This document shows positions 1 through 64,000 of a stretch of DNA of 64,000 bases, piece by piece. Under the pieces are notes generated by a model, which saw nothing but the letters and a program-made list of their open reading frames with translations, ran no database searches and was not told where the DNA came from. Origin of the DNA: Acidobacterium sp. S8 (GTDB lineage: Bacteria; Acidobacteriota; Terriglobia; Terriglobales; Acidobacteriaceae); the NCBI RefSeq assembly GCF_009765985.1, contig NZ_LMUM01000037.1, forward strand, positions 425,433 through 489,432, written 5' to 3'. The position numbers were made by a program, and so were the translations under genes. Every line of letters starts with the position of its first letter. Position 1 is the first letter of the stretch.

Positions 1-31
1 GGCGGCGGTTCGATCCCGTCTCTGGCCACCA
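1..31 (+). tRNA. tRNA, 3' end only (5' part outside window)
   Basis: The first 31 bases fold as the 3' part of a tRNA. A five-pair T stem (bases 4-8 with 16-20, one G-U pair) closes the loop TTCGATC. It is followed by a seven-base acceptor strand (21-27), discriminator A and an encoded CCA (29-31). The anticodon lies outside the window, so the amino acid cannot be assigned. Confidence 0.85.
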
Positions 32-173
32 TTTACCTACATCGCTCGCCACGTATCTGCTTGCGCGCATAGAGTCGCTGCCGAAGAAAATGGTAAAAAG
101 CCGAGAGCCGCGATCAGCAGCGCACGACGATGTCGAGAGGTCAGCAGGTTCATTCTCCCAAGGAGTCTCATCA

Positions 174-1757
174 TCAGCCCTGGATGCGCTTCTCTTTGCC
201 GATCCAGAACTGCTCGCGCAACTGATACTTCAGAATTTTCCCGGTTCCACCTTTAGGGAGAGCCTCTTTCTGAATCACAAATTGTCGTGGAAGCTTGAAG
301 CGTGCGATATATTTACCGGTCCATTCCAAAAGCTGCTCTTCGGTTACTGTTCTGTTCTCCCGCAGCACAATAATCGCGACAGGAATTTCTCCCCACTGAG
401 CGTCTGGAGCCGCGACAACGGCACACTCCGCGACATCAGGGTGCGCCTGGATCGCATGCTCCACCTCGATTGAAGCAATGTTCTCGCCGCCGCTGATGAT
501 CACATCTTTCTTGCGGTCAACGATCCGCAGGCAGCGGTCCTCGTTCCACACGGCCAGGTCTCCGGTATGCAGCCACCCGTCCACGATGGCATCATGCGTC
601 AGCACCGGAGCCTGGTAGTAGCCGTCCATTACATTGTCTCCCCGCACGATAATTTCTCCCACGGTACTTCCGTCCTGAGGGACGTCGACGCCACTCCCAT
701 CGACGACGCGGACCTCGACTCCAAGAAACGGCCACCCCGCTGACGCCGTGAACCTACGCCGCTCATCTTCATTCGCAAAAGTTAGCGTGCTCTTTGGCCG
801 CGCTGTGCTGATGACCGGCGCGGTCTCAGTCAGTCCGTAGCCAGCCCTGATCGTGGTTCCGGGGAAGAATGCTTCAAGGGCCCCGATCAACTCGGGAGAT
901 GCGGCCGCACCCCCGATGATGACGTGCTCAAGGCTGGACACGTCGAATCGCGAATGGTCCGGGCACGACATCAGCGCCGCCGCCATGGTCGGGACGACGA
1001 TCATGATCGTCGCACGCTCTTGCTCGATCAAGCGAAACACAGTCGGAGGATCAAAACGCCGCACCATCACCTGTTTTAAGCCGCACATGGTTGCAAATTG
1101 CGGAAAGCCCCAGCCGTTGGCGTGAAACAAGGGAATCGTGTGCAGAATCACCTGGCTGTCACTGTGATCCAAACTGCCCGCAAGAGACAGCGCATGCAAA
1201 TAGAGCGCGCGATGCGATAGCATGATGCCCTTCGGAATCCCGGTGCTTCCGCTGGTGTAGAAAAGCTCGGCAATGCTGGTCTCATCGATCGACATGAGAT
1301 CGGGAAGAGGAATTGGCTCTACCGCCATGAGAGATGAGAGCGTGGGACCACGGCCGGAATCTTCAATGGAGATAAAGTTGCAGCCGGGCACAGTCGCAAG
1401 AAGCTGTTCCACGACAGCCGAGAAAGCCTGTTCGTAAAGCACAATGCGCGGTTGCGCATGTTTTAGGATAACTTCAAGCTCCGAAGGCTGCAGGCGAACA
1501 TTCAGAGGCATCACGATCCCGCCAGCCAGCGGAACGGCATAGTAACTCTCCAGCAGCACATTGTTGTTGAAACTCAGAACTCCTATCCGGTCACCATCAA
1601 CCACTCCGGCGGCGACAAATCCCCCCGCCATGCGCCGAGAGCGATTGCCGAACTCCGCGTAGCTATATCGCGAACCTTCCGATACAACGCCGATCTTGCT
1701 GGGGTACAAATCCACCGCGCGGGACAGGCAGCGCAGGGGCGTGAGAGGAACATGCAT
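174..1757 (-). CDS. acyl-CoA synthetase (AMP-forming, fatty-acid type)
   Basis: Predicted to activate a carboxylic acid, probably a medium or long fatty acid, to its CoA thioester via an acyl-adenylate in the cytoplasm. The 527-residue protein has the ANL-family order: P-loop YTSGSTGIPKG (about residues 167-177), the GYGLTETAP motif, GWLHTGDLA, the hinge RIVDRKKDVIISGGENI, and the C-terminal catalytic-lysine motif PKGGTGKILK. Length is normal for the family. It follows the carboxylesterase gene by 28 bp on the same strand, so the two are probably cotranscribed: an ester hydrolysed by one could feed its acid to the other. Exact chain-length specificity cannot be read from the sequence. Confidence 0.9.
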   Translation of the reverse strand: MHVPLTPLRCLSRAVDLYPSKIGVVSEGSRYSYAEFGNRSRRMAGGFVAAGVVDGDRIGVLSFNNNVLLESYYAVPLAGGIVMPLNVRLQPSELEVILKHAQPRIVLYEQAFSAVVEQLLATVPGCNFISIEDSGRGPTLSSLMAVEPIPLPDLMSIDETSIAELFYTSGSTGIPKGIMLSHRALYLHALSLAGSLDHSDSQVILHTIPLFHANGWGFPQFATMCGLKQVMVRRFDPPTVFRLIEQERATIMIVVPTMAAALMSCPDHSRFDVSSLEHVIIGGAAASPELIGALEAFFPGTTIRAGYGLTETAPVISTARPKSTLTFANEDERRRFTASAGWPFLGVEVRVVDGSGVDVPQDGSTVGEIIVRGDNVMDGYYQAPVLTHDAIVDGWLHTGDLAVWNEDRCLRIVDRKKDVIISGGENIASIEVEHAIQAHPDVAECAVVAAPDAQWGEIPVAIIVLRENRTVTEEQLLEWTGKYIARFKLPRQFVIQKEALPKGGTGKILKYQLREQFWIGKEKRIQG

Positions 1758-1785
1758 TTCGTTATCAAGCCTCGGTATGGAGCGG

Positions 1786-3468
1786 TTAGTAATTTACAAG
1801 TTGCTGCTTGAGACGGTCCGGCGAAAGATGGCAGAAGATCGGAGAAAAGTCCTGCTGCGGAACCCCATCGCCGCCCTGGCTGAACGTTATATATGGTTCC
1901 TGGCCGATGTCCCATGCCGGCCAGTGCGGAAGGCCGGGACCGTTAGGGTCTCCGGACCTGGCGAAATTCGTCCAATAACTCTGCATCAGGTCCGACAACT
2001 TGTGATCCGTCGCGTCAAACGGCAGCCAGCTGAATGTGCGCGCCTCAAAAGTGCCGAAAACGTAAGGAAGCTCGAGGGAATGAAATGCTCCCAAAGCGGA
2101 CTCGCCCTCTCCCGGCACTGAGCGGTCGAACCTGTAGACAAATGCACGCTGCCCGGCGCTCGTTGTTAGAGCGGCTTCCGCTCCAATGGGACATGCAGCA
2201 ACTATATCGTTGCTCGCCTGATCGAGAGCCGGCGCGCCATGGATGAGAATCCTGGTCATGTAAGTTGCCACCGCCATGTCCGTCCAACTGCCGTAGAGAG
2301 GACGCGCCGTGTCCGCGAAGAGTTTGACCTGGTCTCCCACTCCAGACTTGCTGGCGGATTGCGGTGCCTTCTTCGCCGCTGCAGCCGCAGCGGTTCGGAA
2401 CGCGCTGAACTCTCTCGCGTTGACGCCGACAAGGATATCGACCCGCTGTATCGCGCCCAGGGCGAATGCTCTCGCAGGAGATTGGGGAAGCAGCCAGCCA
2501 TCCACAATGGACGCGTTGGGGTCATAACCTTTGAACTGTGATTGGATGAGCTCGTCTTCGATCTGGGCAACTTGAATAGCGGGCAGCTTTCTTAGCACTT
2601 CGATTTGCGATCCCGGCTGACCTCCCGCTTGTTTGCCAACCGCCTCACCGAGTCCCTCCATCTTCCGTAGATTCTGCTCAGGCGCCAGACCGAATCCGGG
2701 ACCGCTCTCCGCGATCACTCTGCGAAACAAACCTGTCGTAAGCGGCGATGTCATGAGAACGGTAGCGTCAATCGCTCCGGCAGATTCGCCGAACAATGTC
2801 ACGTTTCCTGGATCGCCGCCGAACAGGGCAATGTTCTGCTTGACCCACTTGAGCGCGGCAATCTGATCCAGCAGCCCGTAATTGCCGGAACTGTGGTGCG
2901 GAGATTCCGCCGTGAGCTCGGGATGCGCGAAGAAGCCCATTACGCCGAGCCGGTAGTTGATCGTGACCACGACAACGCCGCGCGACGCGAGGGAGCTGCC
3001 ATCATAACCGCTCTCCGTCCCGCTGCCGACCCTGTTACTGCCGCCGTGCAGCCAGACCATGACTGGAAGATGCGCGGCCGGCGCGGGTTGCGCAGTCCAG
3101 ACGTTGAGATAGAGACAATCCTCAGAGGGATCGACCGGCCGAGCGACATATGGCACGCCATAAGCCGCGGCCTGCGGAGCCATGAAAGTATCAGTGCCAT
3201 TCACATTCTGCATGCATGGGTGCGAGGCCTGCGTTGCGTCACGTACGCCCGACCATGCAGCGACAGGTTGCGGAGGCCGCCACCGCAAAGGGCCTATCGG
3301 CGGAGCGGCGTACGGTATTCCGGTGAAGACGGCGATGTTGCCTTGCTGCTTGCCGGCGATTGTTCCGCTGGCCAGCCGGATTGCAGGCCCAGAAGACCCA
3401 GTGTGCCCCGGCTTTTGTCCCGCGGCAGCCAACGTGGAAAGCGCCAGGCAAAGACAGATGATGCGCAT
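1786..3468 (-). CDS. type-B carboxylesterase, secreted
   Basis: Alpha/beta-hydrolase of the carboxylesterase/lipase (type B) family, 560 residues, predicted to hydrolyse carboxylic esters outside the cytoplasm. The N-terminus is a signal peptide (MRIICLCLALSTLAAAGQ). Visible motifs are the oxyanion-hole segment PVMVWLHGGSN, the EDCLYLNVW strand, the nucleophile elbow GESAGA and a late FHSLELPYVFG segment carrying the catalytic His. Length matches the family. First gene of a minus-strand pair with the acyl-CoA synthetase, and divergent from the MaoC gene across about 190 bp that must hold both promoters. Confidence 0.9.
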   Translation of the reverse strand: MRIICLCLALSTLAAAGQKPGHTGSSGPAIRLASGTIAGKQQGNIAVFTGIPYAAPPIGPLRWRPPQPVAAWSGVRDATQASHPCMQNVNGTDTFMAPQAAAYGVPYVARPVDPSEDCLYLNVWTAQPAPAAHLPVMVWLHGGSNRVGSGTESGYDGSSLASRGVVVVTINYRLGVMGFFAHPELTAESPHHSSGNYGLLDQIAALKWVKQNIALFGGDPGNVTLFGESAGAIDATVLMTSPLTTGLFRRVIAESGPGFGLAPEQNLRKMEGLGEAVGKQAGGQPGSQIEVLRKLPAIQVAQIEDELIQSQFKGYDPNASIVDGWLLPQSPARAFALGAIQRVDILVGVNAREFSAFRTAAAAAAKKAPQSASKSGVGDQVKLFADTARPLYGSWTDMAVATYMTRILIHGAPALDQASNDIVAACPIGAEAALTTSAGQRAFVYRFDRSVPGEGESALGAFHSLELPYVFGTFEARTFSWLPFDATDHKLSDLMQSYWTNFARSGDPNGPGLPHWPAWDIGQEPYITFSQGGDGVPQQDFSPIFCHLSPDRLKQQLVNY

Positions 3469-3656
3469 GACGAGCGGTCCTTCAAATTCGGGATGATTCG
3501 GATTGGAAATCGAACCGCGATAACAATAACCACTTTGTATCTTACTGTCCAGTCACTTATAATGGCGGCCACAGCCGGTCCCGGATCCCCGCGAGAGGGT
3601 TGCACGGCCAGGACCGTAACTACGAAAACCGTTCTGCGCAAAGCAGGGAGCTGGAA

Positions 3657-4094
3657 TTGAACACTGTATCTGCGGTAGGAGATTCATTCACATATCCGTT
3701 TACGATCACGCAGGAACAGATCGTGAGCTTTGCCAGGATTACCGGCGATACAAACCCAATTCACCTCGATCCTGCCGCCGCGTCGGCGGCCGAATTTGAT
3801 GGCTGCATCGCACATGGCGTCTTGATTCTCGGCGTATTCTCTAAAATATTCGGCACCATCCTCCACTCCGACGGACAGGTGGTGCTCGGGATCGACGCGC
3901 GATTTTTTTCTCCCGTACGGCCCGAGCTGCCTTACACCGCCATCGTTACCGTGGCGGAGATGCTGCCCGAAAAGTTTCAAGTTGTCTACCAGCTGGAGAT
4001 GTTCGCCGAAGACGGGAAGCAAGTCCTGCGCGGCTCCTGTCGGCTGCTGAACCGCAAACTCTATTCACCCGAAAGCGGCGTTGGCATAGGGTAG
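3657..4094 (+). CDS. MaoC-family (R)-specific enoyl-CoA hydratase-like protein
   Basis: Hot-dog-fold hydratase of the MaoC/PhaJ type, 145 residues, expected to hydrate a trans-2-enoyl-CoA. The hydratase-2 signature is present: ARITGDTNPIHLD supplies the catalytic Asp and His, followed by the family segment GCIAHGVLILG. The start chosen is TTG at 3657, preceded by GGGAG about seven bases upstream. An in-frame ATG at 3600 would add 19 residues unlike the family. Divergent from the esterase / acyl-CoA ligase pair, which suggests a shared role in acyl metabolism. The substrate is not determined. Confidence 0.82.
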   Translation: MNTVSAVGDSFTYPFTITQEQIVSFARITGDTNPIHLDPAAASAAEFDGCIAHGVLILGVFSKIFGTILHSDGQVVLGIDARFFSPVRPELPYTAIVTVAEMLPEKFQVVYQLEMFAEDGKQVLRGSCRLLNRKLYSPESGVGIG

Positions 4095-4148
4095 TGGGCC
4101 GTGAATACTGACCATAGAGTAAGATATGGCGTCGCCCGTGGAGGATTC

Positions 4149-5624
4149 ATGAAGGGTCTGAAATGTGTTCTGGCGCTGGTCGTGATGACGGCGTGTCTGC
4201 ATGCCCAATCTTTCGTCCAGCGCAAGGGTACTCGCCTGTCGCTCGATGGCCAGCCGTTCCGCTACAGCGGTGCCAACATTGAATGGCTCGGCTTGGAAGG
4301 CTACGGTCCCCACGACCCCGGCGGTCCCCGCTATCCCTCCCGCTTTGAAGTGGAGGATGCGTTCGCGACCGCCGCCGAAATGGGGGCCAGGGTTGTCCGC
4401 TCGCAGACCATCGGCGATACGGTTGGCTGTCCGCTTTGCATCGAGCCGGAGCAGGGAAAGTTTAACGATGCGGCATTCCAGTCTTCTGACTATGCGCTCG
4501 CAGTCGCGGCCAAGCATCACATTCGTCTCATCATCTCGCTCATCGGCGACTGCGCGACTTGCAGCGGCGGAGGAATCGGTCAGTTCCTGGCTTGGAACCA
4601 CGCGTCGAACCCGCAAGCTTTCTTTACTGATCCGGCCATCATTGCGGCATTTGAACGCCATATCGACGCTGTGCTTAACCATCGCAACAGTATTACTGGA
4701 GTGCTCTACCGCGACGACCCGACAATTCTGGCGTGGGAAAACTGCAATATCTGCAGCCTCAGCACACTCTTTTCGCAGGGCAATCTTGGGGAGGTTGCCG
4801 CGTGGTCAGAAACAATCGGCTTCCATATCAAACAACTTGATCATAACCATCTGTACCTCGACAGCAGCGGCCTATTCCGCAACTATCCCAACATCATCGA
4901 CAATTCCCAGACCGACATGGTTTCGTTTGAGGAATATCCACACTGGGACGCGCTCTTCGGCATGGCCCTCAGCTTTCCGCCAACCACTGCCGAGACTTTT
5001 TCGCAGGATGCTGCCGCGGTTACGCTCCATGGCAAAGTTTTCGTAGTCAATGAATTCGGCTGGGACCGCACCAACTGGAAATCAGCCGCTGACCTGCAGC
5101 GCCTTCTCGACACCATGGCGAACGATCCCAATATCTCAGGGGATGACTTCTGGGCGCTCCAGGCGCACCTTGAAAATTTCGGCTTTCAACCAATCCCGGC
5201 CGGCGCCAGCAATCCAAAGTTTGCGGCGGAAGGAGAATGCGGCGAATGGTGGGCGCTCTATTATCCGGGCATCCGGACGCTGGTCATGTCTGCCGAGGAC
5301 ATGGGCGCACGAGCGCAGCAACTGCGCAACCACGGATACATAATGTCCGGTATGGCCGTCCCCGCACATGCTGTTCCGCCCGCACCTGTGATCACATCCA
5401 TCGTGGTTGGCGGACTTGTCGTCTGGCGTGGCTCAGCCGGCGCGCTTCGATACTCGGTAGAACGTTATGACGCTGTGTCCAAGGTCTGGCGGACGATCTG
5501 CGACAAGTGTGCCAGCGACACCGACGATCCCTGGCCCGACCCGCATCCCGTTTCAGGTGCGAAATATCGGGTTACTGCAATCAATGCCGACGGTGTTTCC
5601 AGTCCGGCGTCGCAGCCCCGCTGA
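4149..5624 (+). CDS. secreted glycoside hydrolase family 5-like protein with four CxxC motifs
   Basis: About 491 residues with a signal peptide (MKGLKCVLALVVMTACLHAQ). The body follows a GH5 mannanase-like TIM barrel: GQPFRYSGANIEWLGLEG near the start, DDPTILAWENCN mid-protein, and the nucleophile strand VFVVNEFGWD. In typical GH5 mannanases the acid/base strand reads ILAWELANEP; here the catalytic Glu position is Ile (ILAWENCNIC). Four CxxC pairs (CPLC, CATC, CNIC, CDKC) are unusual for the family. A C-terminal fibronectin-like segment follows residue ~420. Start at 4149 is chosen because GGAGG lies just upstream and the signal peptide begins there; an earlier in-frame ATG at 4101 has neither. 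Substrate unknown; it may be inactive or a distinct subfamily. Confidence 0.75.
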   Translation: MKGLKCVLALVVMTACLHAQSFVQRKGTRLSLDGQPFRYSGANIEWLGLEGYGPHDPGGPRYPSRFEVEDAFATAAEMGARVVRSQTIGDTVGCPLCIEPEQGKFNDAAFQSSDYALAVAAKHHIRLIISLIGDCATCSGGGIGQFLAWNHASNPQAFFTDPAIIAAFERHIDAVLNHRNSITGVLYRDDPTILAWENCNICSLSTLFSQGNLGEVAAWSETIGFHIKQLDHNHLYLDSSGLFRNYPNIIDNSQTDMVSFEEYPHWDALFGMALSFPPTTAETFSQDAAAVTLHGKVFVVNEFGWDRTNWKSAADLQRLLDTMANDPNISGDDFWALQAHLENFGFQPIPAGASNPKFAAEGECGEWWALYYPGIRTLVMSAEDMGARAQQLRNHGYIMSGMAVPAHAVPPAPVITSIVVGGLVVWRGSAGALRYSVERYDAVSKVWRTICDKCASDTDDPWPDPHPVSGAKYRVTAINADGVSSPASQPR

Positions 5625-5674
5625 CGGCTCTTGTGACGGGGCAGTTTGTAAGAAAATCTGAGAGAGTAGATGCG

Positions 5675-6364
5675 ATGCCAAAACGCTTCAACTTGCGCGA
5701 GGAAGCTCAAAAAGCCTTCCAGAACCGCAAGCGAAAACCGGAATTAAAGCGTGACGCTGTCCTTTCGACTGCTGCGCACCTTTTTCTGAAGCACGGATAT
5801 CGCCGGACTTCGATGGAGGACATCGCTGATCATTTGGAGATCACCAAGCCGGCGCTCTATCACTATTTCACCAGCAAGGACGACATCCTCGTCGGCTGCT
5901 ATTCGCAAGGTATTGCAAGCATTCTGACCCGGCTGGATGACGCCGACAAGGCGACCGGCTCCGGTCTCGAAAAAACGCGCGCCTTTCTGCGCGTCTGGGT
6001 CGAGACGATCACCACGATGGAATTTGGCCAGTGTGTTGTGAGCCTGGACGACAATGAGCTGGCGCCCGCCGCGCGCAGCGAAGTCCGCAGATTGAAGCGG
6101 CGGATCGACCGCAGCCTTCGCGAGCGAATTGCGGAAGGCATTGCCGACGGAACGATAAAGCCGTGCGACATCCGCCTGGTCGCGTTCGCATTCGGTGGCG
6201 CGGTCAACTCTATCGGCGCCTGGTACGATCCGAATGGCAAATTGAGTACCTCGGCCTTCGTGAAGGCGTATACCGACATTTTGATTGATGGCGTGAGCAT
6301 GGCACCGGCTCCAAAGCCGGTTCGCAGCAGCAGGAGAGGAGCGAGAAGTACGAAATCGGAGTGA
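5675..6364 (+). CDS. TetR/AcrR-family transcriptional regulator
   Basis: About 229 residues. The N-terminal helix-turn-helix is typical of TetR: AAHLFLKHGYRRTSMEDIAD, then ITKPALYHYFTSKDDIL. The remainder is the variable ligand-binding domain and the tail is Arg/Ser rich. The ATG at 5675 is chosen because the homologous region begins there; upstream in-frame sequence back to 5507 overlaps the preceding GH5-like gene. It lies 50 bp after that gene and just before the decayed region, so its original target may have been lost. The ligand cannot be predicted. Confidence 0.88.
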   Translation: MPKRFNLREEAQKAFQNRKRKPELKRDAVLSTAAHLFLKHGYRRTSMEDIADHLEITKPALYHYFTSKDDILVGCYSQGIASILTRLDDADKATGSGLEKTRAFLRVWVETITTMEFGQCVVSLDDNELAPAARSEVRRLKRRIDRSLRERIAEGIADGTIKPCDIRLVAFAFGGAVNSIGAWYDPNGKLSTSAFVKAYTDILIDGVSMAPAPKPVRSSRRGARSTKSE

Positions 6365-6483
6365 CACCAGCATAGAGACCAGAGGACATATCTGGAGTAA
6401 CTAGACTTACTGAAAACCCTCAGTAGCACAAGAAACTCGCGACAGCCTCATCGAATAGATAGCGATAAGGCCGTTGACTGATC

Positions 6484-7311
6484 TCACCACGATCCCTGCT
6501 TAGCGCCATACCACCATACGAGTCCGAGAGTCGCCGTATCCTGGTGCCCAACCAGAGCGCCGGCCGTTCCCCTCGGAAAGAACAACTGGTTCGTCCAATC
6601 CCGCCTATATTCCAGCATTCCGAGGAAACCGTTGCCAAACCGGTAGGTCGCAGTTCCGGTGCCCTCCTTCAGAGCTTGGGTGGTTCCGCTGAAAAGACCT
6701 CCGCGATCTACGTGCGATGGAGCGGAAGATTGGCCAGGTGCCGCGTTTTGCCAGACTCGTTGGATCGAGTAGTCAGCCTCGGCCCCGAGAAGAAGTTTTG
6801 GTTTGACCTGCCAACTCAAATAGCTATCGAAGATATGAGTCTTGCCATTTGCTGGATCTAGAATCGGGTTGAGACAAAGGCCGGGCTGCCAAGGAGCCGC
6901 GCTGCAGTTGGTGGACGATGTGACATCAGGGTGCTCCTGTCCAAGGTAATAATTGATGTTCCAGGTAATGGAGTGCGTCGGCGTCACCGTAAATCCGAAC
7001 ATTTCGTCTTTGAAGGAATTGAATGCTTCGGTCTGTTGAATGCCGTTCGTGAGCCAATAATTGAACGCCACCTTATCGTTGATCTGAAAGTTCGTACGCA
7101 CACCCATGTGGTAGAAGGGAAGGTAATAGAAATAGAAAGAACGGGAGTAATTGAGCTGATCTTTGGTGTAGTTGCTTTCGAAGCCAAGCGAACTAGCCCA
7201 CTTACCGAAATCAATTGTCAGCCCTTTGCCGATCGGGGCTACGTACCGCCCATAGGCCTGGAAAATGTTGCGATAGATATCCGGGCGCGTTTCGTTCGCG
7301 CGATGGAGCAC
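6484..7311 (-). pseudogene. outer-membrane beta-barrel porin (OmpL/BBP2-like), C-terminal fragment
   Basis: About 275 residues of a porin-like barrel with alternating aromatic strands (GLTIDFGKWASSLGFE, FYFYYLPFYHMGVR) and a natural C-terminus ending WWYGAKQGSW. Homologous proteins are much longer and begin with a signal peptide. Here the family sequence starts abruptly near 7308 (reading LHRANETRPDIYRN), with no signal peptide. The break coincides with the beginning of the hypF remnant on the other strand, so the 5' part was lost by rearrangement. It is unlikely to reach the outer membrane. Family assignment is from recognised pattern, not alignment. Confidence 0.75.
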
Positions 7312-8460
7312 GATCTTCCACCCGTGCTCGCTGTCGGAGGCGAACTTAAAAATGCCATCTGCCTAACAAAAGGAAAGAACGCTTTTATTGGGCAACATAT
7401 CGGCGATCTTGAAAATCTGGCAGCTTACACCTTCTTTCAGGAATCGATGGCACATCTAAAACAAACCCTCGCGGTAGAGCCAGAGGTGATCGCGTACGAT
7501 TTTCACCCCGACTATCTCTCTACTCAGTGGACCCTTCAGCAAAAGGGCATCAAGACGATCGGCGTGCAGCATCATCACGCCCACGTTGTCTCCTGTATGG
7601 CCGAGAACCATCTCTCCGGCCCCGTTATAGGGATAGTTCTGGACGGCACAGGTTACGGAACCGATGCTCAGATATGGGGCGGAGAGATTCTGCTCGCTGA
7701 CTTTGTTGGTTTCAGAAGGGTTGGACATTTTGAATATGTGCCGATGCCGGGCGGAGCGCAGGCTATCCGAGAGCCTTGGCGCATGGCGGTTTCTCACCTG
7801 CTGCATGCAGGAGAAAAGTGCTTCGTAGATGGCGTTCCATTTCTTGGACAGATCCCTCGTAGCCATATCGAGACAGTACGACAGATGGTGGAACGGCAAA
7901 TTAGGTCTCCCTTGACCTCCAGCTGCGGAAGGCTATTTGATAGTGTTGCCGCCTTGATCGGTGCGCGCTCTCATGTCACCTTCGAAGCACAAGCAGCCAT
8001 CGAGATGGAAGCGCTTTGTGAGGGTGAGATTGAGGATGGCGCCTACTTGTTCGATGTCCGTGGAGGTGAATGCTTGGAGATCGGCGTATCTGTCCTGTTT
8101 GAACAGATCCTCGCTGATCTGAAAAATGGTGTTCCGCGCAGTGTGATCAGTAGAAGATTTCATAACGGGCTAGTCTCTACTCTTAGTGAAATCGTTTCTG
8201 ACATCGCTGTAGGGACGAGTATTCGACAGGCATGTCTCAGCGGTGGATGCTTTCTGAATCGGCAGCTCACGTCCGGCCTCATCAATCGCTTAGAAAAAGC
8301 AGGCATACAGGTCTTTACTCAATCTCAGGTACCGCCAGGAGACGGGGGATTAAGCCTGGGACAGGCAATGATTGCAGCGCATGCCGGCTCTCCCTGTCCG
8401 AGCCCGTCCACAAGCAACGTGATGACTCTCACAAACAATAGATACGCGCAGTTCAGGTGA
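7312..8460 (+). pseudogene. hypF: hypF, C-terminal (Kae1-like carbamoyltransferase) fragment
   Basis: HypF is the carbamoyltransferase that prepares the cyanide ligands of [NiFe] hydrogenase; the full protein is about 750 residues. Only the last ~370 are here, starting at LAVGGELKNAICLTKG and including HIGDLENLAAYTFF, HPDYLSTQW, the metal-binding HHHAHVVSCMAEN, LDGTGYGTDAQIWGGE and the end segment GDGGLSLGQAMIAA. The acylphosphatase, zinc-finger and YrdC domains are missing. The same frame stays open upstream to 6931, but that part is the antisense of the porin fragment and does not encode HypF. No other hyp or hydrogenase gene is in the window. Confidence 0.85.
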
Positions 8461-8859
8461 TACAACATGCAAATTCATCTGGAAACTCGAAATTCGTGCT
8501 ACCGGCTATTTCAAGCCCAAGTCCACCAGCTGTTGCGGATTGGCTTCGTCAACCACCAATAGAGGATAGCGGAAGGAGCCGTCGTTACTGATGCTCTTTT
8601 CGTTCTTTGCGCAGTGGTGCTGGATTGCAAAAACTCCGGTTCACTGGATGTAAAACCGGCATCTCGGACACGTGACCGCGGCCGATTGACCCCATGCCGA
8701 TTCTCAATGAGTGGATTATCGCCAATGCACTCACTAGGTTCGTAAAAGCTCAACACTTCCTGTTGCTCCCCGGGTAACGGCAATCCGGAAGTTAGCTGAC
8801 GAGAAACCGGCTTCTCCGGACGAAAGATCGCTTACGACCTTCAGCCCTATGGATAGTCG
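8461..8859. other. non-coding stretch inside decayed region
   Basis: No convincing gene. A minus-strand frame ending near 8510 reads FRYPLLVVDEANPQQLVDLG and may be the tail of an eroded gene, but I cannot name a family. Confidence 0.4.
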
Positions 8860-9528
8860 TGGCGACCCAACACCGGAGGAGGAATTCCAGCGAACTCGGC
8901 ACCGCAAATAGGGACTGCGCTCGGAGTCTGTGAATAGTCGACGAGTCTAGTCACAGATACAGCTTCCCCTGAAAATCAATTTTGCGGAAGGTAAGCCCAC
9001 TTCGGTTGTGATGACGCAGTCACCGCCGATATTTGCGAGCGTATTGAGCGACAGTCGAGAATTAGCTGACGCGCTTGGGCTGAAGAGAACGAGCTCTTGC
9101 TTCGTGATCTCCCTATCCAGGTCGTATCTACCGGGGCATCACATTTGTTAGTTCCGGTTGGAAGCCGCGCTTCGATATCTAAGGCGCGTCCCGACCCGCA
9201 ACGCCTTGCGAATGTTTTACGCGAAATTGGCGGGGAGGGTCGCTATCTTTATTGTCTTGAGCCTGTGTCGCAGGCTGCTGTGGCTCACACAAGAGTTTTC
9301 AATCCTACGATGGGGATCGTCGAAGATTCAGCAACCGGAACGGCCGCGGGGCCGCTGGCTTGCCAGCTGGTAAGGCACGGCTTGGTCGAAGATAGTGCAA
9401 CTATCTATATCGAGCAGGGCTACGATATGAAGCGCCCCAGTTCGTTGGCGGTTACGGTTCGGGGCGACGTCGTGCGATTGGCCGGTCGTTGCGTCACGAG
9501 CGCTAATGGCATGTTGCGTCTTCGATGA
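8860..9528 (+). pseudogene. PhzF-family isomerase/epimerase remnant
   Basis: Degraded gene of the PhzF (phenazine biosynthesis-like) family, normally about 280 residues. Recognisable pieces lie in different frames: IPANSAPQIGTALGV (about 8888-8932), VVMTQSPPIFASVLSDSREL (from about 9005), then PIQVVSTGASHLLVP and the family signature VEDSATGTAAGPLACQL in the final frame (9097-9528). Frameshifts fall near 8935 and 9085, and a stop interrupts the first. The C-terminus is intact, but the N-terminal catalytic Glu region is not visible. Non-functional as it stands. Confidence 0.8.
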
Positions 9529-9844
9529 TGTCGGCAGCCATCGGCCCCGCGAGATGCCGCTGATCCCAGATAGCGTTTCCTCTTTCGCGGGAAACAGCCG
9601 TTGGTGCATTTCGCGTTCTTGTTAATCACTATCTGGCGCGGATCGCAGACTTGGTGCTGAAGCCCAGATCGGCTTAGGGCGCCGAAGAGGGTTTCGGCGT
9701 GTAAGGCGGCATACCCAGAGAACGATCGTCGACGCCGTCTACAAGATCGCCCCACTTTGCAGAGACCGCTTTTGTTGATGTCGATCCACTAAGGATCTGC
9801 AAGGAAGTCTTCTAGGCTGAGACCTGCGTGTCGCGATTCTTCCG
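9529..9844. other. non-coding stretch inside decayed region
   Basis: About 315 bases between two gene remnants. I see no gene, repeat or RNA fold that I can support. Confidence 0.4.
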
Positions 9845-10140
9845 ACGCATCATCCTGAGCTAGCCCACTACATCATCCATGCCTACAACGAACCGGCATT
9901 AGCGCCGCGAGCGGCAGAGGCGGCGCGACGCTATGGAAAGATTGCGTCTTCGACGCCACATGCCTTGCACATGCCATCCCATCTCATGCCTATATTCGTA
10001 TTGGCGATCGGCAATCTTCGATCGACACCAATATTTGCTCTGCGGCGGCGGCTGCACGAACCGCAGACCAGCCTGCGGACGTACTAAGAGCGGCTACATG
10101 GTCTATGCCCATCTGCAGAGAGCGCAGGACCAGGCCGCAA
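9845..10140 (+). pseudogene. TPR-repeat protein remnant
   Basis: A short frame starting near 9851 reads HPELAHYIIHAYNEPALAP, then AARRYGKIASSTPHALHMPSH, a pattern characteristic of a family of tetratricopeptide-like proteins. After a frameshift near 9985 the match continues as AYIRIGDRQSSIDTN and AAAARTADQPADVLRAATW, then shifts again to VYAHLQRAQDQAANG. Only about 100 residues of a several-hundred-residue protein remain. No function can be retained. Confidence 0.7.
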
Positions 10141-10179
10141 ACGGTTGGTGGAGTTATCGTGAAGACGGGCTGTGTCGGT

Positions 10180-10647
10180 TCCGTACGAAAAAATATTTCT
10201 AAAAGGACGATTCTCGTCGGTGGCTGTTGTTCTCTGGTCGCGATTTGGGCGACGGCACCATCGGCGAATATGCCATCGATATCACCGATCACAAGCGAGC
10301 AGAAGCGGATCTTGTGGGAAATAAAAAACTCGCCTGTCCGGGGGCGTCTCGTCGCTTCCATCTCCCATGAGATTAACAATCCTCTCGAAGCGACCACCAA
10401 CCTTCTTTATCTAGCAAAAGATCTCGACGGCCCACCTGCGGCGAGAGAATATTTGTTCCTGGCCGATGCTGAGTTGAAGAGGATAGTGCACATCACCCGC
10501 CAATCTCTCGGCTTCTACCGCGAATCCAGTTTGATCTCAGAAGTCGCCATTCCCGAGATCCTTGATGCGACTATCGATCTTCTCCAAAGTAAGATTGCCA
10601 ACAAAACGCACATATCGAACACCGGGGTAGCTCTGATCTCAAAATGA
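10180..10647 (+). pseudogene. PAS/histidine kinase remnant (dimerisation domain)
   Basis: The tail of a PAS domain (GEYAIDITDHKRAEADLVGN, near 10265-10325) runs into a HisKA domain in another frame: GRLVASISHEINNPLEA (phospho-acceptor His in SHEINNP), then REYLFLADAELKRIVHITRQ. The frameshift is near 10335. The HATPase domain is absent: the frame ends at 10647, shortly after the second helix. An operating kinase would need that domain, so this is a fragment. Confidence 0.78.
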
Positions 10648-10726
10648 AGCCTGTAGCGTGTGCAAAGCTATCGTCTTTCTTGAATCCGATCCGACGGATC
10701 TAGCCTCGGGCTGGGAGTGAAGACAA

Positions 10727-12034
10727 TCAGATCGAAGATATAATCAGACCCACGGCAGCTGCCGTCATGACGGCAGCGCACGTCCAACCTAGCCACTTCA
10801 TACCGCGCGTGTTCATCCGGTTGCCCATCACCTTCTTATCACTAGTCAAGAGGACAACCATGACCACGAGTGGCGGGGCAAGGAGGCCATTGAGAATTGC
10901 GGACCAAAACAGCATCTTGACCGCGTTCAGGCGGGCGAAATCTAGCGCAAGTCCGACCGCGATCGAGACGCCAATTACTCCATAAAACTTGCGAGCCAGA
11001 TCCGGTTTGAGGTTCAGCGATGCCGCTTTCCATCGAGCACCCTCTGCAACTGCATAGGCACACGATCCGGCAAGAACCGGGACCGCAAGCATTCCTGTTC
11101 CAATCATCCCCAAGGTAAAAAGCCAGTACGCACCCGCGCCGGCCAGGGGGCGAAGCGCTTCTGCTGCCTGCTTTGCAGTTTCGATATCTTTATGGCCGTG
11201 AGCGTTGAGCGTTGCCGCTGACGTCAGGATTAAGAAGTACATCACGACGTTGGAAAGCAGCATGCCCGTAACGACATCCCGTCTGGCCGAGCGAATCTCA
11301 GCGTTGGTAGAACCCTTTCGCTGGGCCACCGTCGCTTTTCCATGATCCCGGTCTTCCTCAACCTCTTGTGCGGCCTGCCAAAAGAAGAGATAAGGCGAAA
11401 TTGTCGTTCCCAGAATCGCCACCAGGACAGAGATGTATGACTTGCTCCATTCGATGTGGGGAATAAAAGTGGAATGCGCGACAGCACGCCAGTTAGGGTG
11501 TGCTAAGAACGCTGCGACTATATAGGCAAATAGAACCAGGGTAAGCCACTTGAATATACGAGCCATCAAGCGATACGAGGTCCAGAAAAGAAGCGCAACG
11601 ATCACCGCAGCAAAGAAAGGCGTCCAATAGAAGCCAGGAACTCCAGTGATCATTTGCGTGGCGTCGGCCATACCTCCAAGGTCCGCACCGATGTTGAAGA
11701 TATTCGCGATAACAACGAGCGAACAAGCCAGCCATAGAACCCAGCGCGGATAGCGCGTACGAATTACGCTAGCTAGACCGCAACCCGTCACCATGCCCAG
11801 CTTTGCGCACATGAACTGGATAGCGGCCATGAGTGGAAATGAAAGCAGTGCCGTCCAAAGTGTCGTGTATCCGTATGAAGCGCCAGCAACGGAGTAGGTC
11901 GAGATCCCCGATGGATCATCGTCTGCCGCGCCCGTGATGATACCGGGTCCAAGCTCCTTCAGAAATCGCTGAAGTTGGTTCGATGAGACATCTTCTTGCG
12001 TCGGGTTCGGTGAAGCGATGCCTCGTTTTGTCAC
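10727..12034 (-). CDS. Nramp-related metal-ion transporter
   Basis: Integral membrane protein of 435 residues with about eleven hydrophobic segments, of the Nramp/NRAMP-related superfamily (LeuT fold). It would import a divalent cation with protons across the inner membrane. The TM1 signature is DDDPSG (about residues 38-43) rather than canonical DPGN, and the TM6 region reads TTISPYLFFWQ instead of the MPH motif. The metal-binding Met and His are therefore replaced by Ser and Tyr, while the TM1 Asp is kept. Length is normal. No partner gene is nearby; the left neighbour is decayed DNA. The substrate may not be Mn or Fe. Confidence 0.85.
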   Translation of the reverse strand: MTKRGIASPNPTQEDVSSNQLQRFLKELGPGIITGAADDDPSGISTYSVAGASYGYTTLWTALLSFPLMAAIQFMCAKLGMVTGCGLASVIRTRYPRWVLWLACSLVVIANIFNIGADLGGMADATQMITGVPGFYWTPFFAAVIVALLFWTSYRLMARIFKWLTLVLFAYIVAAFLAHPNWRAVAHSTFIPHIEWSKSYISVLVAILGTTISPYLFFWQAAQEVEEDRDHGKATVAQRKGSTNAEIRSARRDVVTGMLLSNVVMYFLILTSAATLNAHGHKDIETAKQAAEALRPLAGAGAYWLFTLGMIGTGMLAVPVLAGSCAYAVAEGARWKAASLNLKPDLARKFYGVIGVSIAVGLALDFARLNAVKMLFWSAILNGLLAPPLVVMVVLLTSDKKVMGNRMNTRGMKWLGWTCAAVMTAAAVGLIISSI

Positions 12035-12611
12035 GCCTCATGGTACCGGAGTAATAATAAACAATATAGAAATCGTGGTCGGGGAGGTTTTCTCCCTAGC
12101 TCCAGTCGCTTTGCGTTCTACGCTACTCCCCGAATTCTGATTTTCAGATTAGAGCTAAATGCGATCGGAGTTGCCGAAAACATCGTTTTCAGGGACCGGC
12201 CAACTGCATCCACTAACAGTTAGTTCACGAAGCTAATCAGAACAGTACAAGAGCCTGTGCGAGCGCGAAACCAGACGATCCCTCAATTCTGATCGCGCGC
12301 ATAGCCACACTGATATTGATTCATCTCAGCTAATGACGTTTACTCTGCGACATTCCACTAGGTAAGAGGCGACGCCGTGCCCGGGAATGGCGCAGCATGA
12401 GAGTAATAACGGGTGGTTTTATTTTGAAAGTTGTACGCAGACATCAAGAAAGGGCGTGCGATCGAGTCTGAGCATGGCCGAAAGCCATGATTCTTTGAAA
12501 CTCACCCAGGTAATTGTTTTTGATTACAAGAATGTGTTAATCGCACAAGCTATGCGCTCAACACCGCGCTAGTGCTGGACTGAAAGCTGAATTTTGGGGA
12601 TTTTTGAGGCT
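12035..12611. other. long intergenic region between the Nramp-like gene and tRNA-Glu
   Basis: About 580 bases without a convincing gene. It must carry the promoter of the Nramp-like gene at its left end. A short hairpin (CATGGC, five-base loop, GCCATG) lies near 12472-12489. I see no known riboswitch or metal-regulator box. Confidence 0.5.
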
Positions 12612-12688
<77 letters not shown>

Positions 12689-12877
12689 AGAAGAAGTGTC
12701 AGCATGGGCGTTGCCGACTGTTCAATTCTATCAGAACTTTTTCGCGCCACCAATGATCTCCCGAGGTGCACATTCCCATCATTCCGCCTCGTTTAGGCGC
12801 ACTCTTCGAATGAGCCCCGGAGCTCACATCTGCATCGTTCCTCTACACTGAACATCTACTGATCAGTAGGTTTTCTT

Positions 12878-13924
12878 ATGGCGCATTCATCTCGTCTGGC
12901 CCGCACGCCGCTCTCCGTTCTCGATCTCGCTCCGGTAAAAGAAGGCCGCACTCTCACGCAGACTTTCCAGGAAACCCTCGATCTGGCGCAGCATGCGGAG
13001 CGGCTGAGCTACAAGCGATATTGGCTGGCCGAGCACCACAATCTTGCATCGGTTGCCTGCTCCTCTACGTCCGTCTTGATCGGGCACGTGGCCGGAGGTA
13101 CTTCGACCATTCGCGTCGGCTCCGGCGGCATCATGCTGCCGAACCATGCGCCGCTGATCATCGCCGAGCAGTTCGGGACGCTGGAAAGCCTCTATCCTGG
13201 ACGCATCGATCTCGGTTTGGGCCGTGCCCCCGGCACAGATTTTCCAACCATGAAGGCGCTTCGCCGCGACCTGCGCAATAACGATAACTTTCCGGAATTG
13301 CTCGCCGAGCTCCGCGGATTTTTCGCCGTGCCGAAGCCAGGACAGCCTGTAAAAGCTCTCCCCGGCGCCGGGCTGAATATCCCCATCTGGCTGCTCGGTT
13401 CCAGCGGATTCAGTGCGCAGCTTGCCGGTGAGCTGGGACTTCCTTTCGCCTTTGCCGGACACTTTATGCCGCAGAATACGTTGCCGGCGCTCGACATCTA
13501 CCGCCGCAGCTTTCAACCGTCTGACGTGCTGGATCGGCCTTACACGATGGTCGGCGTCCCGGTGCTTGCGGCCGACACAGACAAAGAGGCAAAGTATCTC
13601 TCCACCACTGAGTACATCAACGTTCTCCGCCTGATCCGCAATGAGCTCGCGCCGCTTTCACCGCCAGTCGACAGCCTCGATGGGTTGGCGAATGCTTTCG
13701 AAGATGCTGCGGTCGAGTCAAAGAGAGCGGCTGCGATTGTGGGCGGACCTGAAACCGTGCGCCGCGAGCTGGAGCTCTTTCTCGATGAGACACAGGCGAA
13801 TGAGTTGATCATCACCTCCAATCCCTACGATCACAGTGCCCGTCGCCGCTCGTACGAGATCATCGCCGGAATCGCGAAAGAAGCTGCTGGCCAGTCCCTT
13901 GAACTATCCTCGACGACGAGATAA
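12878..13924 (+). CDS. luciferase-like (LLM class) flavin-dependent monooxygenase
   Basis: TIM-barrel flavin monooxygenase of 348 residues resembling the YhbW-like group of the bacterial luciferase family; it would use reduced FMN and oxygen on an unknown small molecule. Typical blocks are [45 protein letters not shown] (split here: [15 protein letters not shown], then IIAEQFGTL), [16 protein letters not shown], and [14 protein letters not shown]. The start is the ATG at 12878. It stands alone and ends in a symmetric hairpin shared with the convergent DUF507 genes. Confidence 0.85.
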
Positions 13925-13983
13925 GTGGAGCTCGATATCTTCGGCGACAAATCTTTTCATTTGTGTAATTTAAGGGCAATAGA

Positions 13984-14010
13984 AAAAGGCATGCTTTAAG
14001 CATGTCTTTT
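13984..14010. terminator. bidirectional terminator-like hairpin
   Basis: Twelve-pair stem with a three-base loop: AAAAGGCATGCT pairs with AGCATGTCTTTT (one G-U) around TTA. An A-run on one side and a T-run on the other let it work for both the monooxygenase gene and the convergent DUF507 genes. Confidence 0.75.
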
Positions 14011-14030
14011 CGCGGATTAGATGAAAACAG

Positions 14031-14306
14031 CTAGATACCGAGCTTTTTCACTTCATCGGTGTAGTACTTGCGGTAGAGAATATCCCACTCCTGGCTGCCT
14101 TCGAGAATGACCTTGCGCTGCGATTCGATCTTCTGGCGGGCAGCTTTATCGATGCGCAGCTCTTCATTCAGCAGGTGTTCCAAAGCCTTGCGGGCTTCCT
14201 GGCGGATCGTGTTGCGGTCCTCCTGGAATTCGGCCTCGTCGGTTTCCGCGAGTGTGTCCGCGACTACGTGTGCCAGCTTGTTCAACTTGTCACGCGAGAT
14301 TCTCAC
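14031..14306 (-). CDS. DUF507 family protein, second of a tandem pair
   Basis: Short acidic/basic helical protein of 91 residues: MRISRDKLNKLAHVVADTL, then LNEELRIDKAARQKIESQ and WDILYRKYYTDEVKKLGI. The pattern matches DUF507, a family of unknown function. It starts with GTG at 14306, overlapping the stop of the upstream DUF507 gene by four bases, so the two are translationally coupled. Similar domain layout suggests the pair arose by duplication and may form one complex. Confidence 0.82.
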   Translation of the reverse strand: MRISRDKLNKLAHVVADTLAETDEAEFQEDRNTIRQEARKALEHLLNEELRIDKAARQKIESQRKVILEGSQEWDILYRKYYTDEVKKLGI

Positions 14307-14581
14307 AGCACCGCCTTGTACTTGCGCGCCAGTTCCTGCTTCACCTTTTTGAACATCTCAGGGTAGCTTGCGCCGCTCTTCCGCATGTCTTCCTGGTATG
14401 CCTCCAGAATGACCCGGACCTCTTCGTTGATGCGGTCTTCGAGCTGCAATTCTTCCAGCAGACCGTTATATACGCGCTCTTCGACGACCTTAGCCTTGTC
14501 GGTGCGAATCATCTTCGCATCGATCAGGTGCTTGACCGTGTGGCGCGCCAGATACCCAACATATTCCTTAGAAAAAATCAT
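14303..14581 (-). CDS. DUF507 family protein, first of a tandem pair
   Basis: A 92-residue helical protein beginning MIFSKEYVGYLARHTVKHL and containing LEDRINEEVRVILEAYQEDM and YPEMFKKVKQELARKYKAVL. Same DUF507 pattern as the next gene, which it overlaps by four bases (GTGA). Function unknown. A ferredoxin gene lies 65 bp upstream on the same strand and may share the transcript. Confidence 0.82.
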   Translation of the reverse strand: MIFSKEYVGYLARHTVKHLIDAKMIRTDKAKVVEERVYNGLLEELQLEDRINEEVRVILEAYQEDMRKSGASYPEMFKKVKQELARKYKAVL

Positions 14582-14646
14582 TGATCTTATTCGGAATATA
14601 GCACAGCAAACAGAGCAAATTCAGGCCCTTGTCCTCAAAGCTGAGG

Positions 14647-15015
14647 TTAAGCTTTTCCCTTCACGGGTGGCCGATGCGGGCAGCTGGGCGTATTGAGGCA
14701 GTCATCCACCAGCATGAGCCGCTGAACGGGCCTACCATGCACCAGGTGCTCTGTCACAATCTCCTCTACGTCTTCCGGCTTTACAGAGCCGTACCATACC
14801 GCTTCCGGATAGACGACGACTGTGGGGCCGTGTTCGCACTGGTCAAGGCAGCCCGCTTTATTCGCGCGAACCGTGTTTTTCAGGCCCGCATCTTTCATCT
14901 TGTCCTTGAACAAGCCGTGCAGCTCGCCCTTCCCGTCGTGGGTGCAGGAAGGTCGTGCGCTGCCGGGCTCCCGCACGTTGGTGCAGATAAATACATGCCG
15001 CTCAAACTTGGCCAA
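14647..15015 (-). CDS. (2Fe-2S) ferredoxin, thioredoxin-like fold
   Basis: A 122-residue protein of the thioredoxin-like 2Fe-2S ferredoxin family. Candidate cluster cysteines sit in HVFICTN (near residue 11), PSCTHDG, and AGCLDQCEHG, the C-x3-C spacing usual for this fold. The family signature HGPTVVVYPEAVWYG follows. It would carry electrons in the cytoplasm; the partner is unknown. Starts with TTG at 15015. The C-terminal tail (LNTPSCPHRPP) holds one more Cys. Divergent from the hypothetical gene at 15096. Confidence 0.88.
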   Translation of the reverse strand: MAKFERHVFICTNVREPGSARPSCTHDGKGELHGLFKDKMKDAGLKNTVRANKAGCLDQCEHGPTVVVYPEAVWYGSVKPEDVEEIVTEHLVHGRPVQRLMLVDDCLNTPSCPHRPPVKGKA

Positions 15016-15095
15016 AACTCGAATCTCCTCTTTCCATCCTACAATCCGAAAAGTCCCGGTTTTCCACCTGCGAATTCTGAGACAATAGGCGTTTG

Positions 15096-15569
15096 ATGAT
15101 GCCTCCCAACGACCTGCTCTCCCTGAAAGACGACATGATTGCCTTTGTCGAAGGCCATGGAATGCGCCGCCTGCCCGGCTATGTGGGCGAAGACGTGCCC
15201 ACGGTGATGTGGGAAGACGACGCCAATCCTGACAGCTGGAAAGACTTTGTCGAGATGGCGAAAGCTGCGGGGTCGCCCTTTGTCACCATGAGCGATGTTC
15301 TTCTCGAAAAAGAAGATCTCGAGCTCCTTCTTGAGGAACTGCAGGACCTCGATTATCCGCATGAAGAGAGCGCCGAAGTCGAAGAAGCACAGTCGCTGGT
15401 CAACTATGTCGGCAAAATGGGCTATATCCAGCTCGGCTTTGTATATCAGGGCGTCGCCTTCCTGCACGAATCTTCAACGCCGTGGTACGAGCGCTACCAG
15501 CAGCTGCTCGAATCGGTAGACGACTTCAGCGATATCGTCTTTGAACAAAACGAGGATGAAGACGAGTAG
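15096..15569 (+). CDS. conserved acidic protein of unknown function, upstream of recJ
   Basis: About 157 residues, strongly acidic, ending FEQNEDEDE. Two regions look structured: LSLKDDMIAFVEGHGMRRL near the start and YVGKMGYIQLGFVYQGVAFL in the middle. I do not recognise the family. Three consecutive start codons (TTG, ATG, ATG at 15093-15101) make the exact start uncertain by one or two codons. Its stop lies two bases before the GTG start of recJ, so the two genes are very probably one operon and may be functionally linked. Confidence 0.75.
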   Translation: MMPPNDLLSLKDDMIAFVEGHGMRRLPGYVGEDVPTVMWEDDANPDSWKDFVEMAKAAGSPFVTMSDVLLEKEDLELLLEELQDLDYPHEESAEVEEAQSLVNYVGKMGYIQLGFVYQGVAFLHESSTPWYERYQQLLESVDDFSDIVFEQNEDEDE

Positions 15570-15571
15570 CC

Positions 15572-17383
15572 GTGAGCGCCACTGTGGTCACAGGCGCAGC
15601 CAGCCGTAAGCAGCCTCTTCGCAAGCGCTGGGTTTACATTCAAGGCGACGGCGATGCCGCTGCGAAACTGTCGCGTGCGGCCAGTCTTCCGCTGATTGTG
15701 GCCGAGCTTCTATGCGCGCGCGGCGTGCTCACCGAAGCTGAAGTGACCCGATTTCTGCAACCGCAGCTCAGCGACCTGCACGATCCCTATCGGATGAGCG
15801 GCATGCGTGCCGCTGTTCCCCGCGTGCAGCAGGCGATAGAACGCAAAGAGCCAGTCCTGATCTACGGCGATTACGACGTGGATGGAACCACGGCGACAGT
15901 TCTGCTGAAAACTGCGATTGAAATGCTCGGCGGCGAGGTCCGCTTTCATGTTCCGCACCGGCTCAAGGAAGGCTACGGTATGCGGGATGAGGTGTTGGAA
16001 ACGGCAGCAGCGGAAGGCGTGCGGCTGGTGATTAGCGTCGATACCGGCATTCGCGCCTTTGCGGCAGCCCGCGCAGCCGAAGCTCTTGGATTGGATCTGA
16101 TCGTTACCGATCATCACCTGCCGGAGATGGATCCTGTCACCGGAAGCAACATTCCCCGCGCGCTGGCCGTGCTCAACCCAAACCAGCCCGACTGTACTTA
16201 TCCCTGCAAGCACCTCTGCGGAGCAGGAGTGGCATTCAAACTGGCGCAGGCCCTCCTGGAAGCGCATGATGCGGAGCGTGCGCGCGCCAAAATCGTGCCC
16301 TCCTTTCTGAAGATTCTCGCGATCGCGACAGTAGCGGATGCCGTTCCGCTGCTCGGAGAAAACCGCACCTTTGTTGCGCTGGGACTGGACGGCCTGCGAC
16401 GGCCCGTCAATGCCGGACTCCGCGAATTGATGAAAGCAGCGAATCTCGATCCGGGTCAGAAGAAGCTCACTCCCGTAGATATCGCCTTCAGAATCGCGCC
16501 TCGCATCAACGCCGCCGGACGCATGGATATTGCTTCCGATGTGGTCGAGCTTTTCACCACGCGGCAGCCGCAGCGCGCGCAGGAGCTGGCCGAAAAGCTG
16601 GAGCGCCTGAACACAGATCGCCGCGATACGGAAGCAGGCATCCGCACGCAGATTGAAGAACGCCTGAACGATGCGGCCTTTGAGCATGCACGGTGTATTG
16701 TGATGGACGGGGAAGGCTGGCACCGCGGCATCGTCGGCATTCTCGCCTCGCGTGTCGTTGATCAAACGGGCAAGCCGGCCTTGGTCATCACGCACGAGCT
16801 GGGAGATGGCGGAAGTGCTGCGCAGATGACAGCTCACGGCTCCGGGCGTTCGATTCCTGGCTTCCACCTGTTGAACGCGATTGAGAGCTGTCACGATCTC
16901 TTTACCCGCTTCGGCGGACATGCGCACGCCGTAGGCTTTTCGCTCCCGTCATCGAGTGTTGCTGAACTTCGCGAGCGGCTGGAAGCATATGCACTTGCGA
17001 ATCTTTCAGAAGATGCACTCGGAAGCACGCTGACGATTCATGCCCATCTGCCGCTCGATCGCATTACGCCCGCCTTATTCACCTGGCTGCGGCGCATGGA
17101 GCCGTGCGGTATGGGCAACGAGGAACCGGTCTTCGTCGCGCAAAATGTTCGCGTAGCCTCGGCTCCCCGGTTTATCAAAGACAAGCATGTCCGCCTGCAA
17201 TTCGCGCAAGGCCCGCGTGCGATCACATTTCCCGCGATCGGCTGGCACTGGGCCGAGCGCGTGCAATCCATGAATATCGTGCAGGACAGCATCGTTCATC
17301 TTGCTTACAAGTTGAGGGAGAACGATCACCCGGAATTCGGCGGTCTCGAATTAGAAATTGCGGACATGCAGACAGCGCATTAG
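15572..17383 (+). CDS. recJ: single-stranded-DNA-specific exonuclease RecJ
   Basis: 5'-3' exonuclease on single-stranded DNA, used in recombination and mismatch/base-excision repair. The 603-residue protein has the DHH phosphoesterase core: LIYGDYDVDGTTATVLL, ISVDTGIRAF, VTDHHLPEMD and RINAAGRMD. The DHHA1 part follows: GEGWHRGIVGILASR, GSGRSIPGFHLLNAI and RFGGHAHAVGFS. A C-terminal OB-fold region completes it. Length is normal. The start is GTG at 15572, two bases after the upstream gene's stop. Confidence 0.96.
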   Translation: MSATVVTGAASRKQPLRKRWVYIQGDGDAAAKLSRAASLPLIVAELLCARGVLTEAEVTRFLQPQLSDLHDPYRMSGMRAAVPRVQQAIERKEPVLIYGDYDVDGTTATVLLKTAIEMLGGEVRFHVPHRLKEGYGMRDEVLETAAAEGVRLVISVDTGIRAFAAARAAEALGLDLIVTDHHLPEMDPVTGSNIPRALAVLNPNQPDCTYPCKHLCGAGVAFKLAQALLEAHDAERARAKIVPSFLKILAIATVADAVPLLGENRTFVALGLDGLRRPVNAGLRELMKAANLDPGQKKLTPVDIAFRIAPRINAAGRMDIASDVVELFTTRQPQRAQELAEKLERLNTDRRDTEAGIRTQIEERLNDAAFEHARCIVMDGEGWHRGIVGILASRVVDQTGKPALVITHELGDGGSAAQMTAHGSGRSIPGFHLLNAIESCHDLFTRFGGHAHAVGFSLPSSSVAELRERLEAYALANLSEDALGSTLTIHAHLPLDRITPALFTWLRRMEPCGMGNEEPVFVAQNVRVASAPRFIKDKHVRLQFAQGPRAITFPAIGWHWAERVQSMNIVQDSIVHLAYKLRENDHPEFGGLELEIADMQTAH

Positions 17384-17392
17384 GAGCGAAAG

Positions 17393-18847
17393 ATGACGGA
17401 TGGAGCGTCCGCAAGCCGGCGCGATTTCATTAAGGGATTGGCCACAAGCGCGATCCTGACGGGCACAGCTTCTACCACCGCGCAGGCAAAAGAGAAGGCG
17501 CAATTGACAAAGAAGCCGAATGTCATTCTCTTCGTGGCCGATCAGGTGCGGTGGGATTTCATCAGCGCCTACGGATTAAATCCGACCACGCGCACGCCGA
17601 ACCTGAACAGCATTGCCGAGCGAGGCATTGCATTTTCGACGGCAGTGACAAACCAGCCTCTGTGCTCGCCGTCGCGCGCGTGTATGCTCACCGGGCGCTA
17701 CGCAACCGAGACAGGCATGTGGAAGCTGGAGCTTGATCTGAAGCACGAGCTTCCCACTCTGGCATCGGTATTGCGGCAGAACGGATACACCGCAAACTTT
17801 ATCGGCAAGTGGCATCTTGCGCCCATCACACCTGGCAACACGCAGCAGAGAGGCTTTGTGCCTCCCGAAGACCGCGCTGGTTTTCTCGACTTCTGGGAGG
17901 GCTCGAACGCGCTTGAGCTGACCTCTCATCCTTACTCGGGAGAGATATGGGACGGCAGCGGAAACAAGATCACCTTCGACAATCAATATCGCGTTGACTT
18001 CATCACCGACCGCGCTGTCCGCTTCCTGAAGCAGCCGCAGGAAAAGCCTTTCCTGCTCTTCATTTCGCAATTGGAGCCACATCACCAGAACGACGAGAAG
18101 CGTTTCGTCGCTCCCAGGGGTTATGCGGAACGCTATCAGAATCCCTTCGTTCCGCAAGACCTGCTGCACCTGCCCGGAGACTGGCAGCAGCAACTCCCCG
18201 ACTACTACGGTGCAATCGAACGCATCGACGAATCCGTCGGCACAATTTTGAAGACGCTCGAAGAACAGGGCATTTTAGACAACACCATCTTTCTCTTCAC
18301 CAGCGATCACGGCTGCCACTTCCGCACGCGCAATAGTGAATACAAGCGAAGCGCTCACGATGCTTCCATACGGGTTCCATTCCTGATGCAGGGCCCCGGC
18401 ATCGATCAATCGATGGGCCTCGATCACGTCGTCGGGAACCGTCATCTGACACCAACGCTGCTCGACTTGACCGGGACACCCGTTCCACCTTCGATGAACG
18501 GGAAAAGCCTTGTTCCACTGATGCGCGACGCGCAGGCGCGAAAAAACTGGCCAAACAGGGAACTGATTCAGATCAGCGAATCGATGGTTGGACGAGCCGT
18601 GCGCACGAAAGAGTGGACCTACTGCGTGGCCGATTCCGCACTGGACGGCGGCGAGACGCCGTCCAGCACCCACTACACGGAATACCAGATCTACAACAAC
18701 TTCAGCGATCCCGCGCAGCAGGTGAATCTTGCCGGAAGAGCCCAATATCGCGAAGCCGCCAACGATCTGCGTGCTCAACTGCTCGAGCTTATCCGCGAAT
18801 CAGGCGAGCCGGCACCATCCATCGCGCCGGCAAAGCTGTATCCATAG
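17393..18847 (+). CDS. sulfatase (formylglycine-dependent), Tat-exported
   Basis: Type-I sulfatase of 484 residues that hydrolyses a sulfate ester outside the cytoplasm. The N-terminus has a twin-arginine signal (SRRDFIKGLATSA). The metal-binding strand is NVILFVADQVRWD. The catalytic motif LCSPSRACMLTGR contains Cys91, which must be oxidised to formylglycine. IGKWHLAP and LFTSDHGCHF supply further active-site residues. Length is usual. It lies nine bases after recJ, probably by read-through. No second sulfatase or maturase is nearby. The substrate is unknown; the substitution QVRWD for the commoner DDxxxD-type strand suggests a distinct subfamily. Confidence 0.92.
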   Translation: MTDGASASRRDFIKGLATSAILTGTASTTAQAKEKAQLTKKPNVILFVADQVRWDFISAYGLNPTTRTPNLNSIAERGIAFSTAVTNQPLCSPSRACMLTGRYATETGMWKLELDLKHELPTLASVLRQNGYTANFIGKWHLAPITPGNTQQRGFVPPEDRAGFLDFWEGSNALELTSHPYSGEIWDGSGNKITFDNQYRVDFITDRAVRFLKQPQEKPFLLFISQLEPHHQNDEKRFVAPRGYAERYQNPFVPQDLLHLPGDWQQQLPDYYGAIERIDESVGTILKTLEEQGILDNTIFLFTSDHGCHFRTRNSEYKRSAHDASIRVPFLMQGPGIDQSMGLDHVVGNRHLTPTLLDLTGTPVPPSMNGKSLVPLMRDAQARKNWPNRELIQISESMVGRAVRTKEWTYCVADSALDGGETPSSTHYTEYQIYNNFSDPAQQVNLAGRAQYREAANDLRAQLLELIRESGEPAPSIAPAKLYP

Positions 18848-18869
18848 CCCTCTGGTCAAGAGGTTTAAA

Positions 18870-19814
18870 TCATCGAAAAATAGTCTTCTGCCAGCCGATT
18901 GTCCACGTAGTAAAGTCTGCGCCAATCGTGCCATATACGCCTTCGCTGTACGCAACTTTAATCGATTGGCTCGCTGGAAGCGGAATGGAAACAGTTCCGC
19001 CCAATCTGCTATTGTTTTCGCGATTCTTGTATGGTCCGTTGTTCATGGAGACGTCGCCGCCGTTGTACCAGGTCGAATCGAATGCGGCCCAAAGCCCGCG
19101 CCGAATCGTATAGCTTACGTGCGCCTGCAACGCGGTCACGGGCTGCTGCGTCCGGTTGACGTTCCCCGGATAGTACGAAGAGTTATCGGTGAAGAACCAG
19201 GTCCCGGCATAGAAATCCAGATCCACTTTTCTTACCGGATACGAGAATCCAATCTCCGGCTTGATGGACCAGCGGTTCGTCCCGATATTGATAAGCTTCG
19301 TAGCCCCGTACTGACCTGACGGCGCCTGTACAGTAAGGCTGGTACCGAGAATGTATCCGTGACGCTTGCGCGCGAACTCTTTCGCTGACATGGCAGGCGA
19401 GCCATGCAGGTTCACTGAATATCGCAGGCGCAGATCGCCCAGTCCCGACCGATACACTTTTCCCGATTGCGTACCGACATCGCCGGTCACATTTCCCCAG
19501 ACATAAGGCAATCCCGCAGAAAAAAGTGTCTGCCTGTGAAACAGGGCGAAGGTATGGCTGGCGGTAGCCACAGGTAAGTACAATTTCGCGCTTACATTCG
19601 TGATGGGAATCGAGGGATCGAATGTCACATCCCCGCTCGATCGTGCCATCACAACCCCTAGAAAAGTGATGCCGACCGGCGACGCTGCATAGGCTCGCGG
19701 TTCCAGATCCTGCGCCCAAACCCTCTCACTCGCTGTAAAAATCGTGAGCAAAAGCAACCAGGCCAATTTCCATTGCAAAGGGATACAGCCCCCAATCCCA
19801 ATAATGATCTGCAC
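18870..19814 (-). CDS. outer-membrane beta-barrel protein (MetA-pathway/transporter-like)
   Basis: A 314-residue exported protein with a signal peptide (core KLAWLLLLTIFTASERVWA) and repeated amphipathic strands such as SGLGDLRLRYSVNLHG, KPEIGFSYPVRKVDLDFYAG and SIKVAYSEGVYGTIGADF. It ends in FTTWTIGWQKTIFR. The pattern matches the phenol-degradation MetA-type outer-membrane family, thought to be passive channels. Starts with GTG at 19814. Convergent with the sulfatase gene, 22 bp apart. The transported substrate is unknown. Confidence 0.72.
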   Translation of the reverse strand: MQIIIGIGGCIPLQWKLAWLLLLTIFTASERVWAQDLEPRAYAASPVGITFLGVVMARSSGDVTFDPSIPITNVSAKLYLPVATASHTFALFHRQTLFSAGLPYVWGNVTGDVGTQSGKVYRSGLGDLRLRYSVNLHGSPAMSAKEFARKRHGYILGTSLTVQAPSGQYGATKLINIGTNRWSIKPEIGFSYPVRKVDLDFYAGTWFFTDNSSYYPGNVNRTQQPVTALQAHVSYTIRRGLWAAFDSTWYNGGDVSMNNGPYKNRENNSRLGGTVSIPLPASQSIKVAYSEGVYGTIGADFTTWTIGWQKTIFR

Positions 19815-19862
19815 TCAATGCACGTAATCATAACTGTTTGGGTCGCCGATCGTTACGCCGTT

Positions 19863-20144
19863 TTAATCGCCCTTCCTGGGCAGCGCCCCCGCAAGCAGCA
19901 GCGCACCCCCCGCCAGTCCAAGGTCAATCAGATATTTCGCTCCGCCCACATCTTCCGGATGCGCAATCAGTCGAGTCACCCACACCACCAGCCCAAAGAG
20001 CAGAATCAGAACCCCCAGCAATGTAGCCGCGAGTTTCACCTTCCTGTTCAGAAAAATGGTGATCCCCGCGATCGCCACAGCGGCTCCTGTCATGCAGGAC
20101 CAGAAAAGCTGCCCCGGCCAGGGATAAAGCATCTCCGCCATCAT
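19863..20144 (-). CDS. DoxX-like membrane protein, short (possibly N-terminally truncated)
   Basis: From the Met at 20144, about 93 residues with three hydrophobic segments: FWSCMTGAAVAIAGITIFL, LAATLLGVLILLFGLVVWV and YLIDLGLAGGALLLAGALP. The order matches the last three helices of DoxX-family membrane proteins. The frame is open further upstream to 20270 and includes DVEFTPGDRP, which resembles the loop before helix two, but no first helix is visible. It is therefore either a truncated gene or a remnant. Function of DoxX proteins is poorly defined. Confidence 0.55.
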   Translation of the reverse strand: MMAEMLYPWPGQLFWSCMTGAAVAIAGITIFLNRKVKLAATLLGVLILLFGLVVWVTRLIAHPEDVGGAKYLIDLGLAGGALLLAGALPRKGD

Positions 20145-20531
20145 TGGTCTATCGCCCGGTGTGAATTCCACATCATCAAAAATTTTATTTTGCGATGGTC
20201 GTCTATCTTGTCTTTCCGATGCATGGCAGCTCCTCCCGCCATACAACATTGAGTTCGGCCACTTGTCCAAGACTTTGCGTCTGGAAGGTAGCGAGCCGCG
20301 GCTAAAGGAGGGAAGTGGTGGTCCATCGGCGGACTCGATATTCTGCCGGCAAAACCCCCTCTCCTGTCGCGTGCAGACTCATAAACATGTCATATCTTTG
20401 CCCTTGACAGGCGCAGCTTGGGCTGAGTAGCATCCCCGCTCAGTAAACATTTACTGGAAGTTCTTCGCTGTTCTAACCCGGACTCGAATTCTGCTTTCGC
20501 AAGGGAAAGTAAATGCGATTACCTCTAAACT

Positions 20532-20580
20532 TCGGCGGATTCTCGCTCAGTATGACGACCGGCTAAGAAGAATCCGCCGA
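20532..20580. promoter_or_regulatory. long inverted repeat upstream of the TonB-dependent receptor gene
   Basis: TCGGCGGATTCT (20532-20543) and its exact complement AGAATCCGCCGA (20569-20580) are separated by 25 bases, ending about 100 bp before the receptor start. No T-run follows, so this is more likely a leader structure or operator than a terminator. The surrounding 20271-20679 has no gene I can support. Confidence 0.55.
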
Positions 20581-20679
20581 TAGGAAACAAATAAGAGACT
20601 CGTGGCAATGCAAGGCAAACGTTATCCCTGCTTCGCCACGTCCGCACCACCGCACCGCTCCACTTTCAGGAGGCTATAT

Positions 20680-23600
20680 ATGCAACGCAGGTTTTTGCTC
20701 TTCGTTAGCCTGATTTTTGCGACCCTTCTTATCGCTCCCTTCGCAAAATCTCAGGAGAACGCAACCATCACCGGAACGGTTACAGATGCCAGCAACGCCA
20801 TCGTTCCCAATGTTTCCATCTCCCTCACCAATCAAGCTACCGGACAGGTCAGGCAAAGCGTCACCAACGGATCGGGCATCTATAACTTCGCCAACGTCGG
20901 TATCGGCAACTTCACTCTCAGCGCCACCTACACGGGTTTCCAGGCTTACACCAAAACCAACATCGTCGTGAACACCGACCAGACCCTCAAGGAAGACATC
21001 AGTCTCGCGGTCGGCAGTGCCGGCCAAACGGTCACCGTTCAGGCTGACGCCCTTCAGGTCCAGACCGAAACAAATGAGCTGAGCAATCTCATCAGCGGCG
21101 CTCAGGTCACACAGCTCGCCACCAACGGACGCAACGTCACATCGCTTGCCGCTCTCGGCATGGGCAAATCCAATAACCTGCCTGCATTCGGCGGTGTCAA
21201 CGCGCTTACCTCCGCCAATGGCATCAGTTTTAACGGAACCCGCGTCAGCCACAACATCTACCTTCTCGATGGCGGTGAACTCAACGATCGCGGCTGCGGC
21301 GGCTGCTTCAGCTCTCTGCCATCCATCGACGCCCTCGCTGAGTTCCAGACACTCGACAGCAACTATGGTCCTGACTATGGCATCGGCTCCGGTGGAACCA
21401 TCCTCATGGTTATCAAATCGGGCACACGCGATTTCCACGGCGGGGTCTGGTACTTCAATCGCAACGAAGCTTACGACGCCAACAACTACTTCACCAATCT
21501 CGCCGGACAACAACGCCCTGAGTTTCGTCTCAATGAACCCGGCTTCAACATCGGCGGCCCGCTTTGGATTCCGCACCTCTACAACGAATCCCGCAAACGG
21601 ACCTTCTTCTTCGTAAACGAAGAATGGCGCAGGTTGATTCAGGGCAGTTCACCTTCAACTGTCAATACCATCGCCGCAAATAATTTTCCAACAGCCGGAC
21701 AGTCGTTGGCCTACACCGTGCCGGCGAATGGAACGGTTCCCATCGTTCCCGTTACCAGCGATCCCGCTAAGCTGGCGCTGTATGCGCAGGACGGTCTTAC
21801 TCCCGGTCAGCCGTTTCCCAACAACGTAATCCCGGCGAATCTTATCGATCCCAACGCTGTGCTCGAAATCAACGCCGGCACATTTCCTAAGCCGAATCTC
21901 GGCACCAGCCAGTACATCTCGTCCATTCCGCAGCCGACCAATGTTCGTGAAGATGTAGTGCGTATCGATCACGCCATCAGCGGTAAATATCAGCTTATGG
22001 GTCACTATCTGCATGATGCGGTCACGCAGACCTACTATCCGCCGCTTTGGGGAGACAGTACCTATCCAACCGTAGGTACCTCGATGCTGAATCCATCCTG
22101 GTCTGCAACCATTAAACTTACGCAGACTTTCTCGCCAACACTGCTCAACGAAACAGCATTCCTCTATAGCGGTAACACCATTCATCTCGATCCAGTCGGC
22201 GTCTCGGCGCAGCCGGATGGATGGTCGGCTACCAGCTTCTTCCCGCTGGCCAACAATGTCGGCAGCCGTATGCCGGAAATCCAGCTGCAAGGGCCTTACA
22301 GCACCACGTGGAGTTCCAGCTATTTCCCCTGGAAAAACTCCTATGAAGGCTACGAGACCAGAGATGATCTCTCATGGACAAAAGGCAAACACCAGTTCAA
22401 GTTCGGCTTCAGCTACCTTCACGATCCTAAGAACCAGCAATTACAGGCCAATACGCAGGGCACTGCAGTCTTCTCTCAAAGCACCTTTTCCGGCGACTCT
22501 TACGTCAATTTCCTTCTCGGTGATGCGGCCAGTTTTACTCAATTGCAGTTCCTGGCAGGGAAGCATTGGGTCAATAACAACTATGGTTCCTATTTCAATG
22601 ACAACTGGCACATCATCCCGCAGCTAACCCTCAACCTCGGACTTCGCTTCGATGGTCTGCCGCATGCCTACGAGCGATTCAACCAGTTTGCCAATTTCGT
22701 GCCCGCCTACTACGACACGACGGCAGGGAATCCAGTCGCCGCCGATGGCACACTCGATCCCGCCTCGCTCACAAACTTCGGCGGACAGCCTTTCTACCTC
22801 AACGGTATCCGCGAAGCCGGAGTCAACGGCTTTCCCCGCGGTGTCGTTCAGAACAAATACAACACCTGGCAGCCGCGAGTCGGCTTCGCCTATGACGTCA
22901 AGGGAGACGGCAGGACTGTTGTCCGTGGCGGCTTTGGTATGTTCTTTGAGCGCGTACAAGGCAACGATGTATACAACGCAGCCTTGAATCCGCCCTTTGC
23001 CTACCAGCCTTCGGCCAACAACGTCTATTTCTCCAACCCGAATACCAGCGCGCAAACCGGAATCACTACATCGCAGACCTTTCCATCGACGCTTACCAAC
23101 CTTCAATACAAGTACGCGCCGCCTGGAACTGCGATGTTCAGCCTCGGAGTACAGCGCCAGATCGCGCCATCCGTCGTCGCTATCGTGCAGTATGCCGGCT
23201 CCTTAGGCTGGCTCCAGAGCGATGTCCGGCAGGTGAATTCGTTGCCGCTGACCAGCGTCGATCCTGCCGATCCATCGAATCCTTATTACGACAGGCAAGG
23301 TGTCGCGGGACAACTGAAAGACGCCAGCGGAAATCCGATACCCTCCTTCAATGCCAACCGCTATCGAATCTATCCCGGTTACAGCACCATCAATCAGGAG
23401 GAAAACGAAAGCAACTTCAACTACCATTCGCTGCAGGCAGGTCTCCGTATGGAGAACCGGCATGGATTGACGTTGCAGCTTGCCTATACCTGGTCCCATG
23501 CTATCGATCAGGTAACCGGCGATCTCAGCGGCGTCTCCAATCCGTTCAACCTCGATTACGATCGCGGCTCGGGCGCCCTCGACCGTCGTCACATCTTCAA

Positions 23601-24135
23601 CGCCAACTACATCTACACGCTTCCATTTTTCCTGCATAGCTCGAGCTTCTTCGAGCGCGCCGTGCTGGGAGGCTGGGTCTTTTCCGGTATCACCGTGGCG
23701 CAATCAGGAACTCCGCAGCGCGTCGCCTACACCGGCGCAGACACCCTCGGTCTCGGCGGCGGCACTTCCAACCGCTCGAACCTGGTGGCCAAGGTTTCCT
23801 ACCCCAAACACCGCCTTGGATGGTTCAGCACAAGCTCCTTCGCCAACCCACTTGCTCCCTGGGCTGGAGGAACCACGCAGGGCTTCGGCAATTCTGGCAA
23901 AGACGCCGTCGTGCTGCCCGGACTCTTCAACTTCAACATGTCCCTTTTCAAAAACATTCCGCTCACTTCAAGCGAAACTGGCCCCAAGCTCGAACTACGC
24001 TTTGAATCCTTCAACACTTTCAACCACACGCAATTTAACGGCGTCGACGGAAACTCCGGCGACGGAAACTTCGGCCAGGTCACCTCAACCTACGACCCAA
24101 GAACTCTGCAGCTGGGCGCAAAAATCCAGTTTTAA
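20680..24135 (+). CDS. Oar-like TonB-dependent receptor with carboxypeptidase-regulatory domain
   Basis: Large outer-membrane protein (about 1151 residues), of the type expanded in Acidobacteria. It has a signal peptide (MQRRFLLFVSLIFATLLIA), a carboxypeptidase-regulatory-like beta-sandwich (ATITGTVTDASNAIVPNVSI), a plug domain (region around NGRNVTSLAALGMG and SFNGTRVSHNIYLLDG), and a long beta-barrel ending LQLGAKIQF with the terminal Phe needed for BAM insertion. It would import or bind a large substrate, probably a saccharide or peptide, using TonB energy. The start at 20680 is fixed by AGGAGG six bases upstream; an in-frame ATG at 20602 lacks a signal peptide. A strong hairpin follows the stop. 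No SusD-like partner is adjacent. Confidence 0.92.
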   Translation: MQRRFLLFVSLIFATLLIAPFAKSQENATITGTVTDASNAIVPNVSISLTNQATGQVRQSVTNGSGIYNFANVGIGNFTLSATYTGFQAYTKTNIVVNTDQTLKEDISLAVGSAGQTVTVQADALQVQTETNELSNLISGAQVTQLATNGRNVTSLAALGMGKSNNLPAFGGVNALTSANGISFNGTRVSHNIYLLDGGELNDRGCGGCFSSLPSIDALAEFQTLDSNYGPDYGIGSGGTILMVIKSGTRDFHGGVWYFNRNEAYDANNYFTNLAGQQRPEFRLNEPGFNIGGPLWIPHLYNESRKRTFFFVNEEWRRLIQGSSPSTVNTIAANNFPTAGQSLAYTVPANGTVPIVPVTSDPAKLALYAQDGLTPGQPFPNNVIPANLIDPNAVLEINAGTFPKPNLGTSQYISSIPQPTNVREDVVRIDHAISGKYQLMGHYLHDAVTQTYYPPLWGDSTYPTVGTSMLNPSWSATIKLTQTFSPTLLNETAFLYSGNTIHLDPVGVSAQPDGWSATSFFPLANNVGSRMPEIQLQGPYSTTWSSSYFPWKNSYEGYETRDDLSWTKGKHQFKFGFSYLHDPKNQQLQANTQGTAVFSQSTFSGDSYVNFLLGDAASFTQLQFLAGKHWVNNNYGSYFNDNWHIIPQLTLNLGLRFDGLPHAYERFNQFANFVPAYYDTTAGNPVAADGTLDPASLTNFGGQPFYLNGIREAGVNGFPRGVVQNKYNTWQPRVGFAYDVKGDGRTVVRGGFGMFFERVQGNDVYNAALNPPFAYQPSANNVYFSNPNTSAQTGITTSQTFPSTLTNLQYKYAPPGTAMFSLGVQRQIAPSVVAIVQYAGSLGWLQSDVRQVNSLPLTSVDPADPSNPYYDRQGVAGQLKDASGNPIPSFNANRYRIYPGYSTINQEENESNFNYHSLQAGLRMENRHGLTLQLAYTWSHAIDQVTGDLSGVSNPFNLDYDRGSGALDRRHIFNANYIYTLPFFLHSSSFFERAVLGGWVFSGITVAQSGTPQRVAYTGADTLGLGGGTSNRSNLVAKVSYPKHRLGWFSTSSFANPLAPWAGGTTQGFGNSGKDAVVLPGLFNFNMSLFKNIPLTSSETGPKLELRFESFNTFNHTQFNGVDGNSGDGNFGQVTSTYDPRTLQLGAKIQF

Positions 24136-24147
24136 GTGCAGGGAAAA

Positions 24148-24182
24148 TGCAGCTTTGAGCCAGATAAAGGCTCAAAGCTGCA
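24148..24182 (+). terminator. terminator-like hairpin after the receptor gene
   Basis: A perfect 14-pair stem, TGCAGCTTTGAGCC with GGCTCAAAGCTGCA, around a seven-base loop AGATAAA, 12 bases after the receptor stop. There is no T-run, so it may be a Rho-type or mRNA-stabilising 3' structure. Confidence 0.65.
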
Positions 24183-24266
24183 ACCAAACCGCGCGTTAAA
24201 GGCACCAAAAATTACGACTCCTATGAAGGAGGGAAGCTCAACCAATCTCGCGCCACAAGGACGCCC

Positions 24267-24372
24267 GGGTGCCCCATTCTGAGCCGCAGGCGAAGGGTGG
24301 GAGAGCATTCCTTCTACACCCGAAAGTCCAGCAAGATAAAAACGTTGTCATCCTGAGCGAAGCGAAGGACCT
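24267..24372. repeat. intergenic repeat region
   Basis: GGGTGCCCCATTCTGA (24267-24282) occurs again as its exact reverse complement at 43313-43328. About 65 bp later, GTCATCCTGAGCGAAGCGAA begins at 24347, a phrase I recall as a frequent intergenic repeat in acidobacterial genomes (not checked here). The entire 24183-24618 spacer holds no gene. An inverted pair CAATGGTT/AACCATTG lies at 24556-24563 and 24580-24587. Confidence 0.6.
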
Positions 24373-24618
24373 CCACCAAGTTGCGCGCGACAGAAATACC
24401 TCAAAGCAAACGACACGAATATCTTGTCAAGTGCTAAATAGCTAATAATTCGCCTAACATATCCAAAATCAGGACCTTACGGGTTCGTTAAATTGTCAGA
24501 AGATCTAGCAAAATCAGCTATCTAGGGACCCAATTACCATGGGCATGTATTCATCCAATGGTTGAAAAGAACTAATCTAAACCATTGATAATAAACGATA
24601 TCTGTGTGGGTAAATAGT

Positions 24619-24671
24619 CTAAGTTGCTGAAAACAAAGAATCTCCGTACAAAATAGGGGAGGGGGTGGTAA
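24619..24671 (-). repeat. GTTTTCA-TTAG / G-rich intergenic repeat, copy A
   Basis: On the minus strand 24619-24634 reads GTTTTCAGCAACTTAG, matching two copies near 43.0 kb at 11 or more of 16 positions (GTTTTCA, five variable bases, TTAG). A G-run GGGGAGGGGG (24656-24665) sits where copy B has the complementary C-run. It ends 16 bp before the hpnA start. Confidence 0.6.
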
Positions 24672-24687
24672 CCTCCCCTAGAGCAGA

Positions 24688-25695
24688 ATGAAAGTCTTCG
24701 TCACAGGTGCCACCGGCTTCGTCGGCAGTCATGTAGCAAAAGTCCTTGCCAGCCAGGGAGCAGACCTCCGTCTCCTCGTCCGTAAAACCAGCAATCTCGC
24801 CAACTTCGCCGGAATGCCGGCGCCATCGTCGATGACCACAATCACCGGCGATCTGCTCGATCCCGAATCGCTCCGCCTTGGCATCCGCGACTGCGATTAT
24901 GTCTTCCACGTCGCCGCCGACTATCGCCTCTGGGTACGCGATCCGAAGCAGATGTACGCCATCAACGTCGACGGCACCCGCGAGCTGCTCCGTATTGCCC
25001 GCGAAGAGGGAATAAAACGCGTCATTTACACCTCAAGCGTGGCTACCATGGGCTTCAAAACCGATGGGACCATCGTCGATGAGAACACGCCTGTATCCCT
25101 CTCCGATATGGTCGGCCACTACAAACGATCGAAGTTCCTTGCCGAACAGGAGGCGCTCAAAGCCGCCTACGACGGTCAGGAAGTGATGATCCTGAATCCC
25201 ACCACCCCTATCGGCCCTGGAGACATCAAACCCACCCCGACAGGCCGCATCGTCGTCGACTTCCTGAACAAGAAATTCCCCGCCTACGTCGATACAGGCC
25301 TCAATCTTGTTGATGTGGAAGAGGTTGCGCGCACTCACGTAGCTGCCACTGAAAAAGGAACGCCGGGAGAGCGCTATATCCTAGGCGGCGAAAATCTTAC
25401 CCTTAAGCAAATCCTCGATAAGATGTCGGCAATCACCGGATTGCCATCGCCAACCATGCAGGTGCCGAATGCCGTTGCCATGGCCTTCGCCTTCTTCGAC
25501 GAAATCATCACCGGTCGTATATTAGGCAAAGAACCGCGCGCGACCGTAGAAGCGGTCCGCATGGGCAAAAAGAAAATGTTCGCCTCCTCCGCAAAAGCCG
25601 TCCGCGATCTTGAATTCCGGCTGGTCCCGGTCTACCCCGCGCTCCGCGCAGCCATCGATTGGTTCCGTGCCAACGGATACGCCCCCAAGTCATGA
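24688..25695 (+). CDS. hpnA: hopanoid-associated sugar epimerase HpnA
   Basis: Extended short-chain dehydrogenase/epimerase of 335 residues, commonly found in hopanoid clusters and thought to act on the side-chain sugar or polar head group. The Rossmann motif TGATGFVGSHV is at the N-terminus. YTSSVATMG gives the catalytic Ser region and HYKRSKFLAE the Tyr-x3-Lys pair. The later segments LNLVDVEEVARTHVAA and GERYILGGENLTLKQIL are typical of HpnA. First gene of a plus-strand hopanoid operon; its stop overlaps the hpnG start (ATGA). The exact reaction of HpnA is not established. Confidence 0.9.
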   Translation: MKVFVTGATGFVGSHVAKVLASQGADLRLLVRKTSNLANFAGMPAPSSMTTITGDLLDPESLRLGIRDCDYVFHVAADYRLWVRDPKQMYAINVDGTRELLRIAREEGIKRVIYTSSVATMGFKTDGTIVDENTPVSLSDMVGHYKRSKFLAEQEALKAAYDGQEVMILNPTTPIGPGDIKPTPTGRIVVDFLNKKFPAYVDTGLNLVDVEEVARTHVAATEKGTPGERYILGGENLTLKQILDKMSAITGLPSPTMQVPNAVAMAFAFFDEIITGRILGKEPRATVEAVRMGKKKMFASSAKAVRDLEFRLVPVYPALRAAIDWFRANGYAPKS

Positions 25696-26360
25696 AAAAA
25701 ATAGGCATCATCGCAGCCCTCGCGGGAGAATTGAAGCCCCTGGTCAAAGGCTGGCAGCAGCGGGAAAAGTTTTATTTCGGCCGTATCGGCGAAACCGACT
25801 GCATCGCTATCGCCGGCGGCATCGGAGCCGAAGCCGCAAGCCGTGCCTGCGAGCAAGTATTGGCCGAAGGCGGAATCGAAGCACTGGTCTCCTACGGCTG
25901 GGCCGGATCGCTTTCCTGCGGAATCAAACCCCCGTCGGCCGTCGCCATCTACGACATCATCGACAGTCGCACCGGCGACCGCTTCGTCACCGAGCTTCCC
26001 TCAGGCCACCGCCTGGTCACGCTGGACCATGTTGCCCGTCCCGAAGAGAAGCGCCAAATCGCGCAAGAGTATCAGGCTCCGCTGGTCGATATGGAAGCAG
26101 CCGCCGTAGCCCGTGTCGCTGCAGCGCGAAATATTGCCTTCTATTGTTTCAAAGGGGTCTCAGACGGAGCCAACGATAAGTTGCCGGATTTCAACCCTTT
26201 TCTGGGCAAAGATGGCCAGTTGAAGATGTCCGCATTCATCGGCTACGCTTTGCTGCATCCCAGCTATTGGTCCGCGCTGAAGCAGCTAGGTAAACAAAGC
26301 CAGTCAGCAGCCCTCAACCTGGAGACCATAATCACCCAATCTCTGGGTAAGACGCTGTAA
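25692..26360 (+). CDS. hpnG: hopanoid-associated phosphorylase HpnG
   Basis: Nucleoside-phosphorylase-like protein of about 222 residues. HpnG is known to remove adenine from adenosylhopane, leading to ribosylhopane, the precursor of bacteriohopanetetrol. It begins IGIIAALAGELKPLVKGW; GGIGAEAASRACEQVL, YGWAGSLSCGIKP and the purine-binding VDMEAAAVARVAA follow, with the late FKGVSDGAND. The start ATG at 25692 overlaps the hpnA stop by four bases; the preceding codons in this frame lie within hpnA. Two alcohol dehydrogenase genes follow directly. Confidence 0.88.
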   Translation: MKKIGIIAALAGELKPLVKGWQQREKFYFGRIGETDCIAIAGGIGAEAASRACEQVLAEGGIEALVSYGWAGSLSCGIKPPSAVAIYDIIDSRTGDRFVTELPSGHRLVTLDHVARPEEKRQIAQEYQAPLVDMEAAAVARVAAARNIAFYCFKGVSDGANDKLPDFNPFLGKDGQLKMSAFIGYALLHPSYWSALKQLGKQSQSAALNLETIITQSLGKTL

Positions 26361-26377
26361 TCTAGTAGTAACAGTCT

Positions 26378-27499
26378 ATGGCGACAGCAACCAGCAATGC
26401 GCCCGCTCCGGCCGGCGAAAGAATACCAGCCACGATGCAGGCAGCCGTATATCGCGCCGTCAACGATGTTCGTGTCGAAACTGTCCCGGTCCCTGAAATC
26501 GGACCAGGTGAAGTTCTTATCCGCGTCCATTCCTGCGGCATCTGTGGAACGGATCTAAAAAAAATTCACACCGGCTCACACTCGGCCCCGCGCATCTTCG
26601 GCCACGAGACGGCTGGCACTATCGTCAAAATCGGGGACGGCGTAGATAACTTCGCGGTCGGCGACCGCGTCATGGTCTTCCACCACATCCCATGCGGCAA
26701 ATGCTACTACTGCCGCAAGAAGACCTTTGCTCAGTGCGAAACCTACAAAAAAGTCGGCTGCACCGCCGGATTTGAGCCTTCCGGCGGCGGTTTTGCTGAA
26801 TATGTTCGCGTCATGGACTGGATTGTCAGCACCGGCGGCGTGGTCCGTATCCCCGACGGCGTGCCTTTTGAACAGGCGGCATTCGTCGAGCCGGTCAATA
26901 CCTGCCTCAAGGCCATCAAGAATCTCGATCTCGCGCCGGATGAAACCGTACTGGTCATTGGCCAGGGTTCGATCGGCATCCTGCTGGCGGCGCTGGCAGC
27001 GCGCACGGGAGCAAAAGTGCTCACCTCGGATCTGTACACCGAGCGGCACGCCATTGCTGCTGGTTTCGGTCTGACGCACCCCATTGATGCGGGAAACGAG
27101 AGTGTCGTCGAAGTCGCGAAACGTGAGTCGGAAGGACGAGGCGCAGACGCCGTGATCCTGGCCGTCGGCGGCAACGCTCTTATCCGTACCGCGATGGACG
27201 CAGCCAGACCTGGTGGCCGGGTGCTACTCTTCGCGCAGACCCAGCACGGCGAAGCCTTCATAGATCCGGCAGCCGTATGCATGGACGAAAAGACGCTCAT
27301 GGGCTCTTACAGTGCCTCGGTCGAGATTCAGGATGAGGGTGCGAGTCTGGTTTTCAACGGCTATAAGACCGGATTTGACCTGACGCAGCTGATTTCCCAC
27401 CGATTCCCGCTGGAACAGGCGGTGGAAGCGATTGAAGTCGCGTCCAACCCCACAGCGGCTTCAATGAAGATCTTTATTCAGCCTGATCTGAGAAAATAG
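26378..27499 (+). CDS. zinc-dependent alcohol dehydrogenase, in hopanoid operon (first of two)
   Basis: Medium-chain dehydrogenase/reductase, 373 residues. Catalytic-zinc ligands lie in CGICGTDLKK and FGHETAGTIV. The structural-zinc set is PCGKCYYCRKKTFAQC (C-x2-C-x2-C-x7-C). A Rossmann segment (VLVIGQGSIGILLAAL) binds NAD(P). It resembles sorbitol/threonine-type dehydrogenases. An ATG at 26435 could be the true start, since the first 19 residues (Ala/Thr/Pro rich) are poorly conserved in such enzymes. Placed between hpnG and hpnC with short gaps, it is probably cotranscribed. I infer, without proof, a role in reducing the hopanoid side chain. Confidence 0.88.
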   Translation: MATATSNAPAPAGERIPATMQAAVYRAVNDVRVETVPVPEIGPGEVLIRVHSCGICGTDLKKIHTGSHSAPRIFGHETAGTIVKIGDGVDNFAVGDRVMVFHHIPCGKCYYCRKKTFAQCETYKKVGCTAGFEPSGGGFAEYVRVMDWIVSTGGVVRIPDGVPFEQAAFVEPVNTCLKAIKNLDLAPDETVLVIGQGSIGILLAALAARTGAKVLTSDLYTERHAIAAGFGLTHPIDAGNESVVEVAKRESEGRGADAVILAVGGNALIRTAMDAARPGGRVLLFAQTQHGEAFIDPAAVCMDEKTLMGSYSASVEIQDEGASLVFNGYKTGFDLTQLISHRFPLEQAVEAIEVASNPTAASMKIFIQPDLRK

Positions 27500-27505
27500 A
27501 AAGTT

Positions 27506-28549
27506 ATGGCAAACCAAATGACGGCGGCAGTGCTGTACGGGAAAGAAGACCTGCGAATTGAGCAGGTTCCGGTGCCGTCCGCCGGACCAGGTGAAATTGT
27601 TGTAAGCGTCGCCGCAGCGCTAACCTGTGGCACCGATCTAAAGGTCTACCGTCGCGGCTATCACGCGATCATGCTGAAGCCGCCTATTCTCTTTGGGCAT
27701 GAACTGGCTGGCATCGTGGTCGAAGTCGGTGCAGGCGTCACAAAGTTCCGCATAGGGGATCGGGTGGTCGCGTTGAATTCCGCGCCCTGTGATGCATGCT
27801 ATTACTGCAAACACAATCAGCAAAATCTCTGCGACGATCTGCTTTTTAATAACGGCGCGTACGCGGAGTACATCCGCATTCCGGCACGCATCGTTGAAAA
27901 AAACACTCTCCACGTTCCCGATCAAGTTCCGTTTGAACACGCGGCACTCACGGAACCACTCGCATGTGTGGTGCGTGGTCTTGAAGAAAGCAATGCTCAA
28001 GCTGGAGATACAGCGGTTGTCATTGGCGCAGGGCCAATCGGATTGATGTTCATTCATACCGCGCAACTGGCAGGCATGCGAGTGATCGCCGTGGTGAAGC
28101 GCGACGAGCAGGTTGAGGCCGCAAAAATCTTCGGCGCAGAAGAGGTAATACAGACGACCGTGGTCGACGATGTCACCGCCGCCGTTCGCAATCTCACACC
28201 CAACCAGCGTGGTGTAGATATCGCGATTGAAGCGGTTGCAACACCTGCAACATGGCAACAGGCGGTTGACATGGTGCGAAAGGGCGGCACCGTCAACTTC
28301 TTCGGAGGCTGCGCCGCAGGCACGAAAGTCGAGCTGGATACAAACCGGCTTCATTACAACGACATCACATTAAAGGCGAGTTTTCATCACACGCCGGCGA
28401 CTGCTCGCAAGGCATTCGAGCTGATTACACGCGGCCGGTTCAACTGCCGCGAATACATCACAGGCCGGGCACCGCTCTCGAGCGTGGATGAGGTTTTTCG
28501 AAAGCTGATGGATCGCTCGAACGACATCAAGACAGCAATCATTCCTTAA
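27506..28549 (+). CDS. zinc-dependent alcohol dehydrogenase, in hopanoid operon (second of two)
   Basis: Second medium-chain dehydrogenase, 347 residues, starting six bases after the first. Zinc motifs: TCGTDLKVYRRG with FGHELAGIVVEVG for the catalytic site, and PCDACYYCKHNQQNLC (C-x2-C-x2-C-x7-C) for the structural zinc. The cofactor strand is AVVIGAGPIGLMFIHTA. It is only distantly similar to its neighbour (different insertions around residues 110-130), so the pair may be two subunits or two steps rather than a recent duplication. The same context argues for a job in hopanoid synthesis. Confidence 0.88.
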   Translation: MANQMTAAVLYGKEDLRIEQVPVPSAGPGEIVVSVAAALTCGTDLKVYRRGYHAIMLKPPILFGHELAGIVVEVGAGVTKFRIGDRVVALNSAPCDACYYCKHNQQNLCDDLLFNNGAYAEYIRIPARIVEKNTLHVPDQVPFEHAALTEPLACVVRGLEESNAQAGDTAVVIGAGPIGLMFIHTAQLAGMRVIAVVKRDEQVEAAKIFGAEEVIQTTVVDDVTAAVRNLTPNQRGVDIAIEAVATPATWQQAVDMVRKGGTVNFFGGCAAGTKVELDTNRLHYNDITLKASFHHTPATARKAFELITRGRFNCREYITGRAPLSSVDEVFRKLMDRSNDIKTAIIP

Positions 28550-28560
28550 AACATGTGCGC

Positions 28561-28587
28561 CTCACACTTCGCATAGAGAAGTGTGGG
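28561..28587 (+). promoter_or_regulatory. hairpin over the hpnC ribosome-binding site
   Basis: CTCACACTTC (28561-28570) pairs with GAAGTGTGGG (28578-28587), ten pairs including one G-U, around a seven-base loop. The right arm covers the start of GGGAG at 28585-28589, the likely Shine-Dalgarno sequence for the hpnC ATG at 28599. It could lower hpnC translation or act as a processing/attenuation site between the dehydrogenase and squalene genes. Confidence 0.5.
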
Positions 28588-28598
28588 AGATAATCCTT

Positions 28599-29594
28599 AT
28601 GGCGCTCGTCGCCAGGGATCATCTTCAACAGAAACTCCGGGAACGAATGACTCCGAACACTGCACAGAACGAGCTGATCGAAAAAGGCTGGGCCGCGCTT
28701 CCGGCGGAATATCGCATTCCAGAGAAGCCTCCGACACTCGAAGAAGCGCGCGAATATTGCCAGCGGCTGTCCGAGACACACTACGAAAATTTTCACGTTG
28801 CGTCGTGGTTTCTTCCCAAACGCCTCCGTCCGCATTTCCACAGCATTTATGCGTATTGCCGTATTTCAGACGATCTCGGAGATGAGGTAGGGAACCGCGA
28901 GCAATCGCTGGCGCTCCTCGATCTATGGGGACAGGAACTCGACGCATGCTATCGCGGTGAAGCGCGGCATCCTGTGTTTGTAGCTCTGGCGGAAACTATT
29001 CGTGTCTGCGATATTCCCAAAGAACCGTTTGCCGATCTGCTGGTCGCTTTCCGTCAGGACCAGACCGTGACCCGCTTCGAGACAATGGATGACGTACTGA
29101 GCTATTGCAGGTATTCGGCAAATCCCGTTGGCCGCCTCGTGCTCTATGCCTGCGGCTACCGCGATGCAGCACGCTTTGCGCTTTCCGATTACACCTGCTC
29201 TGCCTTGCAATTGGCGAACTTCTGGCAGGATGTTACGGTCGATTACGAAAAGGACCGCATCTATTTTCCTTTGGCCGATATGCGCCGCTTCGGTGTTGAC
29301 GAAGCGATGATTGCCAGCCGCAGTTTTACGCCACAGTTTCGAGAGCTGATGCGCTATGAAGTGGAATACGCCCGCCAGATGTTCGCCCAGGGCATGCCGC
29401 TGATTGGAATGGTGGACCGCGATCTTGCTCTCGATCTTGATCTCTTCAGTCGGGGCGGTCTTGAGATTCTGAACGCTATCGAACAACAGGATTACAACGT
29501 GCTGCGGGCAAGACCTTCTATCTCCAAAGGTAGGAAAGTAGCTCTGCTGCTTCGTGCACTGAGCGGAAAATTTCTGGGCCGGAGCGCAGCGTGA
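28599..29594 (+). CDS. hpnC: squalene-pathway synthase HpnC (hydroxysqualene synthase)
   Basis: Trans-isoprenyl diphosphate synthase of the squalene/phytoene synthase superfamily, about 331 residues. In the HpnCDE route HpnC converts presqualene diphosphate to hydroxysqualene. The first aspartate-rich motif is YAYCRISDDLGDEVG and the second is LANFWQDVTVDYEKDRIYFP. The N-terminal pattern ETHYENFHVASWFLPKRLRP is typical of HpnC rather than HpnD. ATG at 28599 is preferred over the GTG at 28581 because GGGAG lies ten bases before it. The stop overlaps the hpnD GTG start. Confidence 0.93.
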   Translation: MALVARDHLQQKLRERMTPNTAQNELIEKGWAALPAEYRIPEKPPTLEEAREYCQRLSETHYENFHVASWFLPKRLRPHFHSIYAYCRISDDLGDEVGNREQSLALLDLWGQELDACYRGEARHPVFVALAETIRVCDIPKEPFADLLVAFRQDQTVTRFETMDDVLSYCRYSANPVGRLVLYACGYRDAARFALSDYTCSALQLANFWQDVTVDYEKDRIYFPLADMRRFGVDEAMIASRSFTPQFRELMRYEVEYARQMFAQGMPLIGMVDRDLALDLDLFSRGGLEILNAIEQQDYNVLRARPSISKGRKVALLLRALSGKFLGRSAA

Positions 29595-30538
29595 GTGTAA
29601 GTGTCGAAGAGGCGTATGCGGTCTGCCGACAGATCGCACGCCGGGAAGCTAAAAATTTCTACTATGCATTCGTCGCTCTTCCCAAGCCCAAGCGCGATGC
29701 CATCTGTGCGGTTTATGCTTTCATGCGGCACGCCGACGATTTGTCCGATGATGAGAACAAGTCGCGGCCAGAGCGTAGGACCGATCTCGATGTATGGCTC
29801 GCAGCCTGGCACGCCGCAGCGCAGGGAGGGGCAACTGAGGACCCCGTCTTTATCGCATTGCGTGACGCGCAATCGCGCTTTCACATCACAACAGATTTGC
29901 TCGATCAGTTAGTGCGGGGAACTGCGATGGATCTCCATACATCGCAAGACCGACTGAGCCCTGAAGGTGAAGACGCAGTTCCTCCGCTCAGGCTAGACAC
30001 GTATGCCACGTTCGATGATTTATATCGCTACTGCTATTACGTCGCATCGGTCGTAGGCTTAGTCTGCATTCGCATCTTTGAATACAGCGATGCGCGCGCG
30101 GAAAAACTGGCGGAAGAAACCGGGATTGCTTTTCAACTAACGAATATTCTGCGCGATGTTCGCGAGGATGCGGAGCGCGACCGCATCTATCTTCCGTTAG
30201 AAGATCTGGAGCGCTACGGCGTTCCTGCAAGTGAGATTCGGGAACTGAAAGGCGGCCGCAACCTGACGCTGAATCAGCGCGAGCTTCTGGAGTTCGAAGC
30301 GAATCGTGCCGAACACTATTACAAATCCAGCGAAGAACTACTGCCGCTGATCGCAGCAGATTCCCGACCCGCACTATGGGTTCTTGTCTCGATCTATCAC
30401 CGCCTGCTGCAACGCATCGAACGCAGGGACTTTGATGTCTTCAGCGAGAGAGTTTCTGTGTCCACTCTCACTAAGCTCGCGATTCTCGCGCGCGGCCTCA
30501 TGCGTATGGTGGCATATCGTTTGCGAGGCAGAGGCTGA
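29591..30538 (+). CDS. hpnD: presqualene diphosphate synthase HpnD
   Basis: Condenses two farnesyl diphosphates to presqualene diphosphate, the first step of the HpnCDE squalene route. The 315-residue protein begins with AKNFYYAFVALPKPKRDAIC, has the first acidic motif AFMRHADDLSDDE and the second FQLTNILRDVREDAERDRIY, all characteristic of squalene/phytoene synthases. It starts with GTG at 29591, overlapping the hpnC stop, so synthesis of the two is coupled. HpnE follows after three bases. Confidence 0.94.
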   Translation: MSVSVEEAYAVCRQIARREAKNFYYAFVALPKPKRDAICAVYAFMRHADDLSDDENKSRPERRTDLDVWLAAWHAAAQGGATEDPVFIALRDAQSRFHITTDLLDQLVRGTAMDLHTSQDRLSPEGEDAVPPLRLDTYATFDDLYRYCYYVASVVGLVCIRIFEYSDARAEKLAEETGIAFQLTNILRDVREDAERDRIYLPLEDLERYGVPASEIRELKGGRNLTLNQRELLEFEANRAEHYYKSSEELLPLIAADSRPALWVLVSIYHRLLQRIERRDFDVFSERVSVSTLTKLAILARGLMRMVAYRLRGRG

Positions 30539-30541
30539 TCG

Positions 30542-31957
30542 ATGCATGGACAAGGTCGCTCTATACAATCCGTCACCGTCGTAGGCGGGGGAGTTGCCGG
30601 CCTTGCAGCTGCATCGGCGCTGGCCGATTCCGGCTATAGAGTGCGTCTCGTTGAGCGCCGGCCCTACGTAGGCGGACGCGCTTCTTCCTATGAGCACCCC
30701 GGGACGAGCGAGATCATCGACAACTGCCAGCACCTTTTATTTGGCTGCTGCACAAATCTTCTTGATCTCTACGGACGCATTGGGGCGCTGGACAAGCTAC
30801 GCTGGTTCGACGAGATTACGATGATCGAACCGGGCGGACGCCAAAGCGTACTGCGTCCCTCGGCGCTGCCAGCTCCGTTGCATGCCAGTGCTGCATTTCT
30901 GGGCGCACACGCTTTCTCGCGGGCTGACAAGCTGGCGATAGCGCGCGGACTCTCATCATTCATTTCTGGAATTCCGAACGATACGGAAGAAGACTTTGCG
31001 CATTGGCTAAAGCGGCACAAGCAGACCCCGGGAGCCATCAAGCGTTTCTGGGAGCCGGTGCTCTATGCAGCGCTGAATGAAGAACTGGATAAAACGTCGG
31101 TACATTATGCCGCAAAGGTCTGCCGCGAATTATTTCTCAGCTCGCCTGAGGCCGGACGTATGGCGATTCCGTCCGTTCCATTAAGCGATCTCTATGGCCA
31201 TGCTTTGCAATCACTCAAGGCGCGCGGCGCGGAGATCAACCTGAGGTCCGGCGCGTCGCAGGTCGAATGGGATGCACAGCTCGATCAGTGGATCGTTATA
31301 ACGGAGAACGACCGTTTCACCAGCGATGCTGTGATTTTTGCTCTGCCATTTGAAGCAATGGCGAAGTTGTTGTCCTCGCTTCCTGATGCTCCGGGCAAGC
31401 AGGCTCTTGCCTCGCAGGTGAGCCAATTCAGCCATGCGCCCATTGCTGCGGTGCATCTCTGGTTCGATAGGGAAATCACAGAACTCGAACACGCTTCCAT
31501 GCTGGATACGACGATCCAGTGGCTATTCAATAAGTCAAAGCTGCAACCTCAACGGCACGGGCAGCAGGGACAATATCTGGAACTGGTCATCAGCGTCTTA
31601 CGCTCGGTCATCCCTATGCAGCGTCAGGAACTGATCGATTTGGCAATGCGGGAGCTGGCCCTCTTTTTTCCTATTGTTCACGAAGCCAGATTGCTCAAAG
31701 CCGCTGTCACGAAAGAAGTCCGTGCCACTTTCTCTATTCGCCCGCAGCTCGACAAGATTCGCCCCGCTGCACAGAGCCCGTGGCCATGCATTTTCCTCGC
31801 CGGCGACTGGACCGCTACTGGCTGGCCTGCAACCATGGAGGGCGCGGCACGCAGCGGTTATCTCGCAGCTGAAGCGCTTAGTAAAGTTGCCGGGGACGAA
31901 GAGAAATTTCTTCGACCCGATCTGCCTCCATCGGGCCTGATGCGTCTATTCAAATGA
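30542..31957 (+). CDS. hpnE: hydroxysqualene dehydroxylase HpnE
   Basis: FAD-dependent amine-oxidase-like enzyme, 471 residues, that reduces hydroxysqualene to squalene, the last step before cyclisation to hopene. The dinucleotide-binding motif VTVVGGGVAGLAAASALA lies near the N-terminus, followed by VERRPYVGGRASSY and NCQHLLFGCCTNLLDLYGRI, typical of HpnE. The C-terminal FAD site reads FLAGDWTATGWPATMEGAAR. It completes the squalene module hpnC-D-E. The squalene-hopene cyclase gene is not in this window. Confidence 0.94.
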   Translation: MHGQGRSIQSVTVVGGGVAGLAAASALADSGYRVRLVERRPYVGGRASSYEHPGTSEIIDNCQHLLFGCCTNLLDLYGRIGALDKLRWFDEITMIEPGGRQSVLRPSALPAPLHASAAFLGAHAFSRADKLAIARGLSSFISGIPNDTEEDFAHWLKRHKQTPGAIKRFWEPVLYAALNEELDKTSVHYAAKVCRELFLSSPEAGRMAIPSVPLSDLYGHALQSLKARGAEINLRSGASQVEWDAQLDQWIVITENDRFTSDAVIFALPFEAMAKLLSSLPDAPGKQALASQVSQFSHAPIAAVHLWFDREITELEHASMLDTTIQWLFNKSKLQPQRHGQQGQYLELVISVLRSVIPMQRQELIDLAMRELALFFPIVHEARLLKAAVTKEVRATFSIRPQLDKIRPAAQSPWPCIFLAGDWTATGWPATMEGAARSGYLAAEALSKVAGDEEKFLRPDLPPSGLMRLFK

Positions 31958-32022
31958 TTTCCACGGCCATATAAACCTTTGCCGCGCTGAAACATCTAAG
32001 GCTTGTAGTATCTGAGGTGATG

Positions 32023-33849
32023 ATGGCTGCGCAGCCGATTGAAAATTACGGGATCATTGGAAACATGCGTTCCGCCGCGTTGGTCAGCATGGAAGGCTCT
32101 ATCGACTACTTCTGCTTCCCGAATTTTGACTCACCTACAGTATTTGCAAACCTGCTCCACGGCGATAAAGGCGGCATGTTCTGCATCCAGGCGGAACTGA
32201 GCAATCGTCGCACCAAGCAGCTGTATCTGCCCGAGACCAACATTCTTCTCACGCGCCTTCTCTCAGATTTCGGCGTAGCTGAAATCACAGATTTCATGCC
32301 GATCCTCGCCGGAAAGAAGGGAGAAATTTATGCGCATCAGATTATTCGTACTGTCAGCGTGATTAAGGGTGAGGTGGAGTTCAAGCTGCGTTGCGAGCCG
32401 CGCTTCAACTATGCGCGTAGCGGTCACTCGGCTCACTTGGAAGAGAGTCGAGTGCATTTTGAACCTGATTGCCCAACATGCCCGAAGATGGCACTGCATG
32501 CCACCGTTCCGCTGAATCTGGAAGGGGGCGATGCAATCGCGGTATTTACGCTCAAGGCAGGAGAGACGGCGACATTTACCTTTGGCGAATCTGCGCCCGA
32601 GGTCAAGATTTTAGATCCTGAGGTAATCGAAAATCACTTTAACCAGACGGCCCGTTACTGGCGAGAGTGGATTGCCCGTTCAAATTATTCAGGACGCTGG
32701 CGCGAGATGGTCAATCGTTCAGCGCTCGTGTTGAAGCTGCTCTGCAGCCAGGAATATGGCTCTCTCATCGCCGCTCCCACATTCGGAGTGCCCGAAAGAA
32801 TTGGTGGCGAGCGCAACTGGGATTACCGATATACGTGGCTTCGCGATTCGGCTTTCAGCCTCTATGCCTTTATGCGTCTCGGCTTCACCGAAGAGGCGCG
32901 GGCATTTACGTTGTGGCTGCGCGATCGTCTTCACGACGATGCCGAGCATGGTCCGCTGCAGGTGATGTATCGCATCAACGGCGATCAGGAACTGGAAGAG
33001 GAGATACTGGAAAACTTCCAGGGTTATGAGAATTCTCGTCCGGTACGAATTGGAAATGCAGCTTCAGAACAGTTGCAGCTCGATATCTATGGCGAACTTA
33101 TGGACGCCATATATCTCTCCAATAAGTACGGTGATGCTATTTCACACGATGATTGGGCAGGAGTTCGCCGCATTCTGGATTGGCTTAGCAAAAACTGGGA
33201 TCGGCCAGATGAAGGAATCTGGGAGGTACGCGGCGGACGCCGAAAATTTCTTCACTCGCGCCTGATGTGCTGGGTCGCTTTCGACCGCGCCATTCGCATG
33301 GGGCGCAAACGTTCCCTCCCCGGACCGCTGGCGGAATGGCTGCAAATCCGCGATGCGATCACGGAAGATATCTTTACCAATTACTGGGATGACTCCCAGA
33401 AAGCATTTGTTCAGTATGAAGGGTCGAATTGCCTTGATGCTTCAGTTCTGCTTATGCCGTTGATGCGCTTCATCAGCCCTGTCGATCCTCGCTGGCTTTC
33501 CACGATGGATGCGATTGAACGGACGCTGACGGAAGATAGTCTCGTTTATCGTTACGACACTCGAGAGAATTCTGTCGATGGATTACGAGGCGATGAAGGC
33601 AGCTTCACTGCCTGCTCGTTCTGGTTTATTGAATCGCTGGCCCGCTCGCATCAGGTCGAAAAGGCGCGACTACTCTTCGATAAAATGCTCGGGTACGCGA
33701 ATCATCTCGGACTCTATTCGGAGGAGCTTGGCAGCAGCGGGCAGCACCTCGGAAACTTTCCCCAGGCCTTTACCCATCTTGCGCTCATCAGCGCAGCAAC
33801 ATACCTAGATCGTGTTCTCAGCGGAAAAAACGGATCAACCTGGCATTAG
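32023..33849 (+). CDS. glycoside hydrolase family 15 protein (glucoamylase/trehalase-like)
   Basis: About 608 residues, no signal peptide, so cytoplasmic. The N-terminal beta-sandwich begins IENYGIIGNMRSAALVSMEG and the (alpha/alpha)6 barrel carries ERNWDYRYTWLRDSAFSLYA, the catalytic general-acid region PDEGIWEVRGGRRKFLHSR, and LRGDEGSFTACSFWFIESLA. This is the GH15 subgroup found in many bacteria and archaea and including trehalases and glucoamylases; the exact alpha-glucoside is unknown. Three start codons (GTG, ATG, ATG at 32017-32025) are possible; the last has the best spacing from GAGG. It follows hpnE by about 65 bp and may be in the same transcript, although a link to hopanoids is not established. 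Confidence 0.92.
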   Translation: MAAQPIENYGIIGNMRSAALVSMEGSIDYFCFPNFDSPTVFANLLHGDKGGMFCIQAELSNRRTKQLYLPETNILLTRLLSDFGVAEITDFMPILAGKKGEIYAHQIIRTVSVIKGEVEFKLRCEPRFNYARSGHSAHLEESRVHFEPDCPTCPKMALHATVPLNLEGGDAIAVFTLKAGETATFTFGESAPEVKILDPEVIENHFNQTARYWREWIARSNYSGRWREMVNRSALVLKLLCSQEYGSLIAAPTFGVPERIGGERNWDYRYTWLRDSAFSLYAFMRLGFTEEARAFTLWLRDRLHDDAEHGPLQVMYRINGDQELEEEILENFQGYENSRPVRIGNAASEQLQLDIYGELMDAIYLSNKYGDAISHDDWAGVRRILDWLSKNWDRPDEGIWEVRGGRRKFLHSRLMCWVAFDRAIRMGRKRSLPGPLAEWLQIRDAITEDIFTNYWDDSQKAFVQYEGSNCLDASVLLMPLMRFISPVDPRWLSTMDAIERTLTEDSLVYRYDTRENSVDGLRGDEGSFTACSFWFIESLARSHQVEKARLLFDKMLGYANHLGLYSEELGSSGQHLGNFPQAFTHLALISAATYLDRVLSGKNGSTWH

Positions 33850-33857
33850 AACCGCAT

Positions 33858-34253
33858 TCAGCGCGCGAGCAGAGCAACGCCGAAACAAACACAAAGCGCT
33901 GCGAGCCAGCGTCGGCGATCTACGTTCTCTTTAAGAAAAACCTTACCGGCAATCGTATTTGTCACCACGGTTAAGGAAGCCGACGCAGGGGCGACAAGGC
34001 TGAGATCCGCATGGCTCAAGGCAAAGAGCAGCGAAAAAAAGCTGACAGCCATGGCCGCCACTCCGCAAAAGAATCGAGTGTTGGTGATAACGGCCTTGAT
34101 AGCTCCAAGCAGTCCGGCATGCGCCTTGATGTCGTCGAGATCGCCAATCTGTCGCATGGCCGAAGCAATCATCACATCGCCGATGGTTGCCGCTGCAACG
34201 ATGCATGCAATCATGGCAGCGTTTGTCAATCCGGAATGATGCAGTTCATTCAT
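33858..34253 (-). CDS. short EamA/DMT-family membrane protein (second of a pair)
   Basis: A 131-residue protein with four hydrophobic helices, half the size of a classical EamA transporter and similar in size to SMR or ArnE/ArnF subunits. The segment LFALSHADLSLVAPASASLTVVTNTIAG matches the EamA signature (read as LFALSHADLSLVAPASASL). Its ATG lies one base after the stop of the other short EamA gene, which implies coupled translation and a heterodimer. Convergent with the GH15 gene (eight-base gap). Likely a lipid or metabolite transporter or flippase; the substrate is inferred only from context. Confidence 0.75.
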   Translation of the reverse strand: MNELHHSGLTNAAMIACIVAAATIGDVMIASAMRQIGDLDDIKAHAGLLGAIKAVITNTRFFCGVAAMAVSFFSLLFALSHADLSLVAPASASLTVVTNTIAGKVFLKENVDRRRWLAALCVCFGVALLAR

Positions 34254-34254
34254 G

Positions 34255-34689
34255 TCAGTACACTTCCTCTACATCTCGTGCGGGAAGAGGCTTCTCATGC
34301 TCGGTATAAGAGGGGCCCTGCGTGACAAATCCAACTGCTGCGGTAATGAGAAAGATGCCCGCCCAGCGCGACAGAGAAATATCTTCATGTCGCCAAAATC
34401 GAGCAAGGAGCGCTACGACAACATTGCCTAAAGAGGTAGCAGGCAGGACAAAGGTAAGGTCCGCCCATGATAGTGCGGTGAGATAGGAGGCGAAGAAACC
34501 GATCAGCATCACTATCCCGGCAAGAACCCACGGTGTGCTGACCGCATGAAACAATGTCGTGATATGAGTCAGCGAGACGGGACCGATACTCTTCATTCCA
34601 ACATCGAGGAACGTATCGCCGAGCGGCGCTGCGACTGAAACAAATGCCAGCACCAGATAGCGCCGAAATGTCATGGTGCTTCGCGTCAT
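34255..34689 (-). CDS. short EamA/DMT-family membrane protein (first of a pair)
   Basis: A 144-residue protein with four hydrophobic helices, including WVLAGIVMLIGFFASYLTAL and the EamA signature ALSWADLTFVLPATSLGNVV. The tail (TEHEKPLPARDVEEVY) is charged and presumably cytoplasmic. It sits 55 bp downstream of hpnJ on the same strand and one base before the next EamA gene. The three genes are probably one transcript, suggesting a role with the modified hopanoid or a lipid-linked intermediate. No experimental basis for the substrate. Confidence 0.75.
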   Translation of the reverse strand: MTRSTMTFRRYLVLAFVSVAAPLGDTFLDVGMKSIGPVSLTHITTLFHAVSTPWVLAGIVMLIGFFASYLTALSWADLTFVLPATSLGNVVVALLARFWRHEDISLSRWAGIFLITAAVGFVTQGPSYTEHEKPLPARDVEEVY

Positions 34690-34744
34690 AGAAGAGAAAG
34701 CGGCCAGCGCATGGCTGGCCGATTGTACGGATACAACGTTACAG

Positions 34745-36223
34745 CTAGACCTCTGCGCTTACGGTGTTTACCGGCTCATTCGCTTTCTGCTGCTTCTTCT
34801 GTTTTACGAGCTTATTACGCTGTGACCGCAGCTTCAGGAACGATTTCGCCTCTTGATACAGGCGCGGCACGTCGCGGTTCACAATTGCCTTGCTCACTAC
34901 ACGCCATGCAGCCTTGGGGCGGAAGTAATATTCGTCGTAGAAGCGGTGCACCATCTCCAGGACGTACTCGGTCGGCAGGCCCGGATACTCGATATGCGCA
35001 AGTTGGTGGCCCTCGTCATCGACCATGGCGCCGTTGTTGATGATGAAGCCATTCTCCCTGGCGTAGTCGTAAAACTCTGTGCCCGGATAGGCATGGGCGA
35101 TCGAAACCTGGATCGTTTCTACGTCAAGGCTCTTGGCAAAGTTGATGGTGTTGCGAATTGATTCCTTTGTCTCACCCGGAAGTCCGAGGATGAAGTCGCC
35201 GTGAATCGTCAGGCCCAGGTCGTGGCAGTCGCGCGTAAAGTCACGCGCACGCTCGACCGTTGCGCCCTTCTTGATGTTTTTCAGAATCTGCGGATCGCCC
35301 GACTCGAAGCCCACGATCAACAAACGGCAGCCGGCCTCGCGCATGGCCTTCAGCGTTTCGCGGTCAGTGGTAACGCGCGATGTGCAGGACCATGTCAGAC
35401 CGAGCGGCTTCAGCTTTGCGCAAAGCTCGATCGTACGGGCCTTCTGAATGTTGAAGGTATCGTCATCGAAGAAGAATTCCTTGACGTGCGGGAAGAGCTC
35501 CTTCGCGTGCGCCATCTCGGCGGCAACGTCATCGGTCGAGCGCTTGCGCCAGGCATGACCTGAGAGCGTCTGCGGCCACAGGCAGAAAGTGCATTGCGCC
35601 GGGCAGCCGCGCGTCGAATAAAGCGAAACATAAGGATGCAACAGGAAGGGGACGTTGTACTTAGTCACGTCCATATCGCGTGCATAAATATCGGTGACCC
35701 ACGGCATTGCGTCGAGATTTTCTACCTGCGGGCGATCGGGATTATGCACGACCTTGCCGTCCTTACGGTAGCTGATTCCGAGAATCTCATCGAGCGGCTT
35801 GCCGTTGGCGTACTCCACGACCGAGAAATCAAATTCGCGGCGGCAGACAAAGTCCATCACTTCGCACTCATTCAGAGCGCGATCAGGGGACGTCGTGACC
35901 GGTGGTCCTACGAAGGCGATACGGATCGAAGGATTGGCACGCTTGATGGCTTCGGCCAGTTTCTGGTCGCCCGTCCAACCTGGAGTGCTTGTAAAGAGCA
36001 CGAGAAACTCGTAGCCCTTGGCAATCTCAATTGTCTCCTGCGCGGAGATGTGATGCGGCGGTGCATCGAGAAGGCGCGAGCCTTCGAGCATCCCAGCCGG
36101 GTAGGCGAGCCACACTGGGTACCAGTAGGACTCAATCTCACGCGTGGCTGGCCAGCGCGAGCTGGCGCCACCATCGAAATTCTCAAACGAGGGCGGGTTA
36201 AGAAACAGTGTTTTCAGTGGCAT
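34745..36223 (-). CDS. hpnJ: hopanoid-associated B12-binding radical SAM protein HpnJ
   Basis: About 492 residues. The opening LFLNPPSFENFDGG and YWYPVWLAYPAGMLEGSRL is typical of HpnJ. A cobalamin-binding-like domain precedes the radical-SAM motif CPAQCTFCLWPQ (Cys-x3-Cys-x2-Cys), which binds a 4Fe-4S cluster. FFFDDDTFNIQ and ILGLPGETKESI follow. HpnJ has been linked to formation of the cyclitol-ether head group of composite hopanoids by ring contraction of a sugar. It faces the plus-strand hpn operon across the GH15 and EamA genes. The C-terminal tail is Lys/Gln rich. Confidence 0.92.
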   Translation of the reverse strand: MPLKTLFLNPPSFENFDGGASSRWPATREIESYWYPVWLAYPAGMLEGSRLLDAPPHHISAQETIEIAKGYEFLVLFTSTPGWTGDQKLAEAIKRANPSIRIAFVGPPVTTSPDRALNECEVMDFVCRREFDFSVVEYANGKPLDEILGISYRKDGKVVHNPDRPQVENLDAMPWVTDIYARDMDVTKYNVPFLLHPYVSLYSTRGCPAQCTFCLWPQTLSGHAWRKRSTDDVAAEMAHAKELFPHVKEFFFDDDTFNIQKARTIELCAKLKPLGLTWSCTSRVTTDRETLKAMREAGCRLLIVGFESGDPQILKNIKKGATVERARDFTRDCHDLGLTIHGDFILGLPGETKESIRNTINFAKSLDVETIQVSIAHAYPGTEFYDYARENGFIINNGAMVDDEGHQLAHIEYPGLPTEYVLEMVHRFYDEYYFRPKAAWRVVSKAIVNRDVPRLYQEAKSFLKLRSQRNKLVKQKKQQKANEPVNTVSAEV

Positions 36224-36367
36224 GGCGTATTACCTAAGTGTAACATCCGGAGCGGGTTTACTGGCTTATAGAGGTGCCATTCGGGATACCGGAAAGGTAC
36301 TCCTATCGGCATATCACTATCAGTAACATGCACTTACGAAGATCATTCGAAACAAACGAAGTGTGGA

Positions 36368-37678
36368 TTATTTCGGGCCGGATTTTGCCCAATCTTCGAT
36401 GCTTCCGGTAGAACGCAGAAGGTTCAGTTCCGCGCGCAGGAGAGAATAGTTGGCATCCAGCACATCTTCATAGCGTTGACGCTCCTCAATGTGGGCCTGC
36501 TGTTCATCTTTGGGAGTCAAAGGCGTGCCGCTTTGTGAACCGCTGCCATTACTCAGCTGGGTTGCAATCACGTCAAGCTGATCCTGAGCCAGTTCAGCCT
36601 GCAGTTGGGTTACGCGCTGCTGCGCCGCCAGTTCCGTCAAACTGTTTTGCAGTTGAAAAATCTGCTCATTTGCCGCATCCCGCGTCTGGTCTGCCTGTGC
36701 GTAGGCATGCGCCGCATCCGCAGCTGATCGTTGCTCGCGCGCTTTCACTGTTGCGTCGAAAAGAGGAACCCGGATCTGAATGCCGATGCCGAAGTTGTTG
36801 TACTGGAAGCTTCGGAAATACTGATCGTAGTTATTGAATTTGGCGAACAAGCTGTAGTCACCCGCAACCGAAAGCTGCGGGCGCAACATCTGACGGGAAT
36901 CGCCGAATGCCACGTACATCTTCGATTTCGCATCGGCCTGGGCTGCTTGCACGCCGGCATTCATTGTAGACAGCGAAATGTGGCTGTCCCTGGTGGGAAG
37001 AATGCTGGGCGCTGCTGGAACGCTGCTGGCGTTGGTAACAAAGCTGGATGATGGAAGTCCGGTGAGATGTGCCAGTTGCTCGCGCACCATCTCCGCATCG
37101 TTCTGTAGATGAATACGCTTCAGGTCGATACGCGCAGCAGTCAGCTTCGCTTTCGTCAGCTCCATCTGGCTTTCAACACCTGCCAGCACGCGGTCAGTTT
37201 CGATATTCACCAGCTTGTCGGTGTATTCCTTTTCCTGCGCGAGTGCGGCGAGCATCAACTCCGCCTTGTCGAGTTGAATGTAGTCGAGAGAGGCGTCAAG
37301 GATCACCTGCTGGCGGCTGTCTTTCAGACTGAACTCTGCCGCCTGCAAGGCAGCGCGTGCCGAGCGGATGTAATCAGGCTGCGAGAAAGTGAAGAGGAGA
37401 GATTGCGAGGTAACGTTAAAAACGGAAGGCTCACCGAGCGGGAAGCCATACGAATAGCCAAGACTCGATCCAAGCACGAGGTTCGGGATGTAGGCGTCCT
37501 TGGTTTCAGTCAGCCCCGCAGCTGCGCGCATCACGTCGGCTTTAGCGATTCGCACCGAGGAGCTGTTTCGCAGCGCCAGATCAACGACGGTATACAGAGA
37601 GACCTGTGCTTCAGCGCTTACAAAAGAAAGCACGGTAAAAGCGCTCAGGCAAACCCATCTGCAACGTCGTCTCTTCAA
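36368..37678 (-). CDS. TolC-family outer-membrane efflux protein
   Basis: A 436-residue periplasmic/outer-membrane channel component. The signal peptide is followed by two repeats of the OEP domain: VVDLALRNSSSVRIAKADV in the first, and VQAAQADAKSKMYVAFGDSR in the second, with long coiled-coil helices (SAADAAHAYAQADQTRDAAN). It starts with TTG at 37678, preceded by GAGGTGA six bases upstream. It is the last gene of the hlyD-TPR-tolC operon, 64 bp after the TPR gene. It would supply the exit duct of a tripartite system. Confidence 0.85.
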   Translation of the reverse strand: MKRRRCRWVCLSAFTVLSFVSAEAQVSLYTVVDLALRNSSSVRIAKADVMRAAAGLTETKDAYIPNLVLGSSLGYSYGFPLGEPSVFNVTSQSLLFTFSQPDYIRSARAALQAAEFSLKDSRQQVILDASLDYIQLDKAELMLAALAQEKEYTDKLVNIETDRVLAGVESQMELTKAKLTAARIDLKRIHLQNDAEMVREQLAHLTGLPSSSFVTNASSVPAAPSILPTRDSHISLSTMNAGVQAAQADAKSKMYVAFGDSRQMLRPQLSVAGDYSLFAKFNNYDQYFRSFQYNNFGIGIQIRVPLFDATVKAREQRSAADAAHAYAQADQTRDAANEQIFQLQNSLTELAAQQRVTQLQAELAQDQLDVIATQLSNGSGSQSGTPLTPKDEQQAHIEERQRYEDVLDANYSLLRAELNLLRSTGSIEDWAKSGPK

Positions 37679-37742
37679 ACGGACTCACCTCGTACCTGCA
37701 ATTCTCGATTTTATTCGCTTTCAGATGATTTCAGTTTCCGAT

Positions 37743-38726
37743 TCATCTGCCAGTGTTCGTTGCAGCCTGTGTACCAGCCTGGTAATCCTTGGCCAACTCA
37801 GCCGAGGCGGCAAATTGCTGCTGCGCTCCAGATGAATCTCCAAGGCGCGAAAGCAGCGTGCCCAACTGGACGTGCATCTTGAACGCAGGGGCATCTTCGG
37901 ACTTATTGGGTGAAGCCAGGTACTGCTCCAGCAGTTGCCGCGCGAAAGGCAGGTCGCGGCCCGCGCGGATAAGCACCGACGCACCGTCCGCGAGCGCCAC
38001 GCCCTTGTTGGCATCCAGCGAAGCACCCGTATGTACAGCCTGTATCATGTCACCCCAGCGTTCTTGTCGGCGGTAGAACGAAGCCAGTTCCATCCACGCA
38101 TCCGCCGGATCTTTCGCTCCGGCAATGACTGCTTTATATTCCGTCTCGGCTCGCCCATAGTCTTTTGCGTTTTCAGCGATGCGTCCACGAATGTAATGGG
38201 CGCGGTCAGGAGCGACGGTGTCCAACTGCTGGGCTACCGCTCCGGCCTTATCGATACCGCCTCCAACAATCGCCGGCGCATCGACATAGAACTCTGCCAA
38301 ATCAGAGAGCGCTGCGGCATTATGTGGGTCCAACTTTGCCGCTGTTTCAAACTCCTGCCGAATCTGCTTCGCCATCCTGAAAGCAGTAATGAAAGAGACT
38401 CGATCGGCTTTCTCGCCCAGCGCGCGGGCCAACCAAAGGTGATAGTTGCTGGTTCCCGGAGAAAGCTTTACAGCTGATTGGCAGGGAGGAATGGCGTCAT
38501 TCCAGCGCTGCTCCTGCATATAAATGCGGCAGCGCAGGTTGTAAGCCTCGGCGTTTCCAGGCTGCGTGCTCAGAACCTGGTTCAAAGCCTGCAGTCCCTC
38601 GTCAGCATGTCCACGGGTCAGGGCGTTCCGCACTGAGAGGAGCTGATCCGGTGGCACGTCGGCATTTACAGCTATAGCAGCGCATGCCAGCACACAAATT
38701 ACGAAAATTCGAAAAACCAAACGCAT
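37743..38726 (-). CDS. exported tetratricopeptide-repeat protein
   Basis: 327 residues with a signal peptide (FRIFVICVLACAAIAVNA) and about six to seven TPR-like helical pairs, e.g. NALTRGHADEGLQALNQVL, AEAYNLRCRIYMQEQRWNDA and GRIAENAKDYGRAETEYKAV. Its start overlaps the hlyD stop in TAATG, so the two are cotranslated. Its position between the adaptor and the channel genes suggests it is a periplasmic scaffold for this particular export system. The target is unknown. Confidence 0.8.
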   Translation of the reverse strand: MRLVFRIFVICVLACAAIAVNADVPPDQLLSVRNALTRGHADEGLQALNQVLSTQPGNAEAYNLRCRIYMQEQRWNDAIPPCQSAVKLSPGTSNYHLWLARALGEKADRVSFITAFRMAKQIRQEFETAAKLDPHNAAALSDLAEFYVDAPAIVGGGIDKAGAVAQQLDTVAPDRAHYIRGRIAENAKDYGRAETEYKAVIAGAKDPADAWMELASFYRRQERWGDMIQAVHTGASLDANKGVALADGASVLIRAGRDLPFARQLLEQYLASPNKSEDAPAFKMHVQLGTLLSRLGDSSGAQQQFAASAELAKDYQAGTQAATNTGR

Positions 38727-39967
38727 TACCGCACAATTTTCACGGCGACACCTTCGCTGACGGGCACGCCATTTGTCGTGCCCAGTGCGACCGTGTCTCC
38801 TTCTTTAAGGCCGGAGGCGATCTCTACTTGGGTAAGATTCAGAGATCCCACCGTAACCGGTGTCCGGTGCAGTGTTCCGTTCACAACCCGGTATACATAT
38901 GATTTCCCTTGCTCCGTATGGAGCGCATCGCGTGGAACATTCAACGCGTTGGGCGTGTTCGAAGTAGTCACTGTCACAGTTACATTCGTATTTGGCAGCA
39001 ATGTGCCATCCGCGTCATCGATAGCAATGATGACCTGGCCGACGTTGCGCGTTCCGTAGCTGATGATTGTTGCGGGCACTCGCACGACGTGGCCATGCCA
39101 TTCTTTGGTTGGCATCGCATCCCAATTAATCGCGATCGGTAATCCTTCTCGTATCTTTCCGATCTGCGGCTCGTCGAAATAGGCTCGCACCTGCAGTTTT
39201 GTCAGATCCGCCATCTGCAATAGTCTGTCGCCCTGCTGGACAAATTCCGTCTTGGACACCGGCACGGAATACACGGTTCCGGCAAACGGAGCCTTCACAT
39301 TTGCCTGGTTCACTATTTCCTGCGCCGCAGCATAAGCCGCCTGCGCATCTTCCAGTGAGGCCTTCACGTGAGCCATATCATTGCTGTCATAGCGCGATGA
39401 CTTACGCTTTTCAAGCAGCGCCAGAGAGTTATTCGCAGCGGTCAACCGATCCTTCGCCGATGCGACCTCCGCAGCAGAAGCCGCGCCTTGCGCCTGCAGC
39501 TTCTGGAGTGCAGCCAGATCGCGTTGCGCCTGATCGCGATCCATCTCGGCTTTCGTTACATCACCGCCCAGCGATAAGCGTTCTTCCTGCGTGCCGCCCT
39601 TCAGCATGGCGTCGTATGTGCCCTGTGCGCCTTTCAGTGCGGCGAGTGCGGTGGCCAGCTTTGACCGGGCATCACTATCATCCATCTGCAGCAGCAGTTC
39701 GCCTGCAGGCACTTTGTCGCCCTCATGCACGTACAGAGCCTTTATGACGCCGGGGAATGGAGCATGTGCCTCAAAGTTCGAGGTGGGTTCCACCTTACCG
39801 TTCGTAGGCGTAGTGCTCTTCAGGCTGCTGCGCTCGACTTCAGCTGCCCGAATCGGCAGTGTCGTGCGCGTCGCCAGATGTACAAAGTAGAAGACCAGAG
39901 CAACGGCAACTCCTGTGCCGGTCCATATCCACGTTGTGCGTCGCTTTGTCGTCCGTGCTGTCGCCAT
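38726..39967 (-). CDS. HlyD/RND-type periplasmic adaptor protein
   Basis: 413 residues: one N-terminal transmembrane helix (TWIWTGTGVAVALVFYFVHL), a lipoyl/barrel-sandwich domain (EAHAPFPGVIKALYVHEGDK and VKAPFAGTVYSVPVSKTEF), a coiled-coil hairpin in between and a beta-barrel region ending QVEIASGLKEGDTVALG. It links an inner-membrane transporter to an outer-membrane channel. First gene of the operon, divergent from queF across 85 bp. No ABC or RND pump gene follows, so the inner-membrane partner is encoded elsewhere or not needed. Confidence 0.87.
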   Translation of the reverse strand: MATARTTKRRTTWIWTGTGVAVALVFYFVHLATRTTLPIRAAEVERSSLKSTTPTNGKVEPTSNFEAHAPFPGVIKALYVHEGDKVPAGELLLQMDDSDARSKLATALAALKGAQGTYDAMLKGGTQEERLSLGGDVTKAEMDRDQAQRDLAALQKLQAQGAASAAEVASAKDRLTAANNSLALLEKRKSSRYDSNDMAHVKASLEDAQAAYAAAQEIVNQANVKAPFAGTVYSVPVSKTEFVQQGDRLLQMADLTKLQVRAYFDEPQIGKIREGLPIAINWDAMPTKEWHGHVVRVPATIISYGTRNVGQVIIAIDDADGTLLPNTNVTVTVTTSNTPNALNVPRDALHTEQGKSYVYRVVNGTLHRTPVTVGSLNLTQVEIASGLKEGDTVALGTTNGVPVSEGVAVKIVR

Positions 39968-40052
39968 CTGAACCGAGTGTCAGTATATAAGATTCAACGA
40001 GATGCGCTTAGGCATCAGGAAATCTGTATCTCTCTTGTCCTACAATAAATAC

Positions 40053-40454
40053 ATGGCACTTTCTGAACGATACACGGACGAGCACGCAAAAGCGGGGCTC
40101 GACACATCTTTTCCCGAGATTGAAACCTGGAAGAACCAGTTTCCCGGCTATGAAATTGTGATCGACGATCCGGAATTTACCTCGGTCTGTCCAAAGACCG
40201 GGCTGCCTGATTTCGGCATCATCACGCTGCGCTATATGCCGCGTGAGTTATGTCTTGAGCTTAAGTCTTACAAGGAATATCTCTTTACCTACCGCAACCT
40301 TGGCATCTTTCAGGAAAACGTCGTCAACCAGGTGCTGGAAGATGTAGTGAAGGCTTGCAAGCCCGTGTGGGCTGAGGTTAAAGGCGATTTCCGTCCACGC
40401 GGCGGCATCTCGACGACCGTTGAAGCACGTTGGCCTCGTCCGCAAAACGACTAA
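40053..40454 (+). CDS. queF: NADPH-dependent 7-cyano-7-deazaguanine reductase QueF
   Basis: Reduces preQ0 to preQ1 in queuosine synthesis. The 133-residue unimodular protein has the catalytic-Cys segment TSVCPKTGLPDFG (Cys46 from this start), the QueF substrate motif LELKSYKEY, and ending motif RPRGGISTTVEA. The ATG at 40053 is chosen; an in-frame Met at 40002 would add 17 residues from the spacer. The 85-bp divergent spacer shows no recognisable preQ1 riboswitch. queG, which acts later in the pathway, is at 60.5 kb. Confidence 0.93.
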   Translation: MALSERYTDEHAKAGLDTSFPEIETWKNQFPGYEIVIDDPEFTSVCPKTGLPDFGIITLRYMPRELCLELKSYKEYLFTYRNLGIFQENVVNQVLEDVVKACKPVWAEVKGDFRPRGGISTTVEARWPRPQND

Positions 40455-40482
40455 CGTCAAGCTGATATCATGCGCTCACCGC

Positions 40483-41763
40483 ATGCCAGCAAGAATTGTG
40501 CACTCAGGAACAAGACCATCCACAGCGCAAACCGCCGGGCTTGCGCTGTTCCTGCTTACCTGTCTCAATCTCTTCAACTTCATTGACCGCTACGTTCTGC
40601 CGGGCGTGCAGCCACTGGTGCAGAAGGAGTTCTCGGCCAACGACGCGCAGATGGGGCTGCTCACGACAGCCTTCTTCTTCACCTACATGATCGTCGCGCC
40701 GCTTACTGGTTGGCTGGGTGACAGATATCCCAGGCGGCCTTTGATCGTTGCCGGGACGCTGCTTTGGAGCGCTGCAATGCTCTTTACCGCGACGGTCCAC
40801 AGCTACAACACGCTTCTGATCCGTCATGCCATTGTCGGCATTGGTGAGGCTACATTCAGCATCTATGCGCCAGCGCTCCTCGCTGATTTCTATCCGGAGA
40901 TCGATCGCAATCGCATACTCAGCATCTTTTACATCACCATTCCGGTTGGTGCGGCGCTGGGCTATTTAATGGGCGGTGTGCTTGGAGAGCGTTACGGATG
41001 GCGCATGCCGTTCTTTATTGCCGCATTGCCCGGTGTACTGATTGCTGCCGCCTTCTGGTTCTTCGTGAAAGAGCCGGAGCGGGGAACTGCCGACGAGTTG
41101 AAAGCTACGCTCGATCGAACAACACTCTCGGGGCTTCGGCATAATCCCGCCTTCTGGTCAGCGACACTTGGCATGGCTGCGTGGACATTTGCCGTCGGCG
41201 GCATCTCGACCTTCCTTCCGACCTTCTTCGTTCGCTTCGGCGGATATTCCGTAGGGCGCGCGGGCTTGCTTACCGGCGCGATCACCGCCGTCGATGGACT
41301 GCTCGGCACAATCATTGGCGGATGGATTGCGCAGCGCTGGCTCCGCCGGAACCACCGGGCGCTCTACCTGCTTTCGTCAGTCAGCATGGCCTTTGCGATT
41401 CCCGCAGCAGCGTTGGTCTTCTTTGGTCCTCGTTCGTGGCTGATTCCGGGAGCGTTCATTGCCGAGTTCTTCATCTTCCTCAATACGGGTCCGTTGAATG
41501 CCGCTATCGTGAACTCGGTTGCGGCGGCGATCCGCTCAACCGCGATTGCCATCAACCTCTTCTGCATTCATGCTCTCGGTGACGCCTTTTCTCCGCGTCT
41601 CATCGGGCGTGTATCGGACGCGACCTCTTCGCTGCGCATGGGGCTCGGCATGACGCTGATTGCCCTGGCTGCTTCCGGCGTCATTCTGCTAGTGGGATCG
41701 CGCTTTGCTCCATTGCTTCCGGAAAGCCAAGACAGCACCGCGCTCCACTCAAAGACCCCATAA
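40483..41763 (+). CDS. MFS transporter, Spinster-like
   Basis: About 426 residues with twelve predicted helices. LNLFNFIDRYVLPGVQPLVQ in TM1 and the loop GWLGDRYPRRP (the MFS motif A) are typical of the Spinster (Spns) branch, whose eukaryotic members carry lysolipids. The ATG at 40483 is preferred; a Met at 40420 lies inside queF. It follows queF by 28 bp and precedes a membrane glycosyltransferase by 23 bp. The substrate cannot be predicted from sequence; lipid or sugar is plausible. Confidence 0.85.
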   Translation: MPARIVHSGTRPSTAQTAGLALFLLTCLNLFNFIDRYVLPGVQPLVQKEFSANDAQMGLLTTAFFFTYMIVAPLTGWLGDRYPRRPLIVAGTLLWSAAMLFTATVHSYNTLLIRHAIVGIGEATFSIYAPALLADFYPEIDRNRILSIFYITIPVGAALGYLMGGVLGERYGWRMPFFIAALPGVLIAAAFWFFVKEPERGTADELKATLDRTTLSGLRHNPAFWSATLGMAAWTFAVGGISTFLPTFFVRFGGYSVGRAGLLTGAITAVDGLLGTIIGGWIAQRWLRRNHRALYLLSSVSMAFAIPAAALVFFGPRSWLIPGAFIAEFFIFLNTGPLNAAIVNSVAAAIRSTAIAINLFCIHALGDAFSPRLIGRVSDATSSLRMGLGMTLIALAASGVILLVGSRFAPLLPESQDSTALHSKTP

Positions 41764-41786
41764 AACACGTGCGACGATAGAAGAGA

Positions 41787-42965
41787 ATGTTCACCGCAGC
41801 TATCTTCCTAAGTTGGGTTATTGCGTTTCTCTGGCTATGGCGCTCAGTCGTGGCGCTGCGCAATTTGCCGAAAATGCCAAATCTGCTGCACGAACAGTTT
41901 GCGGGCGGGGAACCGGCTACACAGCCGCAGATCTCGGTCATCGTGCCTGCACGCAACGAGGAATTGGCGATTGAACAAACGCTGCGCTCGCTGCTGGCGC
42001 AGAAGGGAATTGCCATCGAAATTCTTGCAGTCGATGACCGCTCAACCGACAAGACAGGCGAGATTATGGAGCGCATTGCCGCCGAAGGACGAGCGCAGGG
42101 CAAGAGCATCGGCGTCATCCATATCGAAGACCTGCCCGCAGGCTGGATGGGCAAGACGCATGCCATGGCGCTGGCGGCGCGGCAGGCTGCGGCGCCGTGG
42201 CTTCTGTTTACCGACGGCGATATCCTCTTCCGCGAGGATTGTCTATTCCGCGCACTCCAATATGCGGAGAGCCACGCCGATCACGTTATCCTCTTTCCCT
42301 CATTGATTCTCAAGACCCTCGGCGAACGCACGATGCTTTCTGCCTTCCAGGTGCTGTCGCTGCTCTCATCGCGTCTCTGGAAAACCTCCGACCCGAAGAG
42401 CCGCGATTCATTCGGTATCGGCGCTTTCAACCTCATCCGTAACGATGTTTACCGCATTATTGGAGGCTTCGAGGGCCATCCCATGGAAATACTGGAAGAC
42501 ATCAAGCTCGGATACGAGGTGAAGAGGCGCGCCTTCCGACAACACGTTGTCGTGGGACGCGATTTAATTCAGGTCCACTGGGCATCGGGTGCTTTTGGCA
42601 TTGTGCGCAACCTGACGAAGAACATTTTCGCCGTTTTCCGATTTCAACCTGCGGTTCTGCTTACAGCCTGCATCATGATTGCCGTCTTCTGCCTCACCCC
42701 GGTCTGCGGCATGTTCGGTCCGTGGAGTATGCGGATTGCCAGCATCATGGCCTTCGCGTCGGCCTTTGCCATTTACCGTTACTGCCAGCGCCATCTGAAT
42801 GGAATTCCCGCGTGGTATGTACTACTGCTGCCGCTGGCAGCGTGCCTGATCGTCTACATGCTGCTGCGATCGATGATCGTAACCCTGGCACGTCGCGGGG
42901 TAGTCTGGCGGGGCACGTTTTATCCCCTTGCCGAACTTCGCAGGCATGCCGGACGGCTGAGGTAG
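41787..42965 (+). CDS. membrane glycosyltransferase family 2 protein
   Basis: 392 residues. An N-terminal hydrophobic helix (AAIFLSWVIAFLWLW) is followed by the GT-A domain: ISVIVPARNEELAIEQTLRS, ILAVDDRSTDKTGEIM and LLFTDGDILFREDCLF carry the nucleotide- and metal-binding acidic residues; EGHPMEILEDIKLGYEVKRR supplies the catalytic ED pair. Three or four C-terminal helices anchor it. The architecture is like HpnB and CrtQ-type transferases that sugar-decorate lipids. It could be HpnB, but I do not see enough to be sure, so no symbol is given. Confidence 0.82.
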   Translation: MFTAAIFLSWVIAFLWLWRSVVALRNLPKMPNLLHEQFAGGEPATQPQISVIVPARNEELAIEQTLRSLLAQKGIAIEILAVDDRSTDKTGEIMERIAAEGRAQGKSIGVIHIEDLPAGWMGKTHAMALAARQAAAPWLLFTDGDILFREDCLFRALQYAESHADHVILFPSLILKTLGERTMLSAFQVLSLLSSRLWKTSDPKSRDSFGIGAFNLIRNDVYRIIGGFEGHPMEILEDIKLGYEVKRRAFRQHVVVGRDLIQVHWASGAFGIVRNLTKNIFAVFRFQPAVLLTACIMIAVFCLTPVCGMFGPWSMRIASIMAFASAFAIYRYCQRHLNGIPAWYVLLLPLAACLIVYMLLRSMIVTLARRGVVWRGTFYPLAELRRHAGRLR

Positions 42966-43355
42966 CGCCGGGTACCCCTCCCCCCTCCCCATTCTTTCCG
43001 TTTCCTTTGTTTTCAATGGGTTAGCGGGGGATCATCCCCTTTTAAGCTAATGATTCTAAACTGGTTAGGTAGTTCTAGTGTTTTCAATCACTTAGCAGGG
43101 GGTCCTATAGATCAGCCTGCACAAGGAATATCCCTTTATTTCTATTGTAGCTTTTCAAGTGGAAATACCCTGTCAATGGTTGTTGTGACGATTAAATAGT
43201 TGTGTCAATGATTTACGGATGCAACGGGGTGCGAAGGTATTGACAGGCTGCTGATTCAGTTGTCAAAGCTGTGCGATCTCACCCTGCCCTTGCGTTTTGG
43301 TCAGAGTCAGGGTCAGAATGGGGCACCCAGTGCATATGCTCAATTCGAAAACGTT
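42966..43355. repeat. intergenic spacer with GTTTTCA-TTAG repeats (copy B) and a C-rich tract
   Basis: C-rich CCTCCCCCCTCCCC lies near 42977-42990. GTTTTCAATGGGTTAG starts at 43009 and GTTTTCAATCACTTAG at 43080, each followed closely by a run of at least five G. This 16-mer pattern also occurs on the minus strand at 24619-24634. TCAGAATGGGGCACCC at 43313-43328 is the reverse complement of 24267-24282. No gene is supported here. Confidence 0.6.
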
Positions 43356-44804
43356 CTAGAAGAGGGAAGGACGGCTCGATCCTCCCAGCAGCGTAGGACT
43401 AATGGTGGCCGTGGTGTGACTGCCTTCGTTTCCACCCCAACCAAACAGCAGGTAGACGGCAGGGAGACCGCCAGCGCGGATGGTTATGCCTGCGCTGAAT
43501 GAGTGGCGAAGGTGATCGATGCTGACATCGTCCCGGCGCAGGCCAATTTTTTCCTCATCGACGGAGAAGATTGCGCCGATGGGGAGTTTTCCGATGGAGT
43601 GCTCTATCGTCCCGCGAAAGAGCAGCAGGTCAGGGCCGCGAAAACGGTAGTCTGGGTAGCTCGGCAGCATGGCTGTGCCGTTGATGTCGGAGCCGCCGAT
43701 GGTAGGAGAGAAATAGAAAGGGACGAAGCTGCCGCGATTGGCAAAGGACTCAGAAAAAAGGGCGCGCAATGTGATGGAGCCTTCGAGCTTATCCGTGGTG
43801 GAGATAATCGGGCAGGGCCGGGCTGCGTTCGGACGCGCGTCCGCTGCTGCAGCGCGTGGGCGCGCAATATTCTGTCCCCCGCTGCTTCCGGTGCAATCAT
43901 CCGGGCCATTATGCGAAAACTGAGCGGACCGGTTGGGATAGTATGCTTTCCCGAACTTTCCCGGTAAGAGGCTATAAAGCGGTATCTCGTGGCTGAAGTC
44001 GCCATTGAAACGGCGGAAGGAATAGGTGCTGTTGCCGGGCGCGACAAACTGATGGAACTGGACCAGGTAGTTGAGGCGCAGGTGGTCTTTGAAAAGGGCA
44101 GGGCTGAGACGGAGTCCCTCGGAAGCCTGCAGGTATGCGGCTTGATGGGCCAGCCCTGGAGTGTTCGTTTCATCGAAAAACTGTCCGATAGAAGGCAGCG
44201 ATGAGTCTGTGCCCGGGCGAACCGACGGGAAGCGGCCATTCAGTTCGGCCACGATGGCAATCCTGGCTGCTCCAGCCAGTGGAATAGCGGCGTCTGCTCC
44301 GGTAATGTTCTCGCTGAAACCATAGGTAGTGTGGTTCTGCGGAACAGAGTATGGACCAAGGCCATAGTAGTCGACGCGATTGAGTGAAATGCTCTGGGAA
44401 TAAAAATTGAACAAGGGCGCGACACGGTATGTCATTCCGCCGGGAAGCCGGTAGGCTTTCATGTAGCCGCCTGCCCGCCACGATCCATTGCTGCTGGCCT
44501 GGGCATCGATGTCCCAATTCACTCTCCACTCGTTAGCGAAATTCTTATGTTCCACAAAAGCAAGACCTGCGGCGATGCCATTTTGCGGAGCGAGACTACC
44601 CACGGTGATATGCATGGGCTGCCCCATGACCAGAGTCTGGCCGCAATCCGTGAGGCTGCCGAAGTCGAACTTTGTGCAGGCTCCGAGCGCCTCTTTTTCT
44701 ACGCGAAAATCACGGTGGAGACGGCTTTCATCCGTGCTGCTGTTTTGCGGGTAAGCCGGCGCGGCGGCCAGCAGAAGCAGTATGGAAGCAAGCGCAGTTC
44801 TCAC
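43356..44804 (-). CDS. predicted outer-membrane beta-barrel protein
   Basis: 482 residues with a signal peptide (MRTALASILLLLAAAPAYPQ) and many amphipathic strands, e.g. RAGGYMKAYRLPGGMTYRVA, LRLNYLVQFHQFV, PLYSLLPGKFGKAYYPNR and SFSAGITIRAGGLPAVYLLFG. It resembles surface-antigen / BamA-type barrels, but no POTRA repeats are seen, so the function is open. A low-complexity Ala/Arg stretch sits around residue 325. Its start overlaps the upstream Lys/Ser-rich gene by four bases (ATGA), so the two are coupled. Confidence 0.72.
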   Translation of the reverse strand: MRTALASILLLLAAAPAYPQNSSTDESRLHRDFRVEKEALGACTKFDFGSLTDCGQTLVMGQPMHITVGSLAPQNGIAAGLAFVEHKNFANEWRVNWDIDAQASSNGSWRAGGYMKAYRLPGGMTYRVAPLFNFYSQSISLNRVDYYGLGPYSVPQNHTTYGFSENITGADAAIPLAGAARIAIVAELNGRFPSVRPGTDSSLPSIGQFFDETNTPGLAHQAAYLQASEGLRLSPALFKDHLRLNYLVQFHQFVAPGNSTYSFRRFNGDFSHEIPLYSLLPGKFGKAYYPNRSAQFSHNGPDDCTGSSGGQNIARPRAAAADARPNAARPCPIISTTDKLEGSITLRALFSESFANRGSFVPFYFSPTIGGSDINGTAMLPSYPDYRFRGPDLLLFRGTIEHSIGKLPIGAIFSVDEEKIGLRRDDVSIDHLRHSFSAGITIRAGGLPAVYLLFGWGGNEGSHTTATISPTLLGGSSRPSLF

Positions 44805-45211
44805 TTCGTCACCCTGGGGGAAGACGAGGATTTCCCGGACCTCGGCGAAGATTTTTTCTTCGCGGCGGAGGACCGCTTTTTCGCCGGTAATTTTGTGCTG
44901 CCGGTATCTGCGACGGCAGCAATGGATAGACCTTCTGCGGGTCGGATTTGGGTGATGGTCTTTGGCCGGGTCTTTACCGGCACTTTGCCGGAAACCTTTC
45001 CGGATACAAGAAACTGCGTCATTGGGGCGATGTAACGCGCCGCGTCGTCTTCTGTGATGATGCGGTGCTGCGGCAGGGCCGCGCGCACTTCTGCCGGAAG
45101 CTTAGCTTCAAGGTGCTTGAAGTGCTCGATCTGTTTTTTGACGAGATCGGAGATGGGACGCTGTTTATTGAAAGCGTGTTTGGGTGGGACGGGTACTTCA
45201 ATCGGTTCCAT
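44801..45211 (-). CDS. Lys/Ser-rich small protein of unknown function
   Basis: 136 residues without a signal peptide. The N-terminal half is helical and charged (DLVKKQIEHFKHLEAKLPAE); the second half is a basic low-complexity tail (KKRSSAAKKKSSPRSGKSSS). No known family is recognised. The basic tail suggests contact with nucleic acid or a membrane surface. It lies between the PLC-like gene (22 bp upstream) and the barrel gene (four-base overlap), so the three probably form one operon. Confidence 0.65.
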   Translation of the reverse strand: MEPIEVPVPPKHAFNKQRPISDLVKKQIEHFKHLEAKLPAEVRAALPQHRIITEDDAARYIAPMTQFLVSGKVSGKVPVKTRPKTITQIRPAEGLSIAAVADTGSTKLPAKKRSSAAKKKSSPRSGKSSSSPRVTK

Positions 45212-45233
45212 TTGTAATTCTCCGAAACCTGAA

Positions 45234-46457
45234 TTATTTGAAACTGGGACAATCGCCGGCAGCGCGCATTTTCGGCTGATTCAGCTGACCCAGAAATGTG
45301 TTGGCCGCAATTTCCCGTGGCGATCGCGCGTCATAAGCGCCAATGAAATAATCCGTTGCTGTCGCGGGAATCGACGCGTGCTCGAATATCTCATTGATAA
45401 CTGTGCCGGGAGCAACCCATGGCGAAATCAGGATGGCAGGCACCCGCACCCCGAGCCGGTCGAAGTGGAATGGGTCGGGCGTGCCGGTTGCATTGGGTTG
45501 AGCGACGAAGCCGTCTGGGGTGCAGGCTGGAGGAGGCACATGGTCGAAGATGCCGCCATGCTCGTCATAGACAAGCAAAATCGCCGTGTTGGGCCAGAGA
45601 TTCGGATTACTATGAATCCGGTTATAAACCGTGGCGATGAACTGCTCACCGGCGCGAACATCGTGATCCGGATGCTGGTCGCATGCAATCAATTCGCCAG
45701 AGCCATCAGGTGCGTCGTGGTCTGTGTAATTCGGCTCGATGAAGCTGTACTGCGGAAGCTTATTGCGATCGCAGGCGTCGAGGAAATCCTGAAAGGTGCC
45801 GAAGAGAGATGGCTGGTTCTGCAAGAGATTGACGACTTCGAGAGAAGAGCTGGCTTCGTCGTAGTAGTAGAGGCGCGTAGTGTTTCCGGCGGCGACGAGC
45901 CGCTCGTAAATGCTTTTGTACTGCTTGTTCCAGTAGAAAACATCCATGCTCACCTGACCGAACGACGTTCCGTAATGAGCAAAGGCCCGGTTGCAGAGCG
46001 TAGGACCGGGAATAGAAGAAAACCAGCGGTTGAAGACGGCAAACTGCGTGGCCAGGGTTGTGAGTACGGGAAGTTTATCCGGCGTGAAGTAATTGAGAAT
46101 CAGATGGGAATGATTGAGATTGTGCTGCTGATTGAAGTAGCTCTTCGCGAATCCCTGCATGGTTGGCTGCCGGTTGGGATCCTGCGCCGTGGTGACGCCG
46201 CCGAATATCTGCAGGTCTACAGCCGGGAAATGATGGTCGGGATCAGGGTCGAGCTGGCTCTGATATTCAGCCGTTGGCGATACGGTTACAGGCACGCCAG
46301 TCGAGTCAGGGTTGGTTTCGTGTCCGGTTAAGCCATCGATGGCGGGGTTGGTAGCATGGAGCGCTCCGAGCATATGGTCGAAGGAGCGATTCTCCATCAT
46401 GAGAACCACAATATGTTGCAGCGCCTGAATTCCCGGCAGGGTCCTATCCAGCATCAT
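45234..46457 (-). CDS. phosphoesterase (phospholipase C / acid phosphatase type)
   Basis: 407-residue alkaline-phosphatase-superfamily hydrolase of the PLC-like group. The N-terminal metal/nucleophile strand is IVVLMMENRSFDHMLG. The second cluster is DEHGGIFDHVPPP, with RVPAILISPWVAPGTV and IFEHASIPATATDYF near the end. Substrate classes in this family are phospholipids and phosphomonoesters. No signal peptide is visible, which is unusual for secreted PLCs; it may be cytoplasmic or use another route. Two adjacent ATG codons exist; AGGAG lies just upstream of both. Confidence 0.87.
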   Translation of the reverse strand: MMLDRTLPGIQALQHIVVLMMENRSFDHMLGALHATNPAIDGLTGHETNPDSTGVPVTVSPTAEYQSQLDPDPDHHFPAVDLQIFGGVTTAQDPNRQPTMQGFAKSYFNQQHNLNHSHLILNYFTPDKLPVLTTLATQFAVFNRWFSSIPGPTLCNRAFAHYGTSFGQVSMDVFYWNKQYKSIYERLVAAGNTTRLYYYDEASSSLEVVNLLQNQPSLFGTFQDFLDACDRNKLPQYSFIEPNYTDHDAPDGSGELIACDQHPDHDVRAGEQFIATVYNRIHSNPNLWPNTAILLVYDEHGGIFDHVPPPACTPDGFVAQPNATGTPDPFHFDRLGVRVPAILISPWVAPGTVINEIFEHASIPATATDYFIGAYDARSPREIAANTFLGQLNQPKMRAAGDCPSFK

Positions 46458-46697
46458 GTGCTCCTGTGAGCCATATCTTTCGGCCAGCTGAGGAATTTGC
46501 CGGATGGATTAGGCGGTCGGTAAACGCAATTTAAAGTATGCCGGAAAAGCGCCTGAGTCTAAACCATTTGCAGGAAAACATGCGCTTTGCGTCACGCACG
46601 GATGGTGCTTTGTATCTTCGAAGCGTTTCAAAATTCAATCATGCCATTGCGGTGCCCTGCCATTGTCAGCGAGATATATTCGTCTCTGACTGAATAC

Positions 46698-47180
46698 TTA
46701 ATGTGCCGTCATGAAGACGCTGCGATGACGGCCGCTGCGCAGGGCCGGATCGCTGATCGCTGGTTTTCCGTCTTCCGCCGAAAAGCCGTGAAGAAGAGCC
46801 GGATTCGGGTGGAATTTTTCTGCTCCTCCGTGGAACTGGCGGGCGTGGCTGAGCAGGATTTCGCCCTGTCCGCGATATTCGTGCACGACGCCTCGCAGCT
46901 CGATGTCATGGTCACGGTATTGGTCGAGGTCGCCAACTTCCTTACGATCGCTGTTCAGGCTCATGACCGTGAAGCGGCAATTTTCGTCAGCCGTTTCCGG
47001 GCTGCAAACGTCGAGGAAGCGCGTTCCATCGGATAGCTCGACTACGTCATAGACGTGCGCCGAGACGCATACATCCTTGTTTTGATGGGTGAGAGCGTCT
47101 TGCGGGGTATAGCAGATACGCGCGGCCATTAAGGTCGCGCTTGAGTAGAGCAGGAAAAAACAAAGGGAAACGCGATGCAT
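46698..47180 (-). CDS. small exported protein, possible OB-fold
   Basis: 160 residues with a signal peptide (MHRVSLCFFLLYSSATLMAA). The core DVCVSAHVYDVVELSDGTRF and HDIELRGVVHEYRGQGEIL looks like an OB-fold of the type seen in exported nucleic-acid- or sugar-binding domains, with three cysteines (one pair probably a disulfide) nearby. The C-terminal 45 residues are unstructured. Function unknown. Confidence 0.65.
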   Translation of the reverse strand: MHRVSLCFFLLYSSATLMAARICYTPQDALTHQNKDVCVSAHVYDVVELSDGTRFLDVCSPETADENCRFTVMSLNSDRKEVGDLDQYRDHDIELRGVVHEYRGQGEILLSHARQFHGGAEKFHPNPALLHGFSAEDGKPAISDPALRSGRHRSVFMTAH

Positions 47181-47332
47181 CGATGCCTTCTCGTTTCAAG
47201 GTAGGGGAGGCTTGGATGCAAGAGTAGACAAACTGAACGCAGAGGCCAAGTTACGAAAGGAATATAAGAGTGGAAGAAATAAGGGGGGAGGGTGGCAGGG
47301 CAAAATCGTACATGCCCCGCCAAACGGTAAAC

Positions 47333-48583
<1,251 letters not shown>

Positions 48584-48701
48584 AGATTTCCTCATTACCA
48601 GTTTACTAGGGACTGGGCTTCGGGGCGAGTACACTTCGCGCATCGCCGCGTAAGTGTCAGTCATCCGATAATTTAGGCTTATTGCCGATAGAGGTGATGT
48701 T

Positions 48702-49156
48702 TTGGGCAAAGCTGCTGACTCTACTTATGGAAACATCCGCGTGATTCGTCCCGAGGAGTTTGATCCGGGCACCCGCAGACGTCTGGCTCGCTGCGACTTG
48801 CTGCCATTAGCCCAACACAGGGTGTGCAATCCGGTTTATGGGGCGGCATTTTTACCGTAGAACCCGGTGCGCGTACGGGCATTCATCATCATGGAGAGCA
48901 AGAGACGATTGTTTACGTGCTCGAAGGCGAGTCATATGTGCGGTGGGGCGAAAAGGGCGAACACAGCGCCACGGTGCATACGGGCGAATTTCTTCATGTT
49001 CCCGCATGGCTGCCGCATCAGGAGATCAATCCCTCGAGCCAGGTGCCTTTTCGCTGGGTTGTAGTTCGGAGCACATCGATACCGATCGTTGTGAATCTGC
49101 CGGATGATTATTGGCAAAACACAACGGCGGCGGCGTCTAATGAATTGGAGCCATAG
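48702..49156 (+). pseudogene. cupin-domain protein, frameshifted
   Basis: A single cupin domain with GLWGGIFTVEPGARTGIHHH as first metal-binding motif (His-x-His) and FLHVPAWLPHQEINPSS as second. This part (GTG at 48824 to 49156) is open. The natural N-terminus is in another frame: from TTG at 48702 (with GAGGTGA upstream) it reads [20 protein letters not shown], and the two join only by a one-base shift near 48773, where the frame then continues QTSGSLRLAAISPTQGVQSG. Either a pseudogene or a sequencing indel. A shorter protein starting at 48824 is possible. Confidence 0.72.
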
Positions 49157-49192
49157 CGTTCGGAGCTTCAGAGCTGAGGAGGAATGTCTCCA

Positions 49193-49699
49193 ATGGTGCA
49201 AAGAAGACAAGAGAAGCGCAGCCATTGCCTTCTGGTAGTCGCAATCATAGCTCTCGTATCGGTAACATCTATCGTGGCCCAGACGGTCCAATCGTCAAAA
49301 GATAATTCAGACAATAGAATTCCATTGCTAAATACACAATGGAATTTAGTCACTTTGTATGAGAAGCCAGTTGTCTCTTATGGTCGGGTGTCTCACTTTA
49401 CGCTCGAGAAAAGCAAAGAGGTAGCGGGCGCCGCAACTGGAAACTTCGTCGCGGAGGACACGGTGAATGGATTCACCGGAATGTATGAAATATCCGATCA
49501 GTCCTTGCGTATGCACATCAGCACTATGGGAGCGGTAGCGGAACGCGTTCGACCCAAAGAACAATCCAAGTCATTCGTTGATGCTCTTCGCGCGACATCC
49601 CATTTCCAAATCTACGGCTCAACGCTGGAATTACTGGATCAGAACGGAGAGGTCCTGGCGCGCCTGATTGCCGCTAACTCAAGACACGGAACAATATGA
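49193..49699 (+). CDS. META-domain (HslJ-like) exported protein
   Basis: 168 residues. An N-terminal hydrophobic segment (CLLVVAIIALVSVTSIVA) acts as a signal or anchor. The core LLNTQWNLVTLYEKP, then FVDALRATSHFQIYG and TLELLDQNGEVLARLIA fits the META domain, found in HslJ-like heat-shock and surface proteins. The ATG at 49193 is preferred because AGGAGG (49177-49182) is ten bases upstream, whereas it is only one base from the ATG at 49184. Function is not established. Confidence 0.65.
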   Translation: MVQRRQEKRSHCLLVVAIIALVSVTSIVAQTVQSSKDNSDNRIPLLNTQWNLVTLYEKPVVSYGRVSHFTLEKSKEVAGAATGNFVAEDTVNGFTGMYEISDQSLRMHISTMGAVAERVRPKEQSKSFVDALRATSHFQIYGSTLELLDQNGEVLARLIAANSRHGTI

Positions 49700-49739
49700 T
49701 GCCCAGCAAGCGCAACGCTCGCTCTTATGCGTTGAAGCC

Positions 49740-50126
49740 TTATGCCAGCCGCACCGGCCCGGGATACTTCGTCACCATCGAATCATTGGTTAGCAAAGTA
49801 ATGCCTTCCACCGTTGCCTGTGCAATCAGCAACCGATCGAATGGATCCTTATGGATGGGCGGCAGAGAGTCTATGGCAACCACGTGTTCGCTAAAGATCG
49901 CCATTTCCCGATATCCGTTATCGATCAGGCCACGACGCAGCATGCGCGCGTCGACCTGAAAATCGGACCGATTCAACCGGCTCTTGATGGCAATCTCCCA
50001 TAGACTGGCGGCGCTAAAAAGCAATTCGTTTTCCGGATCGGCCATGAGGGTGCGAGCACCGGGCGGCACACGATCCATTCCTTCGGCAGCCCAAAGCAGA
50101 AGATGGGTATCCAGCAGCAGCCTCAA
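49740..50126 (-). CDS. PIN-domain toxin, VapC family
   Basis: 128-residue ribonuclease toxin that would cleave RNA when freed from its antitoxin. Conserved acidic residues of the PIN fold: MRLLLDTHLLLWAAE (first Asp), ASLWEIAIKSRL (Glu) and KDPFDRLLIAQATVE (Asp), with LLTNDSMVTKY closing. It overlaps the antitoxin gene by four bases (ATGA), the classical coupled order. Confidence 0.92.
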   Translation of the reverse strand: MRLLLDTHLLLWAAEGMDRVPPGARTLMADPENELLFSAASLWEIAIKSRLNRSDFQVDARMLRRGLIDNGYREMAIFSEHVVAIDSLPPIHKDPFDRLLIAQATVEGITLLTNDSMVTKYPGPVRLA

Positions 50127-50368
50127 GCCTCGTCCTCAAACAGCTTTTGAATTTCACCGGCACCCATCGTGTTGAAATCGTCAGGCACTTTAATCTGACC
50201 GGCCATAAACCCGAAGCGCTTCATCTGCGACGGTTCGGGAGCATCCAGTGCGATCACTTTCACCAAGGGTTTTCCCGCCTTGGCGATGACAAACGATTCG
50301 CCTTTCGCCGCTTTCTCGACCAGTTTGGATAGTTGTGTTTTCGCTTCGTGAATATTATAGGTATTCAT
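50123..50368 (-). CDS. Phd/YefM-family antitoxin
   Basis: 81 residues: MNTYNIHEAKTQLSKLVEKA, then GESFVIAKAGKPLVKVIAL, the typical Phd/YefM DNA-binding N-terminus, and a C-terminal toxin-binding tail (MGAGEIQKLFEDEA). It neutralises the PIN toxin and should repress their operon. Two direct repeats lie just upstream of the start. Confidence 0.9.
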   Translation of the reverse strand: MNTYNIHEAKTQLSKLVEKAAKGESFVIAKAGKPLVKVIALDAPEPSQMKRFGFMAGQIKVPDDFNTMGAGEIQKLFEDEA

Positions 50369-50369
50369 A

Positions 50370-50391
50370 AACTAAGTCCAGTGAACTAAGT
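50370..50391 (-). promoter_or_regulatory. direct-repeat operator upstream of the antitoxin gene
   Basis: AACTAAGT occurs at 50370-50377 and again at 50384-50391, 14 bases apart, immediately upstream of the antitoxin ATG. Repeats this close fit cooperative binding of an antitoxin/toxin complex. Inferred from position only. Confidence 0.5.
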
Positions 50392-50418
50392 TTACATTAA
50401 TATTTAAGGGTTGTGGTG

Positions 50419-51426
50419 CTACTGGCAGAGCACCACGGCCGCGCCGTCGATGGTTTCGTTATAAACGGCGGCCAACGCTTCGTTGACCTGATCGAGCGGA
50501 AAGACAGTGGTTCGCGGCTTAATCCCGATATCGACCGCCAGCTTTACAAAGTCGTGGGCGTCAGCGCGTGTCATGTTGGCGACGCTGCGCAGCTGGCGCT
50601 CGCCCCAGAGCAGCGTGTCGTAGTCGAATTGCGGGATGCGATCAAGATGAATGGCGTTGATGGCGACGATGCCGCCCTTGCGTAACAATGCCAATGCTGC
50701 AATAACGACATCTCCGCTGGGAGCAAAAGTGACGGCGCTGTCGAGTTGCACGGGAGGACGCTCGGTGGCTTCTCCGACCCAGGTGGCTCCAAGATCGCGG
50801 GCAAGTTGCTGGTGCGAGGCTCCCCGCGTGGCCACGTAAACTTCGCAACCCCAATGCTTGAGCACGTCGATCGCGAGATGGGCGGAGGCGCCGAAGCCGA
50901 AGAGCCCGACGCGGTCGCCGGGTTTGACTTCGGCAACGCGGAGGCTGCGGAAGCCGATGATCCCAGCGCAGAGCAGCGGCGCTAAGTCTCTAGCGGGTGT
51001 TTCTTCAGACAAAGGGACGCAGAAATCGGCGCGGGCGAGGGTGTACTCAGCATAGCCGCCGTTAACCGAATACCCGGTGAACGTGGGGTGATCACAGATA
51101 TTTTCCATGCCTTTGCGGCAAAGTGTGCAGGTGCCGTCGGTTCCTCCAAGCCAGGAGACTCCGACCCGCTCGCCCTGCTTCAAGATGATTGTGCTGCCGC
51201 CGAGTTTCTCTATGCGGCCTACGATCTGGTGTCCCGGTGTGACCGCAGCGAGTATCGGCTTAAGCTCGCCACTGGTGATGTGCAGATCGGTACGGCAGAC
51301 GCCGCAGGCCTCCACTTTGAGAAGGACCTGGCCCGGGGCCGGCTCGGGAATGGGAAGATCTTCCAGGTGTAGCGGATTCTCTTCGATGGGCGCGATGTGG
51401 CGCAGGACAGCTGCTCGCATGGCCAC
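50419..51426 (-). CDS. zinc-dependent alcohol dehydrogenase family protein
   Basis: 335-residue medium-chain dehydrogenase. Catalytic-zinc residues: VEACGVCRTDLHI and PGHQIVGRIE. Structural-zinc region: GTDGTCTLCRKGMENIC, in which the first Cys position is Asp, a feature I associate with this subfamily. The nucleotide-binding strand is RVGLFGFGASAHLAIDVL. Alcohol or aldehyde oxidoreduction; substrate unknown. It stands just downstream of the LytTR gene on the same strand but looks independent. Confidence 0.9.
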   Translation of the reverse strand: MAMRAAVLRHIAPIEENPLHLEDLPIPEPAPGQVLLKVEACGVCRTDLHITSGELKPILAAVTPGHQIVGRIEKLGGSTIILKQGERVGVSWLGGTDGTCTLCRKGMENICDHPTFTGYSVNGGYAEYTLARADFCVPLSEETPARDLAPLLCAGIIGFRSLRVAEVKPGDRVGLFGFGASAHLAIDVLKHWGCEVYVATRGASHQQLARDLGATWVGEATERPPVQLDSAVTFAPSGDVVIAALALLRKGGIVAINAIHLDRIPQFDYDTLLWGERQLRSVANMTRADAHDFVKLAVDIGIKPRTTVFPLDQVNEALAAVYNETIDGAAVVLCQ

Positions 51427-51459
51427 AATTCTACCGCCCTAGATGCTCATAACCCGGTT

Positions 51460-52218
51460 CTATCGCCCGATCAACAACCGCACTGCCTGCGTGAAGTTTC
51501 TGCCGGAGGTGAGGCGAGCGCCGTGTTGCAGCTCGATTTCGTAAGTACCGCCGGCAAGCGGGTGCACGGCGAGAATGCGGCTGGTATTGACGATGTGGCG
51601 GCGATGGATGCGGAGAAATTTTTGCGGGTCCAGGCGCTGCTCGATTCCGCCCATGGTCTCGTTCAGCAGATGGGTTTTGCCGCCGCAGTGCAATTCGACG
51701 TAGTTATCAGCTGATTCGATCCAGTCGATGGCATCGGCGGAGACGAATTCGTAGTGGTTGGTCTTGCGGATGACGAAGCGTTCCGGACCAGCCTGCGTGT
51801 AGTTGGCCAATAGCTTTTGCAGCTGCTGCACAACCTGCTGCTGACCGTCTGTGGTGAGTCTTTCACGGGCGCGGTCAAGTGCGCGCTCAAGGCGCTCTTC
51901 ATCAAATGGCTTGAGCAGATAATCGAGAGCGTTCAATTCGAAGGCTTCGATAGCATGCTCGTCATAGGCGGTGACGAAGACGACGAGCGGCATACGCTCT
52001 GTGCCTACCGAACGCACCACGTCGAGACCGCTGGCGTCGGGCAAGTGAATATCGAGCAGCACCAGATCAATGGAGTTGCGGCGTATCGCGGTCACAGCTT
52101 CAGCGGCGTTCTGGCATTCGCCTGCGACGACCACATCGTCCATGGTGGTGAGAAGTTTACGGATACCGCCGCGAATGGCAGGCTCATCGTCGACAACTAA
52201 AACACGCAGAGATTTCAT
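51460..52218 (-). CDS. LytTR-type response regulator
   Basis: 252 residues. A receiver domain (RVLVVDDEPAIRGGIRKLL; phosphorylated Asp in IDLVLLDIHLPDASGLDVV; Lys in LDYLLKPFDEE) is joined to a LytTR DNA-binding domain (HYEFVSADAIDWIESADNY, then KFLRIHRRHIVNTSRIL). Its start overlaps the stop of the adjacent kinase gene by four bases, making a coupled two-component pair. The regulated genes are not evident here. Confidence 0.94.
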   Translation of the reverse strand: MKSLRVLVVDDEPAIRGGIRKLLTTMDDVVVAGECQNAAEAVTAIRRNSIDLVLLDIHLPDASGLDVVRSVGTERMPLVVFVTAYDEHAIEAFELNALDYLLKPFDEERLERALDRARERLTTDGQQQVVQQLQKLLANYTQAGPERFVIRKTNHYEFVSADAIDWIESADNYVELHCGGKTHLLNETMGGIEQRLDPQKFLRIHRRHIVNTSRILAVHPLAGGTYEIELQHGARLTSGRNFTQAVRLLIGR

Positions 52219-53351
52219 AGACCTTTTGTTCTGAAGGGAAGGTGAATGCGGACGAGCGTGCCGCCCTCTTCGGAGCGCTCGACAGACAACTGGTGTGCCT
52301 GCGGATACATGCGCGTAAGCCTCTCCTGAGTAGAGCCAAGGCCGACGCCAAGCGGGAGTTCGGCGAGCGATGCGTGAGGCGGCCCGCTGCCATTGTCTTT
52401 CACGGTGAGGACCAGGGATTCGGAATTCTTTGCGCTGCGTACTTCAATTCGTCCTATACGTCCAATGTCAGAAGAATCGCGCAGCCCGTGGACGATGGCG
52501 TTCTCGACGATCGGCTGCAGCAACAGGCTAGGCACGAGAGCTGCCTCGGTTTCCGGGTCGATATCGACATCGACCCGCAGGCGCTCACCGAAACGGACAC
52601 GCTCGACGTCAATATAAGCGTTCATCAACGCGATCTCTGCGCTGAGGCTGATTTCTGCCTGAAAATCGCGACGGAAGGCGGCGCGCAGCAGCTCCCCGAG
52701 GCGCGAGAGCATCTTGCGCGCAAGACGTGGATTGTCTTCCGCAAGCGCCGAGATATTTTCGAGCGTGTTGAAGAGGAAATGCGGTTTGAGGCGAAGTCGC
52801 AGGGTTTCGAGTTCAGCGTTTTTGAGCGAGGCCTCGAGCTCGGCATTTTGCAACGCAAGCTGGACGGCGTCTCTCTGCTGGCGTTCAAGGTCGATAATGG
52901 TGCGGATGACCGCCCCCGCGATCGCAATATTCCAATAGAGAAAGAGAGAGAGGCAGAATTCGCTGCTCGACAGGGAGACGAGCAGCGCATGCAGTTTGAC
53001 CCTTGGATCAAACGGTATATTCAGGGCAATGGTGATCTTGACCGCCGCCGCCGCCAGCACAGCTCCGAAAAGCAGATGAAGGGAAACGCTGGTCTTCCAC
53101 TTAGCGCGGTTGAGCGGATAATGGCGCTCCAGCCAAAAGACGACCGGGCCGAGCAGGATCCATGGATAGAAGCAGCTGAGCCATTCGAGAAACTCTTTGA
53201 ACGCGTACGGTGCGGCCGCCCCGGACGCAGGATTCAGCAGATGGCGCACGTAGCCGCATGCGCCAATGACTGTCCAGATGACGAAGAGAGCCAGCCATCC
53301 GGGATAACGCAAGCCGGTTGCGGCGCATTGCGATTGCTCCTTGCGATCCAT
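52215..53351 (-). CDS. LytS/YehU-type sensor histidine kinase
   Basis: About 378 residues. The N-terminal part has four hydrophobic helices (WLALFVIWTVIGACGYVRHL among them) with no obvious binding motif. The phosphoacceptor segment of the His_kinase family is LRLKPHFLFNTLENISALA (His in PHF), and the ATPase part has VKDNGSGPPH and GVGLGSTQERL. ATG at 53351 is chosen, since GAGG lies about nine bases before it; a TTG at 53366 would be an alternative. Cognate partner is the LytTR gene that follows. Confidence 0.92.
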   Translation of the reverse strand: MDRKEQSQCAATGLRYPGWLALFVIWTVIGACGYVRHLLNPASGAAAPYAFKEFLEWLSCFYPWILLGPVVFWLERHYPLNRAKWKTSVSLHLLFGAVLAAAAVKITIALNIPFDPRVKLHALLVSLSSSEFCLSLFLYWNIAIAGAVIRTIIDLERQQRDAVQLALQNAELEASLKNAELETLRLRLKPHFLFNTLENISALAEDNPRLARKMLSRLGELLRAAFRRDFQAEISLSAEIALMNAYIDVERVRFGERLRVDVDIDPETEAALVPSLLLQPIVENAIVHGLRDSSDIGRIGRIEVRSAKNSESLVLTVKDNGSGPPHASLAELPLGVGLGSTQERLTRMYPQAHQLSVERSEEGGTLVRIHLPFRTKGL

Positions 53352-53488
53352 TGTTCTTATCCTCAACTAGCTGGATGCTACTCCCGTACCGTTTTGCGGC
53401 CAAGAGCCCGGCGGAATGGGCGAACGACATACCGGGAGGGGCGAACGGAGGCCATACAATGATGGCTGAACCTCAGGGGAAATAATTC

Positions 53489-54700
53489 TTGTCCGGTAAT
53501 TCAGCTCTGCCCCAAAAAAAGCCTGTGCCGTTTCGCCCGATGGTTGTCGCCGGTGTCATGAGCGGGACCTCGGCCGATGGTATCGATGTTGCCCTGGTAA
53601 AAATTCAACCGGGAAAGAGTGTTCCCAGGCTGAAGCTTCTGGCGCACTCGGCTTATCCTTTTTCTCCGGCCCTGCGTAAAGCCGTTCTGGCAGCTATGGA
53701 TGCGAAATCGACCTCTACGGCGGAATTAGCGCGTTTGAACTGGCGTCTTGGCATGGCTTACGCGAAGGCGGTTCAGGATACCGTGAAGCAACATAGCGCG
53801 AAGATTCAGCTCATCGGCTGCCACGGTCAGACGATCTATCACCAGGCGATTCCAAAGATGTATGCCGGATGCCAGATTGCCTGTACCTGGCAGATAGGCG
53901 AGCCTGCGCTGCTGGCCGCGGAGCTTGGCGTACCAGTAGTCAGCAATTTCCGTCCGGCGGACATGGTAGCTGGTGGCCAGGGCGCGCCGCTTGTGCCGTT
54001 GCTCGACTACGTTCAATTTGCCCATGCGAAGCGGGCGCGTATTCTCCAGAATCTCGGAGGGATCGGCAACCTGACGCTGATTCCGCCTGCTGCTGGGATG
54101 GATAAAGTGTTGGCCTTCGATACCGGTCCGGGCAACATGGTGATCGACGCCTGCATGCAGCAGCTTTTTAGCAAGCGCTATGACAGCGGCGGTAAAAAGG
54201 CTGCGCGCGGATGCGTTCTGAAAGAAGCGCTGGCTGCGGCTTTGCGACACTCCTACTTTCGTCTCTCGCCGCCCAAGTCTGCAGGCAGGGAAGAGTTTGG
54301 TGCGGCATTTGTTGAAGAGTTTCTCCGCGCTTGCCGAAAAGCGAAAGGCTCTCCGGAAGATACGATCGCCACGGCCACCGCCTTGACTGTTGAGAGCATC
54401 GGTCGAGCCATCGAGCAATTTGTTTTGCCAAAATTGGGACACGTAACAACGGATGTCGATTACATCGTCTCCGGCGGTGGCGCCAAGAACGCGACACTGA
54501 TGAAGATGCTGCGCGAAAGGCTGGAGCCTTTGGGTTGTCATCTGATGGAAACTGCCGCGGCTGGAATTCCTGTCGATGCAAAAGAGGCGGCCGCCTTCGC
54601 GCTGCTGGCTTATTACACGTGGCATGGATACCCGGCGAATGTTCCTTCCGCGACCGGGGCGAAGAGGCCTGCGATTCTGGGGCAGATCAGCCATGTCTAA
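53489..54700 (+). CDS. anmK: anhydro-N-acetylmuramic acid kinase AnmK
   Basis: Phosphorylates 1,6-anhydro-MurNAc to MurNAc-6-phosphate during recycling of peptidoglycan. 403 residues with the ASKHA signatures: GVMSGTSADGIDVALV (phosphate 1), IGCHGQTIYHQ, ILQNLGGIGNLT, AFDTGPGNMVIDA and YIVSGGGAKNATLM (adenosine). TTG at 53489 is the start used, with GGGGAA just upstream. It overlaps the downstream substrate-binding gene by eight bases. Confidence 0.94.
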   Translation: MSGNSALPQKKPVPFRPMVVAGVMSGTSADGIDVALVKIQPGKSVPRLKLLAHSAYPFSPALRKAVLAAMDAKSTSTAELARLNWRLGMAYAKAVQDTVKQHSAKIQLIGCHGQTIYHQAIPKMYAGCQIACTWQIGEPALLAAELGVPVVSNFRPADMVAGGQGAPLVPLLDYVQFAHAKRARILQNLGGIGNLTLIPPAAGMDKVLAFDTGPGNMVIDACMQQLFSKRYDSGGKKAARGCVLKEALAAALRHSYFRLSPPKSAGREEFGAAFVEEFLRACRKAKGSPEDTIATATALTVESIGRAIEQFVLPKLGHVTTDVDYIVSGGGAKNATLMKMLRERLEPLGCHLMETAAAGIPVDAKEAAAFALLAYYTWHGYPANVPSATGAKRPAILGQISHV

Positions 54701-56222
54701 GAAGTTGGTAAAGGTCCTGTCACTGGTTGCTATTTGCTGGTTTTTTGCGGGATGCAAACAACAGCACAATTCCAGCAGCACCGCGACCATGCTCATCGAG
54801 AGCAGCCCAACGAACCTCGATCCGCGCATTGGCGTCGACGCGCAGTCGGAGCGCATCGATTCGCTGATCTTCGATTCGCTTGTTCGCAGAGATGAGCATT
54901 TCAATCTGCAGCCGTGGCTCGCTGTTCGATGGGAAAATCCTGACCCGTTAACGTATATCTTTCACCTGCGAAACGATGTGCAGTTTCAAGACGGACGTCC
55001 GCTGACTTCCGCCGACGTGAAGTACACGCTCGATACGATCATCCAGGGCAAGGTCATCAGCGTAAAAGCGAATGCCTACCAGACGATTGACCGCATTGAT
55101 GCTCCGGATGCGCAAACGTTGATTGTGCATCTCAAGAAGCCCGATCCCGCGCTCCTGTGGAACGTGAGCGATGGCGGCTTCGGGGTGGTGCCTGCGGGAA
55201 GCGGCCGCGATTTCTGGAAACACCCTGTAGGCAGCGGGCCGTTTGCATTTGTAAGCCAGGAACAGGATAAAGACGTGGTGCTGCGGCGCGCGGATCGTTC
55301 CTGGCAGCCACAGCCTTCGATTGAGAATCTCCGCTTTGCCGTGGTGCCCGACGCCACCACTCGCGCGCTGGAATTACAGAAGGGTTCCGCGGACGCTGCC
55401 ATCAACGCGCTGCCCGCTGACACGGTGTATGCGCTGCGCAAAGAGCGCAACCTGCAAATCGATTCTGGACCAGGAACGACCCTTGTCTATCTCACCTTCA
55501 ACACACGCGACCCCGTACTGCGCGACGCGCGTGTTCGCAATGCCATTGCGCTGGCCATCAACCGTCCGCTGATTATTCACTCGCTCTTTCGCGACCAGGC
55601 ACGGCTGGCTGAAAGTGTGCTGCCGCCAGAGCACTGGGCATGGAACGGCAGCGTCGCGAAACATGATTTCAATCCGGCCGCCGCGAGCGCGCTCCTCGAT
55701 CGCGCCGGATATACGCGCAAAGCCGACGGCTTTCGCTTTCACATCGGTATGAAAACCTCGACTGACGAAGGCTCTCGCCTGCTGGCCATGGTGGTACAGC
55801 AGCAGCTTGCCGACGTCGGCATTGCTCTCGATGTTCGCAGCTATGAGTTTGCTACGTTCTACGCCGATATCAGCCGCGGCGTTTTTCAGGTCGCGCCCTC
55901 GCGTTGGATCGGCGGTAACGAAGCGCCGGATATCTTCCGCTACTCATTTTCGACGGCTAGCTTTCCGCCGCACGGCGCGAACCGTGGCTTCTATGCGAAC
56001 GCGCGTGTCGATCAACTGCTGACCGAAGCCGCTTCCACCGCTGACCGAGCAACGCAGAAGACGGCATACGACGAGGTCCAGACAATTCTGGCAGACGAAA
56101 TGCCCGCCATCAATCTCTGGTATCTGGACACGGTACTTGTGCACAGCCGCAGGCTTCAGGATCTTCATCTATCGCCATCCGGCAATTACGATTTTTTGCG
56201 TGATGCCACGCTGAAGGAATAA
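54693..56222 (+). CDS. family-5 ABC-transporter substrate-binding lipoprotein (peptide type)
   Basis: About 509 residues, a lipoprotein (lipobox WFFAGC after a hydrophobic core). The family-5 signature appears as HLRNDVQFQDGRPLTSADVK, then PVGSGPFAFVSQ and DARVRNAIALAINRPLII. It would bind peptides or related compounds in the periplasm. Start ATG at 54693 lies inside the end of anmK (eight-base overlap), arguing for cotranslation and a role in muropeptide import. No permease or ATPase gene follows, so the rest of the transporter is elsewhere. Confidence 0.9.
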   Translation: MSKKLVKVLSLVAICWFFAGCKQQHNSSSTATMLIESSPTNLDPRIGVDAQSERIDSLIFDSLVRRDEHFNLQPWLAVRWENPDPLTYIFHLRNDVQFQDGRPLTSADVKYTLDTIIQGKVISVKANAYQTIDRIDAPDAQTLIVHLKKPDPALLWNVSDGGFGVVPAGSGRDFWKHPVGSGPFAFVSQEQDKDVVLRRADRSWQPQPSIENLRFAVVPDATTRALELQKGSADAAINALPADTVYALRKERNLQIDSGPGTTLVYLTFNTRDPVLRDARVRNAIALAINRPLIIHSLFRDQARLAESVLPPEHWAWNGSVAKHDFNPAAASALLDRAGYTRKADGFRFHIGMKTSTDEGSRLLAMVVQQQLADVGIALDVRSYEFATFYADISRGVFQVAPSRWIGGNEAPDIFRYSFSTASFPPHGANRGFYANARVDQLLTEAASTADRATQKTAYDEVQTILADEMPAINLWYLDTVLVHSRRLQDLHLSPSGNYDFLRDATLKE

Positions 56223-56232
56223 AAAGGTACGC

Positions 56233-57279
56233 ATGAAAGCTCTATTGCTCTCGGAATACAAAAAGCTTGAAGTCGCCGATCTCCCTCGCCCGGTTCCGGG
56301 ACCTGAGGAGGTACTGGTGGGGGTCGAGGCCTGCGGTATTTGTGGCAGCGATGTACACGGTTACGACGGAACGTCCGGGCGACGCATTCCGCCTATCGTG
56401 ATGGGGCATGAGGCTGCTGGCGTAGTTGCCGAAATTGGGTCCGGCGTCAGCGATTTCAAAGTGGGCGACCGCGTGACCTTCGATTCCACCGTGTATTGCG
56501 GAGCCTGCGACTACTGCCGCAGCGGGCAGGTGAATCTCTGCGACAACCGGCAGGTTGTCGGCGTCTCATGCGGCGACTACCGTCGTTCCGGAGCTTTCGC
56601 TGAGTATGTTGTTGTGCCGCAGCGAATTCTCTATCGCCTGCCTGAGGAGCTTTCGTTTCCGGAAGCTGCAATGCTTGAGGCTGTCTCCGTTGCGCTGCAT
56701 GCCGTGGCTGTTTCCGAGTTCAAGGGCGGCGAGACAGTGTTAGTGATTGGAGCAGGCATGGTTGGTTTGCTCACATTGCAGGCGGCGCGAGCCGGAGGTG
56801 CATCGCGCGTCATGGTCGCGGACATCGATGCGACCCGCTTGAAGATGGCGAAGGAGATGGGCGCGGATGAGGTACTCGAGCTTTCCGGCGCTGCACTCGT
56901 CGCCGAAGTGATGCGCTTGACCGCCGGCAAGGGGGTGGATGTTGCCCTCGAGGCCGTAGGAAGAAATGAAACTATCTCCGCTGCGATCGATTGCGTGCGC
57001 AAGGGCGGTACTGTGACGCTGATCGGCAACATATCTCCGGAAGTCACCCTGCCGCTCCAAAAAGTGGTCACGCGGCAGATTCGCTTGCAGGGAACAGCCG
57101 CTTCATCTGGCGAATACCCGCAGGCAATAGAGTTGATGACGAGCGGAAAGATTCGCGTGAAGCCGCTGATCTCTGCAGTGGCGCCGCTCGATGAAGGCCC
57201 GCGATGGTTTGAGCGTCTCTACGCACATGAGCCGAACCTGATGAAGGTCGTGCTTGCGCCCTCTGAGGCTGCGCGATGA
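56233..57279 (+). CDS. zinc-dependent polyol-type dehydrogenase
   Basis: 348-residue medium-chain dehydrogenase resembling galactitol-1-phosphate/sorbitol dehydrogenases. Catalytic-zinc residues lie in CGICGSDVHGYDG and VMGHEAAGVVAEIG, the structural set in VYCGACDYCRSGQVNLC, and the cofactor strand is VLVIGAGMVGLLTLQAA. It follows the SBP gene by ten bases and overlaps the SDR gene by four, so these are one operon. Likely oxidises a polyol or sugar alcohol. Confidence 0.9.
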   Translation: MKALLLSEYKKLEVADLPRPVPGPEEVLVGVEACGICGSDVHGYDGTSGRRIPPIVMGHEAAGVVAEIGSGVSDFKVGDRVTFDSTVYCGACDYCRSGQVNLCDNRQVVGVSCGDYRRSGAFAEYVVVPQRILYRLPEELSFPEAAMLEAVSVALHAVAVSEFKGGETVLVIGAGMVGLLTLQAARAGGASRVMVADIDATRLKMAKEMGADEVLELSGAALVAEVMRLTAGKGVDVALEAVGRNETISAAIDCVRKGGTVTLIGNISPEVTLPLQKVVTRQIRLQGTAASSGEYPQAIELMTSGKIRVKPLISAVAPLDEGPRWFERLYAHEPNLMKVVLAPSEAAR

Positions 57280-58073
57280 GCGGAAAACTCTTCGATCTGT
57301 CCGGTCAGGTCGCGCTCGTGACCGGAACCAGCCGTGGTCTTGGCCAGTATTTTGCGCGCGCGCTAGCAGAAGCAGGCGCGGATTTAATCTTGACAAGCCG
57401 CAAGCGCGAGACGCTTGCAGATTTTGAAGCTGAGATCAAAGCGATGGGGCGGCGCGTTGTTTCGCTTGCGCTCGACGTGCGCGATCAGGCGAGCATCACG
57501 CAGATGGCCGCCGACGCATACGCGGCCTTTGGACAGATTCACATCCTCGTCAACAATGCGGGCTGCAATGTGCGCAAGCCTGCTCTCGACGTGACGTTGG
57601 ACGATTGGAATCTCGTGCTCGATACAAATCTGCGCGGCAGTTTTTTTGTGGCGCAGGCCATTGCGCGCGGTATGGTGAAGCACGATTATGGCCGCATCAT
57701 CAACATCGGGTCCGTAACCAGCGTTGCTGGTTATGCAGGCCTCGGACCATACACCGCGAGTCGCGGTGGCATCAAGCAACTCACGATGAGCCTCGCCGAC
57801 GACTGGGGCCGACACGGCATCACGGTCAACTGTCTTGCGCCTGGGTGGTTTAAGACAGCGCAGAACAAAGTGATGTACGAGAACAAGGAATGGGTTGATT
57901 ACCTTGTAGACCGTATTCCGTTGAAGCGGCCTGGAAAACCTGACGACCTTGATGGAGCCATCGTCTTCCTGGCATCGGAGGCGAGCCGCTACATGACTGG
58001 CCAGACCTTGCTGGTCGACGGTGGCATTTCTACCGGCGCAACCCGCGCTATGTTGGCAACAAAGGAGCAATGA
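57276..58073 (+). CDS. short-chain dehydrogenase/reductase (gluconate 5-dehydrogenase-like)
   Basis: 265-residue SDR. Cofactor motif VALVTGTSRGLGQYFARALA, NNAG motif ILVNNAGCNVRK, catalytic Tyr/Lys region: the usual YxxxK reads YTASRGGIKQL, so the canonical Lys is Gly at the K position, with Lys three residues later. Final segment RYMTGQTLLVDGG is typical. It is flanked by four-base overlaps on both sides. Presumed sugar/polyol oxidoreduction. Confidence 0.88.
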   Translation: MSGKLFDLSGQVALVTGTSRGLGQYFARALAEAGADLILTSRKRETLADFEAEIKAMGRRVVSLALDVRDQASITQMAADAYAAFGQIHILVNNAGCNVRKPALDVTLDDWNLVLDTNLRGSFFVAQAIARGMVKHDYGRIINIGSVTSVAGYAGLGPYTASRGGIKQLTMSLADDWGRHGITVNCLAPGWFKTAQNKVMYENKEWVDYLVDRIPLKRPGKPDDLDGAIVFLASEASRYMTGQTLLVDGGISTGATRAMLATKEQ

Positions 58074-59107
58074 TGGGCAAGGTAAGAAACTGGATGATGC
58101 TATGCGGCCTGATGGTCTCGATGTGCGCCGCTAGTACAGCGCAGGATAAAGGAAAGCTGCGAGTTTATTTCATCGATGTGGAGGGTGGCCAGTCCACACT
58201 GTTTGTTACTCCGACAGGCGAGTCGCTGCTTGTAGACACAGGATGGCCCGAAAACAATGGCCGCGATGCCGACCGCATTGTGGCGGCTGCGAAGAAGGCG
58301 GGCATCAGCAAAATTGATTACGTGATGTTTACGCATTTCCACATGGATCACGTCGGCGGCGCGCCGCAGCTGGCGGCTCGATTTCCGATAGGCACATTTA
58401 TCGACCATGGGCCGAATCGTGAGCTCAACGACAAGCCCACGGTCGAAGGATATGACGCATATCAAAAACTGCTTGCCAGTGGAAAGTACAAACACCTTAC
58501 CGAGAAACCCGGCGATGTGCTTCCTGTGAAGGGCATCCATGCGCTCGTCATCAGCGGCGACGGCAACCTGATCGACCACAATCTTCCCGGCGGCGGAGAA
58601 CAGAATTCCTTCTGCAAACAGTCAGAGACACGTCCTGCAGATCAGACGGAAAATGGCCGCTCACTCGGCATCCTGATTACGTTTGGACAGCTGCGCATCC
58701 TCGACCTCGGCGATCTTACGTGGGACAAAGAGATGCAGCTGATGTGTCCGGTGAACAAACTTGGCCACGTGAATATTCTCGTCGTCTCGCATCACGGCTG
58801 GTACCAGAGCTCAAGCCCTGCGCTGGTCGATGCGATTCATCCGCAGATTGCCATCATGGACAATGGCGAGAAAAAAGGCGGCTCGAAGGCGACACTTGAG
58901 ACATTCAAGAAAGATCCGGGCCTCGAGACACGCTGGCAGCTGCACTACTCCGACGAAGGTAAGAGCGATAATACGCAAGATGCGTTTATCGCGAATCCGC
59001 AAGGGCCGGATGCCGGACACGATATCGAGCTGACCGCAACGTCCGCTGGCAGCTTCTCTGTGTTGAATTCGCGTACTGACGAAACGAAAACTTACAGCGC
59101 GCGCTAG
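58070..59107 (+). CDS. secreted metallo-beta-lactamase-fold hydrolase (ComEC/Rec2-like domain)
   Basis: About 345 residues with a signal peptide (WMMLCGLMVSMCAASTAQ). The MBL core begins LRVYFIDVEGGQSTLFVTPT and the metal motif is YVMFTHFHMDHVGGAP (HxHxDH). Later metal residues lie in ILDLGDLTWDKE and VVSHHGWYQSSSP. This matches the ComEC-type hydrolase domain without the membrane part. Start overlaps the SDR stop by four bases; two tandem ATG codons exist. The substrate is unknown (sugar lactone or phosphoester are possibilities). Confidence 0.85.
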   Translation: MMGKVRNWMMLCGLMVSMCAASTAQDKGKLRVYFIDVEGGQSTLFVTPTGESLLVDTGWPENNGRDADRIVAAAKKAGISKIDYVMFTHFHMDHVGGAPQLAARFPIGTFIDHGPNRELNDKPTVEGYDAYQKLLASGKYKHLTEKPGDVLPVKGIHALVISGDGNLIDHNLPGGGEQNSFCKQSETRPADQTENGRSLGILITFGQLRILDLGDLTWDKEMQLMCPVNKLGHVNILVVSHHGWYQSSSPALVDAIHPQIAIMDNGEKKGGSKATLETFKKDPGLETRWQLHYSDEGKSDNTQDAFIANPQGPDAGHDIELTATSAGSFSVLNSRTDETKTYSAR

Positions 59108-60405
59108 GCCTCGCCGGGAATGCGCTCGATGTCTCCAAGCAGGAAGACATATCCGGCGATGCCAATCACCAGGTAGATGGCCGCGACTCCAAAAGCAAGC
59201 GCAAAGGAATGCCGTGCCGTGACCAGGTATCCGGTGACAATTGGCGCGGCGATTCCGGAGAGCTGATTCGCAAAGTTGAGAATGCCTCCCAGTGTGCCGA
59301 CGCTTCCGCTCGGAGCAATTAGCGAGGGGATCGACCAGCCAACCGGCGCCGCCGCCGCCAGGCCGCCAATCGAAAGGCTGATCCAGAAGAGAGCTTGTGT
59401 TGGAGTGTGCGCATCGCTTGCGCCGAAAATACCCAGCCCAAGCGCAGTGCCGCCGATCAAAACAACCCGTCGCACAAGATTCGCGTTCCATCCGCGCTGA
59501 ATCAACGAATCCACCAGCCACCCGCCTACGACCAGATCGGTAATAGTCGCGAAGAGCCATGGCACACCGGTATAAAGAAACGAGTGCAATAGGTCGATGT
59601 GAAGCGCGCGCGAAAGATAGCTGGGCAGCCATGTGAGCAGCAGATAAAAGACATAGTTATACGATCCAAAGCCAAGCGCCAGACCAATCACCTTACGCCG
59701 CCGTAGCAGGTATCCAAGCGACGCATATTCCACCCGGATCATCCCCGCATCCGTTCGCGTGTTGTCTGCGCGAATGTAGTCGTACTCAACGTCGCTGAGG
59801 CCGGGGTCGTCTTTGGGGTCGCGGTAAATCCAATAAAAAATCAGGAAATACAGGAAACTGATGCACCCGGTAGCTGCAAAGCTTAGCCGCCAGCCTACGT
59901 GCAGCAGCAAAATTCCGATCAGAGGCACGCCGATGGCGGAAGAAAATTTCGCCATCGAATCGAAGATGCTGGTGGCGAGGCTGCGTTCCTTTGGCGGGAA
60001 CCAGTAGCCGATCGCCTTGGCATTCGCAGGAAAGGTCGGCGCCTCACCTACGCCGAGAAGCAGCCGCGCGCCGAAGAATCCGCCAATGGTGGGCGTAATG
60101 GCGGCGGCAAAAGAAGCGACGCTCCACACCAATGTACTGATGCGTCCCACGCGGCGCACGCCGAACCTGTCCAGCACAACCCCGATAGGCAACTGGCAGA
60201 GCGCGTAGGTCCAGTTATACGCGCCCAGTAGGTAGCCGAAAGTGATGTCTGATATGCCGAAGGTCGCAAAGAGGTCGTTATGCGAAACCGATAAATTGAC
60301 CCGGTCAAAATAATTGACCAGCACACCAAGGCCGAGGAGGAAAGCGATTCGCCAGCGACGGCGGGGAATGTGGTCGATAGACAAATCCGTTTCGGCTGGC
60401 AACAA
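59104..60405 (-). CDS. MFS transporter, ACS (anion:cation symporter) type
   Basis: 433 residues with twelve helices. LGVLVNYFDRVNLSVSHND in TM1 and GVVLDRFGVRRVGR as motif A are characteristic of the hexuronate/phthalate (ACS) group, which import sugar acids with protons. Starts with TTG at 60405. Its stop overlaps the stop of the convergent MBL gene by four bases. The adjacent polyol/sugar dehydrogenases make uptake of a sugar acid a reasonable guess. Confidence 0.9.
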   Translation of the reverse strand: MLPAETDLSIDHIPRRRWRIAFLLGLGVLVNYFDRVNLSVSHNDLFATFGISDITFGYLLGAYNWTYALCQLPIGVVLDRFGVRRVGRISTLVWSVASFAAAITPTIGGFFGARLLLGVGEAPTFPANAKAIGYWFPPKERSLATSIFDSMAKFSSAIGVPLIGILLLHVGWRLSFAATGCISFLYFLIFYWIYRDPKDDPGLSDVEYDYIRADNTRTDAGMIRVEYASLGYLLRRRKVIGLALGFGSYNYVFYLLLTWLPSYLSRALHIDLLHSFLYTGVPWLFATITDLVVGGWLVDSLIQRGWNANLVRRVVLIGGTALGLGIFGASDAHTPTQALFWISLSIGGLAAAAPVGWSIPSLIAPSGSVGTLGGILNFANQLSGIAAPIVTGYLVTARHSFALAFGVAAIYLVIGIAGYVFLLGDIERIPGEA

Positions 60406-60476
60406 TCGTCTCGCTTTTCTTAATGCAACAGTCTATCCGCTTTGAAGTCCACTAACATGGTAGAAGAGCCGATTTC

Positions 60477-61592
60477 ATGCAACAGGCATCTTTACAGAGC
60501 TTCATCGCGCAGGAAGCAATGGCCGCCGGCTTCTCAGCTGCGGGCATCGCAGCCGTGCCTGAGCCCGGATCGCCGGAAGATCTGAGCGACCGCGAGACGT
60601 TTGCCGAGTGGATTGAGCAGGGTAACGCAGGCGAGATGGAATATCTCAAGCGTCGCAACGACGCGGGCGAATTAGTCCGATCCTCTCTGCGGGTGGCCGT
60701 TCCCTGGGTTCGATCTGTGATCGTATGCGTTACGAATTACAACACGGCGCAGCCGCGCTCGATCGATTCCGCGCCTGAAGCCGCCGGATGGATCGCACGC
60801 TACGCGTGGACAGGGCAGCCGAATGGAGATGGCCTGTCTCCATCGGATTATCACAAGGTCATCCTCAAGCGTCTTGAGCGGATGGAAGCCGTTCTGAAGA
60901 ATGAGCTCGGGCCGTTTGAGTCGAAATGCTATGTCGATACCGGTCCTCTCGTCGAGCGCATCTATGCGCGATATGCAGGCTTGGGCTGGACCGGCAAAAA
61001 CACCTGCATACTGGATCAGAAGCTCGGCTCGTGGCTTTTTCTCGGCGTCATCCTCACCTCGATCGAGCTTCCTTCCGACCAACGCGCAACGCTCGCAGCC
61101 GACCGCTGCGGAAGCTGCACCCGCTGCATCGATGCATGCCCCACGGGTGCTCTCACAGCTCCGCGGCAGATGGATGCAAGCCTCTGCATCTCGTATCTGA
61201 CGATTGAAAAGCGAGGGCTTGTTCCGCAAGAGTTGCGCAGTGCCGTCGGTCGGCAAATTTTCGGCTGCGATATCTGTCAGGATGTCTGCCCCTGGAACCG
61301 CAAAGCTCCCATCGCCGCCGATCCGGAGTTGCAGCCTCGCACCGAGCTGGTGAATCCCGCGCTCGACTGGCTTGCGGAGCTTGATCAGGAAGAGTTCGGA
61401 CAACGCTTCTTTGGTTCGCCCATCAAGCGCGCGAAGTTTGAAGGCCTGCGCCGCAACATTGCTATCGCTATGGGCAATAGCGGGCTACGACAGTTTCTTC
61501 CTAAGCTCCAGGAGTGGACTGTGAGCGACGAGGGCATACTCGCGGAAACATCCGCATGGGCGATTCAGCAGATAGAGAATCGCACTTCTTGA
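60477..61592 (+). CDS. queG: epoxyqueuosine reductase QueG
   Basis: Last step of queuosine synthesis: reduction of epoxyqueuosine in tRNA, using cobalamin and two 4Fe-4S clusters. 371 residues. The N-terminal cobalamin-binding part includes YVDTGPLVERIYARYAGLGW. The clusters are held by RCGSCTRCIDACPTGAL and GCDICQDVCPWNRK. Length is normal. With queF at 40 kb this gives two enzymes of one pathway at separate loci. Confidence 0.95.
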   Translation: MQQASLQSFIAQEAMAAGFSAAGIAAVPEPGSPEDLSDRETFAEWIEQGNAGEMEYLKRRNDAGELVRSSLRVAVPWVRSVIVCVTNYNTAQPRSIDSAPEAAGWIARYAWTGQPNGDGLSPSDYHKVILKRLERMEAVLKNELGPFESKCYVDTGPLVERIYARYAGLGWTGKNTCILDQKLGSWLFLGVILTSIELPSDQRATLAADRCGSCTRCIDACPTGALTAPRQMDASLCISYLTIEKRGLVPQELRSAVGRQIFGCDICQDVCPWNRKAPIAADPELQPRTELVNPALDWLAELDQEEFGQRFFGSPIKRAKFEGLRRNIAIAMGNSGLRQFLPKLQEWTVSDEGILAETSAWAIQQIENRTS

Positions 61593-61870
61593 TTTTGGCT
61601 CTCCTGAAATACCGACTGCGTAGCAAATCCCTCTTCGATGAGACCGTAAGCCAATCCGAGTATCAGAATCGAAAGCCACCCCAGTCCTCGCCTGCGAACC
61701 GTTTCACGTATCAGCAGCGCCATTCCGCCATGCATGGGAGCGAGCACGATAAGAATCGGCAACACTTCAGCGGGAAAATGCCAAGTAAAACTCCGCAATC
61801 AATGGTGCGGTAAAGAATAAAGCTGCTACGGCAGAGAAGCTGCGTTGCTTTCTGGGCGCATTCATCGTGG
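61565..61870 (-). pseudogene. integral-membrane protein remnant
   Basis: The segment PAEVLPILIVLAPMHGGMAL, then LIRETVRRRGLGWLSILILG and GLIEEGFATQSVF, looks like the N-terminal half of a multi-helix membrane protein with a GLxEEG motif. The upstream portion SFILYRTIDCGVLLGIF is in another frame, joined near 61785. The 3' end runs into the end of queG, and the rest of the protein is missing. A decayed gene. Confidence 0.55.
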
Positions 61871-61976
61871 ATCCCACAGGCCTCTCCTTTGAACACTCTG
61901 ATCATGCAGTCGCATTCAGAGGGGAGCCAGTTGCGAATATCACGAATTGAAAGTGACAAATGTCACAGTGACGCTT

Positions 61977-63779
61977 CTAAATGGGAAGCCCGATCGATCG
62001 CATCAGCTGCAACGCGTTGGTGGTCTGCACCACGCCTGGCGTCAGCTTGTAATCGAAGCGAAGTTCGCCGTCTTCGACCTCGTCGCTGAAGTGGTAGTTT
62101 GCCGCCTTGCCCGGCAGGCTTTCGGCAATCTTTGCCAGTGCCAGATCGTGTGTCGTAATAAGACCAATGGCACCGCGAGACAGAAGATGGCGCACAAATG
62201 ATTCCGTGCCGACACGGCGGTCGTGTGAGTTCGTACCCGACAGAAGCTCATCCAGAAGAAATAGAAGCGGTGCTTCTGCCCTGCTCAATGCTTCGATAGT
62301 CTTCAATCGCAATATTTCTGCATAAAAACGCGAGAGGCCGCCTTGAAGCGAATCAAGAATACAGATCGAAGCAGCCACCGTAAGCGGAGAGAGCGTGAGG
62401 TGGTTCGCGCACACCGGAGCGCCAGCCTGCGCCAGCACCACATTGATTCCGACACAGCGAATGAAAGTGCTCTTACCAGCCATATTTGGCCCGCTGATGA
62501 CCAACAGCTGAAGATCGGCATCGAGTTGCAGATCATTCGAGACAGCTTTACCGCGTGGCAGAAGTGGATGCGCCAGGCCTTCTGCGCGAAACAAAGGACC
62601 CGTTTCTGCGAATTCGGGAAAGATATCGCCAGGATGCTCGTAGCTGTAGCAGCCTAAAGCCGTGAGTGCCTCGATTTCTCCCGTAATTTCGATCCAGCGC
62701 CGAACGTCATGCGCATGCAATTCACGCCATGCTTCGACGGCAAGCAGCCATTGCGGCGTCCAGAAGACGAAGAGATCGAGCACCTTCACGAACCAGTTCT
62801 CATGGGCGTCGAGCCATGTGACCCGCTTATTGAGATGGCGAATCGCATGCGAAGGATAAGACTTTCCCGATCGCAGTCCCTGTTGCAGATTCACCAGCTT
62901 CGATGAATGAAATGGCATCCCTTCAATCTCTTTAAGAACGGCAGCCAGCAGATCGAGATCATGTGAAGCCTCATCCACCTTGCTCAACGAGCTTTCCGCA
63001 CGCGCACGCAGCTTGTAGGTAAGCGCCAGGTTCACCACGCTGATCAACAGCGCTGCCAGTCCCCAATCCCATAGGAACCACGCGAGAAGACTCGCAATCC
63101 AGCATGCCGCCAGCACCGGCAATACAATGCGCAGAGGTTGATGTGGCTCGAGCCGCGTCTTCGATTCGGCCCACGCCACCAGGGATTCAGGATGCACCCC
63201 GCTGCGGACCTCTTCGCCAGCCAGCATCAGCCGTTCGCGAAAATCGAGTTGGGGCGCAAGCTCCTGCACGGCTTGCTGTCGCTGCCGAATCTCTTCGATC
63301 GCCGCATGCGATAGCAGCCACGTCGCAAGTGTTGCTTCGCCAGCGCGAGTGCGCGCGGTGCAGAGCAGTTCGAAAAGCCCACCCTTGCCGAAGAGATCGA
63401 GATCGCGCGCGTATGGATGCGCGGGATCGAGAAATTGTTCGCCAGACTGGCCGGTTCCTGCCCAGCGGCTTTCAATGCGGGCTATCCCTTGCTCATAAAA
63501 CGCACGCAACCGGCGAGTGCAGTGCAGCCGCCGAAGAAGGCGCTCATGCCAGACAAAGAGCAGAACCAGAATAGCAATGGGAATCAGGGTGTATGCGATT
63601 TGCGAACTGTGATATTTCGCCAGCCACACGACGAGTACAAGTGCCACGAGGCCGGCGGCAAGCTTAGCCCCTACAAAAAGACGGTCCTGTCGGCGGATAC
63701 GCGCTTCAGTGACGGAGAGGGCTTGCAGGCGTGCGGCATATTCCCGGGTGGGTTCAATCTTTTTCTGCGTCTCGACCAC
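61977..63779 (-). CDS. membrane-anchored MutS-like ATPase
   Basis: 600 residues. Two N-terminal helices (FVGAKLAAGLVALVLVVWLA and TLIPIAILVLLFVWHE) and a second pair mid-protein (ASLLAWFLWDWGLAALLISV) suggest membrane insertion. The C-terminal MutS ATPase is intact: Walker A SGPNMAGKSTFIRCVG, the segment LSRFYAEILRLKTIEAL, Walker B FLLDELLSGTNSHDR and the His-containing IGLITTHDLALAK. It lacks the mismatch-recognition and clamp domains of MutS, so it is not the repair enzyme. The function of this class is unknown. Starts with GTG at 63779, divergent from padR. Confidence 0.87.
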   Translation of the reverse strand: MVETQKKIEPTREYAARLQALSVTEARIRRQDRLFVGAKLAAGLVALVLVVWLAKYHSSQIAYTLIPIAILVLLFVWHERLLRRLHCTRRLRAFYEQGIARIESRWAGTGQSGEQFLDPAHPYARDLDLFGKGGLFELLCTARTRAGEATLATWLLSHAAIEEIRQRQQAVQELAPQLDFRERLMLAGEEVRSGVHPESLVAWAESKTRLEPHQPLRIVLPVLAACWIASLLAWFLWDWGLAALLISVVNLALTYKLRARAESSLSKVDEASHDLDLLAAVLKEIEGMPFHSSKLVNLQQGLRSGKSYPSHAIRHLNKRVTWLDAHENWFVKVLDLFVFWTPQWLLAVEAWRELHAHDVRRWIEITGEIEALTALGCYSYEHPGDIFPEFAETGPLFRAEGLAHPLLPRGKAVSNDLQLDADLQLLVISGPNMAGKSTFIRCVGINVVLAQAGAPVCANHLTLSPLTVAASICILDSLQGGLSRFYAEILRLKTIEALSRAEAPLLFLLDELLSGTNSHDRRVGTESFVRHLLSRGAIGLITTHDLALAKIAESLPGKAANYHFSDEVEDGELRFDYKLTPGVVQTTNALQLMRSIGLPI

Positions 63780-63847
63780 ATAACCATTATCGCAAGCCGG
63801 ACACTTTGCTTGTTCTCAAATAAAAGAACTATACGTGTCGGATTAAT

Positions 63848-63868
63848 ATATGTTGTAATGCAACATAT
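63848..63868. promoter_or_regulatory. palindromic operator over the padR start
   Basis: ATATGTTG (63848-63855), five bases, then CAACATAT (63861-63868) is a perfect inverted repeat. It contains ATGT...ACAT, the type of half-sites bound by PadR proteins, and covers the padR start codon at 63858. Probably the site by which the encoded repressor controls its own gene; it may also affect the divergent MutS-like gene. Confidence 0.6.
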
Positions 63869-64000
63869 GGCACCGCAAGTATTCGACCAGCAGCTGAAAA
63901 AGGGAAGCGCCGAGTTATTGATCCTCACCCTTGTAGAACATCGCTCACGCCACGGTTATGAGATCAGCAAGCTGATTGAAGAGCGCTCCGGGGGCGCGCT
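63858..64000 (+). CDS. PadR-family transcriptional regulator, N-terminal part (cut by window end)
   Basis: The first 47 residues are visible, MQHMAPQVFDQQLKKGSAEL, then LLILTLVEHRSRHGYEISKL and IEERSGGA. This is the winged-helix opening of PadR proteins. A second Met is at codon 4. The rest lies outside the window. Confidence 0.85.
   Translation, partial: MQHMAPQVFDQQLKKGSAELLILTLVEHRSRHGYEISKLIEERSGGA

Follow-up and report, generated by a model that had tools for sequence, protein, structure and literature searches.

A putatively exported GH5-type protein of Acidobacterium sp. S8 from a clade with a strand-6 glutamate, eight conserved cysteines and, in nearly all members, no strand-4 acid/base glutamate

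The window, the stretch of 64,000 nucleotides of Acidobacterium sp. S8 analysed here, contains at positions 4149-5624 of the forward strand an open reading frame (P0001; ATG at 4149, 491 aa followed by a stop) encoding a GH5-like protein with a remodelled active site. In the textbook view of clan GH-A the acid/base is fixed on strand 4 and the nucleophile on strand 7, and in canonical GH5 enzymes the strand-4 Glu acts as the acid/base and is hydrogen-bonded by a strand-6 His. In the clade to which P0001 belongs (19 related genes from 17 genomes, P0001 included, 39 to 98% identical among themselves) the strand-4 Glu (column 201) has been lost from 18 of the 19 members and the strand-6 residue (column 261) is Glu in all of them, as against Glu and His, respectively, in all 22 canonical relatives. 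Judged from this comparison of sequences, the carboxylate appears to have passed from one member of the catalytic dyad to the other, from strand 4 to strand 6. The reading that we favour, at slightly less than even confidence, is that P0001 is a neofunctionalised, exported offshoot of the mannan-type GH5 enzymes with a rebuilt dyad, which would still cleave or transfer glycosides using E302 as the nucleophile and E261 as a candidate acid/base, its cysteine pairs being mostly disulfides. The more specific claim of an active GH5-fold glycosidase or transglycosidase whose acid/base carboxylate has moved from strand 4 to strand 6, changing places with its dyad partner in a site rebuilt with Cys pairs, is possible and on balance doubtful. 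The features of the gene, its product and its neighbours are listed in Table 1.

Table 1. Features of P0001 and adjoining genes, in positions of the window. Counts refer to 19 clade rows and 22 canonical rows unless stated otherwise.
Feature	Position	Strand	Observation
Acyl-CoA-ligase-type AMP-binding enzyme	174..1757	-	PF00501, E 7.1e-79
Type-B carboxylesterase	1786..3468	-	PF00135, E 4.5e-119
MaoC-like dehydratase	3600..4094	+	PF01575, E 1.8e-20; ends 54 bases before ATG
GGAGG, ribosome-binding-site-like	4140..4144	+	4 bases before ATG; seen in sequence
P0001, remodelled GH5-like protein gene	4149..5624	+	ORF; relatives under purifying selection
Signal-peptide-like stretch, residues 1-19 (MKGLKCVLALVVMTACLHA)	4149..4205	+	judged by eye; model helix 2-17
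(beta/alpha)8 barrel, residues 20-403	4206..5357	+	model; PDB GH5 matches over 18-403
R84, strand 2, active-site Arg retained	4398..4400	+	19/19 clade, 22/22 canonical
Cys pair 1, C94/C97 (CPLC), loop after strand 2	4428..4439	+	19/19; CxxC in 2/22 canonical (L023, L073)
Cys pair 2, C135/C138 (CATC), loop after strand 3	4551..4562	+	two Cys in 19/19; C-x15-C in L064
Cys pair 3, C199/C202 (CNIC), strand 4 end, flanking former acid/base	4743..4754	+	19/19; canonical 0/22
I201, catalytic acid/base Glu column	4749..4751	+	clade M12 V3 G2 I1 E1; canonical E 22/22
E261, strand 6, conserved GH5 His column; candidate substitute acid/base	4929..4931	+	E 19/19; canonical H 22/22
Y263, strand 6 Tyr retained	4935..4937	+	19/19
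E302, strand 7, nucleophile column	5052..5054	+	19/19 clade, 22/22 canonical
W335, strand 8 Trp retained	5151..5153	+	19/19
Fn3-like C-terminal domain, residues 408-491	5370..5621	+	model of domain alone; Foldseek
Cys pair 4, C451/C454 (CDKC), Fn3-like domain	5499..5510	+	19/19; 0/8 canonical rows with letters there
TetR-type regulator	5675..6364	+	PF00440 and PF17932; 50 bases after stop

A model of P0001 was calculated with AlphaFold2 from a 32-row alignment (pLDDT 90.2, pTM 0.91), in which strand 2 comprises residues 82-85, strand 3 residues 126-130 and strand 4 residues 193-197. The best solved structure for this model was the mannanase 8gf3 (Z 41.5, rmsd 2.0, 326 residues), followed by 9m20, 4qp0, 6tn6 and 1rh9; the top structural matches are GH5 mannanases and mannosidases, indicating a GH5-type (beta/alpha)8 barrel. 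Kinship with GH5 was also detectable by sequence, since mannanases in the PDB matched P0001 with E values down to 2.1e-22. The PF00150 profile gave no match in P0001 at E up to 1, and among the relatives scored above the cut-off in L002 and below it in L007, while Pfam, NCBIfam and PHROGs searches yielded nothing useful for P0001 and NCBIfam nothing for five relatives. Residues 408-491, folded alone, gave a pLDDT of 93.2, and a Foldseek search with this domain returned Fn3 domains for the most part (lowest E 2.8e-3, no match reaching 0.001; query-normalised TM-score up to 0.77, for 4o00); the Pfam fn3 profile matched one of 20 members, weakly (E 0.029). On these models P0001 is a GH5-type barrel with an Fn3-like C-terminal domain. 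The gene is present as a single copy in its own genome.

Residue counts refer to the 19 clade rows and the 22 canonical rows; of the latter, 17 were taken from genomes belonging to the phylum and five come from plasmid records. I201, within the segment AWENCNIC (residues 195-202), aligns with the Glu of the Asn-Glu motif in the PDB mannanases and canonical relatives, and the segment VVNEFGWD (residues 299-306) places E302 in the nucleophile column. N200 is found in every clade row and every canonical row, and Q86 and T87 are likewise invariant in the clade. On strand 3, G133, D134 and C135 occur in 18 of the 19 clade rows, where the canonical rows have mostly Asn or Asp, and Trp. The comparison of columns between the two sets therefore indicates that the active site was remodelled at the ends of strands 2, 3, 4 and 6, the new residues afterwards becoming fixed. 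With the mannanases BlMan5_7 (8gf3), GmMAN19-1 (9m20), tomato LeMan (1rh9) and that of Thermotoga petrophila (3pz9), P0001 shares the barrel, the order of motifs and the columns of Arg84, Asn200, Tyr263, Glu302 and Trp335; however, enzymes of this type carry Glu at 201 and His at 261, where the P0001 clade has a small or hydrophobic residue and Glu, and they lack Cys pairs 2-4. Two clade members deserve separate mention: L031 (G507:C36:12839-14266) is the only one to combine Glu at the former acid/base position (CNEC) with the new Glu on strand 6, and L064 (G907:C210:1106-2578) has Gly at the acid/base position. The earlier note had described a GH5-like secreted protein with its nucleophile strand kept and the usual acid/base Glu missing, and the mannanase matches, the signal-peptide-like N-terminus (by eye) and the residue columns agree with it; to conclude that there is no acid/base at all would be too simple, since E261, a change that the note did not contain, replaces the very His that bonds the acid/base in canonical GH5 enzymes and offers a candidate substitute acid. 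The different catalytic mechanism considered in the note is possible.

The weight of the strand-6 position was assessed from published work. The acid/base Glu of CtCel5C is hydrogen-bonded (2.7 Å) by the strand-6 His, and in CpMan5B (GH5_36) an Arg takes over this task, R196A killing activity and R196H keeping 7 and 14% of it; in the part of the source available, replacement of the strand-6 residue in the GH5 enzymes tested abolished or harmed activity (PMC3835425). The spacing between the acid/base and strand-6 residues is 60 in P0001 (I201-E261), close to the 58 of CtCel5C and 59 of CpMan5B given there. GH5_36, as described in that part of the source, resembles the P0001 clade in a clade-wide replacement of the strand-6 His, there by Arg, but keeps its acid/base Glu and its activity, whereas the P0001 clade has an acidic residue in that place and, but for L031, no acid/base Glu (PMC3835425). 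The notion of a moved acid arises because an invariant Glu now adjoins the place of the lost carboxylate and the acid/base Glu itself has disappeared. Three observations weigh against the favoured reading at this point: changes at the strand-6 position are damaging in the GH5 enzymes tested, the occurrence of E201 together with E261 in L031 means that neither change strictly requires the other, and E261 lies in a block of the model with a pLDDT of 84. We know of no GH5 enzyme that is active with Glu at the strand-6 His position.

The search of the family covered 398 genomes and found members of the clade in 14 of them (17 matched at E 1e-10, of which three carried canonical genes); outside the family, three further genomes of the class (G856, G907 and G953) carry members. 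The remaining three genomes of the genus, two of which are incomplete, yielded no eight-Cys gene, and the distribution is therefore patchy. Relatives were not found in the viral contigs searched; 31 plasmid records matched, and the five that were opened all carried the canonical Glu and His. A contig scan using eight-residue patterns of P0001 alone matched a single record, the one from which L026 was also obtained, and is therefore of little informative value. In a tree of 28 rows the 19 members lay on one side of a branch with support of 100/99, which fell to 88/87 (present in 92% of bootstrap trees) after removal of the diagnostic columns together with the Fn3-like region; long branches were flagged in both trees. 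L064 is the deepest member of the clade. On the tree lacking the diagnostic columns E201 needs at least two changes, so that the Glu of L031 was either regained or kept. Among canonical proteins, the Streptomyces microflavus plasmid protein WP_176145644.1 (L073) and L010, L009 and L033 of Acidobacteriota have the two-domain layout and the WRGSAGA tail motif of P0001; unlike P0001, they have the normal Glu/His dyad and Cys pair 1 at most. A second, broken copy was observed in one genome (G382:C2, about 2921618-2922094; L025, L040:18436-19212), about 9 kb downstream of the intact L022; its barrel before residue 286 is unmatched and its end lies in another frame.

The loss of the acid/base could also mean that P0001 is a non-catalytic protein which binds or senses carbohydrates, its GH5 pocket serving for sugar recognition and its chemistry gone. 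Precedents are provided by GH5_30 and by the Clostridium thermocellum biosensor module Rsi24C-GH5, the latter of which, in the available part of the source, has lost its acid/base and still binds cellulose (PMC3526467). The absence of the Glu from 18 of 19 rows, the varied residues (M, V, G, I) in its place, the Fn3-like domain and the regulators often found alongside (TetR here and at L040, L041, L042 and L070) would all suit a binder. However, the nucleophile-column Glu and the strand-6 Tyr, present in 19/19, would not have to be kept for binding alone, a new Glu has been gained exactly at the dyad and fixed, and no signalling domain is attached. We regard a purely binding protein as possible, if rather unlikely. 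The favoured reading takes the same losses as those of a rebuilt enzyme, probably not of a broken one, because the new features persist in close relatives.

The mature chain (residues 20-491) contains nine Cys and four CxxC motifs, whereas 20,000 shuffles of it gave a mean of 0.15 CxxC and a maximum of 3, indicating that the number exceeds chance. All eight Cys are present in every clade member and the full set in none of the canonical relatives; pair 1 occurs alone in two of these (L023 and L073), and pairs 2, 3 and 4 were seen only together. In L064 the loop of pair 2 is 12 residues longer. In the model pairs 1-3 follow strands 2, 3 and 4, that is three neighbouring loops which by topology would lie on the catalytic face, with the block holding pair 2 (131-140) at a pLDDT of 68. 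The earlier note had drawn attention to four unusual CxxC pairs spread over the chain and proposed checking their conservation in a family search; close homologs do keep all eight Cys. Of the pairs, which the note suggested may bind metal or form disulfides near the active site, three lie in the barrel and the fourth in the separate Fn3-like domain. Most likely the pairs are mostly local disulfides, a view favoured by the probable export of the protein, the stand-alone pair 1 and the wide pair-2 spacing in L064. That pairs 2, 3 and 4 occur jointly speaks instead for a shared role and possibly a metal site, and is poorly explained by independent local disulfides.

Another explanation is that the Cys pairs bind a metal or provide a thiolate on the catalytic face, as Zn-Cys4 or with a catalytic Cys as in GH127/GH146. 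GH127/GH146 enzymes have a different fold from P0001. They bind Zn by three Cys and a Glu and use a Cys as nucleophile. It has been shown with these enzymes that a Zn-bound Cys can replace a carboxylate (PMC10728902); like P0001, where both would lie near the catalytic face by topology, they combine Cys and Glu in a remodelled site of glycosidase type, but the Cys arrangement differs. The predicted position of CxxC pairs after three neighbouring strands, and the appearance of pairs 2-4 together with the loss of the acid/base, are consistent with such a site. Against this stand export to a place that is probably oxidising, pair 1 on its own in two canonical relatives, the L064 spacing, which a CxxC metal knuckle hardly allows, the position of pair 4 in another domain and the absence of a CxxCH haem motif from P0001. 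No GH127-type or metal site was seen among the matches listed in the Foldseek/VIA structure lists. The metal or thiolate explanation appears improbable.

The neighbourhood of the gene was compared across the 19 clade flanks, with Pfam searches of chosen neighbours at six loci. Six loci of one genus share neighbours, which is read as common descent, and a fixed operon was rejected since the neighbours vary across the flanks. The TetR gene of L042 has relatives at L040, L041 and L070, and its TIM barrel at L040 and L070; the L042 and L040 loci encode a TonB-type outer-membrane protein, xylose-isomerase-like TIM barrels and a GFO/IDH/MocA oxidoreductase, the L043 locus encodes GH38 and GH92, and L048 and L049 have esterase, BKACE and SDR neighbours, the BKACE and SDR of L048 being shared with L049. 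This BKACE and SDR pair (L048:2468-4286 and L049:9778-11568) is 80% and 71% identical between genomes of different genera. The canonical relatives on plasmids adjoin manA, GH2 or GH1 genes and sugar transporters, that is, clusters of sugar or mannan type. Taken together the contexts would agree on the catabolism of something glycosylated, with no single substrate. The glycoside-type context of the canonical relatives and of L043, L042 and L040 supports the favoured reading, whereas the inconstant neighbourhood, and the ligase, MaoC, esterase and TetR genes of the window, which do not point to sugar, count against it. Elsewhere in the window a porin-like BBP2 gene (6484-8460) was matched only from profile position 75 and adjoins a HypF C-terminal part without its front; both may be remnants of larger genes.

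The genes beside P0001 bear on a further explanation, a retaining glycosidase working without a general acid on substrates with a good leaving group (phenol, acyl or thio), with water or an external base for the second step. Plant myrosinase offers the comparison for an acid-less retaining glycosidase. A kept nucleophile with a lost acid/base fits this chemistry, and the esterase, acyl-CoA ligase and MaoC genes of the window, like the esterase, BKACE and SDR genes of L048/L049, would suit the breakdown of an acyl or aromatic aglycone; the genome of P0001 (G000) has only three PF00135 esterases, one of them 0.7 kb away. However, an esterase is near the gene in only three of the 19 flanks (the window, L048 and L049; 16/19 lack the esterase of the window), and both the change of the strand-6 His to an invariant Glu and the Cys pairs are left unexplained. 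A literature search on 3-keto-glycoside pathways returned nothing to the point. We would give this explanation a low probability. Plain decay was rejected on the presence of R84, N200, Y263, E302 and W335 in 19/19 and on dN/dS values of 0.12-0.20, obtained for four gene pairs with dS up to 1.3 (nine pairs were tried, of which one was near saturation, at 0.04, and four were saturated); the codons of the relatives are under purifying selection. Sequencing error or chance at I201 and the Cys was rejected, as the features recur in 19 genes.

In the favoured reading, that of an enzyme with a rebuilt dyad, a beta-glycoside would be cleaved or transferred, most likely a mannoside or a related plant or microbial glycoside. 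E302 would be the attacking nucleophile, held by the retained R84, N200 and Y263, and E261 could donate and accept the proton, either directly or via water. Cys pairs 1-3 would each close a local disulfide, making the loops that follow strands 2, 3 and 4 more rigid and holding the rebuilt end of strand 4 in place, and pair 4 would form a disulfide within the Fn3-like domain.

Loss of the acid/base alone is not new in GH5, as modules without the full catalytic set are described, in the part of the source available, for GH5_30, a Xanthomonas group, a GH5_8-like group and Rsi24C-GH5, the last without the acid/base (PMC3526467). GH5_30 and Rsi24C-GH5 have this loss in common with the P0001 clade, which is set apart from them, as they are described there, by its kept nucleophile and remaining pocket, its dyad Glu and its eight Cys. 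Among the records listed by a literature search there was no published migration of the acid/base in GH5 or clan A, no CxxC-rich GH5 and no similar acidobacterial GH5, nor any protein uniting a kept nucleophile, a His-to-Glu change in the dyad and eight fixed Cys. The clade cautions that similarity alone is insufficient to name such genes mannanases, and E261 together with the eight Cys provides a marker set for finding more members. It also makes it possible to test cleanly whether the catalytic acid of a barrel can change its position, with L031 as a natural double-carboxylate form. If the acid has indeed moved, this would be a natural re-siting of a catalytic residue in the otherwise conserved site of clan GH-A.
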